Assembly (NCBI RefSeq): GCF_002858865.1
Contig: NZ_PJRR01000013.1
Coordinates: 186,001-250,000 of the forward strand
Direction of reading: 5' to 3'
Length of the DNA: 64,000 nt
Source: Caulobacter vibrioides
GTDB taxonomy: Bacteria > Pseudomonadota > Alphaproteobacteria > Caulobacterales > Caulobacteraceae
Numbering within the stretch: the first letter of the stretch is position 1; the number at the start of each line of letters is the position of its first letter. The translations under genes and the position numbers were made by a program. Under the pieces are notes generated by a model that was given only the letters and a program-made list of their open reading frames with translations, was not told the origin of the DNA and did not search any database. Positions 1 through 64,000 of the stretch are shown here, one piece after another.

Positions 1-947
1 ATCGAGGTGGCGCCGATAATGGTGGCGGTGACGAACGGGCGTGCGTCGCAGAACTTCAGCGCCAGTTGAGCGGGGTCGAGGCCATGGGCGCGGGCCAGGT
101 CGACATAGCTGCGGAACGCCTCGATCGCGCCGGGGCCCTCATAGCGTTGCATCCGATCGTAGAGCGCCTTGCGCGAGCCCGGCGGCAGGGCGCCGTCCAG
201 GTACTTGCCCGTCAGCTGGCCCTGGGCCAGGGGCGAGTAGGCCAGGAGGCCCACCTGCTCGCGCATGGCGATTTCGGCCAGGCCATACTCGAAGGTGCGG
301 TTGGCCAGGTGGTAGGCGTTCTGGATCGAGGCGATGCGCGGCAGGCCGCGCGTATCGCTCTCCGACAGGAAGCGCATCACGCCCCAGGGAAACTCGTTCG
401 AGACCCCGACATGGCGGATGTTGCCCTTCTGCACATGGGCGTCCAGCGCCAGCAGGATGTCGCCGAAGCGCTCGAATTCGAGGCTGTAGTCCTTGTAGGT
501 CTGGCCACCGAACACCCGCACCCGACGATCGGGCCAGTGCAGCTGATAAAGATCCAGATAGTCGGTCCCGAGGCGACGCAGCGAGCCCTCGACCGCCTCG
601 TCGATCTGGGCCTTGGTCTGGCGGGTGACCGCGCCGTCCTTGCGCAGCCAGGGCAGGCCGCCGAACGCCGCGCCCTGGCCGGCCACCTTTGAGGCCAGCA
701 CGATCTCGCTGCGCTTGCCGGTCTTGCGCAGCCAGGAACCGATATAGGTCTCGGTCAGGCCTTGGGTCTCGGGGTTTGGGGGGCTGGCGTAGAGCTCGGC
801 GGTATCCCAGAAATTGACCCCACGGCTGAGCGCATAGTCCATCTGTTCATGGGCCTCGGCCTCGGTGTTCTGCGAGCCCCAGGTCATGGTGCCCAGACAA
901 CAACGCGACACCATCACGTCCGATCGGCCCAGCTTGGCGTATTCCAT
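1..947 (-). CDS. Aldo/keto reductase (partial, C-terminus outside window)
   Basis: An NADP(H)-dependent aldo/keto reductase of the Tas-like branch, expected to reduce aldehydes or ketones in the cytoplasm; the substrate is unknown. About 315 codons are present and the last part of the gene runs off the window edge. The family tetrad can be followed: Asp and Tyr in FWDTAELYASP, Lys in VLASKVAG and His in YQLHWPD, followed by GVSNEFPWGV and LLAYSPLAQGQLTGKY in the barrel. The start ATG gives MEYAKLGRSDVMVSRC, a typical beginning for the family, with an AGGGG upstream. It is divergent from the Bax-inhibitor gene. Family assignment is secure; physiological role is not. Confidence 0.9.
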   Translation of the reverse strand, partial: MEYAKLGRSDVMVSRCCLGTMTWGSQNTEAEAHEQMDYALSRGVNFWDTAELYASPPNPETQGLTETYIGSWLRKTGKRSEIVLASKVAGQGAAFGGLPWLRKDGAVTRQTKAQIDEAVEGSLRRLGTDYLDLYQLHWPDRRVRVFGGQTYKDYSLEFERFGDILLALDAHVQKGNIRHVGVSNEFPWGVMRFLSESDTRGLPRIASIQNAYHLANRTFEYGLAEIAMREQVGLLAYSPLAQGQLTGKYLDGALPPGSRKALYDRMQRYEGPGAIEAFRSYVDLARAHGLDPAQLALKFCDARPFVTATIIGATS

Positions 948-1112
948 GAGCGATGCCCCTTTTGCGCAGAGCCTGCGTTGTAGGAGGGGCTGCGCGCGTC
1001 TCGCAAGATGGACCGTAGGGAAAGGGAGGCCGCCGCCGCTTTCGCGAACGCATACCATGAACGCACGCGAAGGGGGATTGCGCGACGACGCAGGACACAC
1101 GATATTTGGGGA

Positions 1113-1129
1113 GCGTCCATGGTGGACGC
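1113..1129 (+). promoter_or_regulatory. Hairpin in the leader of the Bax-inhibitor gene
   Basis: A perfect 7-bp stem (GCGTCCA/TGGACGC) with a 3-base loop lies about 20 bases before the start codon of the Bax-inhibitor-1 gene. It sits just before the ribosome binding site AAGG (1137-1140), so it could affect translation. A short leader RNA named ybhL is known before genes of this family in some alphaproteobacteria; I cannot tell whether this is related. Confidence 0.3.
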
Positions 1130-1149
1130 CTAGCTCAAGGGCTTTTTCG

Positions 1150-1902
1150 ATGAACGACTTCAACCGCGGCTATGCGCGCTCGATCCCGGCGGATCGCGCC
1201 GACATGTCGGTTGACGCCGGCCTGCGCAAATTCATGCTCGGCGTCTACAACAAGGTGGCGCTGGGTCTGGTGGTTTCGGGCGCGCTCGCCTACGCCACCT
1301 CGTCTGTCCCGGCCGTCCGCGACCTGCTGTTCGTGGTGCAGGGCGGCCGCCTCGCCGGCGTGACCCCGCTCTATATGGTGGTGGCTTTCGCGCCGCTGGT
1401 GCTGATGCTGATCGCCGGCTTCGCGATGCGGAATCCGAAGCCTGAAACCGCTGGCGCGCTGTACTGGACGATCGTCTCGCTGATCGGCGCTTCGCTGGGT
1501 TCGGTCATGCTGCGCTACACGGGCGAGTCGGTCGCGGCGACCTTCTTCGTGACCGCCACGGCCTTCGGCGGCCTCAGCCTGTTCGGCTACACCACCAAGA
1601 AGGACCTGACCGGTTTCGGCAGCTTCCTGATGATGGGCGTGATCGGCCTGATCGTCGCTTCGATCGTCAGCATCTTCCTGAAGAGCCCGGCCCTGTTGTT
1701 CGCGATCAATGTGCTGGGCGTGCTCATCTTCTCGGGCCTGATCGCCTATGACACCCAGCGCCTGAAGATGACCTACTACGAAATGGGCGGCGACCGCGCG
1801 TCCATGGCGGTGGCGACCAATTTCGGCGCGCTGAGCCTCTACATCAACTTCATCAACCTGTTCCAGTTCCTGCTGTCGTTCTTCGGCGGCAACCGCGAGT
1901 AG
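1150..1902 (+). CDS. Bax inhibitor-1 / YccA-YbhL family membrane protein
   Basis: An integral inner-membrane protein of 250 residues in the BI-1 (TMBIM) family. Members form pH-sensitive calcium-permeable channels or modulate membrane proteases; the role in bacteria is uncertain. About seven hydrophobic segments follow a soluble N-terminus of about 35 residues (MNDFNRGYARSIPADRADMS). The family's C-terminal signature is visible as GLIAYDTQRLKMTYYEMG, with the conserved Asp in YDTQ. An upstream in-frame extension exists, but the ATG at 1150 is preceded by AAGG at suitable spacing and gives the usual N-terminus. The gene appears to be alone and ends in a strong terminator. Confidence 0.93.
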   Translation: MNDFNRGYARSIPADRADMSVDAGLRKFMLGVYNKVALGLVVSGALAYATSSVPAVRDLLFVVQGGRLAGVTPLYMVVAFAPLVLMLIAGFAMRNPKPETAGALYWTIVSLIGASLGSVMLRYTGESVAATFFVTATAFGGLSLFGYTTKKDLTGFGSFLMMGVIGLIVASIVSIFLKSPALLFAINVLGVLIFSGLIAYDTQRLKMTYYEMGGDRASMAVATNFGALSLYINFINLFQFLLSFFGGNRE

Positions 1903-1933
1903 GACGAAGACGTTCATCGCCTGGCGATGACGC

Positions 1934-1965
1934 AAAGCCCCGGCGGATCACCGCCGGGGCTTTTT
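1934..1965 (+). terminator. Rho-independent terminator after the Bax-inhibitor gene
   Basis: A 10-bp GC stem (GCCCCGGCGG/CCGCCGGGGC, 1937-1946 with 1951-1960) with loop ATCA, flanked by AAA and followed by TTTTT. It lies 32 bases after the stop codon. Confidence 0.9.
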
Positions 1966-1986
1966 CTTGGCCGCTCGCTCGGCGGT

Positions 1987-2319
1987 TCAGTCGATGACCG
2001 CGAACTTGCCCTTCTCAAAGACCCGCAAGACCTGGGTCAGCTCATGGCCGCGCTTGAGGATCTGGCCGCCCTGGCCATAGACGGCCCACGCCCCTTGCTT
2101 GCGCGCCAGGGCCGGACGCTTTTCCACCCGGTAGAGCGGAGCCTCGGCCGCATGGCGAAAGATGGAGAAGACGGCGCTCTCGGATAGCCCGGCGATGCCG
2201 TAGTCGCGCCACTCCCCGGCCGCCACCATGCGACCGTAGAGGCGCATCAACTGGTCGAGCTCGCGCCGCTCGAAGAAGACGACGCCCCCGTGGGGCGCGG
2301 ATGAGGACTCCAGGGCCAT
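1987..2319 (-). CDS. DUF2794 family protein
   Basis: A small cytoplasmic protein of 110 residues with no signal peptide or membrane segment. It matches the alphaproteobacterial DUF2794 family in length and in the central pattern FFERRELDQLMRLYGRM and EWRDYGI followed by a basic stretch (YRVEKRPALARKQGAW). The function of the family is unknown. The gene is convergent with the Bax-inhibitor gene, and its promoter must lie in the gene-free stretch above 2320. Confidence 0.85.
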   Translation of the reverse strand: MALESSSAPHGGVVFFERRELDQLMRLYGRMVAAGEWRDYGIAGLSESAVFSIFRHAAEAPLYRVEKRPALARKQGAWAVYGQGGQILKRGHELTQVLRVFEKGKFAVID

Positions 2320-2419
2320 CCTTGGAATCTAGCGATAAACGAGGCGATTGGAACTATCCGTGTCGCGACGGTCACGCTCGCCGGATTTGCTGCGGCATCG
2401 TCATGCAACGCCTCGATAT

Positions 2420-2434
2420 GACCTTAATTCGGTC
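2420..2434 (+). promoter_or_regulatory. Palindrome in front of small-RNA candidate 1
   Basis: GACC-N7-GGTC lies 37 bases (start to start) before a CGATAA element at 2457-2462. The same palindrome with the same 37-base spacing recurs at 2661-2675 before the second small-RNA candidate. If CGATAA acts as a -10 element, the palindrome is centred near -43, where a class II activator or a repressor would bind. The identity of any binding protein is unknown. Confidence 0.45.
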
Positions 2435-2469
2435 CTTCGCCCGCCTGTTTGCGGGTCGATAAGATCAAT

Positions 2470-2609
2470 GTCGGCTGATCGGAGACCCTGTGGTCCAGGA
2501 TCCTGAACAGCCCCCCCAGCCCCCCAGATCATGGGCCGGTCAGCCGACAAACCTATATCCCCTCCCCGAGATGAGCCCGCGCGGACCACCCCCACCGCGC
2601 GGGCTTTTT
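2470..2609 (+). ncRNA. Candidate small RNA 1 of a tandem pair (C-rich loop, own terminator)
   Basis: No gene on this strand precedes it, yet it ends in a perfect intrinsic terminator (GCCCGCGCGG 2575-2584 with CCGCGCGGGC 2595-2604, then TTTTT). A 9-bp stem joins 2470-2478 to 2540-2548 and encloses a hairpin GACC-CTGT-GGTC and a single-stranded C-rich segment (2502-2525, CCTGAACAG then seven C). A further unpaired stretch carries CCCCTCCCC (2560-2567). Such C-rich loops can pair with Shine-Dalgarno sequences, as described for several alphaproteobacterial small RNAs. The 5' end is inferred from the CGATAA element. Expression is not proven. Confidence 0.5.
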
Positions 2610-2660
2610 CGCGCGTTATCGGCCGCCCCGCCACGAGACGGCCACGCTCCGCCGTGAAAC

Positions 2661-2675
2661 GACCTTGTTTTGGTC
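2661..2675 (+). promoter_or_regulatory. Palindrome in front of small-RNA candidate 2
   Basis: CGACC-TTGTTTT-GGTCG (2660-2676) is the second copy of the palindrome at 2420-2434. It again lies 37 bases before CGATAA (2698-2703). Conserved spacing between two otherwise diverged copies argues for a shared regulator. Confidence 0.45.
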
Positions 2676-2709
2676 GATCCCCCGCCCGGTTGGGCCACGA
2701 TAAAAGAAG

Positions 2710-2828
2710 GGTCGAAAGCGACCGGACCGGGTCCTGACCAGCCCCCCCAGCCCTCCCGGTCAAACAAGCGGTCGTCTTCGGCTTGCAAAGGACCCGCGCG
2801 GCTCGTCCCCTCCAGCCGCGCGGGTTTT
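2710..2828 (+). ncRNA. Candidate small RNA 2 of a tandem pair (C-rich loop, own terminator)
   Basis: Similar in layout to candidate 1, 241 bases downstream. It has a GTCG-AAAG-CGAC hairpin (2711-2722) and a 7-bp stem GACCGGG/CCCGGTC (2725-2731 with 2755-2761). The loop of that stem exposes CCTGACCAG and seven C; 24 bases here match candidate 1 with two differences. A CAAGC/GCTTG hairpin follows, then a terminator CCCGCGCGGCT/AGCCGCGCGGG (2793-2803 with 2814-2824) and TTTT. The terminator loop reads CGTCCCCTCC. The surrounding 528 bases (2320-2847) contain no protein gene. Confidence 0.5.
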
Positions 2829-2847
2829 GCTTGCCCGCTTTTCGGGA

Positions 2848-3591
2848 TCAGCGCTTGGCTTCGCCGGCGCTCTGCAAGACGCCCAGGATCCGGCCGCCCT
2901 TGGCGCCCTGGACCAGCACCACCGTCACCAGATCAGCGTCATTGGCGGCGGGCAGGCGATAGAGCTTGGGCTTGCCGGCCCAGGGACCCAACCTCACCAG
3001 CTCACGGACGACATTGCGGTGAACCAGGGTCTGGCCCTTGTTGTCACCGCGCTTGATGGCGATGTCCTGCTCGCGCGGGTCGTAACGCACCAGCCAGACC
3101 TCGCCGCCGCCACGCGGGGCCGGGCCCGAACCGACCGCGACGCGGGCCGCGCCGATGAATTGCATGTCCGGCGGGTTCAGGCGGGCGCGAGCGGCCGTCT
3201 TCACCAGGTCCTCGACCGCTTCGGCCTTGGTCCCGGAAGCCTGGACACGGCCGGCCACGACCATCTGCGGGGTGGGCACGTCGCGCAGGGCGAACTTCTT
3301 GGCGTAGGCGCGCTGGCGTTCGGCGAAGACCGGCTTGGCGAAGGTGTCCTTCCAGCCCAGATAGTCCCAATAGTCGACCGCATAGGTCAGGGCCAGGACC
3401 CCGTCCTGCTTGGCGAGGTCCGCGGCGACCTGATTGGCCTTGCCGCACGACGAGCAGCCTTGAGCCGTAAAGAGCTCGACCACCACGGGCGGCTTTTGAG
3501 CCCACGCGACACCCCCCCACGACAGGGTGGCGACGACGCCGGACAAAACCAGGCTGAACAGGGAAAGGGCGGCCTTACGCATTGAGCGCAC
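2848..3591 (-). CDS. Exported DUF1223 protein with thioredoxin-like fold
   Basis: A 247-residue exported protein. Residues 1-31 form a signal peptide (basic MRSMRKA, hydrophobic core, cleavage near GVAWA-Q). The mature part starts like a thioredoxin fold, VVVELFTAQGCSSCGKAN, with a CxxC pair, and continues with YAVDYWDYLGWKDTFA and VPTPQMVVAGR, the pattern of DUF1223. Family members are probably periplasmic redox or metal-handling proteins, but no reaction is established. It stands alone, with acnA upstream on the same strand behind a terminator. Confidence 0.87.
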   Translation of the reverse strand: MRSMRKAALSLFSLVLSGVVATLSWGGVAWAQKPPVVVELFTAQGCSSCGKANQVAADLAKQDGVLALTYAVDYWDYLGWKDTFAKPVFAERQRAYAKKFALRDVPTPQMVVAGRVQASGTKAEAVEDLVKTAARARLNPPDMQFIGAARVAVGSGPAPRGGGEVWLVRYDPREQDIAIKRGDNKGQTLVHRNVVRELVRLGPWAGKPKLYRLPAANDADLVTVVLVQGAKGGRILGVLQSAGEAKR

Positions 3592-3693
3592 TTAAGCCAA
3601 GAACGCCCCGCTTAGCCGTTCACGAGGCCGTGAATAGCGGCGTCATATGGGGAGAAAGCGATCCGACATCGTTGTCAGTTCGCCCTACACACG

Positions 3694-3723
3694 AAAACGG
3701 CCGGCCCCTGTGAGGGACCGGCC
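3694..3723 (-). terminator. Rho-independent terminator of acnA
   Basis: On the minus strand a 10-bp stem (GGCCGGTCCC with GGGGCCGGCC, one G-U pair) is followed by GTTTTC. It lies 28 bases after the acnA stop codon. Confidence 0.85.
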
Positions 3724-3751
3724 GCCTTTTCGGGTCGCTTGAACGCGCGGC

Positions 3752-6439
<2,688 letters not shown>

Positions 6440-6622
6440 TTTCAAGGATCCTTCTCTGTCCACGGCCGCCCGAAAACCACTCCCGGAATCACGCGCAGAT
6501 CGGAAGGGACACACAGGTTCCGCCTCCGCGCCGCGTACCACCCTGAACGACTGGAGGGGGGCGACCGGCCGCTTCTTAGCGCCGCCGTCGACCAACGTCC
6601 ATGTCACGTGCGGGGTCTTGGC

Positions 6623-7237
6623 GTGTTGAGAGCTGTTCTCATTAAGGATCTGGCGATTTCGCGCGGTGAGCGAACGCTGTTTTCCAAGCTGGATCTGACA
6701 CTTCGCGCCGGCGAGGCCGCGACCCTGGTGGGACGAAATGGCGCGGGCAAGACCAGCCTTTTGCGCGCCGTGGCGGGCCTTTTGCGCCCGGCCGCCGGTT
6801 CGATCGCCTTCGAGGACGCGAACGGCCCGGTCGAGGCGGACACCGCCCGCGCCGAACATCTGCACATGCTGGGTCACCAGGATGGTCTGAAGTCCAGCCG
6901 CACGGCCTGGGAGGAGCTATGCTTCCAGACCCTGTGGACCGGCGGAACCGAGGACAGCGCCCGCGCCGCCGCCCAGCGATTCGACCTGCGCCGCTTGCTG
7001 GATCTGGAGGTGCGCCGCCTCTCCGCCGGCCAACGTCGGCGCCTGGCCCTGGCCCGCCTGGCCGCCAGCCCGCGGTCGCTCTGGCTTCTCGACGAACCGA
7101 TGGCCCCGCTGGATGCGGGCCAACGCGCGGCGTTCGGCGCGGTGATGGCCGAACATATCGCCGGCGGAGGCATGATCCTCGCCTCGGTCCACGATCCCCT
7201 GCCCATCCCGGCCCGCAGCGTGGAGGTCGGCGCATGA
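6623..7237 (+). CDS. ccmA: Heme exporter ATP-binding subunit CcmA
   Basis: The ATPase of the CcmABCD complex, which releases holo-CcmE during cytochrome c maturation. About 204 residues, as usual for CcmA. Walker A is [10 protein letters not shown], the signature is [16 protein letters not shown], Walker B is [13 protein letters not shown] and the switch His is in ASVHDP. The start is uncertain: GTG 6623 (with GGGG 7 bases upstream), TTG 6626 or GTG 6608 are possible, since the long frame upstream is antisense to acnA. The stop overlaps the ccmB start by 4 bases (ATGA), so the two are translationally coupled. Confidence 0.92.
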
Positions 7238-7899
7238 GGGCGTTCGGAATCCTGCTGCGGCGCGAGCTGGCCCTGGCCTGGGGCAAGGGCGGCGGCCCGC
7301 TGCTGGCCCTGACCTTCTACGCCTGCGTCGTCGTGCTCTTGCCCATGGCGTCCGGCCGCGCGCCCGAGCGTCTGGCCGCCATCGCCCCGGGCATCGCCTG
7401 GCTGGCCCTGGCCCTGGCGGCGCTGCTGTCGCTGGAGCGCCTGTTCGAGCGTGACTACGAGGACGGGACGCTCGACCTGCTCGCCATGGGCCCCGCGCCG
7501 CTGGAGGCTGTAGCCGTGGCCAAATGCCTGGCCCAGTGGCTGGCGACCGGCGCGCCGCTGGCCCTGGCGGCGCCGGTCGCGGCCCTGATGCTGGGCGCGG
7601 ACCCCAAGGTCATGCCGCTGCTGGTGCTGTGCGCCCTCGCCGGCGGCCTCGCCTTCGCCTTCCTGGGCGGTCTGGGCGCCGCGTTGGCGCTGGGGAGCAA
7701 GCGCGGAGGCCTGCTGGTCGCCGTGATCGTGCTGCCGCTGTTCGCGCCGCCGGTGATCTTCGGGGCCGGCGCCCTGGACGGCTATGCGGCCGGCCTGCCC
7801 TGGACCGGCGGCCTGCTGCTCCTGCTGGCCTACAGCGCCGGGGCGGTCGCGCTGACCCCGCTCGCCATGGGCGCAGCCTGCCGCAACGCTCTGGATTGA
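7234..7899 (+). CDS. ccmB: Heme exporter membrane subunit CcmB
   Basis: Membrane partner of CcmA in the CcmABCD ABC complex. 221 residues with about six transmembrane segments. The cytoplasmic loop [19 protein letters not shown] is the characteristic CcmB segment contacting the ATPase, and [14 protein letters not shown] lies in a later helix. It follows ccmA with an ATGA overlap. The next ccm gene is not adjacent: two unrelated genes separate this pair from ccmCDG. Confidence 0.94.
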
Positions 7900-7909
7900 G
7901 CCGATAGAC

Positions 7910-7952
7910 TGTCATCCCGGCTAAGCGCAAAGCGCGCAGAGCCGGGATGACA
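7910..7952. terminator. Bidirectional inverted repeat between ccmB and the EamA gene
   Basis: A 13-bp perfect inverted repeat (TGTCATCCCGGCT 7910-7922 with AGCCGGGATGACA 7940-7952) between two convergent genes. It can form a strong hairpin on either strand and probably ends both transcripts. The run of T is weak, so it may also be a member of a dispersed palindromic repeat family. Confidence 0.6.
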
Positions 7953-7956
7953 GCTT

Positions 7957-8850
7957 TTACGGCGTCGGCGCGACGGTGGCCTGGAGGTCGCCGGGCTTGG
8001 CCTGCCGCTCGCCCATCACCACCGCGAAGCTGCCGCTAATGATCAGCAGGCCGCCGGCGAACAAGGCGGCGGTCAGGTGGTCGCCGAACAGCAGGACGCC
8101 GCAGGCCGCGCCCATCAGCGGCTCGATATTGATGAACACCCCGGCGCTGGCGGCCCCGACCTGGGCGGCGCCGTACTGCCAGGCGGCGGTCGCCAGCAGG
8201 GTGGCCACGACGCCCTGGGCCACGATCGCGGTCCAGGCCGGCGCGCTGAGCGCCAGCTTCGGTGGACCGTGCATGATGAGCGCGATCGGCAGGACGACCA
8301 CTGCGGCGACGATGATCGACACCGCCGGGATGGCCATCGGATTGGGCGCGGGCGGGGCGCGGCGCAGCACCAGCAGCCAGGTCAGGAACAGGAACAGCGC
8401 CGCGATCGACAGGGCCACGCCCAGCGGCGAACTGGCGCCGTCAGGCTTTCCGGCGATCAGGGCTGCGCCCAGGGTCGCTGCGGCCACGCCCGCCCAGGAC
8501 AGGCGCGAGACCTTCTCGCCCAGCACCCGGGCGCTGACCGCGATCAGCGCCGGCATGGCGCCCACCAGCAGGGCCGCGACCGTGACGCTGACATGGGCCA
8601 GACCCTCGAACTGAACCAGGAACGCCACGCCGTAGAGCGCGCCGGCCAGGAGCACGATCGGCGAGCGGAACAGCGCCCGGACCTCGGGTCGACGCAGCGC
8701 GAAGGGCGCGGCCGCCACCGCCGCCACCAGGAAGCGCAAGAGCACCATATGGGCCGCATCGGTCTCGCGCAGGATCAGCTTGCCGGTGGGAAACCCAAGC
8801 CCCCAGCTGATCCCGGCCAGGGCGAGCGCAACAAAGGCGAGGGTCTTCAT
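7957..8850 (-). CDS. EamA (DMT) family transporter
   Basis: A ten-helix drug/metabolite transporter of 297 residues made of two EamA repeats (about residues 1-140 and 145-285). The N-terminus TLAFVALALAGISWGLGFPTGKL and the repeat-2 end GVFINIEPLMGAACGVLLFGD are typical. The substrate cannot be told; relatives export amino acids or metabolites. The start at 8850 is chosen because GGAGG lies 6 bases upstream; an in-frame ATG at 8889 has no such site. It lies opposite to and between the two ccm blocks. Confidence 0.88.
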   Translation of the reverse strand: MKTLAFVALALAGISWGLGFPTGKLILRETDAAHMVLLRFLVAAVAAAPFALRRPEVRALFRSPIVLLAGALYGVAFLVQFEGLAHVSVTVAALLVGAMPALIAVSARVLGEKVSRLSWAGVAAATLGAALIAGKPDGASSPLGVALSIAALFLFLTWLLVLRRAPPAPNPMAIPAVSIIVAAVVVLPIALIMHGPPKLALSAPAWTAIVAQGVVATLLATAAWQYGAAQVGAASAGVFINIEPLMGAACGVLLFGDHLTAALFAGGLLIISGSFAVVMGERQAKPGDLQATVAPTP

Positions 8851-9071
8851 GCGGCCTCCAGCCGGCAGGGGTTCGCCGCGCGATCGCATGGCGTGACGAC
8901 CATGACTAGAGGGGCCAAGCGCCAGAACCTGTCAGCTAAGCCGCCCAGCGACGCCGAACGCCGTTACCGCGATGGGGCAAACCTGTAGAATTGTTCATGA
9001 ACCCGGACATTTTCGCGCCATAACCGCGTGGCCAAGCTCCAGGCTCGGACTACGACAGGGAGCTCACAACC

Positions 9072-9734
9072 ATGCGTAAAACCTCCACGCGGCTGGCCGT
9101 CGCCAGCGCCGCCCTCTCCACCTTGATCGCCGGCGCGGCTTTCGCGCAGGTCCCGACTCCGCCCGCCCCCCCGGCGCCGCCCCCGCCGCCCGAAGCGCCC
9201 CTGCCCCCACTGCCGCCGCTGCCGCCCATGCCCATAGAGGGCATGATGGCCATGGCGGGTCCCGGCATGGACATGATGGTGATGCGCCACGGCCGCTCGG
9301 CGGACCCGGAAAAGCGCGCTCAACGCCTGCGCGACGTTCTGCAACTGCGTCCGGACCAGGACGGCGCCTTGAAGGCCTTTGTCGAGGCGACGACGCCGAA
9401 GATCGAGGTCAAGCGTGAGGCCGTCAAAAAGGAAAAGGGCGACAAGGCCGACGGCGACAAGATGGAATGGACCGAGCGCACGCCGCCGACCACCCTGGAG
9501 CGTCTCGACCGCATGACCAAGGCCGCTGACGCCATGAAGAAGCGCGCCGAGGCCACCCGCGCCTTCTACACCGCCCTCACGCCCAGCCAGCAGAAGACCT
9601 TCGACGTGCTGGGCATGGGCGAGGACGGCATGGGCGGCGGAGAGCGCGTCTTCGTCCATCGCTTCGACACCAAGGGCCCCGCCATGTTCAAGGGCGGCGA
9701 CCGTAAGGTGATCCTCCAACGCAAGGTCGGCTGA
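9072..9734 (+). CDS. Exported Pro/Met-rich Spy/CpxP-like protein
   Basis: A 220-residue periplasmic protein. Residues 1-26 are a signal peptide (cleavage near AAFAQ). A proline tract follows (PTPPAPPAPPPPPEAPLPP and more, about residues 28-52), then a Met-rich patch (GMMAMAGPGMDMMVMRHG). The rest is charged and helical, with LTPSQQKTFDVL, an LTxxQ motif of the Spy/CpxP chaperone family, near residue 177. Such proteins bind unfolded proteins or metals in the periplasm; the Met/His patch suggests copper, but that is inference. GGGAG precedes the start. It sits directly before ccmC. Confidence 0.75.
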   Translation: MRKTSTRLAVASAALSTLIAGAAFAQVPTPPAPPAPPPPPEAPLPPLPPLPPMPIEGMMAMAGPGMDMMVMRHGRSADPEKRAQRLRDVLQLRPDQDGALKAFVEATTPKIEVKREAVKKEKGDKADGDKMEWTERTPPTTLERLDRMTKAADAMKKRAEATRAFYTALTPSQQKTFDVLGMGEDGMGGGERVFVHRFDTKGPAMFKGGDRKVILQRKVG

Positions 9735-9749
9735 CCCTGCCCGCGCGGC

Positions 9750-9779
9750 GGAAGCGGCGCCCTTGAGGACGCCGCTTCC
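9750..9779 (+). terminator. Hairpin after the Spy-like gene
   Basis: A 10-bp stem GGAAGCGGCG/CGCCGCTTCC with a 10-base loop, 15 bases after the stop codon. There is no clear T run, so termination would be partial and could allow read-through into ccmC, 55 bases on. Confidence 0.5.
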
Positions 9780-9834
9780 CCTCCGTAGCGATACGGCCAT
9801 TGCCCAGGCGCGCCGGCCGCACTAAGCAGCCTGC

Positions 9835-10578
9835 ATGGACGCCCGCCACACGTTCGACTTCCTGACCAACCCCGAGCGGTTCATGGCCTTCTCGCGATGG
9901 GCTGCGCCATGGCTTGGCGGCCTGTCCGCCGTCGCCGCCGTCATCGGGTTGACCCTGACCTTCATGGTCCCCGAGGACTATCAGCAGGGTGATACGGTGC
10001 GGATGATGTTCATCCATATCCCGGCCGCGTCGCTGTCGATGTTCATCTATCTTTGCCTCGGGATCGCCAGCCTGTTGTCGCTGGTCTACCGGCATGTGCT
10101 GGCGGACCTGGCGGCGCAGGCCTGCGCGCCGATCGGCGCGGTCTACACCGTCCTGGCCCTGATCACCGGATCGCTGTGGGGCCGGCCGATGTGGGGGACC
10201 TATTGGGTCTGGGATGCGCGCCTGACCTCGGTGCTCGTCCTGCTGCTGTTCTATCTGGGCTACATGGGCCTGCGCGGCGCGCTCGAGGACGAACAGAAGG
10301 CCGCGCGCTCGGCCGCCATCCTGGCCCTGGTCGGCGTGATCAACCTGCCGGTCGTGAAGTTCTCGGTCGACTGGTGGAACACCCTGCACCAGGGCTCGTC
10401 GACCTTCTTCGCCGACAAGGGCGACCACCTGCCGGCGGTCTATGCCTGGCCGGCCGCCTTCATGGCCCTGGCCTATCTCGGCGGCTTTGGCGCGTTGTGG
10501 CTGGTGCGGATCCGGGCATTGGTCTGGCGTCGCAAGGCGCGGAGCCTGTCCCTGAAGCTGGCGGAGGGCGCGCGATGA
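9835..10578 (+). CDS. ccmC: Heme handling protein CcmC
   Basis: Integral membrane protein that binds heme and loads it onto CcmE. 247 residues with six transmembrane segments. The tryptophan-rich WWD-type signature is clear as MWGTYWVWDARLTSVLVL, flanked by His residues in FIHIPAAS and WWNTLHQGSS that are the expected axial heme ligands. The gene starts a second ccm block, overlapping ccmD by 4 bases. Confidence 0.95.
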   Translation: MDARHTFDFLTNPERFMAFSRWAAPWLGGLSAVAAVIGLTLTFMVPEDYQQGDTVRMMFIHIPAASLSMFIYLCLGIASLLSLVYRHVLADLAAQACAPIGAVYTVLALITGSLWGRPMWGTYWVWDARLTSVLVLLLFYLGYMGLRGALEDEQKAARSAAILALVGVINLPVVKFSVDWWNTLHQGSSTFFADKGDHLPAVYAWPAAFMALAYLGGFGALWLVRIRALVWRRKARSLSLKLAEGAR

Positions 10579-10742
10579 GCTTCGACTTCGACGCGGGCAA
10601 GTACGCCGTCTATCTGTGGCCGGCTTTCGCGATTTCTGCGGTCGCCTTCGCCTGGCTTATCGGCGACAGCCTGGCCATGGCCCGTCGCTGGCGTCGCGAG
10701 GTCGACCGCCTGCAGGCCGAACTGGACGAGAACCGTCCGTGA
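10575..10742 (+). CDS. ccmD: Heme exporter small subunit CcmD
   Basis: A 55-residue single-span protein that stabilises CcmC-CcmE and completes the CcmABCD complex. One hydrophobic segment (about residues 11-33, YAVYLWPAFAISAVAFAWL) is followed by a basic, helical tail (MARRWRREVDRLQAELDEN), typical of CcmD. It starts with an ATGA overlap with ccmC and ends with a GTGA overlap with ccmG. Confidence 0.92.
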   Translation: MSFDFDAGKYAVYLWPAFAISAVAFAWLIGDSLAMARRWRREVDRLQAELDENRP

Positions 10743-11251
10743 AGCGCTGGCTGGCCTTTTCGCCGCTGATCGTCCTTGTCGCCCTGGCGGTGCTGTTCGC
10801 CGGCTATGCGCTGCAGCGTGATCCCCGCGTGCAGCCCCAGGCCCTGGTCGGCAAGCCCATGCCCGTCCTGATGCTGCCCGATCTGGACACCGGTCGCCCG
10901 GCGCCGCTGCGCCAGACCGGCGAGGGTCCGATCCTGGTCAATTTCTTCGCCTCCTGGTGCGCGCCGTGCGAGGTGGAGCACCCGCAACTGATGGCGCTGA
11001 AGGCCCAGGGCGTGACGGTGGTCGGGATCGCCTACAAGGACGCCCCGGCCAACACCCAGGCCTTCCTGACCCGTCTCGGCGATCCCTTCGCCGCCAAGCG
11101 TGTGGACCGCGATGGCCGCGCAGGCCTGGAGTTCGGCGTCACCGGCGTGCCGGAGACCTATCTGGTCGGCTCTGATGGCGTGATCATCGCCAAGCACACC
11201 GGCCCGCTGACGCCCGACGCGGCGGAGGACCTGCTGAAGCAGGCGAAATAA
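10739..11251 (+). CDS. ccmG: Cytochrome c maturation thioredoxin CcmG/DsbE
   Basis: Membrane-anchored periplasmic thioredoxin of 170 residues that reduces the CxxCH motif of apocytochrome c. Residues 1-25 form an uncleaved anchor, followed by the thioredoxin fold with active site NFFASWCAPCEVEHP and the cis-Pro loop GVTGVPETYLVG. The GTG start overlaps the ccmD stop (GTGA). The remaining maturation genes (ccmE, ccmF, ccmH) are not in this window. Confidence 0.95.
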   Translation: MKRWLAFSPLIVLVALAVLFAGYALQRDPRVQPQALVGKPMPVLMLPDLDTGRPAPLRQTGEGPILVNFFASWCAPCEVEHPQLMALKAQGVTVVGIAYKDAPANTQAFLTRLGDPFAAKRVDRDGRAGLEFGVTGVPETYLVGSDGVIIAKHTGPLTPDAAEDLLKQAK

Positions 11252-11254
11252 CCG

Positions 11255-11638
11255 CTACTTGACGCAGGTCTTGGGCGAGGCGGCCTCGCGCCGGAGTCCC
11301 GGCATCATCGCACGCGCTTCGGCGGCGGGGATCAACCGCAGGGCTTCGCGGCCCACGCCGAGTTGATAGTCGCAGTCGAGCAGCTTGAACGGCGGCTTGT
11401 CGTCCGTCGGATGGCGCTCGATCAGCATGCGATCGCGCGAGGCCCAGACCGAGGTCACCTCGGTGATCAGCGCCTTGCGGTCCGGCGTCCGCACCCACGT
11501 CTCACCCTTGCCGCCGACCGACACCTGATAGCCGTTCGCCAGCACCTGATGGGTCGGCAGCATCGAACGCACCATCGCGGCGATGAACACCGCGACCGCG
11601 CCGAGCACGACCAGAAAGATGATCTTCTGCCGGTTCAT
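11255..11638 (-). CDS. Hypothetical membrane-anchored protein
   Basis: 127 residues that I do not recognise. An N-terminal hydrophobic segment (IIFLVVLGAVAVFIAAMV, residues 6-23) probably anchors it in the inner membrane, with the rest outside. The soluble part contains two Cys (LLDCDYQLG and PKTCVK at the very end) that could form a disulfide. It is convergent with ccmG and ends 3 bases from it. Codon use resembles the neighbours, so it looks real. Confidence 0.7.
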   Translation of the reverse strand: MNRQKIIFLVVLGAVAVFIAAMVRSMLPTHQVLANGYQVSVGGKGETWVRTPDRKALITEVTSVWASRDRMLIERHPTDDKPPFKLLDCDYQLGVGREALRLIPAAEARAMMPGLRREAASPKTCVK

Positions 11639-11697
11639 GGGGCCTCCCGTCGTCCCGTGTCGCGCCAGGTGCGCTCTCAGGTCGCGGAGCTAGCGCG

Positions 11698-11713
11698 TTA
11701 ACCCGGCGTTGAC
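11698..11713 (+). promoter_or_regulatory. CtrA-like site
   Basis: TTAA-N7-TTGAC differs at one position from the Caulobacter CtrA consensus TTAA-N7-TTAAC. A second TTAAC half-site lies at 11733-11737. The site is between divergent genes (starts 11638 and 11756) and could affect either. Binding is inferred, not shown. Confidence 0.35.
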
Positions 11714-11755
11714 CATACTCGCCGACGATCCGTTAACCATGTTAGTCTGCGAGTC

Positions 11756-12031
11756 ATGAGCACCGTCCGCCCCGCCGGTTGGCCTACCGTCCCGTCGAAA
11801 ACGACCTCGACCCCCGCTGCGGGTCAGGGCGCCTCAACGCGCGCGGCCTTCTTCCAGGCGGCCTTGGGCGACGCCGCGCCGACCCGTCCGGCCGTGGCGC
11901 CCTCGACGGTGCAGATGCAGACCATGGCCCAGCCCCAGCAGCGCCAGGCCCCGCAAAAGCCGTTCGTGCAGCCCGACGCCCAGCCGCAGAGGATCCTGCG
12001 GCCCGGGTCGCTTCTGAATATTGTCGTCTAA
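11756..12031 (+). CDS. Small Ala/Pro/Gln-rich hypothetical protein
   Basis: 91 residues, low complexity and probably disordered (SKTTSTPAAGQGASTRAAFF near the start, then QPQQRQAPQKPFVQP). It ends in a defined hydrophobic tail, RILRPGSLLNIVV. A somewhat similar ending occurs in the 60-residue protein at 15687-15869. No function is known. The ATG has only a weak ribosome site. It is convergent with the MarR gene (5 bases apart). Confidence 0.55.
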   Translation: MSTVRPAGWPTVPSKTTSTPAAGQGASTRAAFFQAALGDAAPTRPAVAPSTVQMQTMAQPQQRQAPQKPFVQPDAQPQRILRPGSLLNIVV

Positions 12032-12036
12032 GCCCG

Positions 12037-12597
12037 TCAGGCCGCCTTCTTGGCGGCCTTGTCCTTCTTGGGCTTCTTGTCCTTCTTGGGCTTCTCGGCC
12101 TTCGGCGCCTTGATCTTCTTGGCTTTCGGCTCAGCTTCGGCCGGGTGAAGGTCAGCACCCGCCATATCGGACAGCAGATCCAGGAAGCCATCGCGCTTGC
12201 TGGGCTTCAAAAGCGCCAGGATGCGCGCATCGGCCATGGCGACCATCGGACGAATCGCCTCCAGCGCCTCGCGGCCGGCGTCGGTGAGACGCACGCTATT
12301 GGCCCGGGCGTCCTCGCTGCTGCGCTGACGCTCCAGGTGGCCTTTGGTGATCATGCGGGCGACCATGTCGGCCAGGGTGGAGCGGTCGATGCCGGTGGCC
12401 CGCACGAGGGCTGTCTGGGTGACGCCCTCGTTCTCAGCCACGGCGGCCAGCACCGCGAACTGGCGCTGGGTCACCCCGGCGTTCCCACATTCCTCGGCGT
12501 AGATATCAAGCGCCAGTTGCAGCACGCGGTGCAGCAGGTGACTGGGCGAGCGCTCCAGAAGACCCGCGCCCAGCTTGTCGCCCTTGCCCTTGGCCAT
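12037..12597 (-). CDS. MarR family regulator with lysine-rich tail
   Basis: A 186-residue transcriptional regulator. Residues about 20-145 form a MarR winged helix: GVTQRQFAVLAAVAENEGVTQ, the recognition helix TGIDRSTLADMVARM, and a wing with GHLERQRSSEDARA, RxxxxxDxRA being the family wing signature. The last 35 residues are a basic repeat-like tail (KKIKAPKAEKPKKDKKP and on), unusual for MarR proteins and resembling histone-H1-like DNA-binding tails. The ligand and targets are unknown. The upstream region carries GCTAGCTC on the minus strand, close to the Caulobacter -10 consensus. Confidence 0.9.
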   Translation of the reverse strand: MAKGKGDKLGAGLLERSPSHLLHRVLQLALDIYAEECGNAGVTQRQFAVLAAVAENEGVTQTALVRATGIDRSTLADMVARMITKGHLERQRSSEDARANSVRLTDAGREALEAIRPMVAMADARILALLKPSKRDGFLDLLSDMAGADLHPAEAEPKAKKIKAPKAEKPKKDKKPKKDKAAKKAA

Positions 12598-12697
12598 TGC
12601 CGCAGCCCCCTGCTCGCGCGGCCCTGCTCGGCCGTTGGATGAGAGCTAGCATCTTAACACGTCGATTTGACGACAACGGTCCGTGGACGGCGGATAC

Positions 12698-13318
12698 CTA
12701 AAAGCCGGCGTCCGGGGGCTCGACGGCCTTGGCGTCGTCGCCCTTGGCCATATGCTTCATCATGAATGGCAGCTGTGTGGCGACGAACACCAGGGCCACC
12801 GGCAGAAGGGCCAGGCGGAACTTCACCCAGGTGTCGGTATCCTGGGTGTTGCGCACCACCTCGTTGATGATGGCGACAAACGCGAAATAGGCCCCGTAGC
12901 GCAGGGTCAGGGTGCGCCAGGCCGCGTCCGGCAGATGCAGGGCCTCGCCCATGATGACCTTCAGCGGCTGACGCTTCAACAGCACGCCGCCGACCAGGAA
13001 GCTGGCCAGGGCCAGGTTGATCACCGTCACCTTGATCTTCACGAATACGTCGGAACCGAAGATCAGGCCCAGGGTCCCGAAAACCAGCGCCATGCCGCCG
13101 AAGAACAGCGGCAGCATGGCCAGGCGCCGCTCGACCGCATAGCCGATCGCCAGGGCGGCGGCCGAAGCGGCGACCAGAACCCAGGTCGCCTTCTGGAAGT
13201 CCTTGGTGACAAAATAGGCCACGCCGAAGGCGATCGCCGCACCGTAGTCGACGACGGTCCGCACCCAGCCATTGTTGGGCTTCTTGGCCCCTTGATCGTC
13301 CGGCGAAGCTTCGCTCAC
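12698..13318 (-). CDS. yciB: Inner membrane septation-family protein YciB (IspA-like)
   Basis: An integral inner-membrane protein of 206 residues in the YciB/IspZ family, linked to envelope synthesis and cell division in other bacteria. About five transmembrane helices follow a polar N-terminus. Family features seen are DYGAAIAFGVAYF, LPLFFGGMALVFGTLGLIF and AWRTLTLRYGAYFAFVAIINEVV with a following charged segment. It starts 3 bases after ftsY and must be co-transcribed with it. Confidence 0.9.
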   Translation of the reverse strand: MSEASPDDQGAKKPNNGWVRTVVDYGAAIAFGVAYFVTKDFQKATWVLVAASAAALAIGYAVERRLAMLPLFFGGMALVFGTLGLIFGSDVFVKIKVTVINLALASFLVGGVLLKRQPLKVIMGEALHLPDAAWRTLTLRYGAYFAFVAIINEVVRNTQDTDTWVKFRLALLPVALVFVATQLPFMMKHMAKGDDAKAVEPPDAGF

Positions 13319-13321
13319 GGA

Positions 13322-14263
13322 TTAATCCTTCAGGCCGACGAGCGAGCGCGAGAACGCGCGGGCGTCGAACGGTTGCAGATCCTCGACGCCCTCGCCGACG
13401 CCGATCAGCTTGATCGGGCTGTCGGAGGCGCGCGCCACGGGCACCAGGACACCACCGCGAGCGGTGCCGTCCAGCTTGGTCATGACAATACCAGAGACCC
13501 CGACCTGGCTGCCGAAGATCTTTTCCTGGGCCAGGGCGTTGCGGCCGACGGTGGCGTCCAGGACCAGCAGGGTCTCGTGCGGATAGTCCGGATCGACCTT
13601 CTTCACGACGCGGATGACCTTGAGGAGCTCGTCCATCAGGCCCTGCTTGTTCTGCAGGCGGCCGGCGGTGTCGATCAGAACGACGTCATAGTGCTCGGCC
13701 TTGGCGCGCTCCACGGCCTCGTAGGCCAGGGCGGCGGCGTCCGAGCCGGTGGGCTTGGACATGAAGTCGGCCCCGGCGCGATCAGCCCAGACCTTCAGTT
13801 GCTCTACGGCGGCGGCGCGGAACGTGTCGCCGGCGGCGATCAGAACCCGCGCGCCCTTCTCGGTCAGGTCGGCGGCGATTTTGCCCAGAGTCGTGGTCTT
13901 GCCCGACCCGTTCACGCCGATGAACAGCACGACATAGGGACGCGGTCCGTTCAGCGGATCAAAGTCGCCCTGACGGTCGGCAAGCTCGGCGGCGATCAGT
14001 TCGGCCAGGGCTTCCTTGACCTCGTCGTCGGTCGACGACTTGCCGAACCGCGCCTTGCCGAAAGCTTCCGTGATGCGCGCGGCGATCTGCGGACCAAGGT
14101 CGGCCTCGATCAGCATCTCCTCGAGGGCGTCCAGCTGCTCCTGGTCCAGGGCCTTCTTGGTGAAGACCCCGGTGACCTGCTCGGTCATCGCCTGGGAAGA
14201 CCGGGTCAGGCCGGACGTCAGGCGCTGGAACCAGCCTTTTTTCTGCTCGGGCTTATCGCTCAT
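13322..14263 (-). CDS. ftsY: Signal recognition particle receptor FtsY
   Basis: The SRP receptor GTPase that delivers ribosomes making membrane proteins to the SecYEG translocon. 313 residues with a short acidic/basic A domain (about 1-20), an N domain and the G domain. GTPase motifs are clear: GVNGSGKTTTLGKIA (G1), GDTFRAAAVEQLKVWADR (G2), DTAGRLQNK (G3), TKLDGTARGG (G4) and GVGEGVEDLQPFDA at the end. It leads the ftsY-yciB pair. Confidence 0.98.
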   Translation of the reverse strand: MSDKPEQKKGWFQRLTSGLTRSSQAMTEQVTGVFTKKALDQEQLDALEEMLIEADLGPQIAARITEAFGKARFGKSSTDDEVKEALAELIAAELADRQGDFDPLNGPRPYVVLFIGVNGSGKTTTLGKIAADLTEKGARVLIAAGDTFRAAAVEQLKVWADRAGADFMSKPTGSDAAALAYEAVERAKAEHYDVVLIDTAGRLQNKQGLMDELLKVIRVVKKVDPDYPHETLLVLDATVGRNALAQEKIFGSQVGVSGIVMTKLDGTARGGVLVPVARASDSPIKLIGVGEGVEDLQPFDARAFSRSLVGLKD

Positions 14264-14354
14264 CCGCGCCCCTTTAGTCGAACGGGCGAAAGTGTAAATC
14301 GGGATTTAACGGTCAATGGTTAGCGCCGCACGCGGACGCGTGCGATGGAGGGGC

Positions 14355-15005
14355 ATGGACTTGCAGCTTGACCCGCTCGGAACCGCGCTTTTCTGGCTCG
14401 ACTACGCCGCTGCGGCGGTGTTCGGGGCAACCGGCGCCCTCGCGGCCGCCCGGCGCAAGCATGACATCATCACCTTCGGATTTTTCGCCGCCATCACCGG
14501 CGTGGGCGGGGGCACGCTGCGCGACCTGCTGATCGGAGCCCCTGTGTTCTGGGTGCAGCGGCCGGGCTACATCCTGGCCTGTCTGGCCGCCGCCACCGTC
14601 GTCTGGCTGATGGGCAAGCGCGGCTGGCGGTTCCGGGCGCTGCTCTGGCTCGACGCGCTCGGCATGGCCGCCTACGCCGTGGTGGGGACGGCCAAGGCGC
14701 TTGGGCTTGGCGTTCATCCGATCAGCGCTGTGGTGATGGGCGTGCTGACCACCGCTTTCGGCGGCGTCATTCGTGACGTGCTGGCCGAGGAACCGAACCT
14801 TCTGTTGCGTCGGGAAATCTACATCACCGCCGCGCTTCTGGGCGCGGGCGTGTTCGCGGTGCTGAAGCTTATGGGCGTCGCCTTCTGGCCCGCGGGCATC
14901 GCCGGCTTTATCGCCGCGTTTGGCCTTCGCGCTTGCGCGATCCTGTTCGGCTGGAGCCTTCCCGGGTTCGCCGAGGGCGAGGTTTCGGGCGATGTGCGGC
15001 AGTAG
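14355..15005 (+). CDS. Trimeric intracellular cation channel (TRIC / UPF0126, YicG-like) protein
   Basis: A 216-residue membrane protein with seven predicted helices made of two repeats. Both carry the glycine-rich signature: ITGVGGGTLRDLLIGAPVFWV and TTAFGGVIRDVLAEEPNLLL. Bacterial homologues form trimeric potassium-permeable channels. The start at 14355 has GGAGG a few bases upstream; an in-frame ATG at 14316 has no ribosome site. It is divergent from ftsY. Confidence 0.88.
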   Translation: MDLQLDPLGTALFWLDYAAAAVFGATGALAAARRKHDIITFGFFAAITGVGGGTLRDLLIGAPVFWVQRPGYILACLAAATVVWLMGKRGWRFRALLWLDALGMAAYAVVGTAKALGLGVHPISAVVMGVLTTAFGGVIRDVLAEEPNLLLRREIYITAALLGAGVFAVLKLMGVAFWPAGIAGFIAAFGLRACAILFGWSLPGFAEGEVSGDVRQ

Positions 15006-15231
15006 GTCGCAAAACGCCAGCCTGTCGCCCAGGGTTTACCCCTTGCGCTGGCCGCAGCTTCACCCAATATCTGTTGTGCGGGCCGGGCCCCTCTGACGAC
15101 CCTCGTGCTGAAAAGCGCGATCGTGATGTCGGACCGCGTCGGGCGCGCCCGGCGTTGGGTCCAAGGGTCGCCCCCCCCCGAACCCCGCCAGCCCGGTGTC
15201 AGGCGCGCCCTCCCAACAGAGGAGAGCAAAC

Positions 15232-15690
15232 ATGTCCCTGAACCCTATCCATGCCGCACGTGTGCGGATCGCTGAAACCTGGACCCCCGCCCAGCTCGAC
15301 CAGCTCGACGCCCTTGTGGCCGTTTGCGCGCTCGTCGCTCGGGCCGACGGCTGGGTGACGCCTGACGAGCGCGAGCGGATGCTGGAGCGTATGCGTAGCC
15401 TGGCGGCCTTGGCCGTGTTCGGGATCGACGACGCCCTGGAGGCGTTCGAAGCGCTGGAACGTCGCTTCGAGCAAGATCCGGAGGGCGCTCAGTTCGAGGC
15501 TGAGATCGCCATCCGACGCCTGCGCGGACGCGACGATGCGGCGCGGGCGGTGGTCAACGCCGCCTGCGTGGTCGCCGCCTCGGACGGTGGTTTTGACGCA
15601 GAGGAGCGGGATGTTCTGCTCCGGATCTGCAGCCTGCTGTCGCTGAGCCCGGTGCAGTTCGACCTTGTCGCCGAGCGAGGCCGACGATGA
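15232..15690 (+). CDS. TerB family (DjlA-type) protein
   Basis: A 152-residue all-helical cytoplasmic protein of the TerB-like fold, known from tellurite resistance and DjlA N-terminal domains. The two half-repeats with metal-binding acidic residues are seen in VARADGWVTPDERERM and VAASDGGFDAEERDVL. The function is unknown, possibly membrane-stress related. GGAG precedes the ATG. A run of nine C (15171-15179) lies in its leader. A 60-residue reading frame overlaps its stop codon, and a TerC protein follows. Confidence 0.85.
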   Translation: MSLNPIHAARVRIAETWTPAQLDQLDALVAVCALVARADGWVTPDERERMLERMRSLAALAVFGIDDALEAFEALERRFEQDPEGAQFEAEIAIRRLRGRDDAARAVVNAACVVAASDGGFDAEERDVLLRICSLLSLSPVQFDLVAERGRR

Positions 15691-15869
15691 GAGTCGGAAC
15701 CTCAATCCCTTCGAACTGGGTCGCGCTGCGGATGGCCCAGCAGACGTTCGTGCAGGCCGCGTCACACGCCAGCCAGCCCACCGCCAAGCCCGTCACCGAG
15801 CCTGACCGGGTCGAACGCAGCCCGGCGCCCCGCCCGCTCACCGCGGGACGGCTGGACATTCGGGCATAA
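15687..15869 (+). CDS. Small hypothetical protein coupled to the TerB gene
   Basis: 60 residues, starting with an ATGA overlap with the TerB stop codon, which suggests coupled translation. It has no hydrophobic segment and is rich in Ala, Pro and Arg. Its ending, PRPLTAGRLDIRA, loosely recalls the C-terminus of the protein at 11756-12031. I do not recognise a family. It may be a real small protein, since it lies between a gene and a hairpin. Confidence 0.5.
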   Translation: MRVGTSIPSNWVALRMAQQTFVQAASHASQPTAKPVTEPDRVERSPAPRPLTAGRLDIRA

Positions 15870-15883
15870 AGCTAGACCTAAAT

Positions 15884-15910
15884 AGCGCGCCGCTCACCAA
15901 GCGGCGCGCT
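15884..15910. terminator. Hairpin between the TerB pair and terC
   Basis: A 10-bp stem AGCGCGCCGC/GCGGCGCGCT with a 7-base loop, 14 bases after the small gene. There is no T run, so it may be a weak terminator or part of the leader of the TerC gene. Confidence 0.45.
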
Positions 15911-15990
15911 CACCCTTAAAAGGGCGAGACAAACCCCGGGGGCGATCCCATCGCCGCCGCCTCGTCCACTGCTAACGATTGAACGAGATC

Positions 15991-16989
15991 ATGGATATTC
16001 TGACCCTGCCGGTGATCGGCAAACCGCTCTGGATGTGGGCGGGCTTCATGCTGGCGGTAGTGGCCCTGCTCGCCTTCGACCTAGGCGTCCTGCACCGCAA
16101 GACCCGTGAAATCGGCGTACGCGAAAGCCTGCTGATGTCGCTGGTCTATATCAGCCTGGGCCTGGGCTTCGGCGGCCTGGTCTGGATGCAGCTGGGCGCG
16201 ACCGCCGGGGTCGAATACCTGACCGGCTTCGTGATCGAAAAAAGCCTGGCCATCGACAATGTCTTTGTCATCGCCCTGATCTTCGGCTTCTTCGCCATTC
16301 CTCCGGCCCTGCAGCACCGGGTGCTGTTCTGGGGCGTGCTGGGCGTGATCGTCCTGCGGGCCATCATGATCGGCGTCGGCGCAGCCCTGGTCAGCCAGTT
16401 CGGCTGGGTGCTGTATATCTTCGCCGCCTTCCTGATCCTGACCGGCGTGAAGATGCTGTTTGCGGGCGACAAGCCCATGGACCTGACCAACAACGCCGCC
16501 CTGAAGTGGCTGCGTCGCGTCATGCCGATCAGCGACAAGCTGGAAGGCGACCGCTTCTTCGTTCAGGGCATCGACCCGCGCACCGGCAAGGCCGCCCGCC
16601 TGGCCACCCCGCTGTTCCTGGCCCTGGTGCTGGTGGAGCTGGCCGACCTGGTGTTCGCCGTCGACTCGGTGCCGGCCATCTTCGCCATCACCACCGACCC
16701 CTACATCGTCTACACCTCCAACATCATGGCGATCCTGGGCCTGCGGGCGCTGTACTTCGCCCTGGCGGCGGTGCTGCACCGCTTCGCCTACCTCAAGCAG
16801 GCCCTGGCCGTGCTGCTGGTGTTCATCGGCGGCAAGATCTTCATCGCCGACGCCCTGGGCTGGGAGAAATTCCCGGCCACCCTGTCGCTGTCGATCACCT
16901 TCGCCATCCTGGCGGCGGGCGTGGGCTGGTCGCTCTGGAAGACCCGCAAGACGACCGCCCTCCCGGGGGCGCCCGGCGCAGGCGGCTAA
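15991..16989 (+). CDS. TerC family integral membrane protein (Alx-like)
   Basis: A 332-residue membrane protein with about nine helices. Family members such as Alx are linked to manganese export and tellurite resistance. The acidic signatures are present twice: EKSLAIDNVFVIALIFGFF and ELADLVFAVDSVPAIFAIT, with the Asp residues thought to bind the metal. The frame can start at TTG 15979 or ATG 15991; I chose the ATG. A strong terminator follows. The TerB gene upstream may be functionally linked, as TerB and TerC domains often occur together. Confidence 0.9.
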   Translation: MDILTLPVIGKPLWMWAGFMLAVVALLAFDLGVLHRKTREIGVRESLLMSLVYISLGLGFGGLVWMQLGATAGVEYLTGFVIEKSLAIDNVFVIALIFGFFAIPPALQHRVLFWGVLGVIVLRAIMIGVGAALVSQFGWVLYIFAAFLILTGVKMLFAGDKPMDLTNNAALKWLRRVMPISDKLEGDRFFVQGIDPRTGKAARLATPLFLALVLVELADLVFAVDSVPAIFAITTDPYIVYTSNIMAILGLRALYFALAAVLHRFAYLKQALAVLLVFIGGKIFIADALGWEKFPATLSLSITFAILAAGVGWSLWKTRKTTALPGAPGAGG

Positions 16990-17023
16990 GCGCTCGCCCG
17001 GTTCGCCGGGCGATCTGCAGAAG

Positions 17024-17056
17024 AACCGGGTCGGACCCTGTCCGGCCCGGTTTTTT
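17024..17056 (+). terminator. Rho-independent terminator after terC-family gene
   Basis: A 10-bp stem CCGGGTCGGA/TCCGGCCCGG (17026-17035 with 17041-17050, one G-U pair), loop CCCTG, then six T. Confidence 0.9.
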
Positions 17057-17090
17057 CATGGCCGTGGCGGGGGGGCAGGGCGAGCCGGGA

Positions 17091-17489
17091 TCAGGCGGGC
17101 TCGATCTCGCAGATCAGGGCCTGAACCGGGATGCCCCAGGCCTTCGAAAGCAACCTGATCTGCGGCAGGGTCAGGTCGCGGCGGCCGCTGAGGATTTCCG
17201 AGGCGCGGGATCGCGAGCCCAGAAGTTCAGCCAGGTCCGACTGCCCAAGCCCCCGGCGGTCCATAGCGAAGCGGATGGCCTCAACCGGACCGGTTTCGGG
17301 CATTGGAAAATGCTCTTCCTCATACTTGGCCAGAAGCAGGCCCAGCAGCTCGAACCGATCACCGTCTTCACTGCCGGGGACGGGCTCGTGATCGAAACAG
17401 GCTTCGAATTCAGCCAGGACCGCCGCATAGCCGGCCTCGTCGCGGATGATGCGGACGGCGCCGCACTGGCAGCCGCCGCTCAGGGTCAT
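17091..17489 (-). CDS. HigA-like antitoxin / HTH regulator with an odd N-terminus
   Basis: 132 residues. From about residue 12 it follows the HigA pattern: EAGYAAVLAEFEACFDHEP, LLAKYEEEHFPMPETGPVEAIRF, then an HTH with LGQSDLAELLGSRSRASEIL and PQIRLLSKAWGIPVQALI. The first 13 residues, MTLSGGCQCGAVR, look instead like the start of a GFA/CENP-V-type zinc protein. The ATG overlaps the mtaB stop by 4 bases (ATGA), so this N-terminus is likely translated. No toxin gene lies next to it, so it is an orphan antitoxin or a solitary regulator. Confidence 0.85.
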   Translation of the reverse strand: MTLSGGCQCGAVRIIRDEAGYAAVLAEFEACFDHEPVPGSEDGDRFELLGLLLAKYEEEHFPMPETGPVEAIRFAMDRRGLGQSDLAELLGSRSRASEILSGRRDLTLPQIRLLSKAWGIPVQALICEIEPA

Positions 17490-18817
17490 GCCGCCAGCTC
17501 GGCGATCACCCGCGCGCCGTCATGGCCGGTGACGCGGAAGGCCAGGATCTGGCCGGAGGGCGCTTCGCCCGCGAAGGCGATCTCGGTGAAGTCCTCGGCC
17601 CGGGCCACGCCGTCGCGCTCGACCAGTCCGGAGAGCACGCGGCCGACCTGGCGCTGAAGGTGGCGTTCCAGGCCTCGCTGCCCGGCTTCGCGCAGGCGGC
17701 GGGCGCGGTCCTTGATCACCGGCCCCTTGACCGGCGGCATCCGCGCCGCCGGCGTGCCGGGGCGGGCGCTGTAGGGGAAGACATGCAGGAAGGCCAGACC
17801 CGCCTCCTCGACCAGCTTGAGGGTATTCTCAAAGGCCTCATCGGTCTCGGTCGGGAAGCCCGCGATCAGGTCGGCGCCGAAGGCGGTGTCGGGGCGCACG
17901 CGGCGCACCTCGGCCACCAGTTTCAGCGCGTCCTCGCGGCTGTGGCGGCGCTTCATCCGCTTGAGGATCAGGTTATCGCCCGCCTGCAGCGACAGGTGCA
18001 GGTAAGGCATCAGGCGCGGCTCGGTTTCGAGCAGCTTGAAGAGATCCGGATCAATCTCGGCCGCGTCGATCGAGGACAGGCGCAGGCGCGGCAGGTCCGG
18101 AACCATGCGCAGGATGCGGCCGACCAGCTGGCCCAGCGTCGGCTGACCCGGCAGGTCCGCGCCCCAGGACGTGACGTCGACGCCCGTCAGCACCACCTCG
18201 AGATAGCCCTCGGCGGCCAGCTTGCGCACCTGCTCGACGACCTCGCCGGCCGGGGCCGAGCGCGAATTTCCCCGTCCATAGGGGATGATGCAGAAGGTGC
18301 AGCGGTGATCGCAGCCGTTCTGCACCTCGACATAGGCGCGGGCCCGGTCCTTCAGGCCATCGATCAGGTGACCGGCGGTCTCCTTGATCGACATGATGTC
18401 GTTGACCCGCACGCGGGTGGAGGTGTCGGTCAGGGCGCCGGGGGCGGCCTTCTCGGCGTTGCCCAAAACGAGATCGACCTCGGGCATGGCGGCGAAGGCG
18501 GCGGGATCCACCTGGGCGGCGCAGCCGGTGACGATGATCCGGGCGCCCGGCCGCTCGCGCCGCGCCTTGCGGATCGCCTGACGGGCCTGGCGCACGGCCT
18601 CGTTGGTCACCGCGCAGGTGTTGAACACCACCGCGTCCGAAAGCCCGTCCGCCGAAGCGCGGGCCCGCATGGCCTCGCTCTCATAGGCGTTCAGCCGGCA
18701 GCCGAAGGTGACGACGTCGACGCCGTCGGGGCCTGACAGGGTGGTCGCAGGACCGCCCTCCTCGCCCGCTGCAGGCGGAGACTTCGGGGTCGCCTTGATG
18801 ACGGTGTAGGTGGTCAC
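17486..18817 (-). CDS. mtaB: tRNA threonylcarbamoyladenosine methylthiotransferase MtaB
   Basis: A radical-SAM methylthiotransferase of 443 residues that converts t6A37 to ms2t6A in tRNAs reading ANN codons. An N-terminal UPF0004 domain carries the first cluster Cys residues (VVTFGCRLNAYES, NTCAVTNEA, VTGCAAQVD). The radical-SAM cluster is GCDHRCTFCIIPYGRG, and a TRAM-like region closes the protein. The GTG start overlaps the stop of the SDR gene (GTGA). Residues 1-30 are poorly conserved and may be an extension. Confidence 0.94.
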   Translation of the reverse strand: MTTYTVIKATPKSPPAAGEEGGPATTLSGPDGVDVVTFGCRLNAYESEAMRARASADGLSDAVVFNTCAVTNEAVRQARQAIRKARRERPGARIIVTGCAAQVDPAAFAAMPEVDLVLGNAEKAAPGALTDTSTRVRVNDIMSIKETAGHLIDGLKDRARAYVEVQNGCDHRCTFCIIPYGRGNSRSAPAGEVVEQVRKLAAEGYLEVVLTGVDVTSWGADLPGQPTLGQLVGRILRMVPDLPRLRLSSIDAAEIDPDLFKLLETEPRLMPYLHLSLQAGDNLILKRMKRRHSREDALKLVAEVRRVRPDTAFGADLIAGFPTETDEAFENTLKLVEEAGLAFLHVFPYSARPGTPAARMPPVKGPVIKDRARRLREAGQRGLERHLQRQVGRVLSGLVERDGVARAEDFTEIAFAGEAPSGQILAFRVTGHDGARVIAELAA

Positions 18818-19653
18818 GGCTTGTCGACGCCCGACGAGGCGAAACTCGCGAAGGCGTCCTTCCAGTCGGGATGCCAGCGCGAAAGGGCCGGGCGGTTCTC
18901 GATGATGTCGCCCATGGCCCAGGCCATGCGCCTCTCATCGACCGCGCGGCTGACGTCGTTGTCCGGGCACAAGATGTAGAAGTCGCCGGCCTCGATGCGG
19001 GCGAGCATGAAGTGGACCACCTGCTCGGGCGTCCAGGCCGCGTCGGGCTTGCCGCCCGGACCGCGCCTGGTCATGCCGGTGAAGGTGTAGCCGGGGATCA
19101 GCAGGTGGGCGGTGACCTGGCAATCCTCGGTCTGGCGCAGCGTGTGGGCCAGGCCCTCGGTCAGGGCCTTCACCGCCGACTTGCTGACATTATAGGCCGT
19201 GTCGCCGGGCGGCTGGGTGATACCCTGCTTGGAGCCGGTGTTGATGATCAGGCCGGGACGCCCCGACAGGGCCATCTCTTCGCCGAACACCTGCACGCCG
19301 TTGATCACGCCCCACAGATTGACGTCGAGAATGCGCTTCCAGGCGTCGTCGCCGGCGAAGGCGTCGCCGCCGCCGCCGACCCCAGCATTGTTCATCAGCA
19401 CGTCGACCGCGCCGAATTTTTCCAGGGCGACGGCTTTCAGAGCCTCGACGGCCGCGCGGTCGGCGACATCGGTGGGCGCAGCCACAGCGCCGATCGCCTC
19501 AGCCTCTTGCTTGAGCTTGCGACCGGTGACATCGGCCATGACGACATTGAGGCCCAGCTCGCGGAACGTCCTGGCGGCGGCCAGGCCGATGCCATCGGCG
19601 GCGCCGGTGATGACGGCCGTCTTGCCGGCGGCAAGGGCGGGATGAAGGCTCAT
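18814..19653 (-). CDS. Short-chain dehydrogenase/reductase
   Basis: An NAD(P)-dependent oxidoreductase of 279 residues with a Rossmann fold. The cofactor motif is TGAADGIGLAAARTF, the NAG motif MNNAGVGGGG, and the catalytic Ser...Tyr-x3-Lys is INTGSKQGIT...AYNVSKSAVK. The C-terminal part (residues about 200-279, DFYILCPDNDVSRAVDERRM) is found in SDRs of unknown substrate. The start at 19653 overlaps the dapF stop (ATGA), so it is the second gene of the dapF operon. Its substrate is unknown. Confidence 0.9.
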   Translation of the reverse strand: MSLHPALAAGKTAVITGAADGIGLAAARTFRELGLNVVMADVTGRKLKQEAEAIGAVAAPTDVADRAAVEALKAVALEKFGAVDVLMNNAGVGGGGDAFAGDDAWKRILDVNLWGVINGVQVFGEEMALSGRPGLIINTGSKQGITQPPGDTAYNVSKSAVKALTEGLAHTLRQTEDCQVTAHLLIPGYTFTGMTRRGPGGKPDAAWTPEQVVHFMLARIEAGDFYILCPDNDVSRAVDERRMAWAMGDIIENRPALSRWHPDWKDAFASFASSGVDKP

Positions 19654-20501
19654 GCGGCGACCAGCTCCGGCAGCTTGCCGGCGTATTCCATGGTGATCGG
19701 GCCCGTCATGATCACGTGGCCATCGCTTTCGCGCCATTCGATGGTCAGGGAGCCCGTGTCGAACTCAACCCGCGCCTTGCGATCGGTCAGGCCGCGACGC
19801 ACGGCGGCGACCTGGGCCGCGCAGGCGCCGGTGCCGCAGGCCTGGGTGAGGCCCGCCCCGCGCTCCCAGACCTTCAGCCGGATATGGTCGCGGCTGGCGA
19901 TGTGCGCGAAGCCGACATTGACGCCCTCGGGGAACAGCGGGTGATGCTCGACGAGGCTGCCCGTGCCGCGCGCGAAGTCGTCGGTGACCGGCGCGTCGAC
20001 GAAGAACACCACATGCGGATTGCCCATCGAGACGCAGACCGGCGTGTGGACCAGCGGCGCGTCGATCGGACCGACCTGCAGCTCCACGCGCTCGGTGTTC
20101 ATCTCTTCAGACAGCGGGATCTGGGTCCAGTCGAGACCGGGCGGACCCATGTCGACCGTGACCAGCTTGTCGCCGGCCGCAACACCCGACAGGCGCCCGG
20201 CCACGGTGTCGAAGGCCACCGCGTCCTTGCCGGCCGACTGCATCAGGAGCCAGGCGACGCAGCGCGTGCCGTTGCCGCAGGCGCCGGCGACTTCCCCGTC
20301 CGAGTTCCAGAACCGGACATAGGCCGACGCGCCCTCGGCCCTGGGCGGATCGATGGCGATGACCTGGTCGCAGCCGATCCCTCCGTCCCGTTTGGCGATC
20401 GCACGGATCTGCTCAGGGGTCGGATCAAAGCTCTCGGTCAGGGTCTGGACGACGACGAAGTCGTTGCCCAGCCCGTTCATCTTCAGGAAGGTGCGGCTCA
20501 T
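19650..20501 (-). CDS. dapF: Diaminopimelate epimerase DapF
   Basis: Cofactor-independent racemase that converts LL- to meso-diaminopimelate for lysine and peptidoglycan synthesis. 283 residues. The two catalytic Cys are in GACGNGTRCVAW and QACGTGACAAQ, and the N-terminus FLKMNGLGNDFVVV is typical. It is the first gene of the minus-strand operon dapF-SDR-mtaB-HigA-like and is divergent from the prolyl oligopeptidases (145 bases between starts). Confidence 0.97.
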   Translation of the reverse strand: MSRTFLKMNGLGNDFVVVQTLTESFDPTPEQIRAIAKRDGGIGCDQVIAIDPPRAEGASAYVRFWNSDGEVAGACGNGTRCVAWLLMQSAGKDAVAFDTVAGRLSGVAAGDKLVTVDMGPPGLDWTQIPLSEEMNTERVELQVGPIDAPLVHTPVCVSMGNPHVVFFVDAPVTDDFARGTGSLVEHHPLFPEGVNVGFAHIASRDHIRLKVWERGAGLTQACGTGACAAQVAAVRRGLTDRKARVEFDTGSLTIEWRESDGHVIMTGPITMEYAGKLPELVAA

Positions 20502-20646
20502 GGCGGGCTATATAGTGGAAAAGCCGCGCCAAGTCAGGGGACGCGGCGACGCGGGGCATGATCGCCCACGCTCGGGCCGTTTCCCGGTTCAAGACATTCG
20601 AAAAGTGGGCTGGCGCGCGACGGAATGTTCGATACCGTCCCCAGCC

Positions 20647-22776
20647 ATGATGACGCTCCGCCACGGCTCGGCCGCCGCTCTCGCCCTTGTCCTCCTGGCC
20701 TCCGGCTCCGCGCGAGCCCAGGAGACCGACCCGCACCTGGCCCTCGAGGCCGTCGAAAGCCCTGAGGCCCTGGCCTGGGTGAAGGCGGAGAACGACAAGA
20801 CCCTGCCGCTGCTCTCAAGCGATCCGCGCTTTGCGGGCCTGCAGGCGGAGGCCCTGAAGATCCTGGCCGCCAAGGACCGGATCGCCATGCCCAACTTCGT
20901 CGGCAAGACGGTGTTCAACTTCTGGCAGGACGCGACCCACGTGCGCGGCGTCTGGCGGCGCACCAGCCTTGAGTCCTACAAGTCGGCCGATCCCCAGTGG
21001 GAGACGGTGATCGACCTGGACGCGCTCTCAGCCGCCGAGGGCAAGAACTGGATCTGGAAGGGCGCCGACTGCCGCCCCAAGACCCACGACCGGTGCCTGG
21101 TAAACCTCTCCAATGGCGGCAAGGACGCGGTGACCGTCCGTGAGTTCGACCTCACCACCAAGACCTTCGTCGATCCGGCGGCGGGCGGCTTTGTCCTGCC
21201 CGAGAGCAAGCAGTCGATCGAGTGGCTGGATCCCGACACCCTGATCCTGACCCGCGACTGGGGGCCGGGCACGACCACCGACAGCGGCTATGGCATGGTG
21301 GTCAAGACGCTCAAGCGCGGTCAGGCCCTGGATCAGGCGGTCGAGATCTATCGCGGCCAGAAGGGCGACGTGTCGGTGCGCCCGAACGTCATTCGCGACG
21401 CCAAGGGCGGCCGCGTGGTGCTGATCGAACAGGCGACCGACTTCTTCAACAGCCTCTATTTCGAATGGACACCCAAGGGTCTGGCGCCGCTGCCGCTGCC
21501 CAAGAAGGGTGGCATTGTCGGCATGTTGGACGGCTTGCTGGTCGTAAAGACCGAGGAGCCCTGGACCTTCGCCGGCGTCGCCATCCCCGCCGGCAGCCTG
21601 GCCCTGGTTTCGCCCGAGCGCCTGCGTCCCGGCGCCGAGATCGTGGCGTCGAACGGCTGTAACCCCTGCGCGATCCTCTCGCCGGGGCCGCGGCAGTCGA
21701 TCGCCCAGGCCACGGTCACCGACAATCGCGTGGTCGCGGTCGTCTATGACAATGTGCGCGGCTCGCTGGTCAGCCTTGAGAACCGGGGCGAACGCGGGGT
21801 GGTCAAGACCAACCTGCCCGTCATCGACAACGCCGCCGTGACCCTAGGCTCGCACTCGGACGAGGGCGATCTGGTTTTCTACACCGACGAGGGTTTCGCC
21901 ACCCCGACCCAGCTGAAACTGGCCGACGCCACCGGGACCACCGCCCAGACGATCAAGGCCCTGCCCGCCCAGTTCGACGCCAGCAAGCTGGAAGTCGAGC
22001 AGAAGGTCGCCACCTCCAAGGACGGGACCAAGATCCCCTACTTCCTGATCCATCCCAAGGGTCACAAGCACGACGGCAAGAACCCGCTGCTGCTGCACGC
22101 CTATGGCGGCTTCAACCTGTCGAAGCTGCCCGTCTACGACCCGCTGATCGGAAAACTCTGGCTCGAACGGGGCGGCAGCTACGCCGTGGCCAATATCCGG
22201 GGCGGCGGGGAGTTTGGCCCAGGCTGGCACCAGGCGGCGCTGAAGGCCAACCGCCAGCGCGCCTATGACGACTATTTCGCCGTGGCCGAGGACCTGATCG
22301 CCAAGAAGATCACCTCGCCCCGCCATCTGGGCGCCTATGGCCGCTCGAACGGCGGCCTCTTGATGGGCGTGGCCATGACCCAGCGGCCCGACCTGTGGAA
22401 CGCCGTGATCGTGGAAAGCCCGCTGCTGGACATGATCCGCTATACCCAGCTGCCGGCGGGCGCCTCGTGGATCGGCGAGTACGGCGATCCGGCCATCCCG
22501 GCCGAACGCGCCTGGATCGAGGCCTATAGCCCGTATCAGAAGCTGAAGGCGGGCGTGAAATATCCGCTGGCCTACATCACGACCTCGACCAAGGACGACC
22601 GCGTCCATCCGGGCCACGCGCGCAAGTTCGCCGCCCGTCTGGACGACCTGAAGGTCGACAACCTCTATTTCGAGAACACCGACGGCGGCCACGCCAATGG
22701 GGCCGACCCCAAGGCCAACGCCCGCCGCTGGGCCCTGCACTACACCTACCTGTCGCGCCAGTTGATGGATCACTAG
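20647..22776 (+). CDS. Exported S9 prolyl oligopeptidase (first of two tandem paralogues)
   Basis: A secreted serine peptidase of 709 residues cleaving after proline in short peptides. The signal peptide is residues 1-24 (cleavage near GSARAQ). A beta-propeller domain covers roughly 60-430 and an alpha/beta-hydrolase domain the rest. The catalytic Ser is in AYGRSNGGLLMGV (Ser 567); the Asp lies in STKDDRVHPGH and the His in NTDGGHANGAD. A longer frame upstream is not a credible start; ATG 20647 begins a good signal peptide. It touches the next gene without a gap and shares many motifs with it, indicating duplication. Confidence 0.93.
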   Translation: MMTLRHGSAAALALVLLASGSARAQETDPHLALEAVESPEALAWVKAENDKTLPLLSSDPRFAGLQAEALKILAAKDRIAMPNFVGKTVFNFWQDATHVRGVWRRTSLESYKSADPQWETVIDLDALSAAEGKNWIWKGADCRPKTHDRCLVNLSNGGKDAVTVREFDLTTKTFVDPAAGGFVLPESKQSIEWLDPDTLILTRDWGPGTTTDSGYGMVVKTLKRGQALDQAVEIYRGQKGDVSVRPNVIRDAKGGRVVLIEQATDFFNSLYFEWTPKGLAPLPLPKKGGIVGMLDGLLVVKTEEPWTFAGVAIPAGSLALVSPERLRPGAEIVASNGCNPCAILSPGPRQSIAQATVTDNRVVAVVYDNVRGSLVSLENRGERGVVKTNLPVIDNAAVTLGSHSDEGDLVFYTDEGFATPTQLKLADATGTTAQTIKALPAQFDASKLEVEQKVATSKDGTKIPYFLIHPKGHKHDGKNPLLLHAYGGFNLSKLPVYDPLIGKLWLERGGSYAVANIRGGGEFGPGWHQAALKANRQRAYDDYFAVAEDLIAKKITSPRHLGAYGRSNGGLLMGVAMTQRPDLWNAVIVESPLLDMIRYTQLPAGASWIGEYGDPAIPAERAWIEAYSPYQKLKAGVKYPLAYITTSTKDDRVHPGHARKFAARLDDLKVDNLYFENTDGGHANGADPKANARRWALHYTYLSRQLMDH

Positions 22777-24933
22777 ATGCGTAAGTCCCTGCTTGCCCTC
22801 CTCGCTTCCACGAGCCTGATGACCCTGACCCCCGCCATCGCCGCCGACACCGCAAAGCCCACGGGCAAACCCGCCGCCGAGGCCCGCACGCCCCTGTCGG
22901 AACTGGGCAAGGACGATCCCTATCTGTGGATGGAGGAGATCGAGGGGACGCGCGCGATGGACTGGGCCAAGGCTCAGAACGCCCGCTCGCTGCCCGTGCT
23001 GCAGGGCGACGCGCGCTATGCCGACCTAGAGTCAAAGGCCCTGGCCATCCTGAACGCCAAGGACCGCGTGCCCGGCGTGTCGTTCGCCGGCGATGGTTCC
23101 CTGCGCAACTTCTGGCAGGACAAGGATCATGTTCGGGGGATCTGGCGCAAAACGACGCTGGACAGCTACCGCACCGCCGAGCCCGCCTGGGAGACGATCC
23201 TCGACATCGACGCCCTGACCAAGGCCGAGAACGCCAACTGGGTGTTCAAGGGCGCCGGCTGCCTGCCGCCGGAGGACACCCGCTGCCTCATCACCCTGTC
23301 GAACGGCGGCAAGGACGCGGTGACGGTTCGCGAATTCGACACCACCACCAAGACCTTTGTCCCCGGCGGCTTCGAACTGCCGGAGGGCAAGCAGAACTAC
23401 ACCTGGCTGGACAAGGACACCCTGCTGGTCGGCCGCGAATGGAAGCCGGGCGAGCTGACCAAGTCGGGCTACGCCTATGTCCTGAAAGCGCTCAAGCGCG
23501 GGCAGCCCCTGGATCAGGCCAAGGAAGTCTTCCGCGGCGTCGAGACCGACGTTTCGGTCAGCCCGTTCGTGCTGCGTGACGCCGACGGCAAGGCCGTCGC
23601 GGTCATGGCCACGCGTGGCGTCACCTTCTTCGAGAGCGAGACCTATCTGATCGAGGGCGACAAGCCCGTTAAACTCGACCTGCCGCTGAAGAGCTCGATC
23701 CAGGGCTATGTCGACGGCCAGATGGTTGTCCTGATGGAGCAGGACTGGCCGGCGAAGGGCTTCAAGGTCGGCGACCTGATCAGCTTCGATCTGGCCAAGC
23801 TGAAAGCGGCCCCGGACAAGGCTGTGGCCACGCTGGTGCTACGCCCCACGGCCCGCCAGTCGGTGGAGCAGGTCCAGACCACCCGCACCAAGCTGGTCGT
23901 CGGCATGCTCGACAACGTCAAGGGCGCGGCCAAGGTGTTCACCCACGGACCCAAGGGCTGGACCGCCCAGGCGCTGGACCTGCCGGCCAACAGCGCGATC
24001 GGCCTGGGCTCGTCCGACGACAAGGGCGAGCGCCTGTTCGTCACCGTCACCGGCTATCTGACGCCGACCACCTTCTGGCTGGCCGACGCCGGTTCGCTGA
24101 AGCTGGAGCAGATCAAGGCCTCGCCGGCCCGCTTCGACGCCTCGACGCACGTGGTCGAGCAGTTCGAGGCGACCAGCACGGATGGAACCAAGGTTCCCTA
24201 TTTCGTCGTGCGGCCCAAGGACGTGAAGTACGATGGTTCGGCCCCGACCCTGCTCTACGCCTATGGCGGTTTCCAGGTGCCTCTGACACCCGGCTATTCG
24301 GGCACGATGGGCAAGCTGTGGCTGGAGCGCGGCGGCGTCTATGTGGTGGCCAATATCCGGGGCGGCGGCGAGTTCGGTCCGGCCTGGCACTCGGCCGGTC
24401 TCAAGGAGAACCGCCAGAAGGTCTATGATGACTTCTTCGCCGTCTCGCAGGACCTGATCACGCGCAAGATCACCTCGCCGCGTCGCCTGGGCATCATGGG
24501 CGGTTCGAACGGTGGTCTTCTGATGGGTGTCGCCCTGACCCAGCGGCCCGAGCTCTACAACGCCATCGTCGTGCAGGTGCCGCTGTTCGACATGATCCGC
24601 TACAGCCAGATCGGCGCGGGCGCGTCGTGGGTGGGCGAATACGGCGACCCGGCCATTCCGTCGGAGCTGGCCGTGATCGCCAAGTATGACCCCTATTCCA
24701 ACCTCAAGGCCGGCCAGAAGTACCCCGAGGTGTTCATCGAGACCTCGACCAAGGACGATCGCGTGCACCCGGCCCACGCTCGCAAGGCCGCCGCGCGCCT
24801 GATGGAGCTGGGCTATCCGGTGCTCTACTACGAGAATGTCGACGGGGGTCACGCGGCCAGCGCCAACCTGGCCGAGACGGCGCGCCGCCAGGCGCTGGAA
24901 TATGTCTATCTGACGCGCAAGCTGATGGACTGA
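22777..24933 (+). CDS. Exported S9 prolyl oligopeptidase (second tandem paralogue)
   Basis: 718 residues with signal peptide 1-23 (LMTLTPAIAA-D). It has the same two-domain layout as the preceding gene and closely related motifs: catalytic Ser in MGGSNGGLLMGVALTQRP, Asp in STKDDRVHPAH, His in NVDGGHAAS. Its ATG follows the stop of the first paralogue directly, so both are made from one transcript. The two differ most in the propeller domain, where substrate entry is controlled, so they may cut different peptides. Confidence 0.93.
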   Translation: MRKSLLALLASTSLMTLTPAIAADTAKPTGKPAAEARTPLSELGKDDPYLWMEEIEGTRAMDWAKAQNARSLPVLQGDARYADLESKALAILNAKDRVPGVSFAGDGSLRNFWQDKDHVRGIWRKTTLDSYRTAEPAWETILDIDALTKAENANWVFKGAGCLPPEDTRCLITLSNGGKDAVTVREFDTTTKTFVPGGFELPEGKQNYTWLDKDTLLVGREWKPGELTKSGYAYVLKALKRGQPLDQAKEVFRGVETDVSVSPFVLRDADGKAVAVMATRGVTFFESETYLIEGDKPVKLDLPLKSSIQGYVDGQMVVLMEQDWPAKGFKVGDLISFDLAKLKAAPDKAVATLVLRPTARQSVEQVQTTRTKLVVGMLDNVKGAAKVFTHGPKGWTAQALDLPANSAIGLGSSDDKGERLFVTVTGYLTPTTFWLADAGSLKLEQIKASPARFDASTHVVEQFEATSTDGTKVPYFVVRPKDVKYDGSAPTLLYAYGGFQVPLTPGYSGTMGKLWLERGGVYVVANIRGGGEFGPAWHSAGLKENRQKVYDDFFAVSQDLITRKITSPRRLGIMGGSNGGLLMGVALTQRPELYNAIVVQVPLFDMIRYSQIGAGASWVGEYGDPAIPSELAVIAKYDPYSNLKAGQKYPEVFIETSTKDDRVHPAHARKAAARLMELGYPVLYYENVDGGHAASANLAETARRQALEYVYLTRKLMD

Positions 24934-24941
24934 CACGGCCG

Positions 24942-24975
24942 GCGCCGCTCGCCCTTAAGGAGAGGCGAGCGGCGC
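24942..24975 (+). terminator. Hairpin after the tandem peptidase genes
   Basis: A perfect 12-bp stem GCGCCGCTCGCC/GGCGAGCGGCGC with a 10-base loop, 8 bases after the stop. No T run follows, so it may terminate weakly or protect the mRNA 3' end. Confidence 0.5.
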
Positions 24976-25063
24976 AAAGCCTCGCATACCGGCGTCCCGT
25001 CAACCCTAAGGCAATCTCTCGGCATCAGAGTGCTGTCCGACTCTTCTGTCGGACTGGCCCATT

Positions 25064-26149
25064 TTGCCCATCGAAATCGTCAAAGCGCTGGAACTTTCGG
25101 ACGCCGATGTCGCGCGGTGGACGCAGCTGCAGCACGGCCAGACGCGGCTCGATTCCCCGTTCCTCTCACCCCAGTGGACCCTGTCTGTCGCACGCGCCCA
25201 GGGCGACAAGGGTGACCAGGTGAAGGTCGCGATCCAGCGTGGCCCCGAGGGCGAGGCGCTGGCCTTCCTGCCGGTGCGGGTGCGTCAGGACGTGGCCATG
25301 CCTGTGGGCGCGCCGATGTGCGACTATCAGGCCCTGATCTCCGCGCCCGGCGTGACCATGGACCCGCGCGACCTGCTGCACGTGCTCGGCGTGGGTCGGA
25401 TCGACTTTTGCCACATGATGGCTGACGACGAGACGCTGGGTCGCCATGCGCGCGGCCAGACCGACAGCTGGGTCGTCGAAACACCCGACGGCTACGAAGC
25501 CTATGCCGCCGAGCGCAAGGCCGCGGGTGTCGGCGTGCTCAAGGATATCGACAAGAAGCGCCGCAAGGCCGAGCGCGAAGTCGGTCCCTGCCGTTTCACC
25601 GCAATGTCGGAGAGCCGGGCGGCGTTCGATCAGCTGATCGCCTGGAAGCGGGTCCAGTTGCTGCTGACCCACCAGACCGACCTCTTCAAGGCGCCGTGGG
25701 TCAACAAGCTGCTGGATGATCTGTTCGCGCGCCGCGACACCGATTTTGGCGGGGCGCTCTACACCCTGCATCTGGGCGAGCGCCTCGCGGCCGTGCACTT
25801 GCACCTTCGTGGCGAGCACACGATCCACGGCTGGCTGATCGCCCACAATCCCGACCTCGAGCGCTATTCGCCGGGCATGATGCTGTTCCAGGACATCCTG
25901 AAGAGCATGGACGGGACGCCGTACATGCGGCTGGATCTCGGAACCGGCGACTACCGCTTCAAGCGCGAGCTCTCCAACGCCCAGCAGCGCGTGGTGTTCG
26001 GCTTCCTGGGCTCGCCCTCGATGCCGAGCTTGGTCCGCCACGCGGTCTACGGGGTACGCAGTGTGGCCGAGGCCCTGCCGCTGGGGCGCATCTCGGAACT
26101 CCCCGGCAAGGCGATGCGACGCATCGACCTGCTGCGCGGACTGCACTGA
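25064..26149 (+). CDS. hfsK: CelD/BcsL-type GNAT acetyltransferase, probable holdfast protein HfsK
   Basis: A cytoplasmic N-acyltransferase-like protein of 361 residues with the CelD/FemAB-type GNAT layout. A first half-domain (about 20-140) is followed by the acetyltransferase core with IAWKRVQLLLTHQTD, GEHTIHGWLIAHNPDLER, SPGMMLFQDILKSM and MRLDLGTGDYRFKREL. In C. crescentus HfsK is such a protein, needed for holdfast cohesion and reported to bind c-di-GMP through its C-terminal part. The name rests on family and on remembered gene order, not on a search. The TTG start at 25064 lacks a clear ribosome site, so the start is tentative. Confidence 0.7.
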   Translation: MPIEIVKALELSDADVARWTQLQHGQTRLDSPFLSPQWTLSVARAQGDKGDQVKVAIQRGPEGEALAFLPVRVRQDVAMPVGAPMCDYQALISAPGVTMDPRDLLHVLGVGRIDFCHMMADDETLGRHARGQTDSWVVETPDGYEAYAAERKAAGVGVLKDIDKKRRKAEREVGPCRFTAMSESRAAFDQLIAWKRVQLLLTHQTDLFKAPWVNKLLDDLFARRDTDFGGALYTLHLGERLAAVHLHLRGEHTIHGWLIAHNPDLERYSPGMMLFQDILKSMDGTPYMRLDLGTGDYRFKRELSNAQQRVVFGFLGSPSMPSLVRHAVYGVRSVAEALPLGRISELPGKAMRRIDLLRGLH

Positions 26150-26150
26150 C

Positions 26151-26258
26151 GTCTAGAGCATTTTCCGACGAAGTGGATCCGGTTCGTCGTCAGAAAATGC
26201 GTTAATACAAAGGGCTAGAGCATTTCTCCGATCCAAACAGATCGGAAAATGCTCTAGG
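26151..26258. repeat. Paired palindromic intergenic repeat after hfsK
   Basis: Two hairpins in tandem: GCATTTTC (26158-26165) with GAAAATGC (26192-26199) around an inner GACGAA/TTCGTC stem, then CTAGAGCATTT...AAATGCTCTAG (26215-26257) around CCGATC/GATCGG. Both share the CTAGAGCATTT arm. It lies between convergent genes and resembles a dispersed intergenic repeat; it could also end both transcripts. Confidence 0.65.
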
Positions 26259-26260
26259 CG

Positions 26261-26548
26261 TCACGCCTCCCGCGTCCAGCCGTACTTCAGCTCGCCTTCC
26301 CGAAAGGCGAAGCGGTCCAGATGTTTGGCCACCACGTCTTCAAGCCTGGCGAGGCCTTCCTGGTCGGCGGCCTCGACGGTGATGTCGAGACTGTCCGCGT
26401 GGGCCGTCATGCGACAGAGGCCGAGCGGCAGCGGAAAATAGGCCGAGGCCTCGTCGTAACGAACGTCGAACTTGTGACTCCAGTGCTTGGCGAGCTGGAT
26501 CATGTAGCGGGCCGCCTTGTCGGTGGCGACGCGAGCGTGGCTTTCCAT
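26261..26548 (-). CDS. DUF2218 family protein
   Basis: A 95-residue cytoplasmic protein. The patterns ARYMIQLAKHWSHKFDV, GLCRMTAHADSLDITVEA and LARLEDVVAKHLDRFAFREG match DUF2218. Family members are often found beside siderophore-interacting reductases and PadR regulators and are presumed to act in iron or nickel homeostasis; no activity is proven. Start 26548 is chosen over the longer frame because GAGGAA lies upstream. It follows padR by 13 bases in the same operon. Confidence 0.85.
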   Translation of the reverse strand: MESHARVATDKAARYMIQLAKHWSHKFDVRYDEASAYFPLPLGLCRMTAHADSLDITVEAADQEGLARLEDVVAKHLDRFAFREGELKYGWTREA

Positions 26549-26561
26549 CGTCGCTTGTTCC

Positions 26562-27140
26562 TCAGAGGGTCTCGATGGTCGCTGCGGCGTCATCCAGCGC
26601 CTTGGCGATGCCGGCGATCTGCTCGGCCGTCAGCTGGCCGCCGTGCAGCTTGAGCCGAAGAGCGGTCTTCAGGTTCTCCCGCGCCCGCAGGATCTGCGGT
26701 GAGAACGCGGCGCTGGTCGAAGCGGCCTCGGCCATGCGCTCGAACAGCGAGCGCACAGGCTGTTCGTTGCTGACCAGGAACGCCTCGCCTTCCGGCGTGA
26801 TCGTATAGAGCTTCTTGCCGCCGCCGGCCTCGCTGGCGACGACATAGCCCAGCTCCTCGAGCAGGGTCAGGGTCGGATAGACCACGCCGGGGCTAGGCGT
26901 ATAGGCGCCGCCCGCCGCCGTCTCGATCGCCTTGATCAGTTCGTAGCCGTGGCTGGGCTTGTCGGCGATCAGCTTCAGCACCACCAGGCGCAGGTCGCCG
27001 TGGTCGAAGAAGCGGCCCATGCGTCCGCCGCGCCCCCGGGGACCGTGATGGTGACCGTGAAAGCCAAACGGATGCCGACCGTGATGCTGGCCCGCGTGGC
27101 CACCCCACGCGCTGCGGTGGGAATAATGTCGTCCAAACAT
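26562..27140 (-). CDS. PadR family regulator with His-rich N-terminus (YqjI/NfeR-like)
   Basis: A 192-residue transcriptional regulator. The first 40 residues are rich in His and Gly (HHGRHPFGFHGHHHGPRG), a metal-binding tail as in the nickel/iron-responsive regulator YqjI of E. coli. The winged helix follows: LRLVVLKLIADKPSHGYELI, SPGVVYPTLTLLEELGYV, then GGGKKLYTITPEGEAFL. A helical dimerisation region closes the protein. A perfect 13-bp inverted repeat with ATATATC arms lies upstream and is probably its own operator. It leads an operon with DUF2218; the usual siderophore reductase partner is absent here. Confidence 0.9.
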   Translation of the reverse strand: MFGRHYSHRSAWGGHAGQHHGRHPFGFHGHHHGPRGRGGRMGRFFDHGDLRLVVLKLIADKPSHGYELIKAIETAAGGAYTPSPGVVYPTLTLLEELGYVVASEAGGGKKLYTITPEGEAFLVSNEQPVRSLFERMAEAASTSAAFSPQILRARENLKTALRLKLHGGQLTAEQIAGIAKALDDAAATIETL

Positions 27141-27173
27141 GTTTTAGATCCTGTTTCGTTATATCGGAATTAC

Positions 27174-27220
27174 AGATATATCGAAAATGGCGATCGTCAA
27201 GAGCGCATTTCGATATATCT
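27174..27220. promoter_or_regulatory. Inverted-repeat operator upstream of padR
   Basis: AGATATATCGAAA (27174-27186) and TTTCGATATATCT (27208-27220) form a perfect 13-bp inverted repeat with 21 bases between arms. A third, looser copy of the TTCG..TATATC pattern lies at 27155-27165. The position, 34-80 bases before the padR start, suits autoregulation by the PadR protein. The opposite strand leads to mlaA (start 27444), which could also be affected. Confidence 0.6.
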
Positions 27221-27443
27221 AAATACGGACAGGCTCGACGGGCGCGGCGCCGGCGCCACGCTTGCCGACAAACCGCGAAGCCCCCGCGCCCAAGGGGTTC
27301 CAGTGCGCCGGTGGGTGGATCACATCGTAAGGCTCGCGGCGGGCGTGACTGAGTCGCGCGACGCCCAGGCGATTTGCGCTCAGGCGTTCAAGCGTAAGCG
27401 AAATAGTCGGCCTCAATCTTGATACGGAGGGCGTCGTGAATAC

Positions 27444-28304
27444 ATGGCGCCTATGAGAAGCAGGAGCATCCGCTTGCGCGACCGGCATCAAAGCGCGCGC
27501 CCACAAGGGTTCCGACGTCACCTCGCCGTCGGCGCCCTGGCGGCCGCCGGCCTTCTGGCGGCGGCGTCGAACGCGCAGGCGCAAGCCGAGCCTGCGCCGC
27601 TCGCTTCGGCCGGTCCGGCCGCCAATGATCCCCTGGAAGGCTTCAACCGGGCCTCGTTCAAGCTCGGCATGGGGCTGGACCGTGCGCTGCTGGCGCCGAT
27701 CACCCACGGCTATATGGCGGTGACGCCGCGCGTCGTCCGCGACCGGGTCAGCTTGGTCATCTACAATATGGGCGAGCCGAACACGGTGATGAACCAGGTT
27801 CTTCAAGGCAAGCCGCGTCAGGCCGTGCGCTCGAGCACCCGTTTCGTGGTCAACTCCACGGTCGGCGTGGCGGGCCTGTTCGACGTCGCCGCCAAGATGG
27901 GCCTGCCGCCGCGCGGCGCCGATTTCGGCCAGACCTTCGGCCGCTGGGGCGCAGGCCCCGGAGCCTATATCTACGTGCCCCTGATGGGCCCCTTGAACGT
28001 TCGCGACGGCGTCGGCCGCGCGCTCGATATCGTCACTGACCCGGTCTCGCTGTTCGTGGGCGGCTTGGACACCGACTTCGGTCGGGCCCGCACGGCGATC
28101 ACCGTGGTCGACCTGCGCGCCACGACAGACTCCGCATACGAAGCGCTGAAGGACGCGTCCGACCCCTACGTCACCACCCGCTCCGCCTATGCGCAGTATC
28201 GGGAGGCCTTCGTCCGCGAAGCCACCGGCGAGAGCGAAGCGCTCCCTGATTTCGACGCGCCGCCGTCCGAACCGAACACCTCATCGGCGACGCCCAATCC
28301 ATGA
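27444..28304 (+). CDS. mlaA: Phospholipid transport protein MlaA (VacJ family), no lipobox
   Basis: Outer-membrane component of the Mla pathway, which removes misplaced phospholipids from the outer leaflet. 286 residues, with the VacJ pattern NDPLEGFNRASFKLGMGLD, NMGEPNTVMNQVLQGK, RFVVNSTVGVAGLFDVA, FGQTFGRWGAGPGAYIYVP and DPVSLFVGG. The N-terminus is a signal peptide (RRHLAVGALAAAG, cleavage near NAQA), but I see no lipobox Cys, unlike E. coli MlaA. A C-terminal acidic/Pro tail is present. GGAGG lies upstream, spaced a little far from ATG 27444; ATG 27453 is an alternative start. First gene of mlaA-C-D-E-F. Confidence 0.93.
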   Translation: MAPMRSRSIRLRDRHQSARPQGFRRHLAVGALAAAGLLAAASNAQAQAEPAPLASAGPAANDPLEGFNRASFKLGMGLDRALLAPITHGYMAVTPRVVRDRVSLVIYNMGEPNTVMNQVLQGKPRQAVRSSTRFVVNSTVGVAGLFDVAAKMGLPPRGADFGQTFGRWGAGPGAYIYVPLMGPLNVRDGVGRALDIVTDPVSLFVGGLDTDFGRARTAITVVDLRATTDSAYEALKDASDPYVTTRSAYAQYREAFVREATGESEALPDFDAPPSEPNTSSATPNP

Positions 28305-28963
28305 CCCTCCCCGGTAACTCTATGCGAAACACCTCCATCACCCGCCGCGGCGCCAGCGTCGCGGCTTTGGCGTTCTTCGGCGCCGCGCTTTCCGCCGCCT
28401 CCCCCGCCCTGGCCCAGAGCGGCGCGCGCGACCCGGCCGCCGAGGCCTTTGTTCAGACCAAGGCCCAGCGCGTGATCAGCGTGCTGGCCAGCAAGAGCAT
28501 GAGCGAAGCCCAGAAGAAGCAGGTCTTCCACCAGGCCGTGGACGAACTGGCCGACGTGCCGCGCATCACCAACTTCGTGCTGGGCAAGTACGCCCGGACG
28601 ATCACGCCGGAGCAGCGGGCCAGGTTCACGCCGGTATTCCGGACCTATGCCGAGAACGTCTACCAGAGCCGCATCAGCGACTATCGCGGCGAACAGCTGA
28701 AGGTGACCGGCTCGGTCGTCCGCAAGCCCGGCGACGTGATCGTCAACACCGTGGTCGCCGGCGGTCAGCTGAGCCAGCCGGTGCCGGTCTCCTGGCGCGT
28801 GTTGAACAGTGGCGGCGCCTGGAAGGTGGTCGATGTCCAGTTCAAGGGAATCTGGTTGGCGATCACCCAGCAGCAGGACTTCGTGTCGACGATCGACAAC
28901 GCCGGCGGCAACATCGACGTGCTGATCAACCAGCTTCAGAAGGGCGGCTCGGGTCGTCGCTAG
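28301..28963 (+). CDS. mlaC: Phospholipid-binding periplasmic protein MlaC
   Basis: Periplasmic shuttle that carries phospholipid between MlaA and the inner-membrane MlaFED complex. 220 residues with a signal peptide (TSITRRGASVAALAFFGA..., cleavage near PALAQ) and the MlaC pattern FVQTKAQRVISVLASKS, FVLGKYARTITPEQRARF, RISDYRGEQLKVTGS and WKVVDVQFKGIWLAITQQQ. ATG 28301 overlaps the mlaA stop (ATGA); ATG 28322 is an alternative start within the frame. Confidence 0.93.
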   Translation: MTLPGNSMRNTSITRRGASVAALAFFGAALSAASPALAQSGARDPAAEAFVQTKAQRVISVLASKSMSEAQKKQVFHQAVDELADVPRITNFVLGKYARTITPEQRARFTPVFRTYAENVYQSRISDYRGEQLKVTGSVVRKPGDVIVNTVVAGGQLSQPVPVSWRVLNSGGAWKVVDVQFKGIWLAITQQQDFVSTIDNAGGNIDVLINQLQKGGSGRR

Positions 28964-28993
28964 GCGGGACCTGGACTGGAAGGACAACGGCAT

Positions 28994-29506
28994 ATGGCAT
29001 TGCGCGAACAATGGGCCGAAACGGCCATGGGCGTGGTCGTCCTCGCCCTGACGGCGGGGTTCCTGACCTATTCGCTGACCGTGGGCGGCGTGCACATGAA
29101 GCGGGGCGACTACGAGATCAGCGCCAAGTTCGGCGAAGCCGGCTCGCTGGCCCCGGGGGCTGCGGTCACGGTCGCGGGCGTCAAGGTCGGCACGGTCTCG
29201 CAGATTACGCTGGAGCCCAAGACCTATCTGGCCGTGGCCAAGCTGAGCATCGACCCGACGGTCAAGCTGCCTGCGGACTCCACCGCCAAGATCACCAGCG
29301 ACGGCCTGCTGGGCGGGGCCCACGTGGCCATCGCGCCCGGCGCGTCACTGGACGACCTGAAGCCGGGCGGCGAGATCGAGAACACGCAAGGCGCCGTCGA
29401 TCTGTTCGGCCTGATCGGCTCGGTGATCCGGCCGCAAGGCGGCGCGGCGGCGACCTCGACGCCCGCCGAGGCCAATCCGGCCACCCAGCCGGCCGAGAGC
29501 TACTGA
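28994..29506 (+). CDS. mlaD: MCE-domain lipid transport protein MlaD
   Basis: Inner-membrane-anchored MCE protein that forms a hexameric ring over MlaE. 170 residues: one N-terminal helix (about 9-31), then the MCE domain with ISAKFGEAGSLAPGAAVTVAGVKVG and SDGLLGGAHVAIAPGAS, and a flexible Ala/Pro-rich end. The length matches MlaD. It starts 30 bases after mlaC. Confidence 0.95.
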   Translation: MALREQWAETAMGVVVLALTAGFLTYSLTVGGVHMKRGDYEISAKFGEAGSLAPGAAVTVAGVKVGTVSQITLEPKTYLAVAKLSIDPTVKLPADSTAKITSDGLLGGAHVAIAPGASLDDLKPGGEIENTQGAVDLFGLIGSVIRPQGGAAATSTPAEANPATQPAESY

Positions 29507-29507
29507 C

Positions 29508-30317
29508 ATGACCGCGGCCGAGGCGGCCCGGCGGGTCGCCACCCATCCCATCCAGGCCCTGGGGCGCTCGACCCTGGCCACCGTGCGCATGGTCGGCGCG
29601 GTCGGCGTCTTCGCCGTGCGCGGGGTCATCGCGGCCCTCACGCCGATCTGGTTCTTCAGCCAGCTGCGCCGGCAGATCGTCGCGATCGGCTTCTTCTCGT
29701 TGCCGGTCGTAGGCCTTACCGCCGTATTCACCGGCGCGGCCCTGGCGCTGAACATCTTCACCGGCGGGGGCCGGTTCAACGCCGAGCAGGTCATGCCGCA
29801 GATCGTCGCGCTGGGCATCACGCGCGAGCTGGGCCCCGTGCTCGCAGCGCTGATGCTGGCCGGCCGGGTTTCGGCGGCCATCGCCGCCGAGATCGGGGCC
29901 ATGCGCGCGACCGAGCAGATCGACGCCATGCGCACCCTGTCGACCGACCCCTTCCGCTATCTGGTCGCGCCCCGCCTGCTGGCGGCGGTGCTGACGCTGC
30001 CGCTGCTCACCGCCGTGGCCGACATCATCGGCATCGCCGGCGGCTGGCTGGTGGCCACGCGGGTGCTGGAGTTCAATCCGACCGTCTATATCCGCAACAC
30101 CATAGACTTCCTTGAGAGCTGGGACATCATCTCGGGCCTGATCAAGGCGGCGGTGTTCGGCTTCATCGTGGCCCTGATGGGCTGCTATCACGGCTACAAC
30201 GCCTCGGGCGGCGCGCGCGGCGTCGGCCGGGCCACGACCCACGCGGTGGTCTCCTCGGCGATCCTGATCTTCGCCACGGACTATCTCCTGACCACCCTTT
30301 TCACGCACATGTCATGA
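29508..30317 (+). CDS. mlaE: ABC transporter permease MlaE
   Basis: Integral membrane permease of the MlaFED lipid transporter. 269 residues with five or six helices. Family motifs are TAVFTGAALALNIFTGGG, ALGITRELGPVLAALMLAGR, AEIGAMRATEQIDAMRTL and VFGFIVALMGCYHGYNASGG. It starts 1 base after the mlaD stop and ends with an ATGA overlap with mlaF. Confidence 0.96.
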   Translation: MTAAEAARRVATHPIQALGRSTLATVRMVGAVGVFAVRGVIAALTPIWFFSQLRRQIVAIGFFSLPVVGLTAVFTGAALALNIFTGGGRFNAEQVMPQIVALGITRELGPVLAALMLAGRVSAAIAAEIGAMRATEQIDAMRTLSTDPFRYLVAPRLLAAVLTLPLLTAVADIIGIAGGWLVATRVLEFNPTVYIRNTIDFLESWDIISGLIKAAVFGFIVALMGCYHGYNASGGARGVGRATTHAVVSSAILIFATDYLLTTLFTHMS

Positions 30318-31084
30318 CGAGCCAGGTTCCAAAACTCGCCTGGAAGGGCGTCACCAAGCAGTTCGGGGATCGCAAGGTCCTCGACCAGCTCGACCTGTCC
30401 GTCGCCCCCGGCCGCTCGCTGGTCATCATCGGCGGTTCGGGCCAGGGCAAGTCGGTGACCATCAAGACCGCGCTGGGCCTGCTGCGTCCAGAAGCCGGGG
30501 CGATCGAGTTGGACGGCAAGAACGTGGTCGGTCTGTCCGAGACCCAGCGGCGCAAGCTGTTCTCGCGTGTCGGGGTGCTGTTCCAGGGCGCAGCCTTGTT
30601 CGACAGCCTGACCATCTGGGAAAACGTCGCCTTTCGGCTCATCAACGCCGACGGGGTTCCACGCCGCAAAGCGCGAGACCGCGCGATCGAGGCGCTGGAG
30701 CAGGTGCGGCTTTCGGCCGATGTCGCGGAAAGGTTTCCCTCGGAGCTGTCGGGCGGGATGCAGAAGCGCGCGGGTCTGGCCCGCGCCGTGGTGGCCCGGC
30801 CGGAAATCCTGTTCTTCGACGAGCCCACCACGGGCCTGGATCCGATCACGGCGGCGGCGATCAATCAGCTGATCTCCGACCAGGTGCGTCGCCTGGGCTC
30901 GACGGCGGTGTCGATCACCCATGACCTGGCCTCGGCCCAGACGATCGGCGACGAGATCGCCATGCTGCATGGGGGCAAGATCATCTGGCGGGGTCCGGCG
31001 GCGGAGCTGGCCACCACCGACAACCCCTATGTGCGCCAGTTCGTCGAGGGCCGAGCCGAAGGTCCGATCTCTCAGACCCACTGA
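30314..31084 (+). CDS. mlaF: ABC transporter ATPase MlaF
   Basis: ATPase of the MlaFED complex, 256 residues. Walker A IGGSGQGKSVTIK, Q-loop VLFQGAALFDSLTIWENV, signature ELSGGMQKRAGLARA, Walker B EILFFDEPTTGLDP and switch His in SITHDL are all intact. ATGA overlap with mlaE. No gene for the STAS partner MlaB follows; oxyR converges 6 bases on. Confidence 0.96.
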   Translation: MTSQVPKLAWKGVTKQFGDRKVLDQLDLSVAPGRSLVIIGGSGQGKSVTIKTALGLLRPEAGAIELDGKNVVGLSETQRRKLFSRVGVLFQGAALFDSLTIWENVAFRLINADGVPRRKARDRAIEALEQVRLSADVAERFPSELSGGMQKRAGLARAVVARPEILFFDEPTTGLDPITAAAINQLISDQVRRLGSTAVSITHDLASAQTIGDEIAMLHGGKIIWRGPAAELATTDNPYVRQFVEGRAEGPISQTH

Positions 31085-31090
31085 GGTCTA

Positions 31091-31993
31091 TCAGACCGCC
31101 TGCCGCAAGGTGTCCGCCAGCAGGCGTCCCTCGACGCCCCGGCTGGAGCCCGCACGCCAGGCCACGACGATCTCGCGGCTGGGATGGGCGGTCGCCAGGG
31201 GACGAACCGTCACGGCCGCCTTGTCGGTCAGCCCGGCCTGAACCGCCATCTTCGGCAGGAACGAGACGCCCAGACCAGAACCGATCATCTGCACCAGCGT
31301 GGGCAGCGAGGTCGCCGCGAAGGTCTCTTCCTCGCCAACCCCGCGCGGCGGCTCCAGCCCGCAGGCCGCCAGGGCATGGTCGCGCAGACAGTGGCCGTCC
31401 TCCAGCAGGATCAGGTCCTCGCCGGCCAGGCTGTCAGGATCCACCTGGGTCGAGGCGGCCATGGGGTGGTTGGCCGGCGCGGCCGCCAGCAGCTCATCAT
31501 CCTCGACATGCGCCCAGTCCAGGCCGCCCATGTCGTAGGGCAGGGCGATCAGCGCCGCGTCCAGAGCGCCGGTCTTCAAGGCGCCGATCAGCCGATGCGT
31601 CAGATCCTCGCGCAGGAACAGCTTCAGCTTCGGGAAACGGTCGCGGAGCACCGGCAGTGCGCGGGGCAGAAGATAGGGCGCCACGGTCGGGATCACGCCC
31701 AACCTGAACCGGCCGGCCAGCGGCTGGCCAGCGCCGCGCGCGGCCTGCACCAGGTCCTCGGCCCGGGCGAGGATGTCCTCCGCGCGTCGAACAGCCTCCT
31801 GCCCGGCGGCGGTGAGGATCACGCCCGACCGCGCCCGGTCAACGACCGGCGCGCCCAGGATCTTCTCCAGCTCCTGGATACCGGCCGACAGGGTCGGCTG
31901 GGTGACGTGCGCGTTCTCGGCGGCGCGACTGAACGAACCGTGCTCCGACAGGAGCTTCAGATACTGGAGTTGGCGGAGCGTGGGTAACAGCAT
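31091..31993 (-). CDS. oxyR: Peroxide-sensing LysR regulator OxyR
   Basis: LysR-type regulator of 300 residues. The HTH is in residues 1-65 (LRQLQYLKLLSEHGSFSRAA, VTQPTLSAGIQELEK). The redox Cys pair that defines OxyR is present in LLEDGHCLRDHALAACG, as in E. coli Cys199/Cys208. The effector domain ends with SLPTLVQMIGSGLGVSFLP. Hydrogen peroxide would form the disulfide and switch on catalase and peroxidase genes. It is divergent from ahpD with an OxyR-like box between them. Confidence 0.93.
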   Translation of the reverse strand: MLLPTLRQLQYLKLLSEHGSFSRAAENAHVTQPTLSAGIQELEKILGAPVVDRARSGVILTAAGQEAVRRAEDILARAEDLVQAARGAGQPLAGRFRLGVIPTVAPYLLPRALPVLRDRFPKLKLFLREDLTHRLIGALKTGALDAALIALPYDMGGLDWAHVEDDELLAAAPANHPMAASTQVDPDSLAGEDLILLEDGHCLRDHALAACGLEPPRGVGEEETFAATSLPTLVQMIGSGLGVSFLPKMAVQAGLTDKAAVTVRPLATAHPSREIVVAWRAGSSRGVEGRLLADTLRQAV

Positions 31994-32003
31994 AGCTTCG
32001 CAT

Positions 32004-32018
32004 ATAGGGCGTATCTAT
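32004..32018. promoter_or_regulatory. OxyR-like box between oxyR and ahpD
   Basis: ATAG-N7-CTAT matches one full half of the OxyR recognition pattern (four tetranucleotides spaced by 7). The next 7-spaced positions match poorly (CAAA, then CGAT), so the site is a half-box. It lies 11 bases before the oxyR start on the minus strand. Confidence 0.5.
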
Positions 32019-32216
32019 TCGTTTTCAAAAAACTATCGATTGGACCAAGGCTCAAGCCCCGTCTACCGTCAGACTGTCGAAGCGTCCGGTGATGTCTCCC
32101 CACCCCGACCCGGATGTCTGGCGCCTCCCGGTCCTGCCGCCTTCCCCCTTGCGGTTCGGACCGGGACGAACGCTGCGCCCAATGCTACTTCGTCATCGAT
32201 GGCCATGGAGCATCAC

Positions 32217-32768
32217 GTGTCGATCGAGGCCCTGCGCGCCCGCCTGCCCGACTACGCCCACGATCTTGGGACCAATCTCGCTTTGCTGGTCGACGATCCC
32301 GCCCTCGATCCGGAGGCGCGCTGGGGGTGCTTCGTCGCCAGCGCCTGCGCGGTCGGCGAGCCGCAGACGCTTCGCGCGATCGACGCGGCGGCGACCGCAG
32401 CAGGCCTGACGGCCGAGGCGAACCGCGCCGCCCGCAAGGCGGCCGCCATGATGGCGATGACCAATGTCTATTTTCGCGCGGTGCATCTGATGGAAGGCGC
32501 GGCCTATCAGGCCCTACCCTCCCGGCTTCGCTTGAATCGGCTCGCCCACGCCGGCGCGCGAGGCGTCACCTACGATCTGTCCTGCGTGGCTGTGTCGGCG
32601 ATCAATGGCTGCGGCGCGTGCCTCGACAGCCACGAGGCCGAGCTTCGCGGACGGGGCGTTGAGCCCACCCAAATCCAGGCCGCCCTGCGTATCGCGGCGG
32701 TTGTATCGGCGGTCGCCCGGACGCTGGCGGCGGAAGCCGCGCTCCATCCCCAGAATTTAGAGATTTGA
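32217..32768 (+). CDS. ahpD: Alkyl hydroperoxidase AhpD
   Basis: Carboxymuconolactone-decarboxylase-fold peroxidase, 183 residues, which acts alone or reduces AhpC. The catalytic CxxC and His are in SAINGCGACLDSHE, in the usual C-terminal position. The GTG at 32217 gives MSIEALRARLPDYAHDLG, the common AhpD start, and has TGGAG six bases upstream; ATGs at 32199 and 32205 lack one. An ahpC gene, often the upstream partner, is absent. Divergence from oxyR suggests peroxide induction. Confidence 0.93.
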   Translation: MSIEALRARLPDYAHDLGTNLALLVDDPALDPEARWGCFVASACAVGEPQTLRAIDAAATAAGLTAEANRAARKAAAMMAMTNVYFRAVHLMEGAAYQALPSRLRLNRLAHAGARGVTYDLSCVAVSAINGCGACLDSHEAELRGRGVEPTQIQAALRIAAVVSAVARTLAAEAALHPQNLEI

Positions 32769-32834
32769 ACAGGGCCGCGACGCCCGGTCGCGGCGTCGGC
32801 CCCTCGACATTCATCTTGTCCGTAAACTAAGTTG

Positions 32835-32856
32835 TTAACCTCTGGGTAACAGATTC
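32835..32856 (+). promoter_or_regulatory. CtrA-like site and GANTC site upstream of creS
   Basis: TTAA-N7-GTAAC (32835-32850) differs at one position from the CtrA consensus TTAA-N7-TTAAC, and a CcrM methylation site GATTC follows two bases later (32852-32856). Together they lie 65-86 bases before the creS start, within a plausible promoter. Cell-cycle control is only suggested. Confidence 0.4.
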
Positions 32857-32920
32857 GCGGCGTCCGCCGAGCCGTCCACTTCTGGACGCCGAGGACTCGC
32901 ATGGGGCGAAGGTGGGCCGA

Positions 32921-34294
32921 ATGAGACTGCTGTCGAAGAACTCGCGCGAAACCAAGAACGGCAAGCCCACCGTTCTGGGTGATGAAGCTCGCGCCGAGGC
33001 CATGCAGCACCAGATCGAGTCCACCCAGGCCATCGGTCAGCGCTACGAGACCATCCATGGCGGCCTGGACAGCATCGGCCGGGTGATGGAGCATCTGAAG
33101 GCGATCGAACCGCTGATCGCCGAGATCCGCGGCCCTGTCAGCCAGGAGTTCGAAGCCCGTCGCGCCGAGCACGCCGAGCTGATCGCCGTGCGCGCCAATC
33201 TCGACCAGGCCCAGCGCCAGATCGCCTTGATCCAGGCCGAGGAACGCGAGGTTTCCGCCCGCCTCGCCGCCGCCGAAACGGCGCTCGGCGAATCCGACGC
33301 CCGTCGGCAGACCCAGGACGCGGCGCTGGAAGACAACGCCCTTGAGATCGACCGCCTGCGCAACGCCCTGCTGCAGTCGGACCTGAAGGTCTCCAGCCTC
33401 GACGCCTCGCTGCGCGACGCCACCGCCCGCATCGAGCACCTCGTGCAGGACGTCGAAGGCCTGCGCGTCCAGGCCCAGGACATCGACGCTCGCCGTGGCG
33501 ACGCCGAGGCCGCCCTGGCTCGCGCCAACCAGGACAACGCCCTGCTGGGCGAGGAAGCCGCGACGCTGAAGAAGCGCGTCGATCAGGCCGGGCTGGACCT
33601 GGCCCGCCTGTCGCGCATCGAAACCGATCTTGAAGCCCAGCTGGCCGCCGAGCGCGCCCGCGTTCAGGCCGTCGAAAACGCCCTGGCGGCGCATCAGGCC
33701 GACAGCGGTCGCACGATCCGCGGCCTGGAAAGCCAGGTCGAGGCCAACCGCGCCGAGATCTCCGCTCTGCAGACGCGCCTGGAGACCGCTACGGGTCGCG
33801 CCGACAAGCTGGAAGAGATGAACGGCCAGATCTCGGCCCGTCTCGCCGACTCCAGCGCCCAGCAGAAGGCGGTGGAACGCCGCGCCGGCGATCTCAATGT
33901 CGCCCTGGAGCGCGCCCTCGACCGTATCCGGGCCCTGGAGGAAGAGGCCGACGGCCTGCGCCAGCGTCACGCCGGCGTCGACACCGCCCGCGCCACGGCC
34001 ATCGAACGCGCCGATCAATTGGCCAAGAGCGCTGTGGCGCAAGAAAAGGCCCTCAAGCGCGCCGAGGAACGGGCTCAGCAGCTACGCGCCCGCCTCGATG
34101 CGATGCAGGAAGCGCAAGACCAGGTTCGCCGCGATCACGAGGCGAAGATCGCCGAGCTGCAGGCGACCATCGAGCGCCTGACCTCGGAAGCCGCCCTGGC
34201 CGAAGGGGCCCTGGAAGCCGCCCGCCGCGACCGCTCACGCCTGCAGATGGCCCTGCTGGGCGCCAGCGACGGCGACGTGGCCGCGAGCGCCTAA
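32921..34294 (+). CDS. creS: Crescentin, intermediate-filament-like cytoskeletal protein
   Basis: Crescentin assembles into a filament on the inner side of the cell envelope and gives Caulobacter its curved shape by slowing growth on one side. The translation is 457 residues from ATG 32921, begins MRLLSKNSRETKNGKPTVLG and ends LLGASDGDVAASA. As I recall it this is the C. crescentus protein. The short basic N-terminal segment (about 27 residues) is known to be needed for membrane attachment. The rest is an almost continuous coiled coil with heptads rich in Leu, Ala, Arg and Glu; a single stutter near residue 406 is reported in the literature. ATG 32912 is an in-frame alternative. A strong terminator and a paired-hairpin repeat follow. 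Confidence 0.97.
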   Translation: MRLLSKNSRETKNGKPTVLGDEARAEAMQHQIESTQAIGQRYETIHGGLDSIGRVMEHLKAIEPLIAEIRGPVSQEFEARRAEHAELIAVRANLDQAQRQIALIQAEEREVSARLAAAETALGESDARRQTQDAALEDNALEIDRLRNALLQSDLKVSSLDASLRDATARIEHLVQDVEGLRVQAQDIDARRGDAEAALARANQDNALLGEEAATLKKRVDQAGLDLARLSRIETDLEAQLAAERARVQAVENALAAHQADSGRTIRGLESQVEANRAEISALQTRLETATGRADKLEEMNGQISARLADSSAQQKAVERRAGDLNVALERALDRIRALEEEADGLRQRHAGVDTARATAIERADQLAKSAVAQEKALKRAEERAQQLRARLDAMQEAQDQVRRDHEAKIAELQATIERLTSEAALAEGALEAARRDRSRLQMALLGASDGDVAASA

Positions 34295-34319
34295 ACTCTA
34301 AGGCGCTCCAGAAACAAAG

Positions 34320-34355
34320 ACGCCCGCGACCGAGAGGTTCGCGGGCGTTTTTCTT
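34320..34355 (+). terminator. Rho-independent terminator of creS
   Basis: Stem CGCCCGCGA/TCGCGGGCG (34321-34329 with 34339-34347) capped by an inner CC-GAGA-GG, followed by TTTTTCTTT. It lies 26 bases after the stop codon. Confidence 0.92.
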
Positions 34356-34376
34356 TGGGCGTCAAGACGGCGCGTC

Positions 34377-34492
34377 TAGAGCCTGTCTGGTTTAGATGGA
34401 ATCATCTAAACCAGATAAACAGGCTCTAAAACCAAACACTTAGAGCCCTTTCAAACGCTTTAGATGATTCCATCTAAAGCTAAAGGGCTCTA
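34377..34492. repeat. Two nested hairpins with GANTC loops behind creS
   Basis: Hairpin 1: outer stem TAGAGCCTGT/ACAGGCTCTA (34377-34386 with 34419-34428), inner stem CTGGTTTAGATG/CATCTAAACCAG (34387-34398 with 34403-34414), loop GAAT. Hairpin 2: outer stem TAGAGCCCTTT/AAAGGGCTCTA (34441-34451 with 34482-34492), inner stem GCTTTAGATG/CATCTAAAGC, loop ATTC. Each loop completes a CcrM site (GAATC 34399-34403, GATTC 34466-34470). The last bases include the stop codon of the next gene on the minus strand. Confidence 0.8.
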
Positions 34493-35011
34493 GCGTCCCT
34501 CGACAGCCGCCTTCAGGCCCTGGACCTGCTGGCCCAGAACCCCGTCGACGGGCGCGGCCAGCTTGTCGAGCCCGCCCCTGAAGTACCCGCCGACGTCATA
34601 GGTGACCGTCACGGTCGTGGCGCCGTCCTTCTCGGCCAGGACGATGGTCATCGCCCCGCTTGCGCCCGACGACTGCAAGGGGCCAAGCCCGCCGTTCAGC
34701 ACCAGCTTCTGGCCGGGCGCAGCATGGACCGTCGTCATGTGCAGCACCGAGCCGCCATTGGGCAGGCGCTCGCAGAAGCAGCCGCCCGAGGCCGCGCCGA
34801 GCGACAGGTTGGCGGCCGACCCCGACCAGGTGTGCGCCGAGGCCCACCATTTCGACGGCTGAACCAGGACGCTCCACACGGTGGTCGCCGGCGCGGCGAT
34901 CACGACCTGATGGCGGACCTGAAACCCGCTCGGCTGAGCGTCCGTCACCTCGGCCCGCGCGGCGCCCGCCACCAGCAGCGCCAGAACGCTCGCGGCGATC
35001 ATCGTCTTCAT
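34490..35011 (-). CDS. Exported SRPBCC (START-like) domain protein
   Basis: 173 residues. Residues 1-20 are a signal peptide (IAASVLALLVAGAARA). The mature part is a SRPBCC fold: VRHQVVIAAPATTVWSVLVQP, SKWWASAHTWSGSAANLSL and a late TVTVTYDVGGYFRGGLDKLAAPVDG. Such domains bind hydrophobic ligands; the ligand is unknown and export is unusual for this fold. Two Cys (GGCFCERL) are close together. Its stop codon lies inside the palindromic repeat downstream. Confidence 0.85.
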   Translation of the reverse strand: MKTMIAASVLALLVAGAARAEVTDAQPSGFQVRHQVVIAAPATTVWSVLVQPSKWWASAHTWSGSAANLSLGAASGGCFCERLPNGGSVLHMTTVHAAPGQKLVLNGGLGPLQSSGASGAMTIVLAEKDGATTVTVTYDVGGYFRGGLDKLAAPVDGVLGQQVQGLKAAVEGR

Positions 35012-35070
35012 CGGTTCGTCCTCCCGACAAGACCTTGGTCGGCGCGAGCCTGGCGCGTCAACTCACCGCC

Positions 35071-36039
35071 CTATTCGACGGGCGAGGTGATCGTCGCGCC
35101 CCGCGCCTTCAGGCGGTCCAGGACCCCGTCGGCCGGCAACAGGAAGCCAAGATCGACCACCGCGACCGTGACCCCCGGCCGCTTTAGCGCCTCGGTCATG
35201 GCGTCGGCGGTCTGGACCAGTCCCTTTTCCAGCAACGCTGCCCCGCCCGGAACGTGGGTCAGGCACCGCTGCGCGGCGCTGGCGCGGTAACGGGCGCGCA
35301 CCGAGGCCAGATCGCCTTCGGCCCAGTCGCGCCCGATCGTGGTGGAATGGGCGCCGTCATAGGCCACCTCGTCCAGGGCCACGCGCAGACAATAGAGCTG
35401 GTCTTCCGGCGAGAGCTTGCCCGCGATGGCGGTGACCGCGCTCATCCGGTACTGCCCCACCGCCTTGACCTTCAGCTTGCGCGCCTTGGCCATGCGCTCG
35501 ATCGTGCTGACGGGCTTGGCCTCGGACAGGCCGGCGGCCTGACGGAAATCCGACAGCAGCAGAAACCCGGCCACCGCCGGCTTCCAGTTCTTGTACTCGC
35601 CCGCGCCTTTTCGGGCCTGGGTGCGGGACTCGACAAAGCGCGCCTTCAGATCCGGCGGGAGCTGGTCCTCGAGCGCCTTGCCCAGCGGCTGGCGCAGGCC
35701 GCCGCCCAGCTTCAGGACGAAACCGGCCACCTGGGTGACCCCCACGGCCGCCTCGGGGGGCACGAGGACAAGGCTCGCCTTGTCCAGCGCCTTGTTGAGG
35801 CGCGGGCTTTGCCATTTCAGCTGATGCGGCAGCGGCGGGGCCGAGCCCAGGATGTAGAGCTTGGCCCCGTCCTTCTCGACCAGCCAAACCGCCGGCCCCT
35901 GCGGCTTGGCCATGATCGTCAGTTCAGCGACGACGGCGCTTTCGTCCTGCCCCGGCGCAGCGTCGAGCGCGACGGGCGGCGGGGCGGCTTGTCCGGAAAG
36001 CGCCAGGGAAAGAGCCAGAGCGGCGGACGCGATCATCAA
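35071..36039 (-). CDS. TraB/GumN family protein lacking the usual His motifs
   Basis: A 322-residue protein with an N-terminal signal peptide (MMIASAALALSLALSGQA). The fold pattern of TraB/GumN is recognisable: AVWLVEKDGAKLYILGSAP, then RLNKALDKASLVLVPPEA, WKPAVAGFLLLSDFRQAAGL and a C-terminal VAVVDLGFLLPADGVLDRLKARG. The two GxxH motifs thought to be catalytic are absent: the first reads GSAPPL and the second DLGFLL. It is probably an inactive or altered member; two Cys (YCLRVA and RCLTHV) are present. The role is unknown. Confidence 0.8.
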   Translation of the reverse strand: MMIASAALALSLALSGQAAPPPVALDAAPGQDESAVVAELTIMAKPQGPAVWLVEKDGAKLYILGSAPPLPHQLKWQSPRLNKALDKASLVLVPPEAAVGVTQVAGFVLKLGGGLRQPLGKALEDQLPPDLKARFVESRTQARKGAGEYKNWKPAVAGFLLLSDFRQAAGLSEAKPVSTIERMAKARKLKVKAVGQYRMSAVTAIAGKLSPEDQLYCLRVALDEVAYDGAHSTTIGRDWAEGDLASVRARYRASAAQRCLTHVPGGAALLEKGLVQTADAMTEALKRPGVTVAVVDLGFLLPADGVLDRLKARGATITSPVE

Positions 36040-36059
36040 AACTCCTTCAGCCCCCGAAG

Positions 36060-36096
36060 CCCCTAACCCTTCCTCCTGCGGGAGGAGGGTTAGGGG
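36060..36096. repeat. Palindrome between the TraB-like and M3 peptidase genes
   Basis: CCCCTAACCCTTCCTCC (36060-36076) pairs with GGAGGAGGGTTAGGGG (36081-36096) with one bulge. It fills most of the 64-base gap between two minus-strand genes. The composition is like the GGGAGAGGG repeats at 39.3 kb, so it is probably part of a dispersed repeat type. Confidence 0.6.
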
Positions 36097-36103
36097 ATCT
36101 GCC

Positions 36104-38230
36104 TCAGGCCCCCGGCGGAACCGGGAAGCCGCGCTTGCGCATCAGGGCGCCGATCTTGACGTCCCGGCCCCGAAAGGCGCGGAACTGCTCGACCGGATCG
36201 ATCGTGTTGCCCGCCGACATGATGTCCTCGTAGAGCCGCTTGGCGACGGCCTTGTCATAGAAGCCGCCCGGCGCGTCGGCGAAGGCCTCGGCGGCGTCGG
36301 CGGTCAGGGTGTCGGACCACAGATAGCTGTAGTAGCCGGCCGAATAGCCATCGCCCGAGAACACGTGGCCGAACTGCGGCGTGCGGTGCCGCATCACGAT
36401 CTCCTTGGGCATGTTCAGCTTGGCCAGTTCCTCGCGCTCGAACTTGTCCGGATCGATGTCCACGTCGCCGGCCAGGTGCAGCTTCATGTCGATCAGGGCG
36501 CTGGCCAGATACTCGGTCGTGCCGAAGCCCTGACCGAACTTGCCGGCGGCCTCGATCTTCTTGACCAGCTCGGCCGGGATAGGCTTGCCGGTCTGATAGT
36601 GCAGAGCGAACTGGTTCAGCACCTGCGGGGTCGACAGCCAGTGCTCGTTCAGCTGGCTGGGGAACTCGACATAGTCACGCGCCACGGCCGTGCCCGACAC
36701 CGACGGATAGGTCGCATTGGCGTTCAGGCCGTGGATGGCGTGGCCGAACTCGTGGAACAGCGTGACCGCGTCATCCCACGAGATCAGCACCGGCTCGCCG
36801 GGCTTGCCCTTGATGAAGTTGGAGTTGTTCGAGACGATCGTGGTGGTCTCGCGCTTGAACCGCTCCTGGGTGCGGTAGGCGTTCATCCACGCGCCCGAAC
36901 GCTTGCCGGGACGCGCATAGGGGTCGAAGTACCACAGGCCCACATGCTTGCCGCCGCGCGTCACCTCGTAAACCGTGACATCCTCGTGGAAGACAGGGAT
37001 GCCTTCCAGCTTCTTGAACTCAAAGCCGTAGAGCTGGCCCGAGGCCCAGAACATGCCCTCGCGCAGCTTATCCAGCTGCAGGTACGGCTTCACCTCGTTC
37101 ATATCGAGGTCGTACTTCGCCTTGCGCACCTTCTCGGCGTAGAAGCGATAGTCCCAGGGCTCCAGTTTGAAGCCGCCGCCCTCCTTGTCGATGATCGCCT
37201 GCATGTCGGCGACGTCGATGGCCACCTGGGCGATGGCCGGCTTCCAGACGGCCTCCATCAGCGCCATGGCGTTTTCAGGCGTCTTGGCCATGGCGTTCTC
37301 GAGGCGCCAGTGGGCGTGGGTCTTGTAGCCCAAGAGCTTGGCCCGCTCGACGCGCAGCTTCAGGATCTTGCTGATGATGGCGTTGTTGTCGGTCGCCCCG
37401 CCGTTGTCGCCGCGATTGACGAAGGCGCGCCAGACCTTCTCGCGCGCCGCGCGCACCGGCGACCCGGTCAGGAACGGATCGACGCTGGAGCGGGTGTTGA
37501 CGATCACATGCTTGCCCGGAAGCTTGCGCGTCGCGGCGTTCGAGGCGGCGGCGGCCTTGAGGCCCTCGGGCAGGCCGGCCAGATCAGCCTCGGACAGTTC
37601 GATCCAGGTGTTCTCGTCGGCCAGCTGGTTCTGGCTGAACTTGGTGTAGAGGCCGGCCAGCTCGGTGTTGATCGCGCCGACCCGGGCCTTGGCCTCGGGC
37701 GACAGCTTCGCACCCGACCGCACGAAGTTGGTGTAGTAGATCCACAGCACCCGCTGCTGCTCGGGCGTCAGCTTGGCCTTGTCCGGTGCGTTGTAGACCG
37801 CCTCGATACGGGCGAAGAGCGCGGCGTTCTGGTTGATCTTGTCGTAGTGGGCCGAGAGCTTGGGATCCATCTCCTCCTCGACCTTCTGGAACTCCGGCGT
37901 GCTCATGTTCGAGCCCCAGATGTAGTAGTAGGTCTGGACGTCATTGAGCATGCGACCGGCGTCTTCCAGCGCCGCGATCGTGTTCTCGAAGGTCGGCGCG
38001 GCCTTGCCGGCGGTGATGGCGTCGATCTCGGCCAGGTTCTTGGCCATGGCCGCTTCCAGGGCCGACTTGAAGTCAGCGACCTTGACCTTGTCGAAGGCGG
38101 GCACGCCGCCGAAGCGCCCGGCCCACTTCTGGGTCATAGGATTTGGGGTCTCCGCAAGGGCGAGGCCGGGTTGAAGGGCGGCCATGGCGCCGGTGACGGC
38201 GGCCGTGGCGAGAAAGGTGCGACGTTGCAC
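36104..38230 (-). CDS. M3 family metallopeptidase (Dcp-like), exported
   Basis: A zinc dipeptidyl carboxypeptidase/oligopeptidase of 708 residues. The N-terminus MQRRTFLATAAVTGAMAAL is a likely Tat signal, so the enzyme should fold before export to the periplasm. The zinc site is VTLFHEFGHAIHGL with a downstream Glu in LNEHWL. Other M3 motifs are YFDPYARPGKRSGAW and YSAGYYSYLWSDTLTADA near the end. It probably degrades short peptides. It is divergent from murI (125 bases between starts). Confidence 0.95.
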   Translation of the reverse strand: MQRRTFLATAAVTGAMAALQPGLALAETPNPMTQKWAGRFGGVPAFDKVKVADFKSALEAAMAKNLAEIDAITAGKAAPTFENTIAALEDAGRMLNDVQTYYYIWGSNMSTPEFQKVEEEMDPKLSAHYDKINQNAALFARIEAVYNAPDKAKLTPEQQRVLWIYYTNFVRSGAKLSPEAKARVGAINTELAGLYTKFSQNQLADENTWIELSEADLAGLPEGLKAAAASNAATRKLPGKHVIVNTRSSVDPFLTGSPVRAAREKVWRAFVNRGDNGGATDNNAIISKILKLRVERAKLLGYKTHAHWRLENAMAKTPENAMALMEAVWKPAIAQVAIDVADMQAIIDKEGGGFKLEPWDYRFYAEKVRKAKYDLDMNEVKPYLQLDKLREGMFWASGQLYGFEFKKLEGIPVFHEDVTVYEVTRGGKHVGLWYFDPYARPGKRSGAWMNAYRTQERFKRETTTIVSNNSNFIKGKPGEPVLISWDDAVTLFHEFGHAIHGLNANATYPSVSGTAVARDYVEFPSQLNEHWLSTPQVLNQFALHYQTGKPIPAELVKKIEAAGKFGQGFGTTEYLASALIDMKLHLAGDVDIDPDKFEREELAKLNMPKEIVMRHRTPQFGHVFSGDGYSAGYYSYLWSDTLTADAAEAFADAPGGFYDKAVAKRLYEDIMSAGNTIDPVEQFRAFRGRDVKIGALMRKRGFPVPPGA

Positions 38231-38355
38231 GGAGGATCTCCGGTGAAAGTGTTGGCCGTGACCCTAGGATATGGGCGGCCGACCTGTCACATGACAGGGC
38301 CGTAACCTTCCCCAGTGCGTGGACGCGCCCCGCTTTGGCGGCTACAGCTTGGCCC

Positions 38356-39204
38356 ATGATCGGCGTCTTTGACTCTGGCGTGGGCGGCCTCTCGGTCCAC
38401 CGCGCCCTCGTGCAACGTCTGCCCCAGGCGGACTTCACCTATCTGGCTGACCAGGCCAACGCGCCCTATGGCGTGCGGACCGGCGAGGACATCGTCGAGC
38501 TGACCAAGGCCGGCTGCATCCGTCTGTTCGAGCGCGGCGCCAGCCTGGTCGTTCTGGCCTGCAACACCGCCTCGGCCATCGCCCTGCGCCGCCTGCAGCA
38601 GACCTGGCTGCCGGGCTATCGCAAAGACATCGGCCGCCCGGTCAACATCCTCGGCATCATCGTGCCGACCATCGAAAAGGCCACGGGCCTGCCCTGGGAG
38701 CACGAGGCCGAGCGCCGCGGCGAGATGGTCCAGGCCCTGGACATCCTGGGGGTCTTCGCCACCCAGGCCACGGTGCGCTCGCGGGTCTATGAGATCGAGA
38801 TCGACAAGCGCAAACAGGATCTGGCGGTGTTCTCCGAGGCCTGCCCAGAGCTGGTCCCGCTGATCGAGGGCGACGCCAGCGTCGTCGAGATCGCCAAGGC
38901 GGTGGAGGGCCACGTCCAGGCGCTGAAGACCCGCATCGGCCGCTATCCCGACCGGGTCGTGCTGGGCTGCACCCACTATGAGATCATCGCCGACATCTTC
39001 CGCGCCGCCCTACCGGCGGGCACCCCGCTGATCCAGCAGCCGGCGGCCACCGCCGAGGGCCTGGCGCTCTATCTGGAGCGTCACCCCGAATATGACGTGG
39101 GAACGGGCGGCGGGCGTGTGTTCCTGACCACCGGAACGCCGGGTCCGCAAAACGGCCTGGTCCAGAGCTTCTGGGGCGCCCCGCTGGCGTTCGAGGCGGC
39201 TTAG
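38356..39204 (+). CDS. murI: Glutamate racemase MurI
   Basis: Makes D-glutamate for peptidoglycan. 282 residues; the two catalytic Cys are in VVLACNTASAIAL and VVLGCTHYEII, with IGVFDSGVGGLSVHRAL at the start. A longer frame begins at 38335 but ATG 38356 gives the conserved N-terminus. A 1.1-kb gene-free stretch follows. Confidence 0.97.
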   Translation: MIGVFDSGVGGLSVHRALVQRLPQADFTYLADQANAPYGVRTGEDIVELTKAGCIRLFERGASLVVLACNTASAIALRRLQQTWLPGYRKDIGRPVNILGIIVPTIEKATGLPWEHEAERRGEMVQALDILGVFATQATVRSRVYEIEIDKRKQDLAVFSEACPELVPLIEGDASVVEIAKAVEGHVQALKTRIGRYPDRVVLGCTHYEIIADIFRAALPAGTPLIQQPAATAEGLALYLERHPEYDVGTGGGRVFLTTGTPGPQNGLVQSFWGAPLAFEAA

Positions 39205-39280
39205 GGCGAAGGCGGCGGGTCGCTTTCGGCGGCTATGGCGGAGACGGGTTTCGACCCGTTGCGGACCTTGGCGCCAAACA

Positions 39281-39421
39281 GAATCCCTCTTCCAAAGGGA
39301 GAGGGAGGGGCCCGCCGCGAAGCGGTGGGAGGGAGAGGGGTTACGAGGTTAGACGGCGTGCCGGCGCTCCGTCGGGCGCCGTAACCCCTCTCCCCAACCC
39401 TCTCCCTTTGGGAGAGGGAGC
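39281..39421. repeat. Complex palindromic repeat
   Basis: Local hairpins CCCTCTTCC..GGGAGAGGG (39285-39305) and CCCTCTCCCTTTGGGAGAGGG (39400-39420) flank an inverted pair GAGAGGGGTTACG / CGTAACCCCTCTC (39331-39343 with 39380-39392). This is a composite intergenic repeat of a type common in Caulobacter-like genomes. No gene overlaps it. Confidence 0.65.
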
Positions 39422-39639
39422 ATGGTCCGCCTTCCACCCTCCACCGACATCGCGAACGTCCGCTCATCAGATCGCCCGCTCCGAATATCTTCCCCAAGCG
39501 CCCCAGTCCCCGGTGTCGCACGGGCGTATCCGCTCCCCAGGACCAACGTAATCAACGCCTTAGCCCTCAACACAGTGGGCCTATCCAAAATCGACGCATC
39601 CCCCGCAAAACCGCCTGCACAATGATCCCACCTCGTCGC

Positions 39640-39970
39640 GAGGAAAGGGCGCATGGCCAGCGACCATTTGCGGCGGCGGGGGGCGGTCGAGCGGGGCTAG
39701 GTTCGAGGGGGATACTCGAACGGTCCGGGGATGAGCTTGCTGGGCTCACCCGCCCGCCGTCGGCGTGGTTGGAGGCAAAGGGATGTGTCTTAGCCTGTAG
39801 TGGCTCGTCCTCTTCGACCGTCGAGCGCCTGGGAAACCCGGGGCTCGGGTCCCGGTAAGGCCTGAACAGGGCCACCTGACGGGACGCTGGCGGATAACGG
39901 CCGCGCGGAGCGTCGGGCTTCGTCGAAACGGTATCTACAAACTCACATTCCGGACGAACGTCCGGCGCTC
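39640..39970. other. Gene-free, structured-looking region of unknown nature
   Basis: No credible protein frame lies here. Several inverted repeats are packed together: GTTCGA/TCGAAC (39701-39706 with 39716-39721), GAGC/GCTC (39733-39747), an outer GGCGGG..CCCGCC pairing around them, GACGCT/AGCGTC (39883-39888 with 39908-39913) and CGGAC-GAAC-GTCCG (39951-39964). This density suggests a structured RNA. I compared by eye with tmRNA, RNase P RNA, SRP RNA, 6S RNA and common riboswitches and found no match. It may also be degraded coding DNA. Confidence 0.35.
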
Positions 39971-40026
39971 CGCAGCCCTTTCCAGACCTTCAGCGATCAG
40001 TCGCGTGAAGCCGATGAAACGCGCCC

Positions 40027-40151
40027 AAAATCCTCCCCCTAGCGGGGGAGGTGTCGGCTCGAAGAGACGACGGAGGGGGAAGGGGCAAGCTCAACAGGAC
40101 TTCCCCCTCCGTCCGCTACGCGGACACCTCCCCCGCTGGGGGGAGGATTTT
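40027..40151. repeat. Large cruciform repeat upstream of ftsK
   Basis: An outer inverted repeat AAAATCCTCCCCC..GGGGGAGGTGTC (40027-40055) and GACACCTCCCCC..GGGGGGAGGATTTT (40123-40151), each arm itself a hairpin, encloses a second pair GACGGAGGGGGAAG / CTTCCCCCTCCGTC (40068-40081 with 40099-40112). The element could act as a bidirectional terminator between murI and ftsK. Confidence 0.7.
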
Positions 40152-40307
40152 TCCCCGGCGGTTCCCCATCAAGCGGAAGGGAGATGCGTCATAACCAGCA
40201 TCCTAACGGACGTCGTAAACAGCCCTTAACGCTCTTCAGGCACAACATCGCGGTTCGACCCGTCTTGCGCGGGTCCAAAGAGACGACGGTTGAGTTCGGA
40301 GACTTTC

Positions 40308-42764
40308 ATGGCGCGAGCCGCGCGGCGATCCACGACGGAGCTCCTTTGGGATGCGATCCGTTATGGCTGGGCCCAGCCCTGGACGGCCCGGTTCCGGGGC
40401 GGGATCGTCACCGTCGTCGGGGCGGTGCTGCTGCTCGCTATCGCCACCTACAACGCCACCGATCCCAGCTTCAACGCCGTGACGGGCGAGCCGGCTAGCA
40501 ATGCGCTGGGCGGCCTGGGCGCGGCGATTTCCGATATTCTGATGCAGTCGCTGGGCCTGTCGGCCTGGGGCATTGCGCTGCTGATGCTGGTGTTCGGCGT
40601 CACCCGCGTGGCCCAGGCCGACCCCGACGCCGAGCGCAAGGACCTGCGCCAGCGGGCGCTGGTCGGGGCCCTGGGCCTCTTGGCGCTGTCGGCCGTGCTG
40701 GCCGCGCCGCCGCCACCCGCCATCTGGCAGCTAGAAAAGGGTCTGGGCGGCTTCTGGGGCGACTCCCTGCTGCACATGGTCGCCGCTGTCCTCAGCTTCG
40801 CCCACATCCCCGGCGCGACCATCATCGCCGCCATCCTGTTCGGGATCGCCGCCATCGCGGCGCTCGGCTTCGCCATCGGCGTGCGTGAGGTCGACCCCGA
40901 CGCCATCCACGCCGCCGTCAGCAACGCCCTGCAACCCCGCGCGCGCCCCGAGCCGGAACCTGAACCCGCGCCCGTGGCCAAGCCCGTCCGCGCCAGGCGC
41001 GAGAAGGCCGAGCCCGCGGCCCCGCGCGCCGGTCGCCTCCCCCCGCTGGAAGCCGACGACGACGAAACCCCGATCGCGGCCTCGCAGCCGGCCGCTGCGC
41101 AGCGCGCCTATACCCCGCCGCCGGTCCAGGACGACGAGGACGCGTTCGAGGACAGCCTGGACGCCCGGCCCATGGCCATCGCCAAGCCCAAGACGCCCGT
41201 GAAGGAGTCCGGCCGTGAGGCGCGCGAGCAGCAGAAGGCCTTCGACTTCGAGGAAGACGCCGGCTTCCAGCTGCCCGAACTGGCCATGCTGGCCAAGTCC
41301 AAGCCGCGTTCGTCCGAGGTGGACGCCGCGGCCCTGCGCCAGAACGCCCGCCTGCTGGAAAGCGTGCTGGCCGAGTTCGGCGTCAAGGGTCAGATCGACC
41401 AGATCCGCCCCGGCCCGGTGGTCACCATGTACGAGCTGGTGCCCGCCCCGGGCGTCAAGACCGCGCGCGTCGTTGCGCTCGCCGATGACATCGCCCGCTC
41501 GATGAGCGTGATCTCGTGCCGCGTGGCCGTGGCCCAGGGCCGCAACGCCATCGGCATCGAAATGCCGAACCAGCGGCGCGAGACCGTCTATCTGCGCGAC
41601 CTGCTGTCCAGCGCCGACTATGAGAAGGCCAGCCAGATCCTGCCCATGGCGCTGGGCGAGACCATCGGCGGCGAGCCGTATATCGCCGACCTCGCCAAGA
41701 TGCCCCACTTGCTGATCGCCGGCACCACCGGCTCGGGCAAGTCGGTCGGCGTCAACGCCATGATCCTGTCGATCCTGTACAAGCTGCCGCCCGAGAAGTG
41801 CCGCTTCATCATGGTCGATCCCAAGATGCTGGAACTGAGCGTCTATGACGGCATCCCGCACCTTCTGGCCCCCGTCGTGACCGATCCGAAGAAGGCCGTC
41901 GTGGCCCTGAAGTGGACCGTCCGCGAGATGGAGGACCGCTATCGGCGGATGTCCAAGATCGGCGTGCGCAACATCGGCGGCTACAACGAGAAGGCCAACG
42001 AGGCGGCCGCCAAGGGCGAGCACTTCGAGCGCACGGTCCAGACGGGCTTCGACGACGCCGGCCGTCCGATCTATGAGACCGAGCAGATCCGCCCCGAGCC
42101 CATGCCCTATCTCGTCGTGGTCATCGACGAGGTGGCCGACCTGATGATGGTGGCCGGCAAGGATATCGAAGGCGCCGTGCAGCGCCTGGCCCAGATGGCC
42201 CGCGCCGCCGGCATCCACCTGATCATGGCCACCCAGCGCCCGTCGGTCGACGTCATCACCGGCACCATCAAGGCCAACTTCCCGACGCGGATCAGCTTCC
42301 AGGTCACCAGCAAGATCGACGCCCGCACCATCCTGGGCGAGCAGGGCGCCGAGCAGCTGCTGGGCCAGGGCGACATGCTCTACATGGCCGGTGGCGGCCG
42401 CATCACCCGCCTGCACGGTCCGTTCGTGTCGGACGGTGAAGTCGAGGCCGTGGCCAGGTTCCTGCGCGACCAGGGCATTCCGCAGTACCTCGAGGAGGTC
42501 ACCGCCGGCGGCGACGAGGAACAGGAAGAGGCGATCGAAGGCGCCTTCTCGGGCGAGGGCGGCGCCAACGACCTCTACGACCACGCCGTGGCCGTGGTCA
42601 CCCGCGACCGCAAGGCCTCGACCAGCTACATCCAGCGCCGCCTGCAGATCGGCTACAACCGCGCCGCCTCGCTGATGGAACGGATGGAGAAGGAGGGCGT
42701 CGTCGGCGCCGCCAATCACGCCGGCAAGCGCGAGATATTGGCCCCGCCGCCGCCACCGCTCTAG
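40308..42764 (+). CDS. ftsK: DNA translocase FtsK
   Basis: A septal ATPase that pumps DNA and helps chromosome segregation and division. 818 residues: an N-terminal membrane domain with four helices (about 25-200), a Pro/Ala/Glu-rich linker (about 210-330), and the motor. Motor motifs are GTTGSGKSVGVNAMILSILY (Walker A), LVVVIDEVADLM (Walker B) and ARAAGIHLIMATQRPSVDVITG. The C-terminal winged-helix gamma domain with STSYIQRRLQIGYNRAASLM reads polarity signals on the DNA. The start at 40308 has CGGAG upstream; ATG 40290 is in frame but lacks one. Confidence 0.97.
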   Translation: MARAARRSTTELLWDAIRYGWAQPWTARFRGGIVTVVGAVLLLAIATYNATDPSFNAVTGEPASNALGGLGAAISDILMQSLGLSAWGIALLMLVFGVTRVAQADPDAERKDLRQRALVGALGLLALSAVLAAPPPPAIWQLEKGLGGFWGDSLLHMVAAVLSFAHIPGATIIAAILFGIAAIAALGFAIGVREVDPDAIHAAVSNALQPRARPEPEPEPAPVAKPVRARREKAEPAAPRAGRLPPLEADDDETPIAASQPAAAQRAYTPPPVQDDEDAFEDSLDARPMAIAKPKTPVKESGREAREQQKAFDFEEDAGFQLPELAMLAKSKPRSSEVDAAALRQNARLLESVLAEFGVKGQIDQIRPGPVVTMYELVPAPGVKTARVVALADDIARSMSVISCRVAVAQGRNAIGIEMPNQRRETVYLRDLLSSADYEKASQILPMALGETIGGEPYIADLAKMPHLLIAGTTGSGKSVGVNAMILSILYKLPPEKCRFIMVDPKMLELSVYDGIPHLLAPVVTDPKKAVVALKWTVREMEDRYRRMSKIGVRNIGGYNEKANEAAAKGEHFERTVQTGFDDAGRPIYETEQIRPEPMPYLVVVIDEVADLMMVAGKDIEGAVQRLAQMARAAGIHLIMATQRPSVDVITGTIKANFPTRISFQVTSKIDARTILGEQGAEQLLGQGDMLYMAGGGRITRLHGPFVSDGEVEAVARFLRDQGIPQYLEEVTAGGDEEQEEAIEGAFSGEGGANDLYDHAVAVVTRDRKASTSYIQRRLQIGYNRAASLMERMEKEGVVGAANHAGKREILAPPPPPL

Positions 42765-42887
42765 GCGGCCTCGAGCGATGCTGCGGCGTTTCGGACGCTC
42801 CCAACCTGAACGCGGCTTCATCGCGCCGCCGGAAAATGGCCTTGCGACGGCCTTCGCGGCGGCCAAGGTTGAGGCTAAGGAGTCCAG

Positions 42888-43547
42888 ATGACCACGCGCC
42901 GTATCCTTCTGGCGGCCGGCCTCGCCGCCGCCCTCGCCTCGCCCGCCCTGCTCACCCCCGCCTGGGCCCAGGGCTCGACCGCGCCGGTTCCGGCCCAGCT
43001 GTCCGCCGAGCAGAAGGCGCTGTTGGACAAGGCCACCACCTATATCCAGGGGCTGTCCTCGGCCAAGGGTCGCTTTGTGCAGACCGATCAGCGCGGAACC
43101 CAGACCCAAGGGACCTTCTATCTGCAGCGCCCCGGCAAGGCGCGGTTCGCCTATGATCCGCCGGCGGGCCTGCTGGTCGTCAGCAACGGCAACAACGTCA
43201 ACATCTTCGACAGCCGCCTGAAGACCTATGAGAGCTATCCGCTCAGCAAGACGCCGCTGAACCTGCTGCTGGCGCGCGAGGTTCGCCTGGATCGCGGCGT
43301 GGTCATCACCGATGTCCGGCCGCTGGCCGACGGCTTCACGATCGTGGCGCAAGACGCCAAGCGCCAGGCGCTGGGCCGCATCTCGATGGACTTCTCGAAC
43401 GGCCCCGTCGGCCTGATGGGCTGGACGGTCACCGACATCAAGGGCGGCCAGATCCGCGTGCGCCTCAGCGACTTCGCCGAGACGGCGGATCTCGACCCCA
43501 AGCTGTTTGTCCTGACCGATCCTCGTCGCAAGGTTGGTAAACCGTAG
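42888..43547 (+). CDS. lolA: Outer-membrane lipoprotein carrier LolA family
   Basis: A periplasmic chaperone-like protein carrying lipoproteins from the inner to the outer membrane. 219 residues with signal peptide 1-27 (TPAWA-Q). The LolA pattern is present: LDKATTYIQGLSSAKGRFVQT, GTFYLQRPGKARFAYDPP and GLLVVSNGNNVNIFDSRLK. It follows ftsK on the same strand (123 bases), so it has either its own promoter or read-through. Confidence 0.9.
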   Translation: MTTRRILLAAGLAAALASPALLTPAWAQGSTAPVPAQLSAEQKALLDKATTYIQGLSSAKGRFVQTDQRGTQTQGTFYLQRPGKARFAYDPPAGLLVVSNGNNVNIFDSRLKTYESYPLSKTPLNLLLAREVRLDRGVVITDVRPLADGFTIVAQDAKRQALGRISMDFSNGPVGLMGWTVTDIKGGQIRVRLSDFAETADLDPKLFVLTDPRRKVGKP

Positions 43548-43600
43548 GTCGGCGGATTTGTGACATTCTCACAACAGGCAAGAATCAACATCCGGCTTGC

Positions 43601-43630
43601 TTGACTAAAAATTAGGACGTGGCATATTTA
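43601..43630 (+). promoter_or_regulatory. Sigma-70-type promoter before candidate small RNA 3
   Basis: TTGACT (43601-43606) and TATTTA (43625-43630) with an 18-base spacer. It lies after lolA and before a terminator with no protein gene between them. Confidence 0.5.
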
Positions 43631-43636
43631 ACACGC

Positions 43637-43755
43637 ATGGCGATGGGCGACCGACCCGCTCCTCGCAAACCGTGCCGGAACCTATCCCCTCCCGGCGGCG
43701 GCATGAGAGACTAGACTTTCGCCCAGATGCTCGACGCATCTGGGCGTTTTTCTTT
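43637..43755 (+). ncRNA. Candidate small RNA 3 between lolA and xthA
   Basis: Between the promoter above and a strong intrinsic terminator (CGCCCAGATGC/GCATCTGGGCG, 43720-43730 with 43736-43746, then TTTTTCTTT) lie about 119 bases without a protein frame. The body has a CTCCTCGC segment and ACCTATCCCCTCCC (43680-43693), which closely resembles ACCTATATCCCCTCCCC in candidate 1 (2551-2567). This suggests a shared C-rich, Shine-Dalgarno-binding motif. The terminator could alternatively serve lolA by read-through. Expression is not proven. Confidence 0.5.
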
Positions 43756-43787
43756 CCGGTCTCCAAAAACCGCGATAGAGCGGGGCC

Positions 43788-44594
43788 ATGCGCCTCCGTA
43801 TCGCCACCTGGAACGTCAATTCCGTCCGCCTCCGCGCCGAACAGGCCGCACGCTTCGTCGACGAGCAAGCTCCGGACGTCCTCTGCATGCAGGAGATCAA
43901 GTGCCAGGAGGGCGAGTTTCCGCGGGAAGCGTTCGAGGCCATGGGCCTGCCGCACCTGAAGATCGCCGGTCAGAAGGGCTGGCATGGGGTGGCCATCGCC
44001 TCGCGCCTGCCGATCGAAGACGTTCCCACCCTGATGACCTGCCGCGAGGGCCACGCCCGCTGTGTGGCGGTCAAGGTGGCCGGGGTCGAGATCCAGAACT
44101 TCTACATTCCGGCCGGCGGGGACACGCCCGATCGGATCGGCAATCCGAAGTTCGACCACAAGCTCGATTTCTACGAGACCCTGACCGCCGCCCTGAAGAA
44201 GCGTGACCCCAAGGCCCCGCTGATCGTCACCGGCGACCTCAATATCGCGCCGGGCGAGAACGACGTCTGGAGCCACCGCCAGATGCTGAAAGTGGTCAGC
44301 CATACGCCGCCGGAGCTGGAAGCCTTCGACGCATTGATCAAGTCGATGGACCTCTTGGACCTACCGCGCCTGGCGACGCCGGAGCCGCAGAAGCTGTTTT
44401 CCTGGTGGAGCTATCGCGCCGCTGATTTCCGCAAGTCCAACCGCGGCCTGCGCCTGGACCACATCCTGGCCAGCCCTGGCCTGCGCGACGCCGCGATCCT
44501 GGACGGCAAGGTCTCCTCGCGAGTCCACGACGACGTGCGCGAATGGGAGCGCCCTAGCGACCACGCGCCGGTCACGGCCGACCTGAAGGTCTGA
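43788..44594 (+). CDS. xthA: Exodeoxyribonuclease III XthA
   Basis: AP endonuclease and 3'-5' exonuclease of base-excision repair, 268 residues. Catalytic motifs: ATWNVNSVRLR, CMQEIKCQEGEFP, NFYIPAGGD, IVTGDLNIAPGENDVW, LRLDHILASP and PSDHAPVTADL. It is convergent with mutM, another base-excision gene, only 12 bases away. Confidence 0.96.
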   Translation: MRLRIATWNVNSVRLRAEQAARFVDEQAPDVLCMQEIKCQEGEFPREAFEAMGLPHLKIAGQKGWHGVAIASRLPIEDVPTLMTCREGHARCVAVKVAGVEIQNFYIPAGGDTPDRIGNPKFDHKLDFYETLTAALKKRDPKAPLIVTGDLNIAPGENDVWSHRQMLKVVSHTPPELEAFDALIKSMDLLDLPRLATPEPQKLFSWWSYRAADFRKSNRGLRLDHILASPGLRDAAILDGKVSSRVHDDVREWERPSDHAPVTADLKV

Positions 44595-44606
44595 GGCGAT
44601 GGACGC

Positions 44607-45470
44607 TCAGACCTGACAGACCGGACAGAAGAAGGTTGAACGTCCCGCCTGGACCTCCCGGGCGATCACGCCCTTGCACGCCGGCGTCGGGCACGGCTCG
44701 CCCTCGCGGTCGTAGACCCGGAAGCGGTGCTGGAAATAGCCCAGCGCGCCGTCGGCGGCCGCGAAATCCTTCAGCGTTGAGCCGCCCACCTCGACCGCCT
44801 CGGCTAGGACCTCCTTGATGGCGACGGTCAGCGGACCAAGGCGCTTGCGGGTGATGCCGCCTGACGGCTTGAAAGGCGAGATCCCCGATCTGTGCAGCGC
44901 CTCGCAGACATAGATATTGCCCAGGCCCGCGACCGTGCGCTGGTCCAGCAGCAGCGTCTTGGGGCCCTGCTTGCGATTGGCGAAGGCCTTTTCCAACGTG
45001 CAGACGTCGAACCCTTCGCCGAGCGGCTCGGGGCCCATGGTGGCGAACCACGGGTGATGACTCACCCTATCGGTCGGGATCAGGTCCATGAAGCCGAACC
45101 GGCGCGGGTCGTAATAGGTGATCGTCGCCCCGTCCTCGGTCTCGAAAACGACGTGGGCGTGCTTGTCGTCGGGCGTCACTTCTCGGGCGAAGTCACCGGG
45201 GCGAACCGTCCCCGTCGGCGCGGCGATCTCGAAGCGGCCGGTCATGCCCAGGTGCATCACCAAGGTGTCGCCCCGGTCGAGCGGGGCCAGGATGTACTTG
45301 GCGCGCCGATCCAGGCGCAGGATCCGCGCGCCGCTCAGCCGCTGAACGAAACCGTCGGGGAGCGGGAAGCGCAGGTCGGGCCGGTTGGCGCGGACGCTGG
45401 AAAGACGCGCCCCGGACAAGACGGGCTCCAGGCCCCGGCGGACGGTCTCGACTTCGGGCAATTCGGGCAC
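44607..45470 (-). CDS. mutM: Formamidopyrimidine-DNA glycosylase MutM
   Basis: Removes 8-oxoguanine and formamidopyrimidines from DNA. 287 residues. The GTG start at 45470 gives the obligatory PELPEVETVRRGL N-terminus with the catalytic Pro as residue 2, so the longer frame upstream is not used. The catalytic Lys is in RRAKYIL, and the C-terminal zinc finger has four Cys in PCPTPACKG and FFCPVCQV. It is divergent from ubiE. Confidence 0.97.
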   Translation of the reverse strand: MPELPEVETVRRGLEPVLSGARLSSVRANRPDLRFPLPDGFVQRLSGARILRLDRRAKYILAPLDRGDTLVMHLGMTGRFEIAAPTGTVRPGDFAREVTPDDKHAHVVFETEDGATITYYDPRRFGFMDLIPTDRVSHHPWFATMGPEPLGEGFDVCTLEKAFANRKQGPKTLLLDQRTVAGLGNIYVCEALHRSGISPFKPSGGITRKRLGPLTVAIKEVLAEAVEVGGSTLKDFAAADGALGYFQHRFRVYDREGEPCPTPACKGVIAREVQAGRSTFFCPVCQV

Positions 45471-45552
45471 AGGGAACCTTCGGCGGATGACGGCGGGCGT
45501 GTCGCGGGCTAATAGCGGACTTAAGATATAGAAAGCCCGGCCCAAAGACGTC

Positions 45553-46311
45553 ATGAGCAACACCTCCGCCAGCTTCGGTTTCAAGGATGTCGACGCCTCG
45601 CTGAAGGCGGGCCTGGTGCGCGGGGTCTTCGACCGCGTCGCCAAGAACTACGACATCATGAACGATCTGATGAGCGGCGGCGTCCACCGGCTGTGGAAAG
45701 ACGCGGTGGCCGCGCGTCTCAATCCGCAGCCCGGCGAGGTGATCATCGACTGCGCCGGCGGCACCGGCGATATGGCGCGCCGCTTCGCCAAGATGGCGCG
45801 AAAGGCCCAGGAACGCCGAGGCGGCCCCGACGCGACGATCAACATCGTCGACTACAACGCCGAAATGATCATGGCCGGAATCGAGCGGGGCGGCGAGCCG
45901 GAGATCACCTGGACCGTCGGCGACGCCCAGCGCCTGCCGCTGCCGGACGCCTATGCCGACGCCTATGTGATCTCGTTCGGCATCCGTAACGTGACCGACA
46001 TCAACGCGGCCCTGCGCGAAGCTCGGCGCGTGCTCAAGCCGGGCGGCCGGTTCCTGTGCCTGGAATTCTCGCGGCCGGTCACCGAGCCTTTGGCCAAGGC
46101 CTATGACGCCTACAGCTTCAAGGTCATTCCGCAGGTCGGCGAGTGGGTCGCCAAGGACCGCGAGGCCTACCAGTACCTGGTGGAGAGCATCCGACGCTTC
46201 CCCGATCAGCGGACCTTCGCGGGCATGATCGAAACGGCCGGCTTCAAGCGCGTGACCTTCACCAACTTCACCGGCGGCGTCGCGGCCCTGCACCAGGGCT
46301 GGGCGATCTAG
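45553..46311 (+). CDS. ubiE: Ubiquinone C-methyltransferase UbiE
   Basis: SAM-dependent methyltransferase of ubiquinone (and menaquinone) synthesis. 252 residues with SAM motif [15 protein letters not shown], the UbiE signature [18 protein letters not shown]-like (here [19 protein letters not shown]) and [21 protein letters not shown]. It begins an operon with ubiB, 4 bases downstream. Confidence 0.97.
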
Positions 46312-46315
46312 GACC

Positions 46316-47824
46316 GTGGCCACGCTCGAAGCCTTCTGGCGCCTGACCGGCGCGGGCTGGGCCTTGGTCCGGGCCGACGCTCTGATCCCGCGTGAACTGG
46401 AACCCCTGCTTCCCCCCAGCGCGAAGCTGGCTGGGCGCGTCCTGCGCCTCTTCGCAGGCCCGGCCGCCCGCAAGGGACGGCCGGGGGAACGCCTGGCGGC
46501 GGTGCTCGAACGTCAAGGGCCGGCCGCAATCAAGATGGGCCAGTTCCTGTCGACCCGCGCCGATATCTTCGGCGCGGCCTTCGCCGATGACCTGTCGCGC
46601 CTGAAGGACCGGCTGCCGGCCTTTCCACTGAGCGTCGCCAGGGCCGAGATCGCCCGCAACCTCGGCAAGCCGCTGGATGAGATCTTCGCCGAGATCGGTG
46701 AACCGGTGGCCGCCGCCTCTCTGGCCCAGGCCCACCCCGCAACGCTGGTCGACGGCCAAAAGGTCGCGGTCAAGGTCCTGCGCCCGGGCGTCGAGCGGCA
46801 GGTCGCCCGAGACACCGCCGTCCTGCGCCTGGCCGCGCGTCTCGCCGAGACCCTCGTCCCAGCCTCGCGACGTCTGCGTCCGACCGAGTTCGTCGAGGTC
46901 GTGATCCGCGCACTCGAGCTTGAGATGGACCTGCGCTTCGAGGCCGCCGGCTGCGCCGAGCTGGGCGAGGCCATGGCCAAAGACCCCTATATGCGCGCGC
47001 CCGCCGTCTGCTGGGAGGGCGTCGGCAAACGCGTCCTGACCCTGAGCTGGGCGGAAGGCGCACCCTTATCTGGCCCCGCCGCACTGGATCTGCCAGGCCT
47101 GGACCGCAAGGCGCTGGCCGAGAACGTCACGCGCGGTTTCCTCGCCCAAGCGCTGGATCACGGCCTGTTCCACGCCGACCTCCACGAGGGCAATCTGTTC
47201 ATCGCCGCGCCGGCCGCGATCACGGCGGTGGACTATGGCATTGTCGGTCGCCTGGGGCCCGGCGAGCGCCGCTACCTCGCCGAGATCCTCTACGGCTTTC
47301 TCAATCGTGACTATGCGCGCGTGGCCAAGATCCATTTCGACGCCGGTTATGTGCCCGCCCACCAGGATATGGACGCCTTCGCCCAAGCCCTGCGCGCTGT
47401 CGGCGAGCCGGTGTTTGGCCGTAAAGCGCGCGAGGTCTCGATGGGCCGACTGCTGGCGCAGCTGTTCGAGATTACCGCCCTGTTCGATATGGCGCTGCGC
47501 CCTGAGCTCGTTCTGCTTCAGAAGACCATGGTCACCGTTGAAGGCGTCGCTCGCCGGATTGATCCCACCCACGATCTTTGGGCGGCCGCAGATCCGGTCG
47601 TACGGCGGTGGATCGGCCGTGAGCTCTCCCCCGCCGCCAAGGCGCGAGACTTCGCCGAAGAGGCGATACGGGCGATCAAGGCTCTCGCGCGGCTGGCGGA
47701 GACCCCCACCGCACCCCCGCCCGTCGCCGCCGAACGCCTTCACACCTGGCCCCTGCTCTGGTTTCTGGTCGGCGCGGCCACGGCGGGAGCGGCCTTTGTG
47801 ACCGGTGTGCTCCTGGCCCGCTAG
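46316..47824 (+). CDS. ubiB: Ubiquinone biosynthesis accessory kinase-like protein UbiB
   Basis: An atypical protein-kinase-like ATPase of 502 residues needed for ubiquinone synthesis. The family's KxGQ motif is AIKMGQFLSTRAD, followed by the Ala-rich nucleotide loop AAASLAQAHPATL, LEMDLRFEAAG, HADLHEGNLFI (catalytic-loop equivalent) and VDYGIVGRL (DFG equivalent). Two hydrophobic segments at the end (WPLLWFLVGAATAGAAFVTG) anchor it in the membrane. GTG start at 46316. Co-transcribed with ubiE. Confidence 0.96.
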   Translation: MATLEAFWRLTGAGWALVRADALIPRELEPLLPPSAKLAGRVLRLFAGPAARKGRPGERLAAVLERQGPAAIKMGQFLSTRADIFGAAFADDLSRLKDRLPAFPLSVARAEIARNLGKPLDEIFAEIGEPVAAASLAQAHPATLVDGQKVAVKVLRPGVERQVARDTAVLRLAARLAETLVPASRRLRPTEFVEVVIRALELEMDLRFEAAGCAELGEAMAKDPYMRAPAVCWEGVGKRVLTLSWAEGAPLSGPAALDLPGLDRKALAENVTRGFLAQALDHGLFHADLHEGNLFIAAPAAITAVDYGIVGRLGPGERRYLAEILYGFLNRDYARVAKIHFDAGYVPAHQDMDAFAQALRAVGEPVFGRKAREVSMGRLLAQLFEITALFDMALRPELVLLQKTMVTVEGVARRIDPTHDLWAAADPVVRRWIGRELSPAAKARDFAEEAIRAIKALARLAETPTAPPPVAAERLHTWPLLWFLVGAATAGAAFVTGVLLAR

Positions 47825-47830
47825 GATCAA

Positions 47831-48145
47831 TCATCCAGAGGCAGCCGGCGCACCTCCCGTTCGTTGAGCGGTTGGGCTCGTGGCCTCGACGTTGAAACTC
47901 CCGACAATCGCCTCATAAAGCGCCGACCGTGGACCCATGCCCTCGGCGCTGAGGGCATCGGCGACGTGTCCTGCCAGATCGGCCAGGATAATGCCCCAGG
48001 CGGTGGTTTCCATGACCACGCTTTCCTCAGCGTAGAGGCCAAATTTCAGCGAGCAATGAAGGCCGCGCTCAGCGATCCAGACGCGCGCCAGCTCAACGGC
48101 GCTGGTGTCGCGAAGGGCGGCGGCGGGCACAGTAAGGGCATCCAT
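47831..48145 (-). CDS. DUF5076 family protein
   Basis: A 104-residue cytoplasmic protein matching DUF5076: MDALTVPAAALRDTSAVELA, VWIAERGLHCSLKFGLY and AWGIILADLAGHVADAL. Start 48145 is chosen because GGAGGAA lies upstream; the frame extends to 48193. The function is unknown. It is convergent with ubiB (6 bases) and follows a lipoprotein gene on the same strand by 44 bases. Confidence 0.8.
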   Translation of the reverse strand: MDALTVPAAALRDTSAVELARVWIAERGLHCSLKFGLYAEESVVMETTAWGIILADLAGHVADALSAEGMGPRSALYEAIVGSFNVEATSPTAQRTGGAPAASG

Positions 48146-48189
48146 GACGACTTCCTCCGGCATGCCAGACCGAGCGTGAACACGCCCCC

Positions 48190-48744
48190 TCATCCTTCCG
48201 CCTGATCTCGACCGCGCGCCTTCGCCGCCGACGCTCGGCGTGCTTCGCGAGCCTTCTGTTCATCCCAGTAGGCTCCGCCCTCCTCTGGTCGGAACATCGT
48301 GCGCGGCGCGCCCTCGCGCGAAACCACCGCGAAGACGTTGTCCTTGGGATCGTAGATGAGAAGATCGCCATTCGGCCGCTTGAGCGTCTCGGCGCCCCTT
48401 GGCGGATCACTGACGAAGGCGTGGACCTTGGAGACATAGTCATCCACTGACTTCGCCGAGAAACTGGCCCCATTTCGCTCGAAGGATCGCTGGGCGTTCT
48501 CATCGGCCGAGCGTGTACGATTGGCGGCCCAGTAAGGCTTGCCCGCGATCAGCTTGACGGGCGCATCGCGCGGATCGTCTCGACGGCCCTCACCGCTGGG
48601 GGATACGGCGACGCCCTCACTCGCCGCGATCCGGTCGCTCCCCGTCGGAGCCTTCACCGCAGAAGCCCCGCTATCGCAGCCCGCAAGTCCAACCATGATC
48701 AAGATCGTCAGGGCGCAGGCGGGCAGACGTTGTACAATCTTCAT
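48190..48744 (-). CDS. Lipoprotein with a toxin-nuclease-like C-terminal pattern
   Basis: 184 residues. A lipobox ends the signal peptide (TILIMVGLAGC, Cys 23). Residues about 24-95 look flexible. Residues about 100-170 form a compact domain: SVDDYVSKVHAFVSDPPRGA, LKRPNGDLLIYDPKDNVFAV, GAPRTMFRPEEGGAYWDEQ. This pattern (RxNGDxxxYDPxxNxFxV...RTxFxP) resembles C-terminal nuclease modules of polymorphic toxins that I have seen, but I cannot name the family with certainty. No immunity gene is obvious. It may be a domesticated form. Confidence 0.7.
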   Translation of the reverse strand: MKIVQRLPACALTILIMVGLAGCDSGASAVKAPTGSDRIAASEGVAVSPSGEGRRDDPRDAPVKLIAGKPYWAANRTRSADENAQRSFERNGASFSAKSVDDYVSKVHAFVSDPPRGAETLKRPNGDLLIYDPKDNVFAVVSREGAPRTMFRPEEGGAYWDEQKAREARRASAAKARGRDQAEG

Positions 48745-48893
48745 GATCGTAATAACCCAATTGCTCTACCTAGACGATTGATGAACGAAAGCGGAACGCG
48801 AGTCGAGTCCCTTTTTCGCCCTCCGATTGGCTCTGGCGCTTTGGCGCGCGGATGGGCATGTGCTGGGGGAACGACCGGAGCGTGGAGCGGGAC

Positions 48894-50090
48894 GTGGGCG
48901 AGAAGCGGGTTCTTCTGATCGTCGGCGGCGGTGTGGCGGCCTACAAGGCGCTGCTGCTGACGCGCCTTCTAAGAAAGGCCGGCGTGGCCGTGCGACCGAT
49001 CCTGACCAAGGCCGGCGCCGCGTTCGTCACGCCCTTGTCTCTGGCCGCGCTGGCCGAGGACAAGGTCTACGAGGATCTCTTCTCGCTGACCGACGAGCAT
49101 GAGATGGGCCATATCGAGCTGTCGCGCTCGGCTGATCTCGTGGTGGTGGCGCCGGCGACCGCTGACCTGATCGCCAAGGCGGCCCAGGGTCTGGCCGGAG
49201 ACCTGGCCTCCACCACGCTGCTGGCCACCGACAAGCCTGTCCTGATGGCCCCAGCCATGAACGTGCGCATGTGGCTGCATCCAGCCACCCAACGCAATAT
49301 CGCGACTCTCAAGGCCGACGGCGTGCGCTTCGTCGGCCCTGAGGAGGGCGCCATGGCATGCGGTGAATTCGGCCCCGGTCGCCTGGCCGAACCCGAGGCG
49401 ATCTTCGCCGCGATCATGGCGGCGCTGGAAGGTCCCGCCGCCCGACCGCTGGAGGGCAAGCGGGCGCTGGTCACCGCTGGACCGACGTTCGAACCCATCG
49501 ATCCCGTGCGCGGCATTACAAACCGGTCCAGCGGCAAACAGGGCTTCGCGATCGCTGAGGCTCTGGCCAAGCTCGGCGCAGAGGTGACCTTGATCGCAGG
49601 CCCCGTCGCGCTTCCGACCCCACCCGGCGTCCGCCGGATCGATGTCGAGACCGCCCGACAGATGCTGGCGGCCAGCCAGGCCGCTCTGCCCGCCGACGTC
49701 GGCGTCTTTGTCGCGGCTGTGGCCGACTGGCGGGTCGACGAGGCGTTTGGCAGCAAGCTGAAGAAGGAGAAGGGCGGACCGCCGGCCCTGACCTTCGTCG
49801 AGAATCCCGACATCCTGGCGACCTTGTCGGCCAGCGGACCCCATCGCCCGCGCCTTGTCGTCGGTTTCGCGGCGGAGACCGACCATGTCGAGGAGCACGC
49901 CCGCGCCAAGCTGGCGCGCAAGGGTTGCGACTGGATCATCGCCAACGATGTCACCGAGCCCGGCGTCATGGGCGGCGGCGAGAACGCCGTGCTGCTGGTG
50001 ACCAAAACCGGAACCGAGCGCTGGGACCGCGCCGCCAAGGATCGGGTCGCCGCTCAGATCGCCCAACGGATCGCAGAGGCCTTGGGTTAG
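48894..50090 (+). CDS. coaBC: Bifunctional CoaBC (phosphopantothenoylcysteine synthetase/decarboxylase)
   Basis: Two consecutive steps of coenzyme A synthesis. The CoaC half (about 1-180) is a flavin-dependent decarboxylase with [44 protein letters not shown] and [10 protein letters not shown]. The CoaB half has [37 protein letters not shown] and SKLKKEKGG. The GTG at 48894 gives [13 protein letters not shown] and has GGAG at 6 bases; ATG 48852 and GTG 48882 are in-frame alternatives. dut follows by 59 bases, a common pairing. Confidence 0.95.
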
Positions 50091-50149
50091 CCTTCAGAGC
50101 GCCGGGCAAATCAGCTACAGCCGGAGCCAACGCGTCCGAGGAGCTCCGC

Positions 50150-50617
50150 ATGTCCGCCATCCCCGCTGGTCTCGCCATTCGTTTCAAGCGCTGGGAGGGC
50201 AACGCCGACCTGCCGGTCCCCGCCTACGCCACGGCCGGCGCGGCGGGTTTCGACCTGCGGGCCCATGTGCCGGATGAGGCGCCGATCGTCCTGAAGCCGG
50301 GCGCCCGTTGCATGGCCCCGACGGGCTTTTCGGTTGCGATCCCCGACGGCTACGAGATGCAGGTGCGTCCGCGCTCGGGACTTGCGCTCAAGAACGGCGT
50401 CACGGTCGTCAACGCGCCGGGCACCGTCGACAGCGACTATCGCGGCCAGGTCTGCGTGCTGCTGATCAATCTGGGCGAAGAGGACTTCACGATCCGCCGT
50501 GGCGACCGCATCGCCCAGGGCGTCATCGCCGCCGCGCCCCAATGGCCCCTGGTCGAGGTCGAGGACCTGGACGCGACAGAGCGAGGCGCGGGCGGTTTCG
50601 GATCGACCGGAGTCTAG
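50150..50617 (+). CDS. dut: dUTP diphosphatase Dut
   Basis: Hydrolyses dUTP to dUMP, keeping uracil out of DNA. 155 residues; trimeric dUTPase motifs: [11 protein letters not shown] (1), [20 protein letters not shown] (2-3, with Asp in [11 protein letters not shown]), RIAQGVIA (4) and the C-terminal [10 protein letters not shown] (5). Follows coaBC. Its stop codon overlaps that of the small convergent gene on the other strand. Confidence 0.97.
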
Positions 50618-50754
50618 TTGGCCACAGGCTGGATGGCCCGCAGGCCCAGGACCAGGTAGCCGCCAAACCCTGCGGCGAAGGCGGCGGCGGCCATCCACAG
50701 AACCGGGCGGATCATGTCGAGCGGCGTCTGGCCGGTCGGGGACTGGGACTTCAC
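50614..50754 (-). CDS. Small single-span membrane protein
   Basis: 46 residues from a GTG at 50754 that has GGAGG 5 bases upstream, a near-ideal ribosome site. The protein has a polar start ([15 protein letters not shown]) and one hydrophobic helix ([20 protein letters not shown]), ending AIQPVAN. A longer frame begins at 50871 but has no such site. The stop codon overlaps the dut stop on the opposite strand. No family is recognised. Confidence 0.6.
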
Positions 50755-50963
50755 GGTAACCTCCTGCGGCCAATAGGCGGAACCGACGAACACACGCCGG
50801 CGGAGATACGCACTCCCGAAGCCTTGGCTGCGATGGGGAGCGGCTTTTAGGATGGCGCGATTCCAATGCAAGCGGAAATTGCGGCGCGGTGTCGCAGCCC
50901 CATGGCCCGCCCCCTCCGTCCTGCTGCGGATAGAGGCGTTGATCGAGCGCCTCTGTTGATTTT

Positions 50964-50979
50964 TGGACGACTGCGTCCA
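50964..50979. promoter_or_regulatory. Operator-like palindrome before emrA
   Basis: TGGACG-ACTG-CGTCCA, a 6-bp perfect inverted repeat, lies about 71 bases before emrA next to TTGATT (50956-50961). A TetR gene ends the same operon, so this is a natural candidate for its binding site. Confidence 0.45.
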
Positions 50980-51049
50980 TTTATCCCTTGTATGTTGCGC
51001 CGGACCTGACTATCCGGCGCGCTTGTTGTCATTCGACAAGGGCTTGGCC

Positions 51050-52153
51050 ATGGCGGCGTCAGAGAAGAAGAAGCTGGTTCCCCTGATCGTCGGTGGCGTG
51101 GCGATCGCTGCGGTTCTGGTCGGCGGAACCCTTTGGTTCCTGGACAAGCAGCACTTCGAGAGCACCGACAACGCCTTCGTCCAGGCCGACACCGTGCAGG
51201 TCAGCCCGCAAGTCTCCGGCTATGTCGCCGAGGTGCTTGTCGCGGATAACCAGCGCGTCGAGCCCGGTCAGGTGCTGGCCAAGATCGATCCGTCGACCTT
51301 CCAGGCGCGGGTGGACCAGGCGATCGCCAACGCCGCAGCGGCGGACGCCGCCGTTAGGGCGATCGATGACAAGAACAGCCTGGAGCAGGCCGTGATCGCC
51401 CAGAGGGCGGCCGGCGTGACCAGCGCCCAGGCCGACGCCAGCCGCGCCAAGGCCGACCTTGACCGCTACAACGCCCTGGCCGACCAGGGCTGGGTGTCGC
51501 AGCAGAAGGTGCAGACCACACGCGCGGCCGCGACCCAGTCCGCCGCCGGCGTCGCCAGCGCCCAGGCCGCGCTGGAAGCCGAGAAGCGCGCCGCCCAATC
51601 GCTGGGCTCGGCCAAGGCCCAGGCAATCGCCCAGGCCGCCGCCGCCCATGCCGCTGTCGAACAGGCCAAGCTGGACCTTGAACGCACCGTGATCCGCGCG
51701 CCGGTCAGCGGCGTGGTCGGCGCCCGCGCTGTCCGCCCGGGCCAACTGGTTCAGCCGGGCGTCGCCCTGATGTCGGTGGTGCCGCTGGGCCAGGCCTATG
51801 TCGTCGCCAACTTCAAGGAGACCCAGGTCGCCCGCCTGCGCATCGGCCAGCCCGTCGAAATCAAGGCAGACGCCTTCGGCAAGGAAAAGATCGTCGGCAA
51901 GGTCGACAGCTTCGCACCCGCTACGGGCCAAGAGTTCGCGCTGATCCCGGTTGAGAACGCCGTCGGCAACTTCACCAAGATCACCCAGCGCCTCCCGGTG
52001 AAGATCGCCGTCGACCGCAGCCAGCTGGGCGCAGCCCTGCGGCCCGGTCTGTCGGTCGAGATCAAGGTGGATGTCCGCGATCGCTCGGGCCCCTCGTTCG
52101 CAGAGGCGGCGCAAATGACGCCGCAGGTGGCCCGACAGGGCGCGGCCCGCTAG
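51050..52153 (+). CDS. emrA: HlyD/EmrA-type membrane fusion protein
   Basis: Periplasmic adaptor of a tripartite drug efflux pump. 367 residues: one N-terminal helix (about 8-31), then STDNAFVQADTVQVSPQVSGYVAEV and NQRVEPGQVLAKIDPSTFQARV of the lipoyl half, a long Ala-rich coiled coil (about 90-210), then LERTVIRAPVSGVVGARAVRPGQLV and a barrel. It leads emrA-emrB-tetR (14- and 16-base gaps). An outer-membrane partner is not in the window. Confidence 0.92.
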   Translation: MAASEKKKLVPLIVGGVAIAAVLVGGTLWFLDKQHFESTDNAFVQADTVQVSPQVSGYVAEVLVADNQRVEPGQVLAKIDPSTFQARVDQAIANAAAADAAVRAIDDKNSLEQAVIAQRAAGVTSAQADASRAKADLDRYNALADQGWVSQQKVQTTRAAATQSAAGVASAQAALEAEKRAAQSLGSAKAQAIAQAAAAHAAVEQAKLDLERTVIRAPVSGVVGARAVRPGQLVQPGVALMSVVPLGQAYVVANFKETQVARLRIGQPVEIKADAFGKEKIVGKVDSFAPATGQEFALIPVENAVGNFTKITQRLPVKIAVDRSQLGAALRPGLSVEIKVDVRDRSGPSFAEAAQMTPQVARQGAAR

Positions 52154-52167
52154 TCGGCCCGCCCGTC

Positions 52168-53769
52168 ATGGCCGACGCCGCCCTCCCCGCCGATAGCCCC
52201 AGCGCGCCCGCAACGCCCGGCGCGACAGCGCAGGTCGATTGGACAAAGCTGTTTCTGGGCTTTGGGGCCATGGTCATCGGCCAGTTCATGGCCATTCTCG
52301 ACATTCAGATCGTGGCGGCGTCCCTGCCGCAGATCCAGGCCGGGGTCGGCGCCAGCACCGACCAGGTCAGCTGGATCCAGACCGCCTATCTGATCCCCGA
52401 AGTCGTGATGATCCCGCTATCGGGATACCTTTCGCGCCTATGGGGCACGCAGAGGCTCTATCTGGCGTCCTGCGCCGGCTTCATCGTCATGAGCATCCTG
52501 ACGGGGCTGTCGACCTCGATCGACATGATGATCATCACCCGGGCCCTGCAGGGCTTCATCGGCGGGGCGATGATCCCGACGGTGTTCGCCGTCGCCTTCA
52601 CGGCCTTTCCGCCTGAGCGTCGGGTGACGGCCAGCGTGATCATGGGCCTGATCGTCACCCTGGCCCCGACGGTCGGCCCGACCCTGGGCGGTCACCTGAC
52701 CGAGTGGCTGAGCTGGCGATGGCTGTTCTTCATCAATGTGCCCACCGGCCTGATCGTGCTGTTCGGCGTGGCGCGCTGGGGCGACTTCGACAAGGGCGAT
52801 CCCAGCCTGGCCAAGGGCTTCGACTGGTTCGGCCTCGCGGTGATGGCCGTTTTCCTGATGAGCATGCAGTATGTTCTGGAGGAAGGCGCCAAGGAGGACT
52901 GGTTATCCGACAGCCTGATCCTGTGGTTGACCGTCGTCGCGGTCTTCGGCGGGGTCGTCTTCGTGTGGCGCCAGCTGACCTATCGCAACCCGATCGTCGA
53001 GCTGCGCGCCTTCGCCAATCGCAATTTCACGGTCGGCGTCCTGATGACCGCGGTGTCCGGGGCCAGCCTGTTTGGCGGCACCTTCCTGCTGCCGCAGTTC
53101 CTGGGGCGCGTGCGACACTATTCGGCGTCCGAGGTGGGCACGACCATGGTCATATCGGGCCTGTCGATGTTCCTGACCGGTCCGATCGCCGGGCGCCTCG
53201 TCCGCAAGACCGATCCACGCCTGCCGATGTGCGTGGGTTTCTTGCTGGCCGGCTTTGGCATGTACATGGCCCACGGCGTGACCAAGGACTGGGGCTTCTG
53301 GGAGTTCGCCGGCGTTCAGGCTTGCCGGGGTGTCGGCGTGATGATCGCCATGATCGCCACCCAGCAGATCACGATGAGCACCCTGCCGCCTCACATGGTC
53401 AAGAACGCTTCGGGGCTCGTGAACCTGTCGCGTAACACCGGCGGCGCGATCGGCCTCGCCTTGTTGGCCACCTCGATCACACAACAGACGGCGCTCTACT
53501 ACGACGACCTGACCTCGAAGGTGACCCAGGGCAGCGCTGCGGCCGGCATGATCGCGGGCCTCACCGAGCGCATGATGCAGCTGGGTGTCGCCGATCCGGC
53601 CGGCGCGGCGCGCAAGGCCGTCGGCGGCATGATGCAGCAGCAGGCGACCGTGATGGCCTTCGGCGACAGTTTCACCCTGCTGGCGATCGGCTGCTTTATC
53701 GCAGCGGCTGTTTCCCTGTTGGCCGCGCCCGTCAAGAACGCGCCGCCCCCGCCGTCTGACGCCCACTGA
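52168..53769 (+). CDS. emrB: DHA2 family MFS drug transporter (EmrB-like)
   Basis: A 14-helix proton-driven exporter of 533 residues. The DHA2 pattern is clear: MAILDIQIVAASLPQIQAG (motif D1), SGYLSRLWGTQRLYLASC (motif A) and TLAPTVGPTLGGHLTEWLSWRWLFFINVP (motif C) split over helices 5-6. The pump should expel hydrophobic drugs with EmrA. Two Met-rich stretches near the C-terminus (MMQLGVADPAG, GGMMQQQATVMAF) are typical of the subfamily. Confidence 0.93.
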   Translation: MADAALPADSPSAPATPGATAQVDWTKLFLGFGAMVIGQFMAILDIQIVAASLPQIQAGVGASTDQVSWIQTAYLIPEVVMIPLSGYLSRLWGTQRLYLASCAGFIVMSILTGLSTSIDMMIITRALQGFIGGAMIPTVFAVAFTAFPPERRVTASVIMGLIVTLAPTVGPTLGGHLTEWLSWRWLFFINVPTGLIVLFGVARWGDFDKGDPSLAKGFDWFGLAVMAVFLMSMQYVLEEGAKEDWLSDSLILWLTVVAVFGGVVFVWRQLTYRNPIVELRAFANRNFTVGVLMTAVSGASLFGGTFLLPQFLGRVRHYSASEVGTTMVISGLSMFLTGPIAGRLVRKTDPRLPMCVGFLLAGFGMYMAHGVTKDWGFWEFAGVQACRGVGVMIAMIATQQITMSTLPPHMVKNASGLVNLSRNTGGAIGLALLATSITQQTALYYDDLTSKVTQGSAAAGMIAGLTERMMQLGVADPAGAARKAVGGMMQQQATVMAFGDSFTLLAIGCFIAAAVSLLAAPVKNAPPPPSDAH

Positions 53770-53785
53770 TGTCTGGAGTCTTCTG

Positions 53786-54394
53786 ATGCCCCGCGTCCCA
53801 GGACAGATCGATGTCGCCAAGACCGAGGCGATCCTCGACGCGGCCGTCGAGGTCATCGGCGAGCGCGGTCTGGCCGCGCCGATGTCGGCGATCGCCCGCC
53901 ATGCAGGCGTCTCCAAGCAGACGGTCTATAATCACTACGGCTCCAAGGCCGAACTGATGCGGGCCCTGATGCAGCGCCGCGTCGAGAGCATCACCGCTTC
54001 CCTGCGCGAACCCGGCGCGGTCGACAATCCGACAGAAGCGCTGGAGGCCTATGCCCGTTCGGTGCTGGAGACGATGATCACCACTAAGAGCTATTCGATG
54101 ATGCGGGTGATCATCCTGGGTTCGGGCGAAATGCCCGACATCGCCCAGGAAGTCTTCGAAGCCGGACCACAGAACGCGCGTCGCCAGCTGGCCGCGTTCC
54201 TGGAGACCGAAACGCGCCTGGGGCGGATGAAGGTGGAAGACTTCGACCAGGCGGCGGAGTTCTTCTCCGGCATGGTCATGGGCCACAGCCAACTGCGCGC
54301 GCTTCTGCGCCTGCCCTCTGAAAAGAGCCAGGAACAGTTCGGCCGCCTCGCACGGGAAGCGGCCGAACGATTCATGCGCGCCTACGCGCCGTAA
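53786..54394 (+). CDS. TetR family regulator of the emr operon
   Basis: 202 residues. The N-terminal HTH is VAKTEAILDAAVEVIGERG and AIARHAGVSKQTVYNHYGSKAEL, followed by a helical ligand domain with FFSGMVMGHSQLRALL. It is the last gene of the emrA-emrB operon, so it likely represses the pump until a drug binds; the palindrome at 50964-50979 is a candidate operator. It is convergent with fabI. Confidence 0.92.
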   Translation: MPRVPGQIDVAKTEAILDAAVEVIGERGLAAPMSAIARHAGVSKQTVYNHYGSKAELMRALMQRRVESITASLREPGAVDNPTEALEAYARSVLETMITTKSYSMMRVIILGSGEMPDIAQEVFEAGPQNARRQLAAFLETETRLGRMKVEDFDQAAEFFSGMVMGHSQLRALLRLPSEKSQEQFGRLAREAAERFMRAYAP

Positions 54395-54411
54395 GCCTGG
54401 ACAGAGGAGGC

Positions 54412-55227
54412 TTAAGCCTCCTCGGCGTCAGGCATGCCCATCATGTGGAAGCCGGCGTCGACGTGAACGACTTCGCCAGTGGTCGACTTGCCAAGATCCG
54501 AGGCCAGCCACAGGGCGCAGCCGGCGACGCCTTCCATCGAGGTGTCTTCCTTCATCGCCGAGAACGCACGGCCCTGGGCGATCATGCCGCGACCGCCGGC
54601 GATGCCCGCCAGGGCCAAAGTGCGCATCGCGCCCGCCGAAATGGCGTTGCAGCGAATGCCCTTGGGACCCAGATCCCGGGCGATGTAGCGGGTCGAGGCT
54701 TCCAGGGCGGCCTTGGCCACGCCCATGGTGTTGTAGTTCGGGATGGTCCGCTCCGAACCCAGATAGGTCATGGTGATCAGCGAGCCGCCGTTCGGCATCA
54801 GCTTGGAAGCGCGCTTGGCGACGTCCACGAAGCTGAAGGCCGAGATGTTCATGGCCAGCAGGAAGCCTTCCCGCGTGGTGTTGTCGACGAACGAGCCCTT
54901 GAGCTCGTTCTTGTTGGCGAAGGCCACCGAGTGCACCACGAAGTCGATCGTCCCGAACGCCTTCTCGATCTCGGCGAAGGCCGCATCCATCGAGGCGTCG
55001 TCAGTGACGTCGCAGGGGATCATGGTCTTGACGCCGATGCTTTCGGCCAGCGGGCGCACGCGGCGCTCCAGTTCCTCACCCTGGTAGGTGAAGGCCATCT
55101 CGGCGCCCTGGGCGGCCAGCTGGCTGGCGATGCCCCAGGCGATCGAGTTGTGGTTGGCCACGCCCATGACGAGGCCCTTCTTGCCTCGCATCAGCTCGCC
55201 CTTGGGGAACGCGTAATCGTCGGCCAT
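54412..55227 (-). CDS. fabI: Enoyl-[ACP] reductase FabI
   Basis: NADH-dependent last step of each fatty-acid elongation cycle and the target of triclosan. 271 residues, SDR fold. Features: GLVMGVANHNSIAWGIA, VHSVAFANKNEL, and the active-site Tyr-x6-Lys in PNYNTMGVAKAALE. Start 55227 gives MADDYAFPKGELM; the frame extends a few codons upstream. Last gene of the fabA-fabB-OGT-like-fabI cluster. Confidence 0.96.
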   Translation of the reverse strand: MADDYAFPKGELMRGKKGLVMGVANHNSIAWGIASQLAAQGAEMAFTYQGEELERRVRPLAESIGVKTMIPCDVTDDASMDAAFAEIEKAFGTIDFVVHSVAFANKNELKGSFVDNTTREGFLLAMNISAFSFVDVAKRASKLMPNGGSLITMTYLGSERTIPNYNTMGVAKAALEASTRYIARDLGPKGIRCNAISAGAMRTLALAGIAGGRGMIAQGRAFSAMKEDTSMEGVAGCALWLASDLGKSTTGEVVHVDAGFHMMGMPDAEEA

Positions 55228-55292
55228 GTGTGGGGCCCTCTTTCGCAAATCGTTGACCGCTGGTTAGCAGGCGCCGTCGCCCGGCGGAACCC

Positions 55293-57083
55293 TCAGCGAC
55301 GGACAAGGCCGGCGTAGGCAGTTTCCAGCGAGCGGGCGAAGGCGACCGGATCAAACAGGGTCGAGCGCCGGACGGCCTCCGCAACCCGGGGCTTGAGGGC
55401 GCCGTCGGCGGCCATCGCCAGGGCCTTGGCGACATAGTCGGCCCTGGAGGTGGCGATCAGTTCGGTCATGCCGATGGCGGTCGCCAGACTGGCCCCGACC
55501 CGGCTGGCGAAGCTCTCGCCCGGCAGGGTCAACACCGGAACGCCCATCCGCAAAGCGTCGCTGGCGGTGGTGTGCGCGCCATAGGGCCAGGTGTCGAGAA
55601 CCAGATCGGCCAGGGCGTGGCGAGCCAGATGCTCGTCGTGCGGCGCCGGTTCGGCGAAAACCAGGCGTTCAGGCGCGACGCCCGCCGCCCGCGCATGGCC
55701 ACGAAGATTGTCGGCCGCGCCCGGCGCGCCGGCGTACAGCCAGAGGACACTATTGGGCGCGGCGCGCAGGATCGCCATCCAGGTCGCGAACACCTCGGGC
55801 GTGATCTTCGCCGGGTTGTTGAAGCAGCAGAACACACGCACACGCTCCGGCAGGCCCATATCGGCCCGGCTCGGGGCGGGTATGACCGAGGTCAGACCGT
55901 CGTTTGGCTGGTAGCACGGCAAACGGACCACCGCTTCGGACCAGTTCATCTCCGCGCCCGGCGGAAGAGTGACGGCGTCAGCCAGAACAACGTCGGCGTG
56001 CGCCCCCAAGGTGCCGGGATAGCCCAGCCAGCTCACCTGCACGGGCGCGGCGCGATGGACCAGAATCCCGGGACGCCCGTCCTGCGTATAACCCTTGAGA
56101 TCTACGGCGATATCAACGCCTTGCCGGCGACACTTCAGAGCGATCTCGGCGTCGGAGAGGCGTCGGGCCTCGATCCAGTGTTCGCAGGCGACCCGTAGCC
56201 GTTCTTGCATGGCCCCGCCGGTCTCGGGCCCGTAGGAAACCGCGAAGATCTCGAAGCGCGATCGGTCATGAGCCTCGAGAACCCCCGCCAGAAGCCGCGC
56301 CGTGGCGTGTTCGTGCAGGTCGGAGGACAGATAGGCCACGCGCAGCCTCTCGCCAGGCGGCCTGACCGGCCATACCGGCGCCGGAACGCTTGGCGGAGCG
56401 GAAAGCGTAGCGCAGCGGCGGTGAAGAACGGGGAGGTCGAACAAGGCCAGGGCGGCGAAGGGCGCGACGCCCGCACGGCCCAGCTTCAGGTCCGCCTTGA
56501 CCAGCATGTCCAGCGCCGCGTCCTCCCGCCAGTCACAGGTCTGACGGCGAGCCCACATCAGGTCTCCAGCGACGCGTGGATGGCTGGGGTTCACCTCCAG
56601 CACGGCCTCCAGGTCGCGCGCGGCCTCGGCTGGACGGTTGAGCAAGACCAGCAACGCCGCGCGATGCGCCCGATAGGCCGCTTCGCGCGGGGCGGCCGCG
56701 ACTGCGTGGTCGATCGCCGCCAGCGCTTCGGAAAATCCACCCAGCCGCTGAAGCGAAACCGCCAGAGCGTTGAAGACTGGCGGATTGTCAGGGTCGACCG
56801 CCAAGGCCGCGCGCGCCGCGACCACCGCCTCATCGTCTCTGTGCAGGCTCGTCAGGGCCAGGGTTCTGGCCGACAGCAAGCCTGGACGGACAGGGTCTAA
56901 CGCCAGGCCCGCGTCCAGGGCCGTCAGCGCCGCTTGCGCCGCACCCAGCTCAAGCCGGGCCACGCCCAGCAGGTGCCAGGCCTCGACGCTCGGCGCAGCG
57001 GCGACCAGCCGTTCGCACAAGGCGGCGGCTTCGGCCGTCCGGCCGGCGCGATAGAGGTCGAAGGCCTCGCGGGCGCTGGTCAA
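55293..57083 (-). CDS. TPR protein with O-GlcNAc-transferase-type (GT41) domain
   Basis: 596 residues. Residues 1-190 hold about five TPR-like repeats (AFDLYRAGRTAEAAALCERL, AAQAALTALDAGLALDPVRP, and so on). The C-terminal part is a GT41 glycosyltransferase: LRVAYLSSDLHEHATARLLAG, DIAVDLKGYTQDGRPGILVHR, PVQVSWLGYPGTLGA, VFCCFNNPAKITPEVFATW, VLDTWPYGAHTTASDALRMG and VLTLPGESFASRVGASL. It should transfer a sugar to a protein, as the Caulobacter flagellin glycosyltransferase FlmG does; the target is unknown. It starts 12 bases after fabB, so it is co-expressed with fatty-acid synthesis genes. Confidence 0.9.
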   Translation of the reverse strand: MTSAREAFDLYRAGRTAEAAALCERLVAAAPSVEAWHLLGVARLELGAAQAALTALDAGLALDPVRPGLLSARTLALTSLHRDDEAVVAARAALAVDPDNPPVFNALAVSLQRLGGFSEALAAIDHAVAAAPREAAYRAHRAALLVLLNRPAEAARDLEAVLEVNPSHPRVAGDLMWARRQTCDWREDAALDMLVKADLKLGRAGVAPFAALALFDLPVLHRRCATLSAPPSVPAPVWPVRPPGERLRVAYLSSDLHEHATARLLAGVLEAHDRSRFEIFAVSYGPETGGAMQERLRVACEHWIEARRLSDAEIALKCRRQGVDIAVDLKGYTQDGRPGILVHRAAPVQVSWLGYPGTLGAHADVVLADAVTLPPGAEMNWSEAVVRLPCYQPNDGLTSVIPAPSRADMGLPERVRVFCCFNNPAKITPEVFATWMAILRAAPNSVLWLYAGAPGAADNLRGHARAAGVAPERLVFAEPAPHDEHLARHALADLVLDTWPYGAHTTASDALRMGVPVLTLPGESFASRVGASLATAIGMTELIATSRADYVAKALAMAADGALKPRVAEAVRRSTLFDPVAFARSLETAYAGLVRR

Positions 57084-57095
57084 CGCCCGCCGGCT

Positions 57096-58307
57096 CTAGA
57101 CGCGGCTGAAGATCAGCGTGCCGTTGGTGCCGCCAAAGCCGAAGCTGTTGGACATCACCGTCTCAAGCGGCTTGTCGACGCGCTGGCGCAGGATCGGCAG
57201 GTCGGCGAACTCGGGGTCGAGCTCCTCGATATTGGCGCTCTCGGCCGCGAAGTCGTTGTTGAGCATCAGGATCGAGTAGATCGCTTCCTGCGCGCCGGCG
57301 GCGCCCAGGCTGTGCCCAGTGAGCGACTTGGTCGACGAGATCATCGGCGCCTTGTCGCCGAACACCTCGCGCACCGCGCCCATCTCCTTGCTGTCGCCGA
57401 CCGGCGTCGAGGTGCCGTGCGGGTTCAGATAGTCGATAGCGCGGTTGCCCGCCTCGGCCATGGCCAGGCGCATGCAGCGCGCCGCGCCTTCGCCCGACGG
57501 GGCCACCATGTCGTAGCCGTCGGAATTGGCGGCGTAGCCGACAACTTCCCCATAGATCTTGGCCCCGCGGGCCTTGGCGCGTTCGTACTCTTCCAGAACC
57601 ACGATGCCGGCGCCGCCGGCGATCACGAAGCCGTCACGGTTCTTGTCATAGGCGCGGCTGGCCACGGCCGGGCGGTCGTTGAAGTTGCTGCTCATGGCGC
57701 CCATGGCGTCGAACAGGTTCGACAGGCTCCAGTCCAGCTCCTCGCAGCCGCCCGCGAAGATCACATCCTGCTTGCCCATCTGGATCTGTTCGGCGGCCGC
57801 GCCGATGCAGTGGGCGCTGGTCGCGCAGGCCGAGCTGATCGAATAGTTGATCCCGCGGATCTTGAACCAGGTCGACAGCACTGCAGACGGGCCCGAGCTC
57901 ATGGCCTTAGGCACCGCGAACGGGCCGATCCGCTTGGGGCCCTTTTCCCGGGTGATCGCCGCCGCATCGATGATGACGCGGGTCGAGGGACCGCCCGAAC
58001 CGACGATCAGGCCGGTGCGCTCGTGGGAGATCTCGGTCTCCGAGAGGCCGGAATCGGCGATCGCCTGTTCCATGGCGATGTGGGCGTAGGCCGTGCCGGG
58101 CGCCAAGAAACGCGCGGCGCGGCGGTCGACCATCGCCTCCCAGTCGATCTGGGGCGCGGCGTGGACCTGGCAGCGGAAGCCGAGCTCGGCGTACTCCGGC
58201 GCGGCGATCACGCCGGATTTGGCTTCCCGCAGCGAGGCCAATACCTCATGGGCGTTGTTGCCGATGGACGAGACGATCCCCAGTCCTGTGACGACGACGC
58301 GACGCAT
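57096..58307 (-). CDS. fabB: Beta-ketoacyl-ACP synthase I FabB
   Basis: Condensing enzyme of unsaturated fatty-acid elongation, 403 residues. The Cys-His-His triad is in [27 protein letters not shown] and [14 protein letters not shown], and the end [15 protein letters not shown] is typical. It follows fabA by 70 bases; fabA-fabB is the conserved unsaturated fatty-acid pair. Confidence 0.97.
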
Positions 58308-58377
58308 ATTCTAAATCCTCTTCTCCCCCTACGATCCGTCAGGGGCCAGCTCTCTAGGGCCGGTCTCGTCTAACGGA

Positions 58378-58890
58378 TCAAGCCATTTGTTCGGGCGTGA
58401 ACAGGCCAACCTTCAGGTCACTGGTTTCGTAGATCACCTTGCCGTCGGCTTCCAGGACGCCGTCAGCGATGCCCATGACCAGCTTGCGCATGATCACACG
58501 CTTCAGATCGATCTTGTAGACGACCTTCTTGATATCAGGCGTGACCTGACCCGTGAATTTCACTTCGCCGACGCCCAGGGCGCGGCCGCGGCCGGGACCG
58601 CCCGACCAGCCCAGGAAGAAGCCGACCAGTTGCCACATGGCGTCCAGACCCAGGCAGCCGGGCATGACGGGGTCGCCGATGAAGTGGCAGTCGAAAAACC
58701 AGAGGTCGGGACGGATGTCGAACTCAGCCTCGACATAGCCCTTGCCGTACTTGCCGCCCTCGGCCTCGATCCGGACGATCCGGTCAAACATCAGCATCGG
58801 CGGCGCCGGCAGTTGGGCGTTGCCAGGACCGAACATCTCGCCGCGACCGCAGGCCAGGAGTTCTTCGAAGGTGTAGGCGTTCTTCTGCAT
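58378..58890 (-). CDS. fabA: 3-hydroxydecanoyl-ACP dehydratase/isomerase FabA
   Basis: Introduces the double bond for unsaturated fatty acids. 170 residues, hot-dog fold. The catalytic His is in [20 protein letters not shown] and the Asp in the same helix ([15 protein letters not shown]). The start [16 protein letters not shown] is typical. First gene of the cluster. Confidence 0.97.
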
Positions 58891-58960
58891 GGCGCACGCC
58901 CTAGCACGACGGTGGGTGAGGCCTCAACGTTTCCCTACGCGAACCCGATCCCAAGCCGAC

Positions 58961-59473
58961 CTATCGTTTGCGACACTGAACGGCCGGATCCGCGCCCCAG
59001 ATCTCGCCCTCGCGCGCCCAACCCGACGATCCGTCGGCGCGAAGCCTGCACCAGCCGTTCTCGCACTTGTCCAGCGAGGCCACCGCCCGCGCCTTCAGAT
59101 AGGCGTTGACCTTGGCGCCGTCCTTGGGCGCGCTGAGCAGAGCCAGATTGGTCGGCTGGACGCGCATCGCCGAACGCCGGCCGTCGGTGGTGCGCTTATG
59201 GACCCAGGCCAGACCGCCCTCCGGGTCGCAGATCCGGCGCCACTCGCGGGTTTCGGCCACCACTTGCACCGGCAGGCCCTTGGCGTGATAGACCCAGAGC
59301 AGTTGGTGGGCTTCATCCGGACCGTTTCGCGCGTTGACCTCGGCGTACTTCAGCGAAACGTAGCGCGGCACCTCCAGGCCGGAGGGCGTGACCCTGGGCC
59401 CCTGGGCGGCCACCGGCCCCGCCAGCAAAGCCGCTCCCGCCGCAATTCCGACCATGACACGCGTCAAACCCAT
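58961..59473 (-). CDS. Exported SH3-domain protein
   Basis: 170 residues with a signal peptide (VMVGIAAGAALLAGPVAA). The mature part has two bacterial-SH3-like repeats, VPRYVSLKYAEVNARNGP...VVAETREWRRICDPEGGLAWVH and VNAYLKARAVASLDKCENGWCRLRADG.SGWAREG. Such domains bind cell-wall peptides. ATG 59473 is preferred to ATG 59506 since it has AAGG upstream and gives a normal signal peptide. It is divergent from the dehydrogenase gene. Confidence 0.85.
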   Translation of the reverse strand: MGLTRVMVGIAAGAALLAGPVAAQGPRVTPSGLEVPRYVSLKYAEVNARNGPDEAHQLLWVYHAKGLPVQVVAETREWRRICDPEGGLAWVHKRTTDGRRSAMRVQPTNLALLSAPKDGAKVNAYLKARAVASLDKCENGWCRLRADGSSGWAREGEIWGADPAVQCRKR

Positions 59474-59578
59474 TCGAGACGAACCTTGTTCTGTTTTTGA
59501 CCGCATGTTGCTTGGCCCCCACCGGCCCCTTTGCTACAGCTTTCAAACGCCTGTCAGAGAGAGCTTTTCAAACCGCCC

Positions 59579-60565
59579 ATGGCCGCCCGCAAGCTCAAAG
59601 TCATCGTCACCCGCAAACTCCCCGATCCGGTGGAGACGCGGATGTGCGAACTGTTCGACACCGAACTGAACGTCTCCGACAAGCCCATGACGGCGGACGA
59701 GTTGGTTGACGCGATGAGCCGCGCCGACGTGCTGGTGCCGACGATCACGGATCGTATCGATTCCCGCCTTTTGTCGCGATCCGGCGACCGCCTCAAGCTG
59801 ATCGCCAATTTTGGCGCCGGCGTGGACAATATCGACGTCGCGACGGCCAATGCCCGCGGCATCATCGTCACCAACACCCCCGGCGTGCTGACCGAAGACA
59901 CCGCCGACCTGACCATGACCCTGATCATGGCCGCTTCGCGTCGGATCGTAGAGGGCGCGGAAGTCGTCAAGGCCGGCGGTTTCCACGGCTGGTCGCCGAC
60001 CTGGATGATGGGCCGCCGTCTTTGGGGCAAGCGCCTGGGCATCATCGGCATGGGTCGCATTGGCCAAGCCGTGGCCCGCCGCGCCAAGGCGTTCGGCATG
60101 CAGGTCCACTACCATAACCGCAAGCCGGTCAGCCCGCGCATCGCCGAGGAACTGGGCTGCACCTACTGGGAAAGCCTCGACCAGATGCTGGCCCGGATGG
60201 ACTTCGTGTCGGTCAACTGCCCGCACACCCCGGCCACCTACCACCTGCTGTCGGCCCGCCGCCTGAAGCTGCTGCGCCCGCACGCCGTGGTGGTCAACAC
60301 CGCGCGGGGCGAGGTGATCGACGAAGGCGCCCTGGCCAACATGCTGGCCAAGGGCGAGATCGCCGGGGCCGGTCTCGACGTCTACGAGCACGAACCGGCT
60401 ATCAATCCCAAGCTCCTGAAGCTGCCCAATGTCGTGCTGCTGCCCCACATGGGCTCGGCCACGGTCGAGGGCCGCATCGACATGGGCGAGAAGGTCATCG
60501 TCAACGTGAAGACCTTCATGGACGGGCACAGGCCGCCGGATCGGGTCATCCCGGCGATGCTGTAG
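59579..60565 (+). CDS. D-isomer-specific 2-hydroxyacid dehydrogenase (GyaR-like)
   Basis: An NAD(P)H-dependent dehydrogenase of 328 residues, probably a glyoxylate/hydroxypyruvate reductase. The cofactor motif is LGIIGMGRIGQAVARR. The catalytic Arg, Glu and His are in VVNTARGEVIDEG, LDVYEHEP and LPHMGSAT. The frame opens earlier (59531), but ATG 59579 fits the family. It appears to be monocistronic. Confidence 0.92.
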   Translation: MAARKLKVIVTRKLPDPVETRMCELFDTELNVSDKPMTADELVDAMSRADVLVPTITDRIDSRLLSRSGDRLKLIANFGAGVDNIDVATANARGIIVTNTPGVLTEDTADLTMTLIMAASRRIVEGAEVVKAGGFHGWSPTWMMGRRLWGKRLGIIGMGRIGQAVARRAKAFGMQVHYHNRKPVSPRIAEELGCTYWESLDQMLARMDFVSVNCPHTPATYHLLSARRLKLLRPHAVVVNTARGEVIDEGALANMLAKGEIAGAGLDVYEHEPAINPKLLKLPNVVLLPHMGSATVEGRIDMGEKVIVNVKTFMDGHRPPDRVIPAML

Positions 60566-60660
60566 ACGCGGCCTTAGCGCCTTCGCGCCGCCGACGATCG
60601 AGACACTTGCTTGTGGCGACTTCCCTCAATACGCTCGCCTGAGTTGAGGGGGACAGAGCC

Positions 60661-62664
60661 ATGCTTAGCCGTCGCGCCATTGTCGCGTCGGGCGTTTTCG
60701 CGCCCGCGCTGGCCAGCTTTTCGATCGCTAGGGCTCAGGCCTCACCTCACACCATCGAGGAACTCAGCGCGCCGCCGGTCGACCGCGATGCGGCGCTGTC
60801 TCCGAACGGCAAGTTCATCGCCTTGGCGTCAACGCGTCGGATCGACGAGAACAAGGATGACTCCAGCATCACGATCATCCCGGCCGACAATCCCGAGAAG
60901 ACCCTGACGGTGCTGCCGCTCGGCGATCGAGATATCGCAAACGTCACCTGGGCCAGTGACCGCCGCCTGCTCATCACCCTGGTGATCCCCCTGCGACGCG
61001 GCGGGCCGTCCATCGGGACTCGCCTCGCCTCGACATCAGATCCGGACGAGCGGCCGAAGGCGCGCCGGGTTCTGGCCATCGACATGGACGGCAAGAACAG
61101 TGTCATGCTCTTCGGTAACGATCAGATGCTGCGCGAGGTGCCGGACCTGGGGGACATCGTTGACCTTTTGCCCGATGATCCCGACCACATCCTGGTCAAG
61201 GCCGCCAACTTCAGCGCTGGGATCTATTGCCTCTACAAGGTCAACATCCTGACCGGTGAACCGGAGCTCTTCGAGCGCGGCACGCTAAAGACCCGGCGCT
61301 GGTTGACCCAAGCCGGCGTTCCGGTTGTCCGCTATGACTACAATGATCGCGGCACCGTTCAGACGATTTATGTCCGGGCGCCGGGAGAGGCGGCGTGGCG
61401 GTTCTTCCGCAAGCTACGCGGCGATCAGCAATCGAAGGCCGAGTTCGAGTTCATAGGCGCAGCGCCGCAGCCCGGCGTGATGCTGGCGCTCGCGCCCCAG
61501 GGCGACGATGGGGCGCTGGCGCTACGCGAGTTTGATCTGCGCACCCTGGCCCTGGGCAAGACCCTGGCCAGCAAACCCAATCGCGACGCCGAATGGGTTT
61601 TGCGAAGCCGCAAGGGCGAGCTTATGGGCGTGGCCTTCATCGAGGATCGCCTGACCTACAAATTCACCGATCCGCGCATGGAGTCGGTCTATCGCGGCCT
61701 CAACCGTTACCTCGGCGATGTCTGCAACATTCGCATTTTCGATATCAGCGACGACGGCATGCGCTTCCTGGCGCGCGTCACCGGTCCCCGTGAACCTGGA
61801 ACGCTCTATTTCTATGACCGTGTGACAAAGCGCTTCGACGGGATCGGCCAAGCCTATCCGACGCTGACGCCCGAGCGCCTGGCGCCCATGGAGACCCTCA
61901 GCGTCCGCACCCGCGACGGTGCGACGATCACCGCCTATCTGACCATTCCGCTGGCGCCTGGCCCCCGGCCCCTGGTCGTGTTTCCGCACGGTGGACCGGA
62001 ACTGCGCGACCACTACGATTATCAGACCTTTGTCCAGGTTCTGGCCGCGCAGGGCTGGTTGGTGTTGCAGCCCAATTTCAGGGGCTCAGGCGGCTACGGG
62101 AAGGCGTTCGCCGACGCCGGTCGCAAGCGCTGGGGCGACCGGATGCAGGAAGACCTCGAGGACGCCGTGGCGCATGTCCTAGCCAGCGGACGCGCTGATC
62201 CAAAGCGTGTGGCCATCGCCGGCGCGAGTTACGGCGGCTATGCGGCGCTGCAGGGCGCCGTCCGCAATCCAGATCTCTACAAGGCCGTGGTGTCCATCGC
62301 GGGTGACTGCGATCTGGTGGAGTCGATCGCCTTTTCCAGGATGCAGGACGGGCCCGATTCACCCTCCTATCTCTATTGGTTGGAGACAATCGGAGACCCC
62401 GCCAAGGATCGCGACATGCTGAGAGCCGCTTCGCCGGCCTTGCACGCCGAAAAGGTGCGAGCGCCGGTGCTGTTGATCCACGGTCTGGAGGACGTGATCG
62501 TTGCGCCCAAACAATCACGAATCATGCAGAGCGCTCTGAAATCGGCGGGAAAGTCGGTCGAACTGATCGAGTTGAAGGACGTGGGCCACCGCGATTTGCG
62601 TGAGGAGCATTGGAATCTCGTCTACTCGCGAACCGTCAAACACATCGCCAAGGCCTTAGCCTGA
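60661..62664 (+). CDS. Exported S9 family peptidase (DPP/acylaminoacyl type)
   Basis: 667 residues. The signal segment MLSRRAIVASGVFAPALAS carries a twin-arginine pair. A beta-propeller-like domain (about 40-390) precedes the hydrolase domain, with the catalytic Ser in AIAGASYGGYAAL (Ser 523), Asp in LIHGLEDVIV (Asp 611) and His in KDVGHRDL (His 643). It differs in type from the two prolyl oligopeptidases at 20.6-24.9 kb. GAGGGGGA precedes the ATG. Convergent with the CoA-transferase gene. Confidence 0.92.
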   Translation: MLSRRAIVASGVFAPALASFSIARAQASPHTIEELSAPPVDRDAALSPNGKFIALASTRRIDENKDDSSITIIPADNPEKTLTVLPLGDRDIANVTWASDRRLLITLVIPLRRGGPSIGTRLASTSDPDERPKARRVLAIDMDGKNSVMLFGNDQMLREVPDLGDIVDLLPDDPDHILVKAANFSAGIYCLYKVNILTGEPELFERGTLKTRRWLTQAGVPVVRYDYNDRGTVQTIYVRAPGEAAWRFFRKLRGDQQSKAEFEFIGAAPQPGVMLALAPQGDDGALALREFDLRTLALGKTLASKPNRDAEWVLRSRKGELMGVAFIEDRLTYKFTDPRMESVYRGLNRYLGDVCNIRIFDISDDGMRFLARVTGPREPGTLYFYDRVTKRFDGIGQAYPTLTPERLAPMETLSVRTRDGATITAYLTIPLAPGPRPLVVFPHGGPELRDHYDYQTFVQVLAAQGWLVLQPNFRGSGGYGKAFADAGRKRWGDRMQEDLEDAVAHVLASGRADPKRVAIAGASYGGYAALQGAVRNPDLYKAVVSIAGDCDLVESIAFSRMQDGPDSPSYLYWLETIGDPAKDRDMLRAASPALHAEKVRAPVLLIHGLEDVIVAPKQSRIMQSALKSAGKSVELIELKDVGHRDLREEHWNLVYSRTVKHIAKALA

Positions 62665-62668
62665 CGCC

Positions 62669-64000
<1,332 letters not shown>

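Follow-up and report, generated by a model that had tools for sequence, protein, structure and literature searches.

The window analysed here, a stretch of 64,000 nucleotides from Caulobacter vibrioides, carries two small RNA (sRNA) units one after the other on the plus strand, between the minus-strand genes for a DUF2794 protein and a DUF1223 protein. An aconitase region also adjoins both units. No protein gene of the plus strand runs into them, as the original prediction had stated: Bax1-I ends at position 1902 and is followed by its own hairpin and T-run, and DUF2794 and DUF1223 are both read from the minus strand. Pfam gave no family for the four mechanically called open reading frames that overlap the units. 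A simple scanner reported neither a terminator on the plus strand nor a promoter of the sigma-70 type at either unit; both terminators went uncalled because the scanner has a loop limit of 8 and the loops here are 10 nt long. Elsewhere in the window a terC RNA (RF03067, 51.5 bits) lies at 15075-15141 on the plus strand. The features of the locus are the following:

1987-2319, minus strand: DUF2794 gene (PF10984, 137.9 bits), the divergent neighbour, which marks the locus in other alphaproteobacteria
2420-2434, plus strand: promoter palindrome of unit 1, GACCTTAATTCGGTC, from an exact-pattern search of the genome and aligned in relatives
2457-2462, plus strand: CGATAA, the probable -10 element of unit 1, at the same spacing as in unit 2 and missing in some species
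2470-2605, plus strand: unit 1, the sRNA CC3664 (RF01530, 168.3 bits, E 2.8e-29, matched end to end)
2470-2548, plus strand: 5' hairpin of unit 1, from folding and from covariation in 43 hairpins
2503-2519, plus strand: apical CUG-AACAGCCCCCC-CAG of unit 1, from folding; the exact 21-mer surrounding it is found in at least 119 genome-contig stretches
2559-2567, plus strand: single-stranded linker of unit 1, CCCCTCCCC, unpaired in the fold and present in close relatives
2575-2609, plus strand: terminator hairpin of unit 1 with loop ACCACCCCCA and T-run (fold of -23.1 kcal/mol, z -5.2)
2661-2675, plus strand: promoter palindrome of unit 2, GACCTTGTTTTGGTC, from the exact-pattern search of the genome
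2698-2703, plus strand: CGATAA, the probable -10 element of unit 2, spaced as in unit 1
2711-2782, plus strand: 5' hairpin of unit 2, from folding, covariation in 17 unit-2 sequences and a 30-bit match of the CC3664 model
2734-2750, plus strand: apical CUG-ACCAGCCCCCC-CAG of unit 2, from folding and as direct repeat D1
2792-2829, plus strand: terminator hairpin of unit 2 with loop CGTCCCCTCC, from folding, CCCCTCC being unchanged in all 17 copies aligned
2848-3591, minus strand: DUF1223 gene (PF06764, 199 bits), the convergent neighbour, found beside BjrC174 too (235 bits)

Whether the candidates were already catalogued had been left open. Unit 1 is a member of RF01530 (CC3664), its 168 bits standing against a gathering cut-off of 60 bits; the BjrC174 model (RF02355) gives the same unit 28.1 bits (E 0.0036), below the 45-bit cut-off of that family. 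Rfam makes no call for unit 2 here. This unit (about 2711-2829) is a tandem copy that has diverged: the CC3664 model aligns with it over the full model length at 2713-2826, at 30 bits against the same cut-off of 60, and it has another stem and a changed loop. Unit-2 copies do exceed this cut-off in the genomes G035, G033 and G021 (74, 64.3 and 61.4 bits; genome and locus numbers, G and L, are our own). By its gene number CC3664 presumably lies beyond R0090 on the chromosome, and since R0090 is at 3.88 Mb, CC3664 is probably R0091 or R0092. We do not use this equation as evidence. In the accessible parts of the papers, the level of R0092 varies 23-fold over the cell cycle (PMC3829707), R0092 has an internal start site and a role reported as unknown (PMC8224329), and the Hfq table is without R0091 and R0092 (PMC11005374).

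The 5' hairpin of unit 1 folds at -40.2 kcal/mol (z -4.5, none of 200 shuffles being equally stable) and that of unit 2 at -34.4 kcal/mol (z -2.1, 6 of 200), with z values of -7.0 and -4.7, respectively, when the terminators are included. In both units the C-rich motif sits at the apex of the hairpin and is thus held in a loop, as had been proposed. The two copies of this 24-base motif indeed differ at exactly two positions; they lie 231 bases apart and not 241, a spacing that does hold for the palindromes (2420 and 2661) and for the CGATAA elements (2457 and 2698). The terminator hairpins are GC-rich; both of their loops are C-rich and contain CCCC on the plus strand, in agreement with the original prediction, and the T-run of unit 2 is the weaker one (TTTTGCTT).

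Covariation in related genomes was assessed in two alignments. Alignment A1, which draws on unit 1, unit-2 copies of one clade and lone copies, holds 43 of the 60 hairpins found; 5 duplicates were removed, as were 12 hairpins whose ends were over-extended or which folded differently. Changes on both sides were seen in 9 of its 27 pairs, a count that none of 500 shuffles reached, and 93.5% of cells are paired vs 21-47% in slid controls. Alignment A2 comprises 17 of the 18 unit-2 copies from the clade of our genome; the copy of L007, which folds otherwise, was omitted. Here both sides change in 8 of 38 pairs (18 of 500 shuffles) and in 28 cells (0 of 500), and 92.2% of cells are paired vs 33-41% when slid, with further pair types not rising above the shuffles. 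Covarying stems were thus found in both alignments.

One promoter element, GACC-N7-GGTC, is common to both units, and in each of them CGATAA begins exactly 37 nt downstream of the first base of the palindrome. In the 3.97 Mb genome the exact pattern GACCTTNNTTYGGTC is found only twice, once at each unit. Allowing up to two mismatches gave 167 sites vs 140 for the reversed control in the same genome, which are therefore mostly background, and at the eight one-mismatch sites (L156-L163) no C-rich hairpin was seen within the 160 nt inspected. Across 17 loci of the clade of our genome (L001, L004-L017, L019 and L022), the exact element stands ahead of 16 unit-1 copies and 9 unit-2 copies; in other clades unit 2 carries at most traces of it. 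The common element suggests co-expression of the two units in their own species, where a single regulator would be predicted. A response of the two RNAs to different signals, raised originally as a possibility, looks less likely in this genome because element and spacing are common to both; elsewhere control may have drifted apart, given the 9 of 17 against 16 of 17. The sigma-ecfG consensus consists of GGAAC and CGTT 16-17 nt on. A GGAAC, which L008, L012 and L049 have as well, is found at 2350-2354, about 115 nt upstream and without CGTT 16-17 nt on.

To what extent is the pair kept within the genus? RF01530 matched 59 of 61 genus genomes at E 0.1 and scored over its cut-off in 47 of the 61. 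Tandem matches, meaning two or more on one strand within 600 nt, were counted by hand from the match table in 33 of the 61 genomes, and reading of the loci showed the tandem in G050, G007, G056 and G030 as well. As the exact promoter pattern is unique to both places and the tandem recurs in 33 of 61 genomes, the pair is not due to chance. Conservation, covariation and the one Rfam match bear out the claim of two paralogous sRNA candidates side by side. Three tandem units are present in G036 (L044).

The exact 21-mer at the apex of unit 1, CCTGAACAGCCCCCCCAGCCC, was found in at least 119 genome-contig stretches. Carriers among the 80 matches listed belong to Brevundimonas, Phenylobacterium, Asticcacaulis, Caulobacter, Peiella and higher-rank bins (Caulobacteraceae, Caulobacterales, or named only Alphaproteobacteria, Proteobacteria, Pseudomonadota or bacterium). 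The 80 loci listed hold 81 core places, 63 of which have a divergent DUF2794 gene within 3.5 kb (61 of them at 132-251 nt); DUF1223 was seen at 33 and the aconitase C-terminus at 27 of the 81, many of these loci ending at contig or fetch ends. A second same-strand match within 600 nt to R1, a model built from Caulobacter hairpins alone, was detected in 7 of the 80 loci listed, six titled Caulobacter (L233, L244, L247, L249, L287 and L292) and one from a Proteobacteria bin (L276). None of the two-match loci among the 80 is titled Brevundimonas, Phenylobacterium or Asticcacaulis, and five further loci titled Caulobacter (L238, L246, L250, L253 and L284) have one R1 match. This distribution makes one copy beside DUF2794 look like the ancestral state, with the tandem apparently derived within Caulobacter.

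Lone copies are also found in other surroundings. Those of L037-L042 and L052, in genomes of the genus, are preceded by another motif (such as CCCCAATCCGGGCAAG), and no terminator is evident immediately behind them. At L043, L053, L055, L056, L062 and L034 a single-copy sRNA is followed directly by a short-chain dehydrogenase gene, which L034 and L062 thus have in common with some Caulobacter loci. The lone copies of L226, L227, L257, L279, L280 and L291 were considered as gsrN and rejected, as no ecfG- or phyR-like neighbour was recognised by eye among open reading frames of at least 110 aa, a limit above the size of nepR genes.

The two units also differ in their loops. A single search expression applied to L001-L056, loci that partly overlap for our own genome, found 53 apices that read CTGAACAG followed by a C-run; the others read CTGTCCAG (13), CTGATTG (7), CTGACCAG (6) and CTGCCCAG (1), and among the loci read these changed forms belong to unit-2 copies. 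The unit 2 of L045 keeps AACAG. So do all five unit-2 copies in L024 and L028-L031, where a T interrupts the C-run. The loop of unit 2 is therefore changed in most copies read, in differing ways. Decay of unit 2 into a functionless duplicate would account for this variation and for that of its promoter element among species, as well as for the diverged stem, the Rfam score under the cut-off and the weak T-run. We nevertheless regard such decay as very improbable: the second copy is retained in at least 33 of the 61 genus genomes, its stem shows compensatory changes, the terminator loop keeps CCCCTCC in 17 of 17 copies and the promoter element is intact in our genome.

The locus can be followed beyond the Caulobacteraceae. 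L071, from a genome of another family, carries BjrC174 (RF02355, 175.5 bits) upstream of DUF2794 in the order Bax1-I / GNAT acetyltransferase / DUF2794 / BjrC174 / DUF1223, and the window has the same order and orientation minus the acetyltransferase. BjrC174, known from Bradyrhizobiaceae, is thus orthologous by position. It also resembles the units in its long stem and its CAGCCCCC-AGCCCCCC apex, whereas the sequence outside the apex has mostly diverged and one copy was seen in the locus. Rfam keeps CC3664 and BjrC174 as two families and lists a clan for neither. Run on 289 genomes of the class, the BjrC174 model gave four matches, none over the cut-off: three, in G068, G183 and the window, stand divergent from DUF2794, and the fourth, in G202, lies on another contig than its DUF2794. 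The same model scores 35.9 bits (E 0.0043) beside DUF2794 in L101. Conversely, BjrC174 had no match to the Rfam CC3664 model at E 0.1, and R1 recognised it at 22.3 bits (E 0.034).

DUF2794 is present in 172 of 290 class genomes. In 89 of these loci, a part of the total that omits our own genome (L068) and includes two near contig ends that were rechecked (L067 and L070), we searched for the apex with the expression C4+(A/AA/AG/AAG/TAG)C3+, which was written after the first matches had been seen. At 150-420 nt upstream of DUF2794 the motif was found on the divergent (forward) strand in 20 of the 89 loci vs 2 of 89 on the reverse strand, and other intervals gave 0, 1 and 2 forward and 1, 0 and 0 reverse loci; it is missing at the remaining 69. 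The 20 positive loci cover 12 families outside Caulobacteraceae by the family codes of our tool, to which L062 adds f100. R1 supports nine of these 13 families, five of them at E below 0.1.

When R1 was run on the window and 75 loci (199 kb) it returned both units of the window, one antisense match of unit 1, and ten matches beside DUF2794 (L061, L062, L074, L071 with BjrC174, L086, L101, L089, L080, L077 and L082; L061 and L062 had originally been found through R1). Their E values range from 5.6e-5 to 1.6, five being below 0.1, against a background of four window matches at E 0.95 to 3.4, with L128 the next locus to appear, at E 4.1. Taken singly, the weaker matches among the ten are not significant; the evidence lies in their position. 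Given 73 of the 89 DUF2794 loci, all from other genomes, R1 found the expected hairpin in 8 of 17 motif-positive loci and in 1 of 56 motif-negative loci (E 4.1), and it missed the other 9 motif-positive ones. At E 0.01 it matched 6 of 385 class genomes, all of the same order as ours except G400. A second model, R2, built from 13 hairpins of the class outside Caulobacter, gained no base pairs and remained sequence-only, and it found nothing in the window. On account of the common slot (Bax1-I / DUF2794 / sRNA / DUF1223) and of R1 pointing to the BjrC174 hairpin, CC3664 and BjrC174 appear to be a single old sRNA, duplicated in Caulobacter. In L092, of another family, the hairpin also stands in tandem beside DUF2794 (minus strand, 1241-1300 and 1048-1108), apparently an independent duplication; in G421, of the same family, the R1 matches do not adjoin DUF2794. 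Strong hairpins with TCCTCC(C/T) loops occupy the same slot upstream of DUF2794 in L112 and L117 and are possibly further diverged members.

What could these RNAs do? Their most likely function appears to be the one modelled for GsrN: acting in trans by pairing with G-rich leaders. GsrN (CCNA_R0081), the general stress sRNA, likewise has a 5' hairpin with a C-run loop and then a terminator; in the accessible text of PMC5869019 it activates katG, and the six cytosines of its 5' loop are favoured by the authors as the chooser of G-rich mRNA targets. CcnA (CCNA_R0094) is alike in having a C-run loop, and the part of PMC8959179 available to us proposes that its CCCC pairs with GGGG in the leaders of ctrA and gcrA; it differs in lying in the replication origin, at a different locus, and in its length of 182 nt. 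Identity of the units with GsrN itself we reject on grounds of locus (DUF2794, DUF1223, aconitase) and promoter: outside C. crescentus, GsrN homologues typically lie near ecfG/nepR/phyR and have a sigma-ecfG site, whereas the units here lie beside DUF2794 and have another promoter element.

Searches with the 11-nt complement of the unit-1 loop and with an extended complement found no convincing target in our genome, where the only 11-nt site is the antisense of the sRNA itself. Fifteen genomes of the genus gave 38 such sites, self sites included, vs 17 for the reversed control. The longer complement had 49 non-self sites with two or three mismatches vs 28 for the control, and self sites only with none or one. 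Of 28 inspected non-self sites, 3 lay close to an ATG that could open a frame of at least 120 codons, a figure that comes without a null. That no perfect complement exists besides the sRNA's own counts against a single dedicated target and leaves room for recognition by a protein. The C-rich loop could then be read by a C-binding RNA-binding protein, or the RNA could be a decoy for it. The exact 21-nt core would fit such a reader, being kept in at least 119 stretches, those listed coming from Caulobacteraceae, Caulobacterales or higher-rank bins. We think this unlikely, however: many short imperfect contacts with mRNAs would likewise hold the loop constant, GsrN offers a precedent for pairing by a C-rich loop, and no candidate protein was found. 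A more specific version, in which the constant loop on its replaceable stem is a widely kept recognition element or decoy for a dedicated factor, possibly the DUF2794 protein itself, and the duplication doubles the decoy, seems to us highly improbable. The AlphaFold model of the DUF2794 protein (pLDDT 85.8) had no PDB fold match at E<=0.001, and its sequence had no PDB match at E 1.

Another alternative is that a sponge rich in G and A, such as CrfA, binds the units and so makes them regulated RNAs of the CrfA network. According to the accessible part of PMC12559287, CrfA sequesters four alphaR8 sRNAs, SisA-D, by pairing with their CCUCCC-containing core, and CCCCTCC(CC) stands in the linker or terminator loop of both our units. 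The partners reported there are SisA-D, however, and neither unit carries the alphaR8 core UUUCCUCCCU, so we give this alternative hardly any credence. The missing core also led us to reject membership of the units in the alphaR8/Sis family, whose members resemble them as alphaproteobacterial sibling sRNAs with a CU-rich seed and are scattered in C. crescentus, not in tandem.

We therefore return to pairing with mRNAs. One factor would drive both units at GACC-N7-GGTC, each stem would present an open C-rich loop, and this loop would pair with several mRNAs through short imperfect contacts at their G-rich ribosome-binding regions. A second anti-Shine-Dalgarno-like stretch could be provided by CCCCUCC, which lies in the linker or the terminator loop. 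Since the loop of unit 2 has changed, its targets would probably overlap those of unit 1 only in part. The earlier suggestion of a partly redundant pair fits in so far as unit-1 loops read AACAG plus a C-run while unit-2 loops vary.

Taken together, the two units are homologous, have stable and covarying structures and a conserved position, and share a promoter element in their own genome. We consider it likely that they are two separately transcribed, intrinsically terminated, trans-acting sRNA genes, the product of a tandem duplication in the genus Caulobacter. The duplicated gene would be an old sRNA of alphaproteobacteria, divergent from DUF2794 and known as CC3664 in Caulobacter and as BjrC174 in Bradyrhizobiaceae. 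Unit 1 and BjrC174 are already known, both being in Rfam. Our literature searches found no paper linking CC3664 with BjrC174, and none on searching CC3664 by name; the name BjrC174 led to one paper. Within the reach of these searches three results are new: that unit 2 is a conserved paralogue in tandem with unit 1, that the two units have a promoter element in common in this genome, and that CC3664 and BjrC174 are orthologous by position next to DUF2794. Two orphan Rfam families would thereby be joined into one sRNA kept beside DUF2794, and a model genus would offer a tractable pair of paralogues for studying the role of a fixed C-rich loop and the division of targets between duplicated sRNAs.
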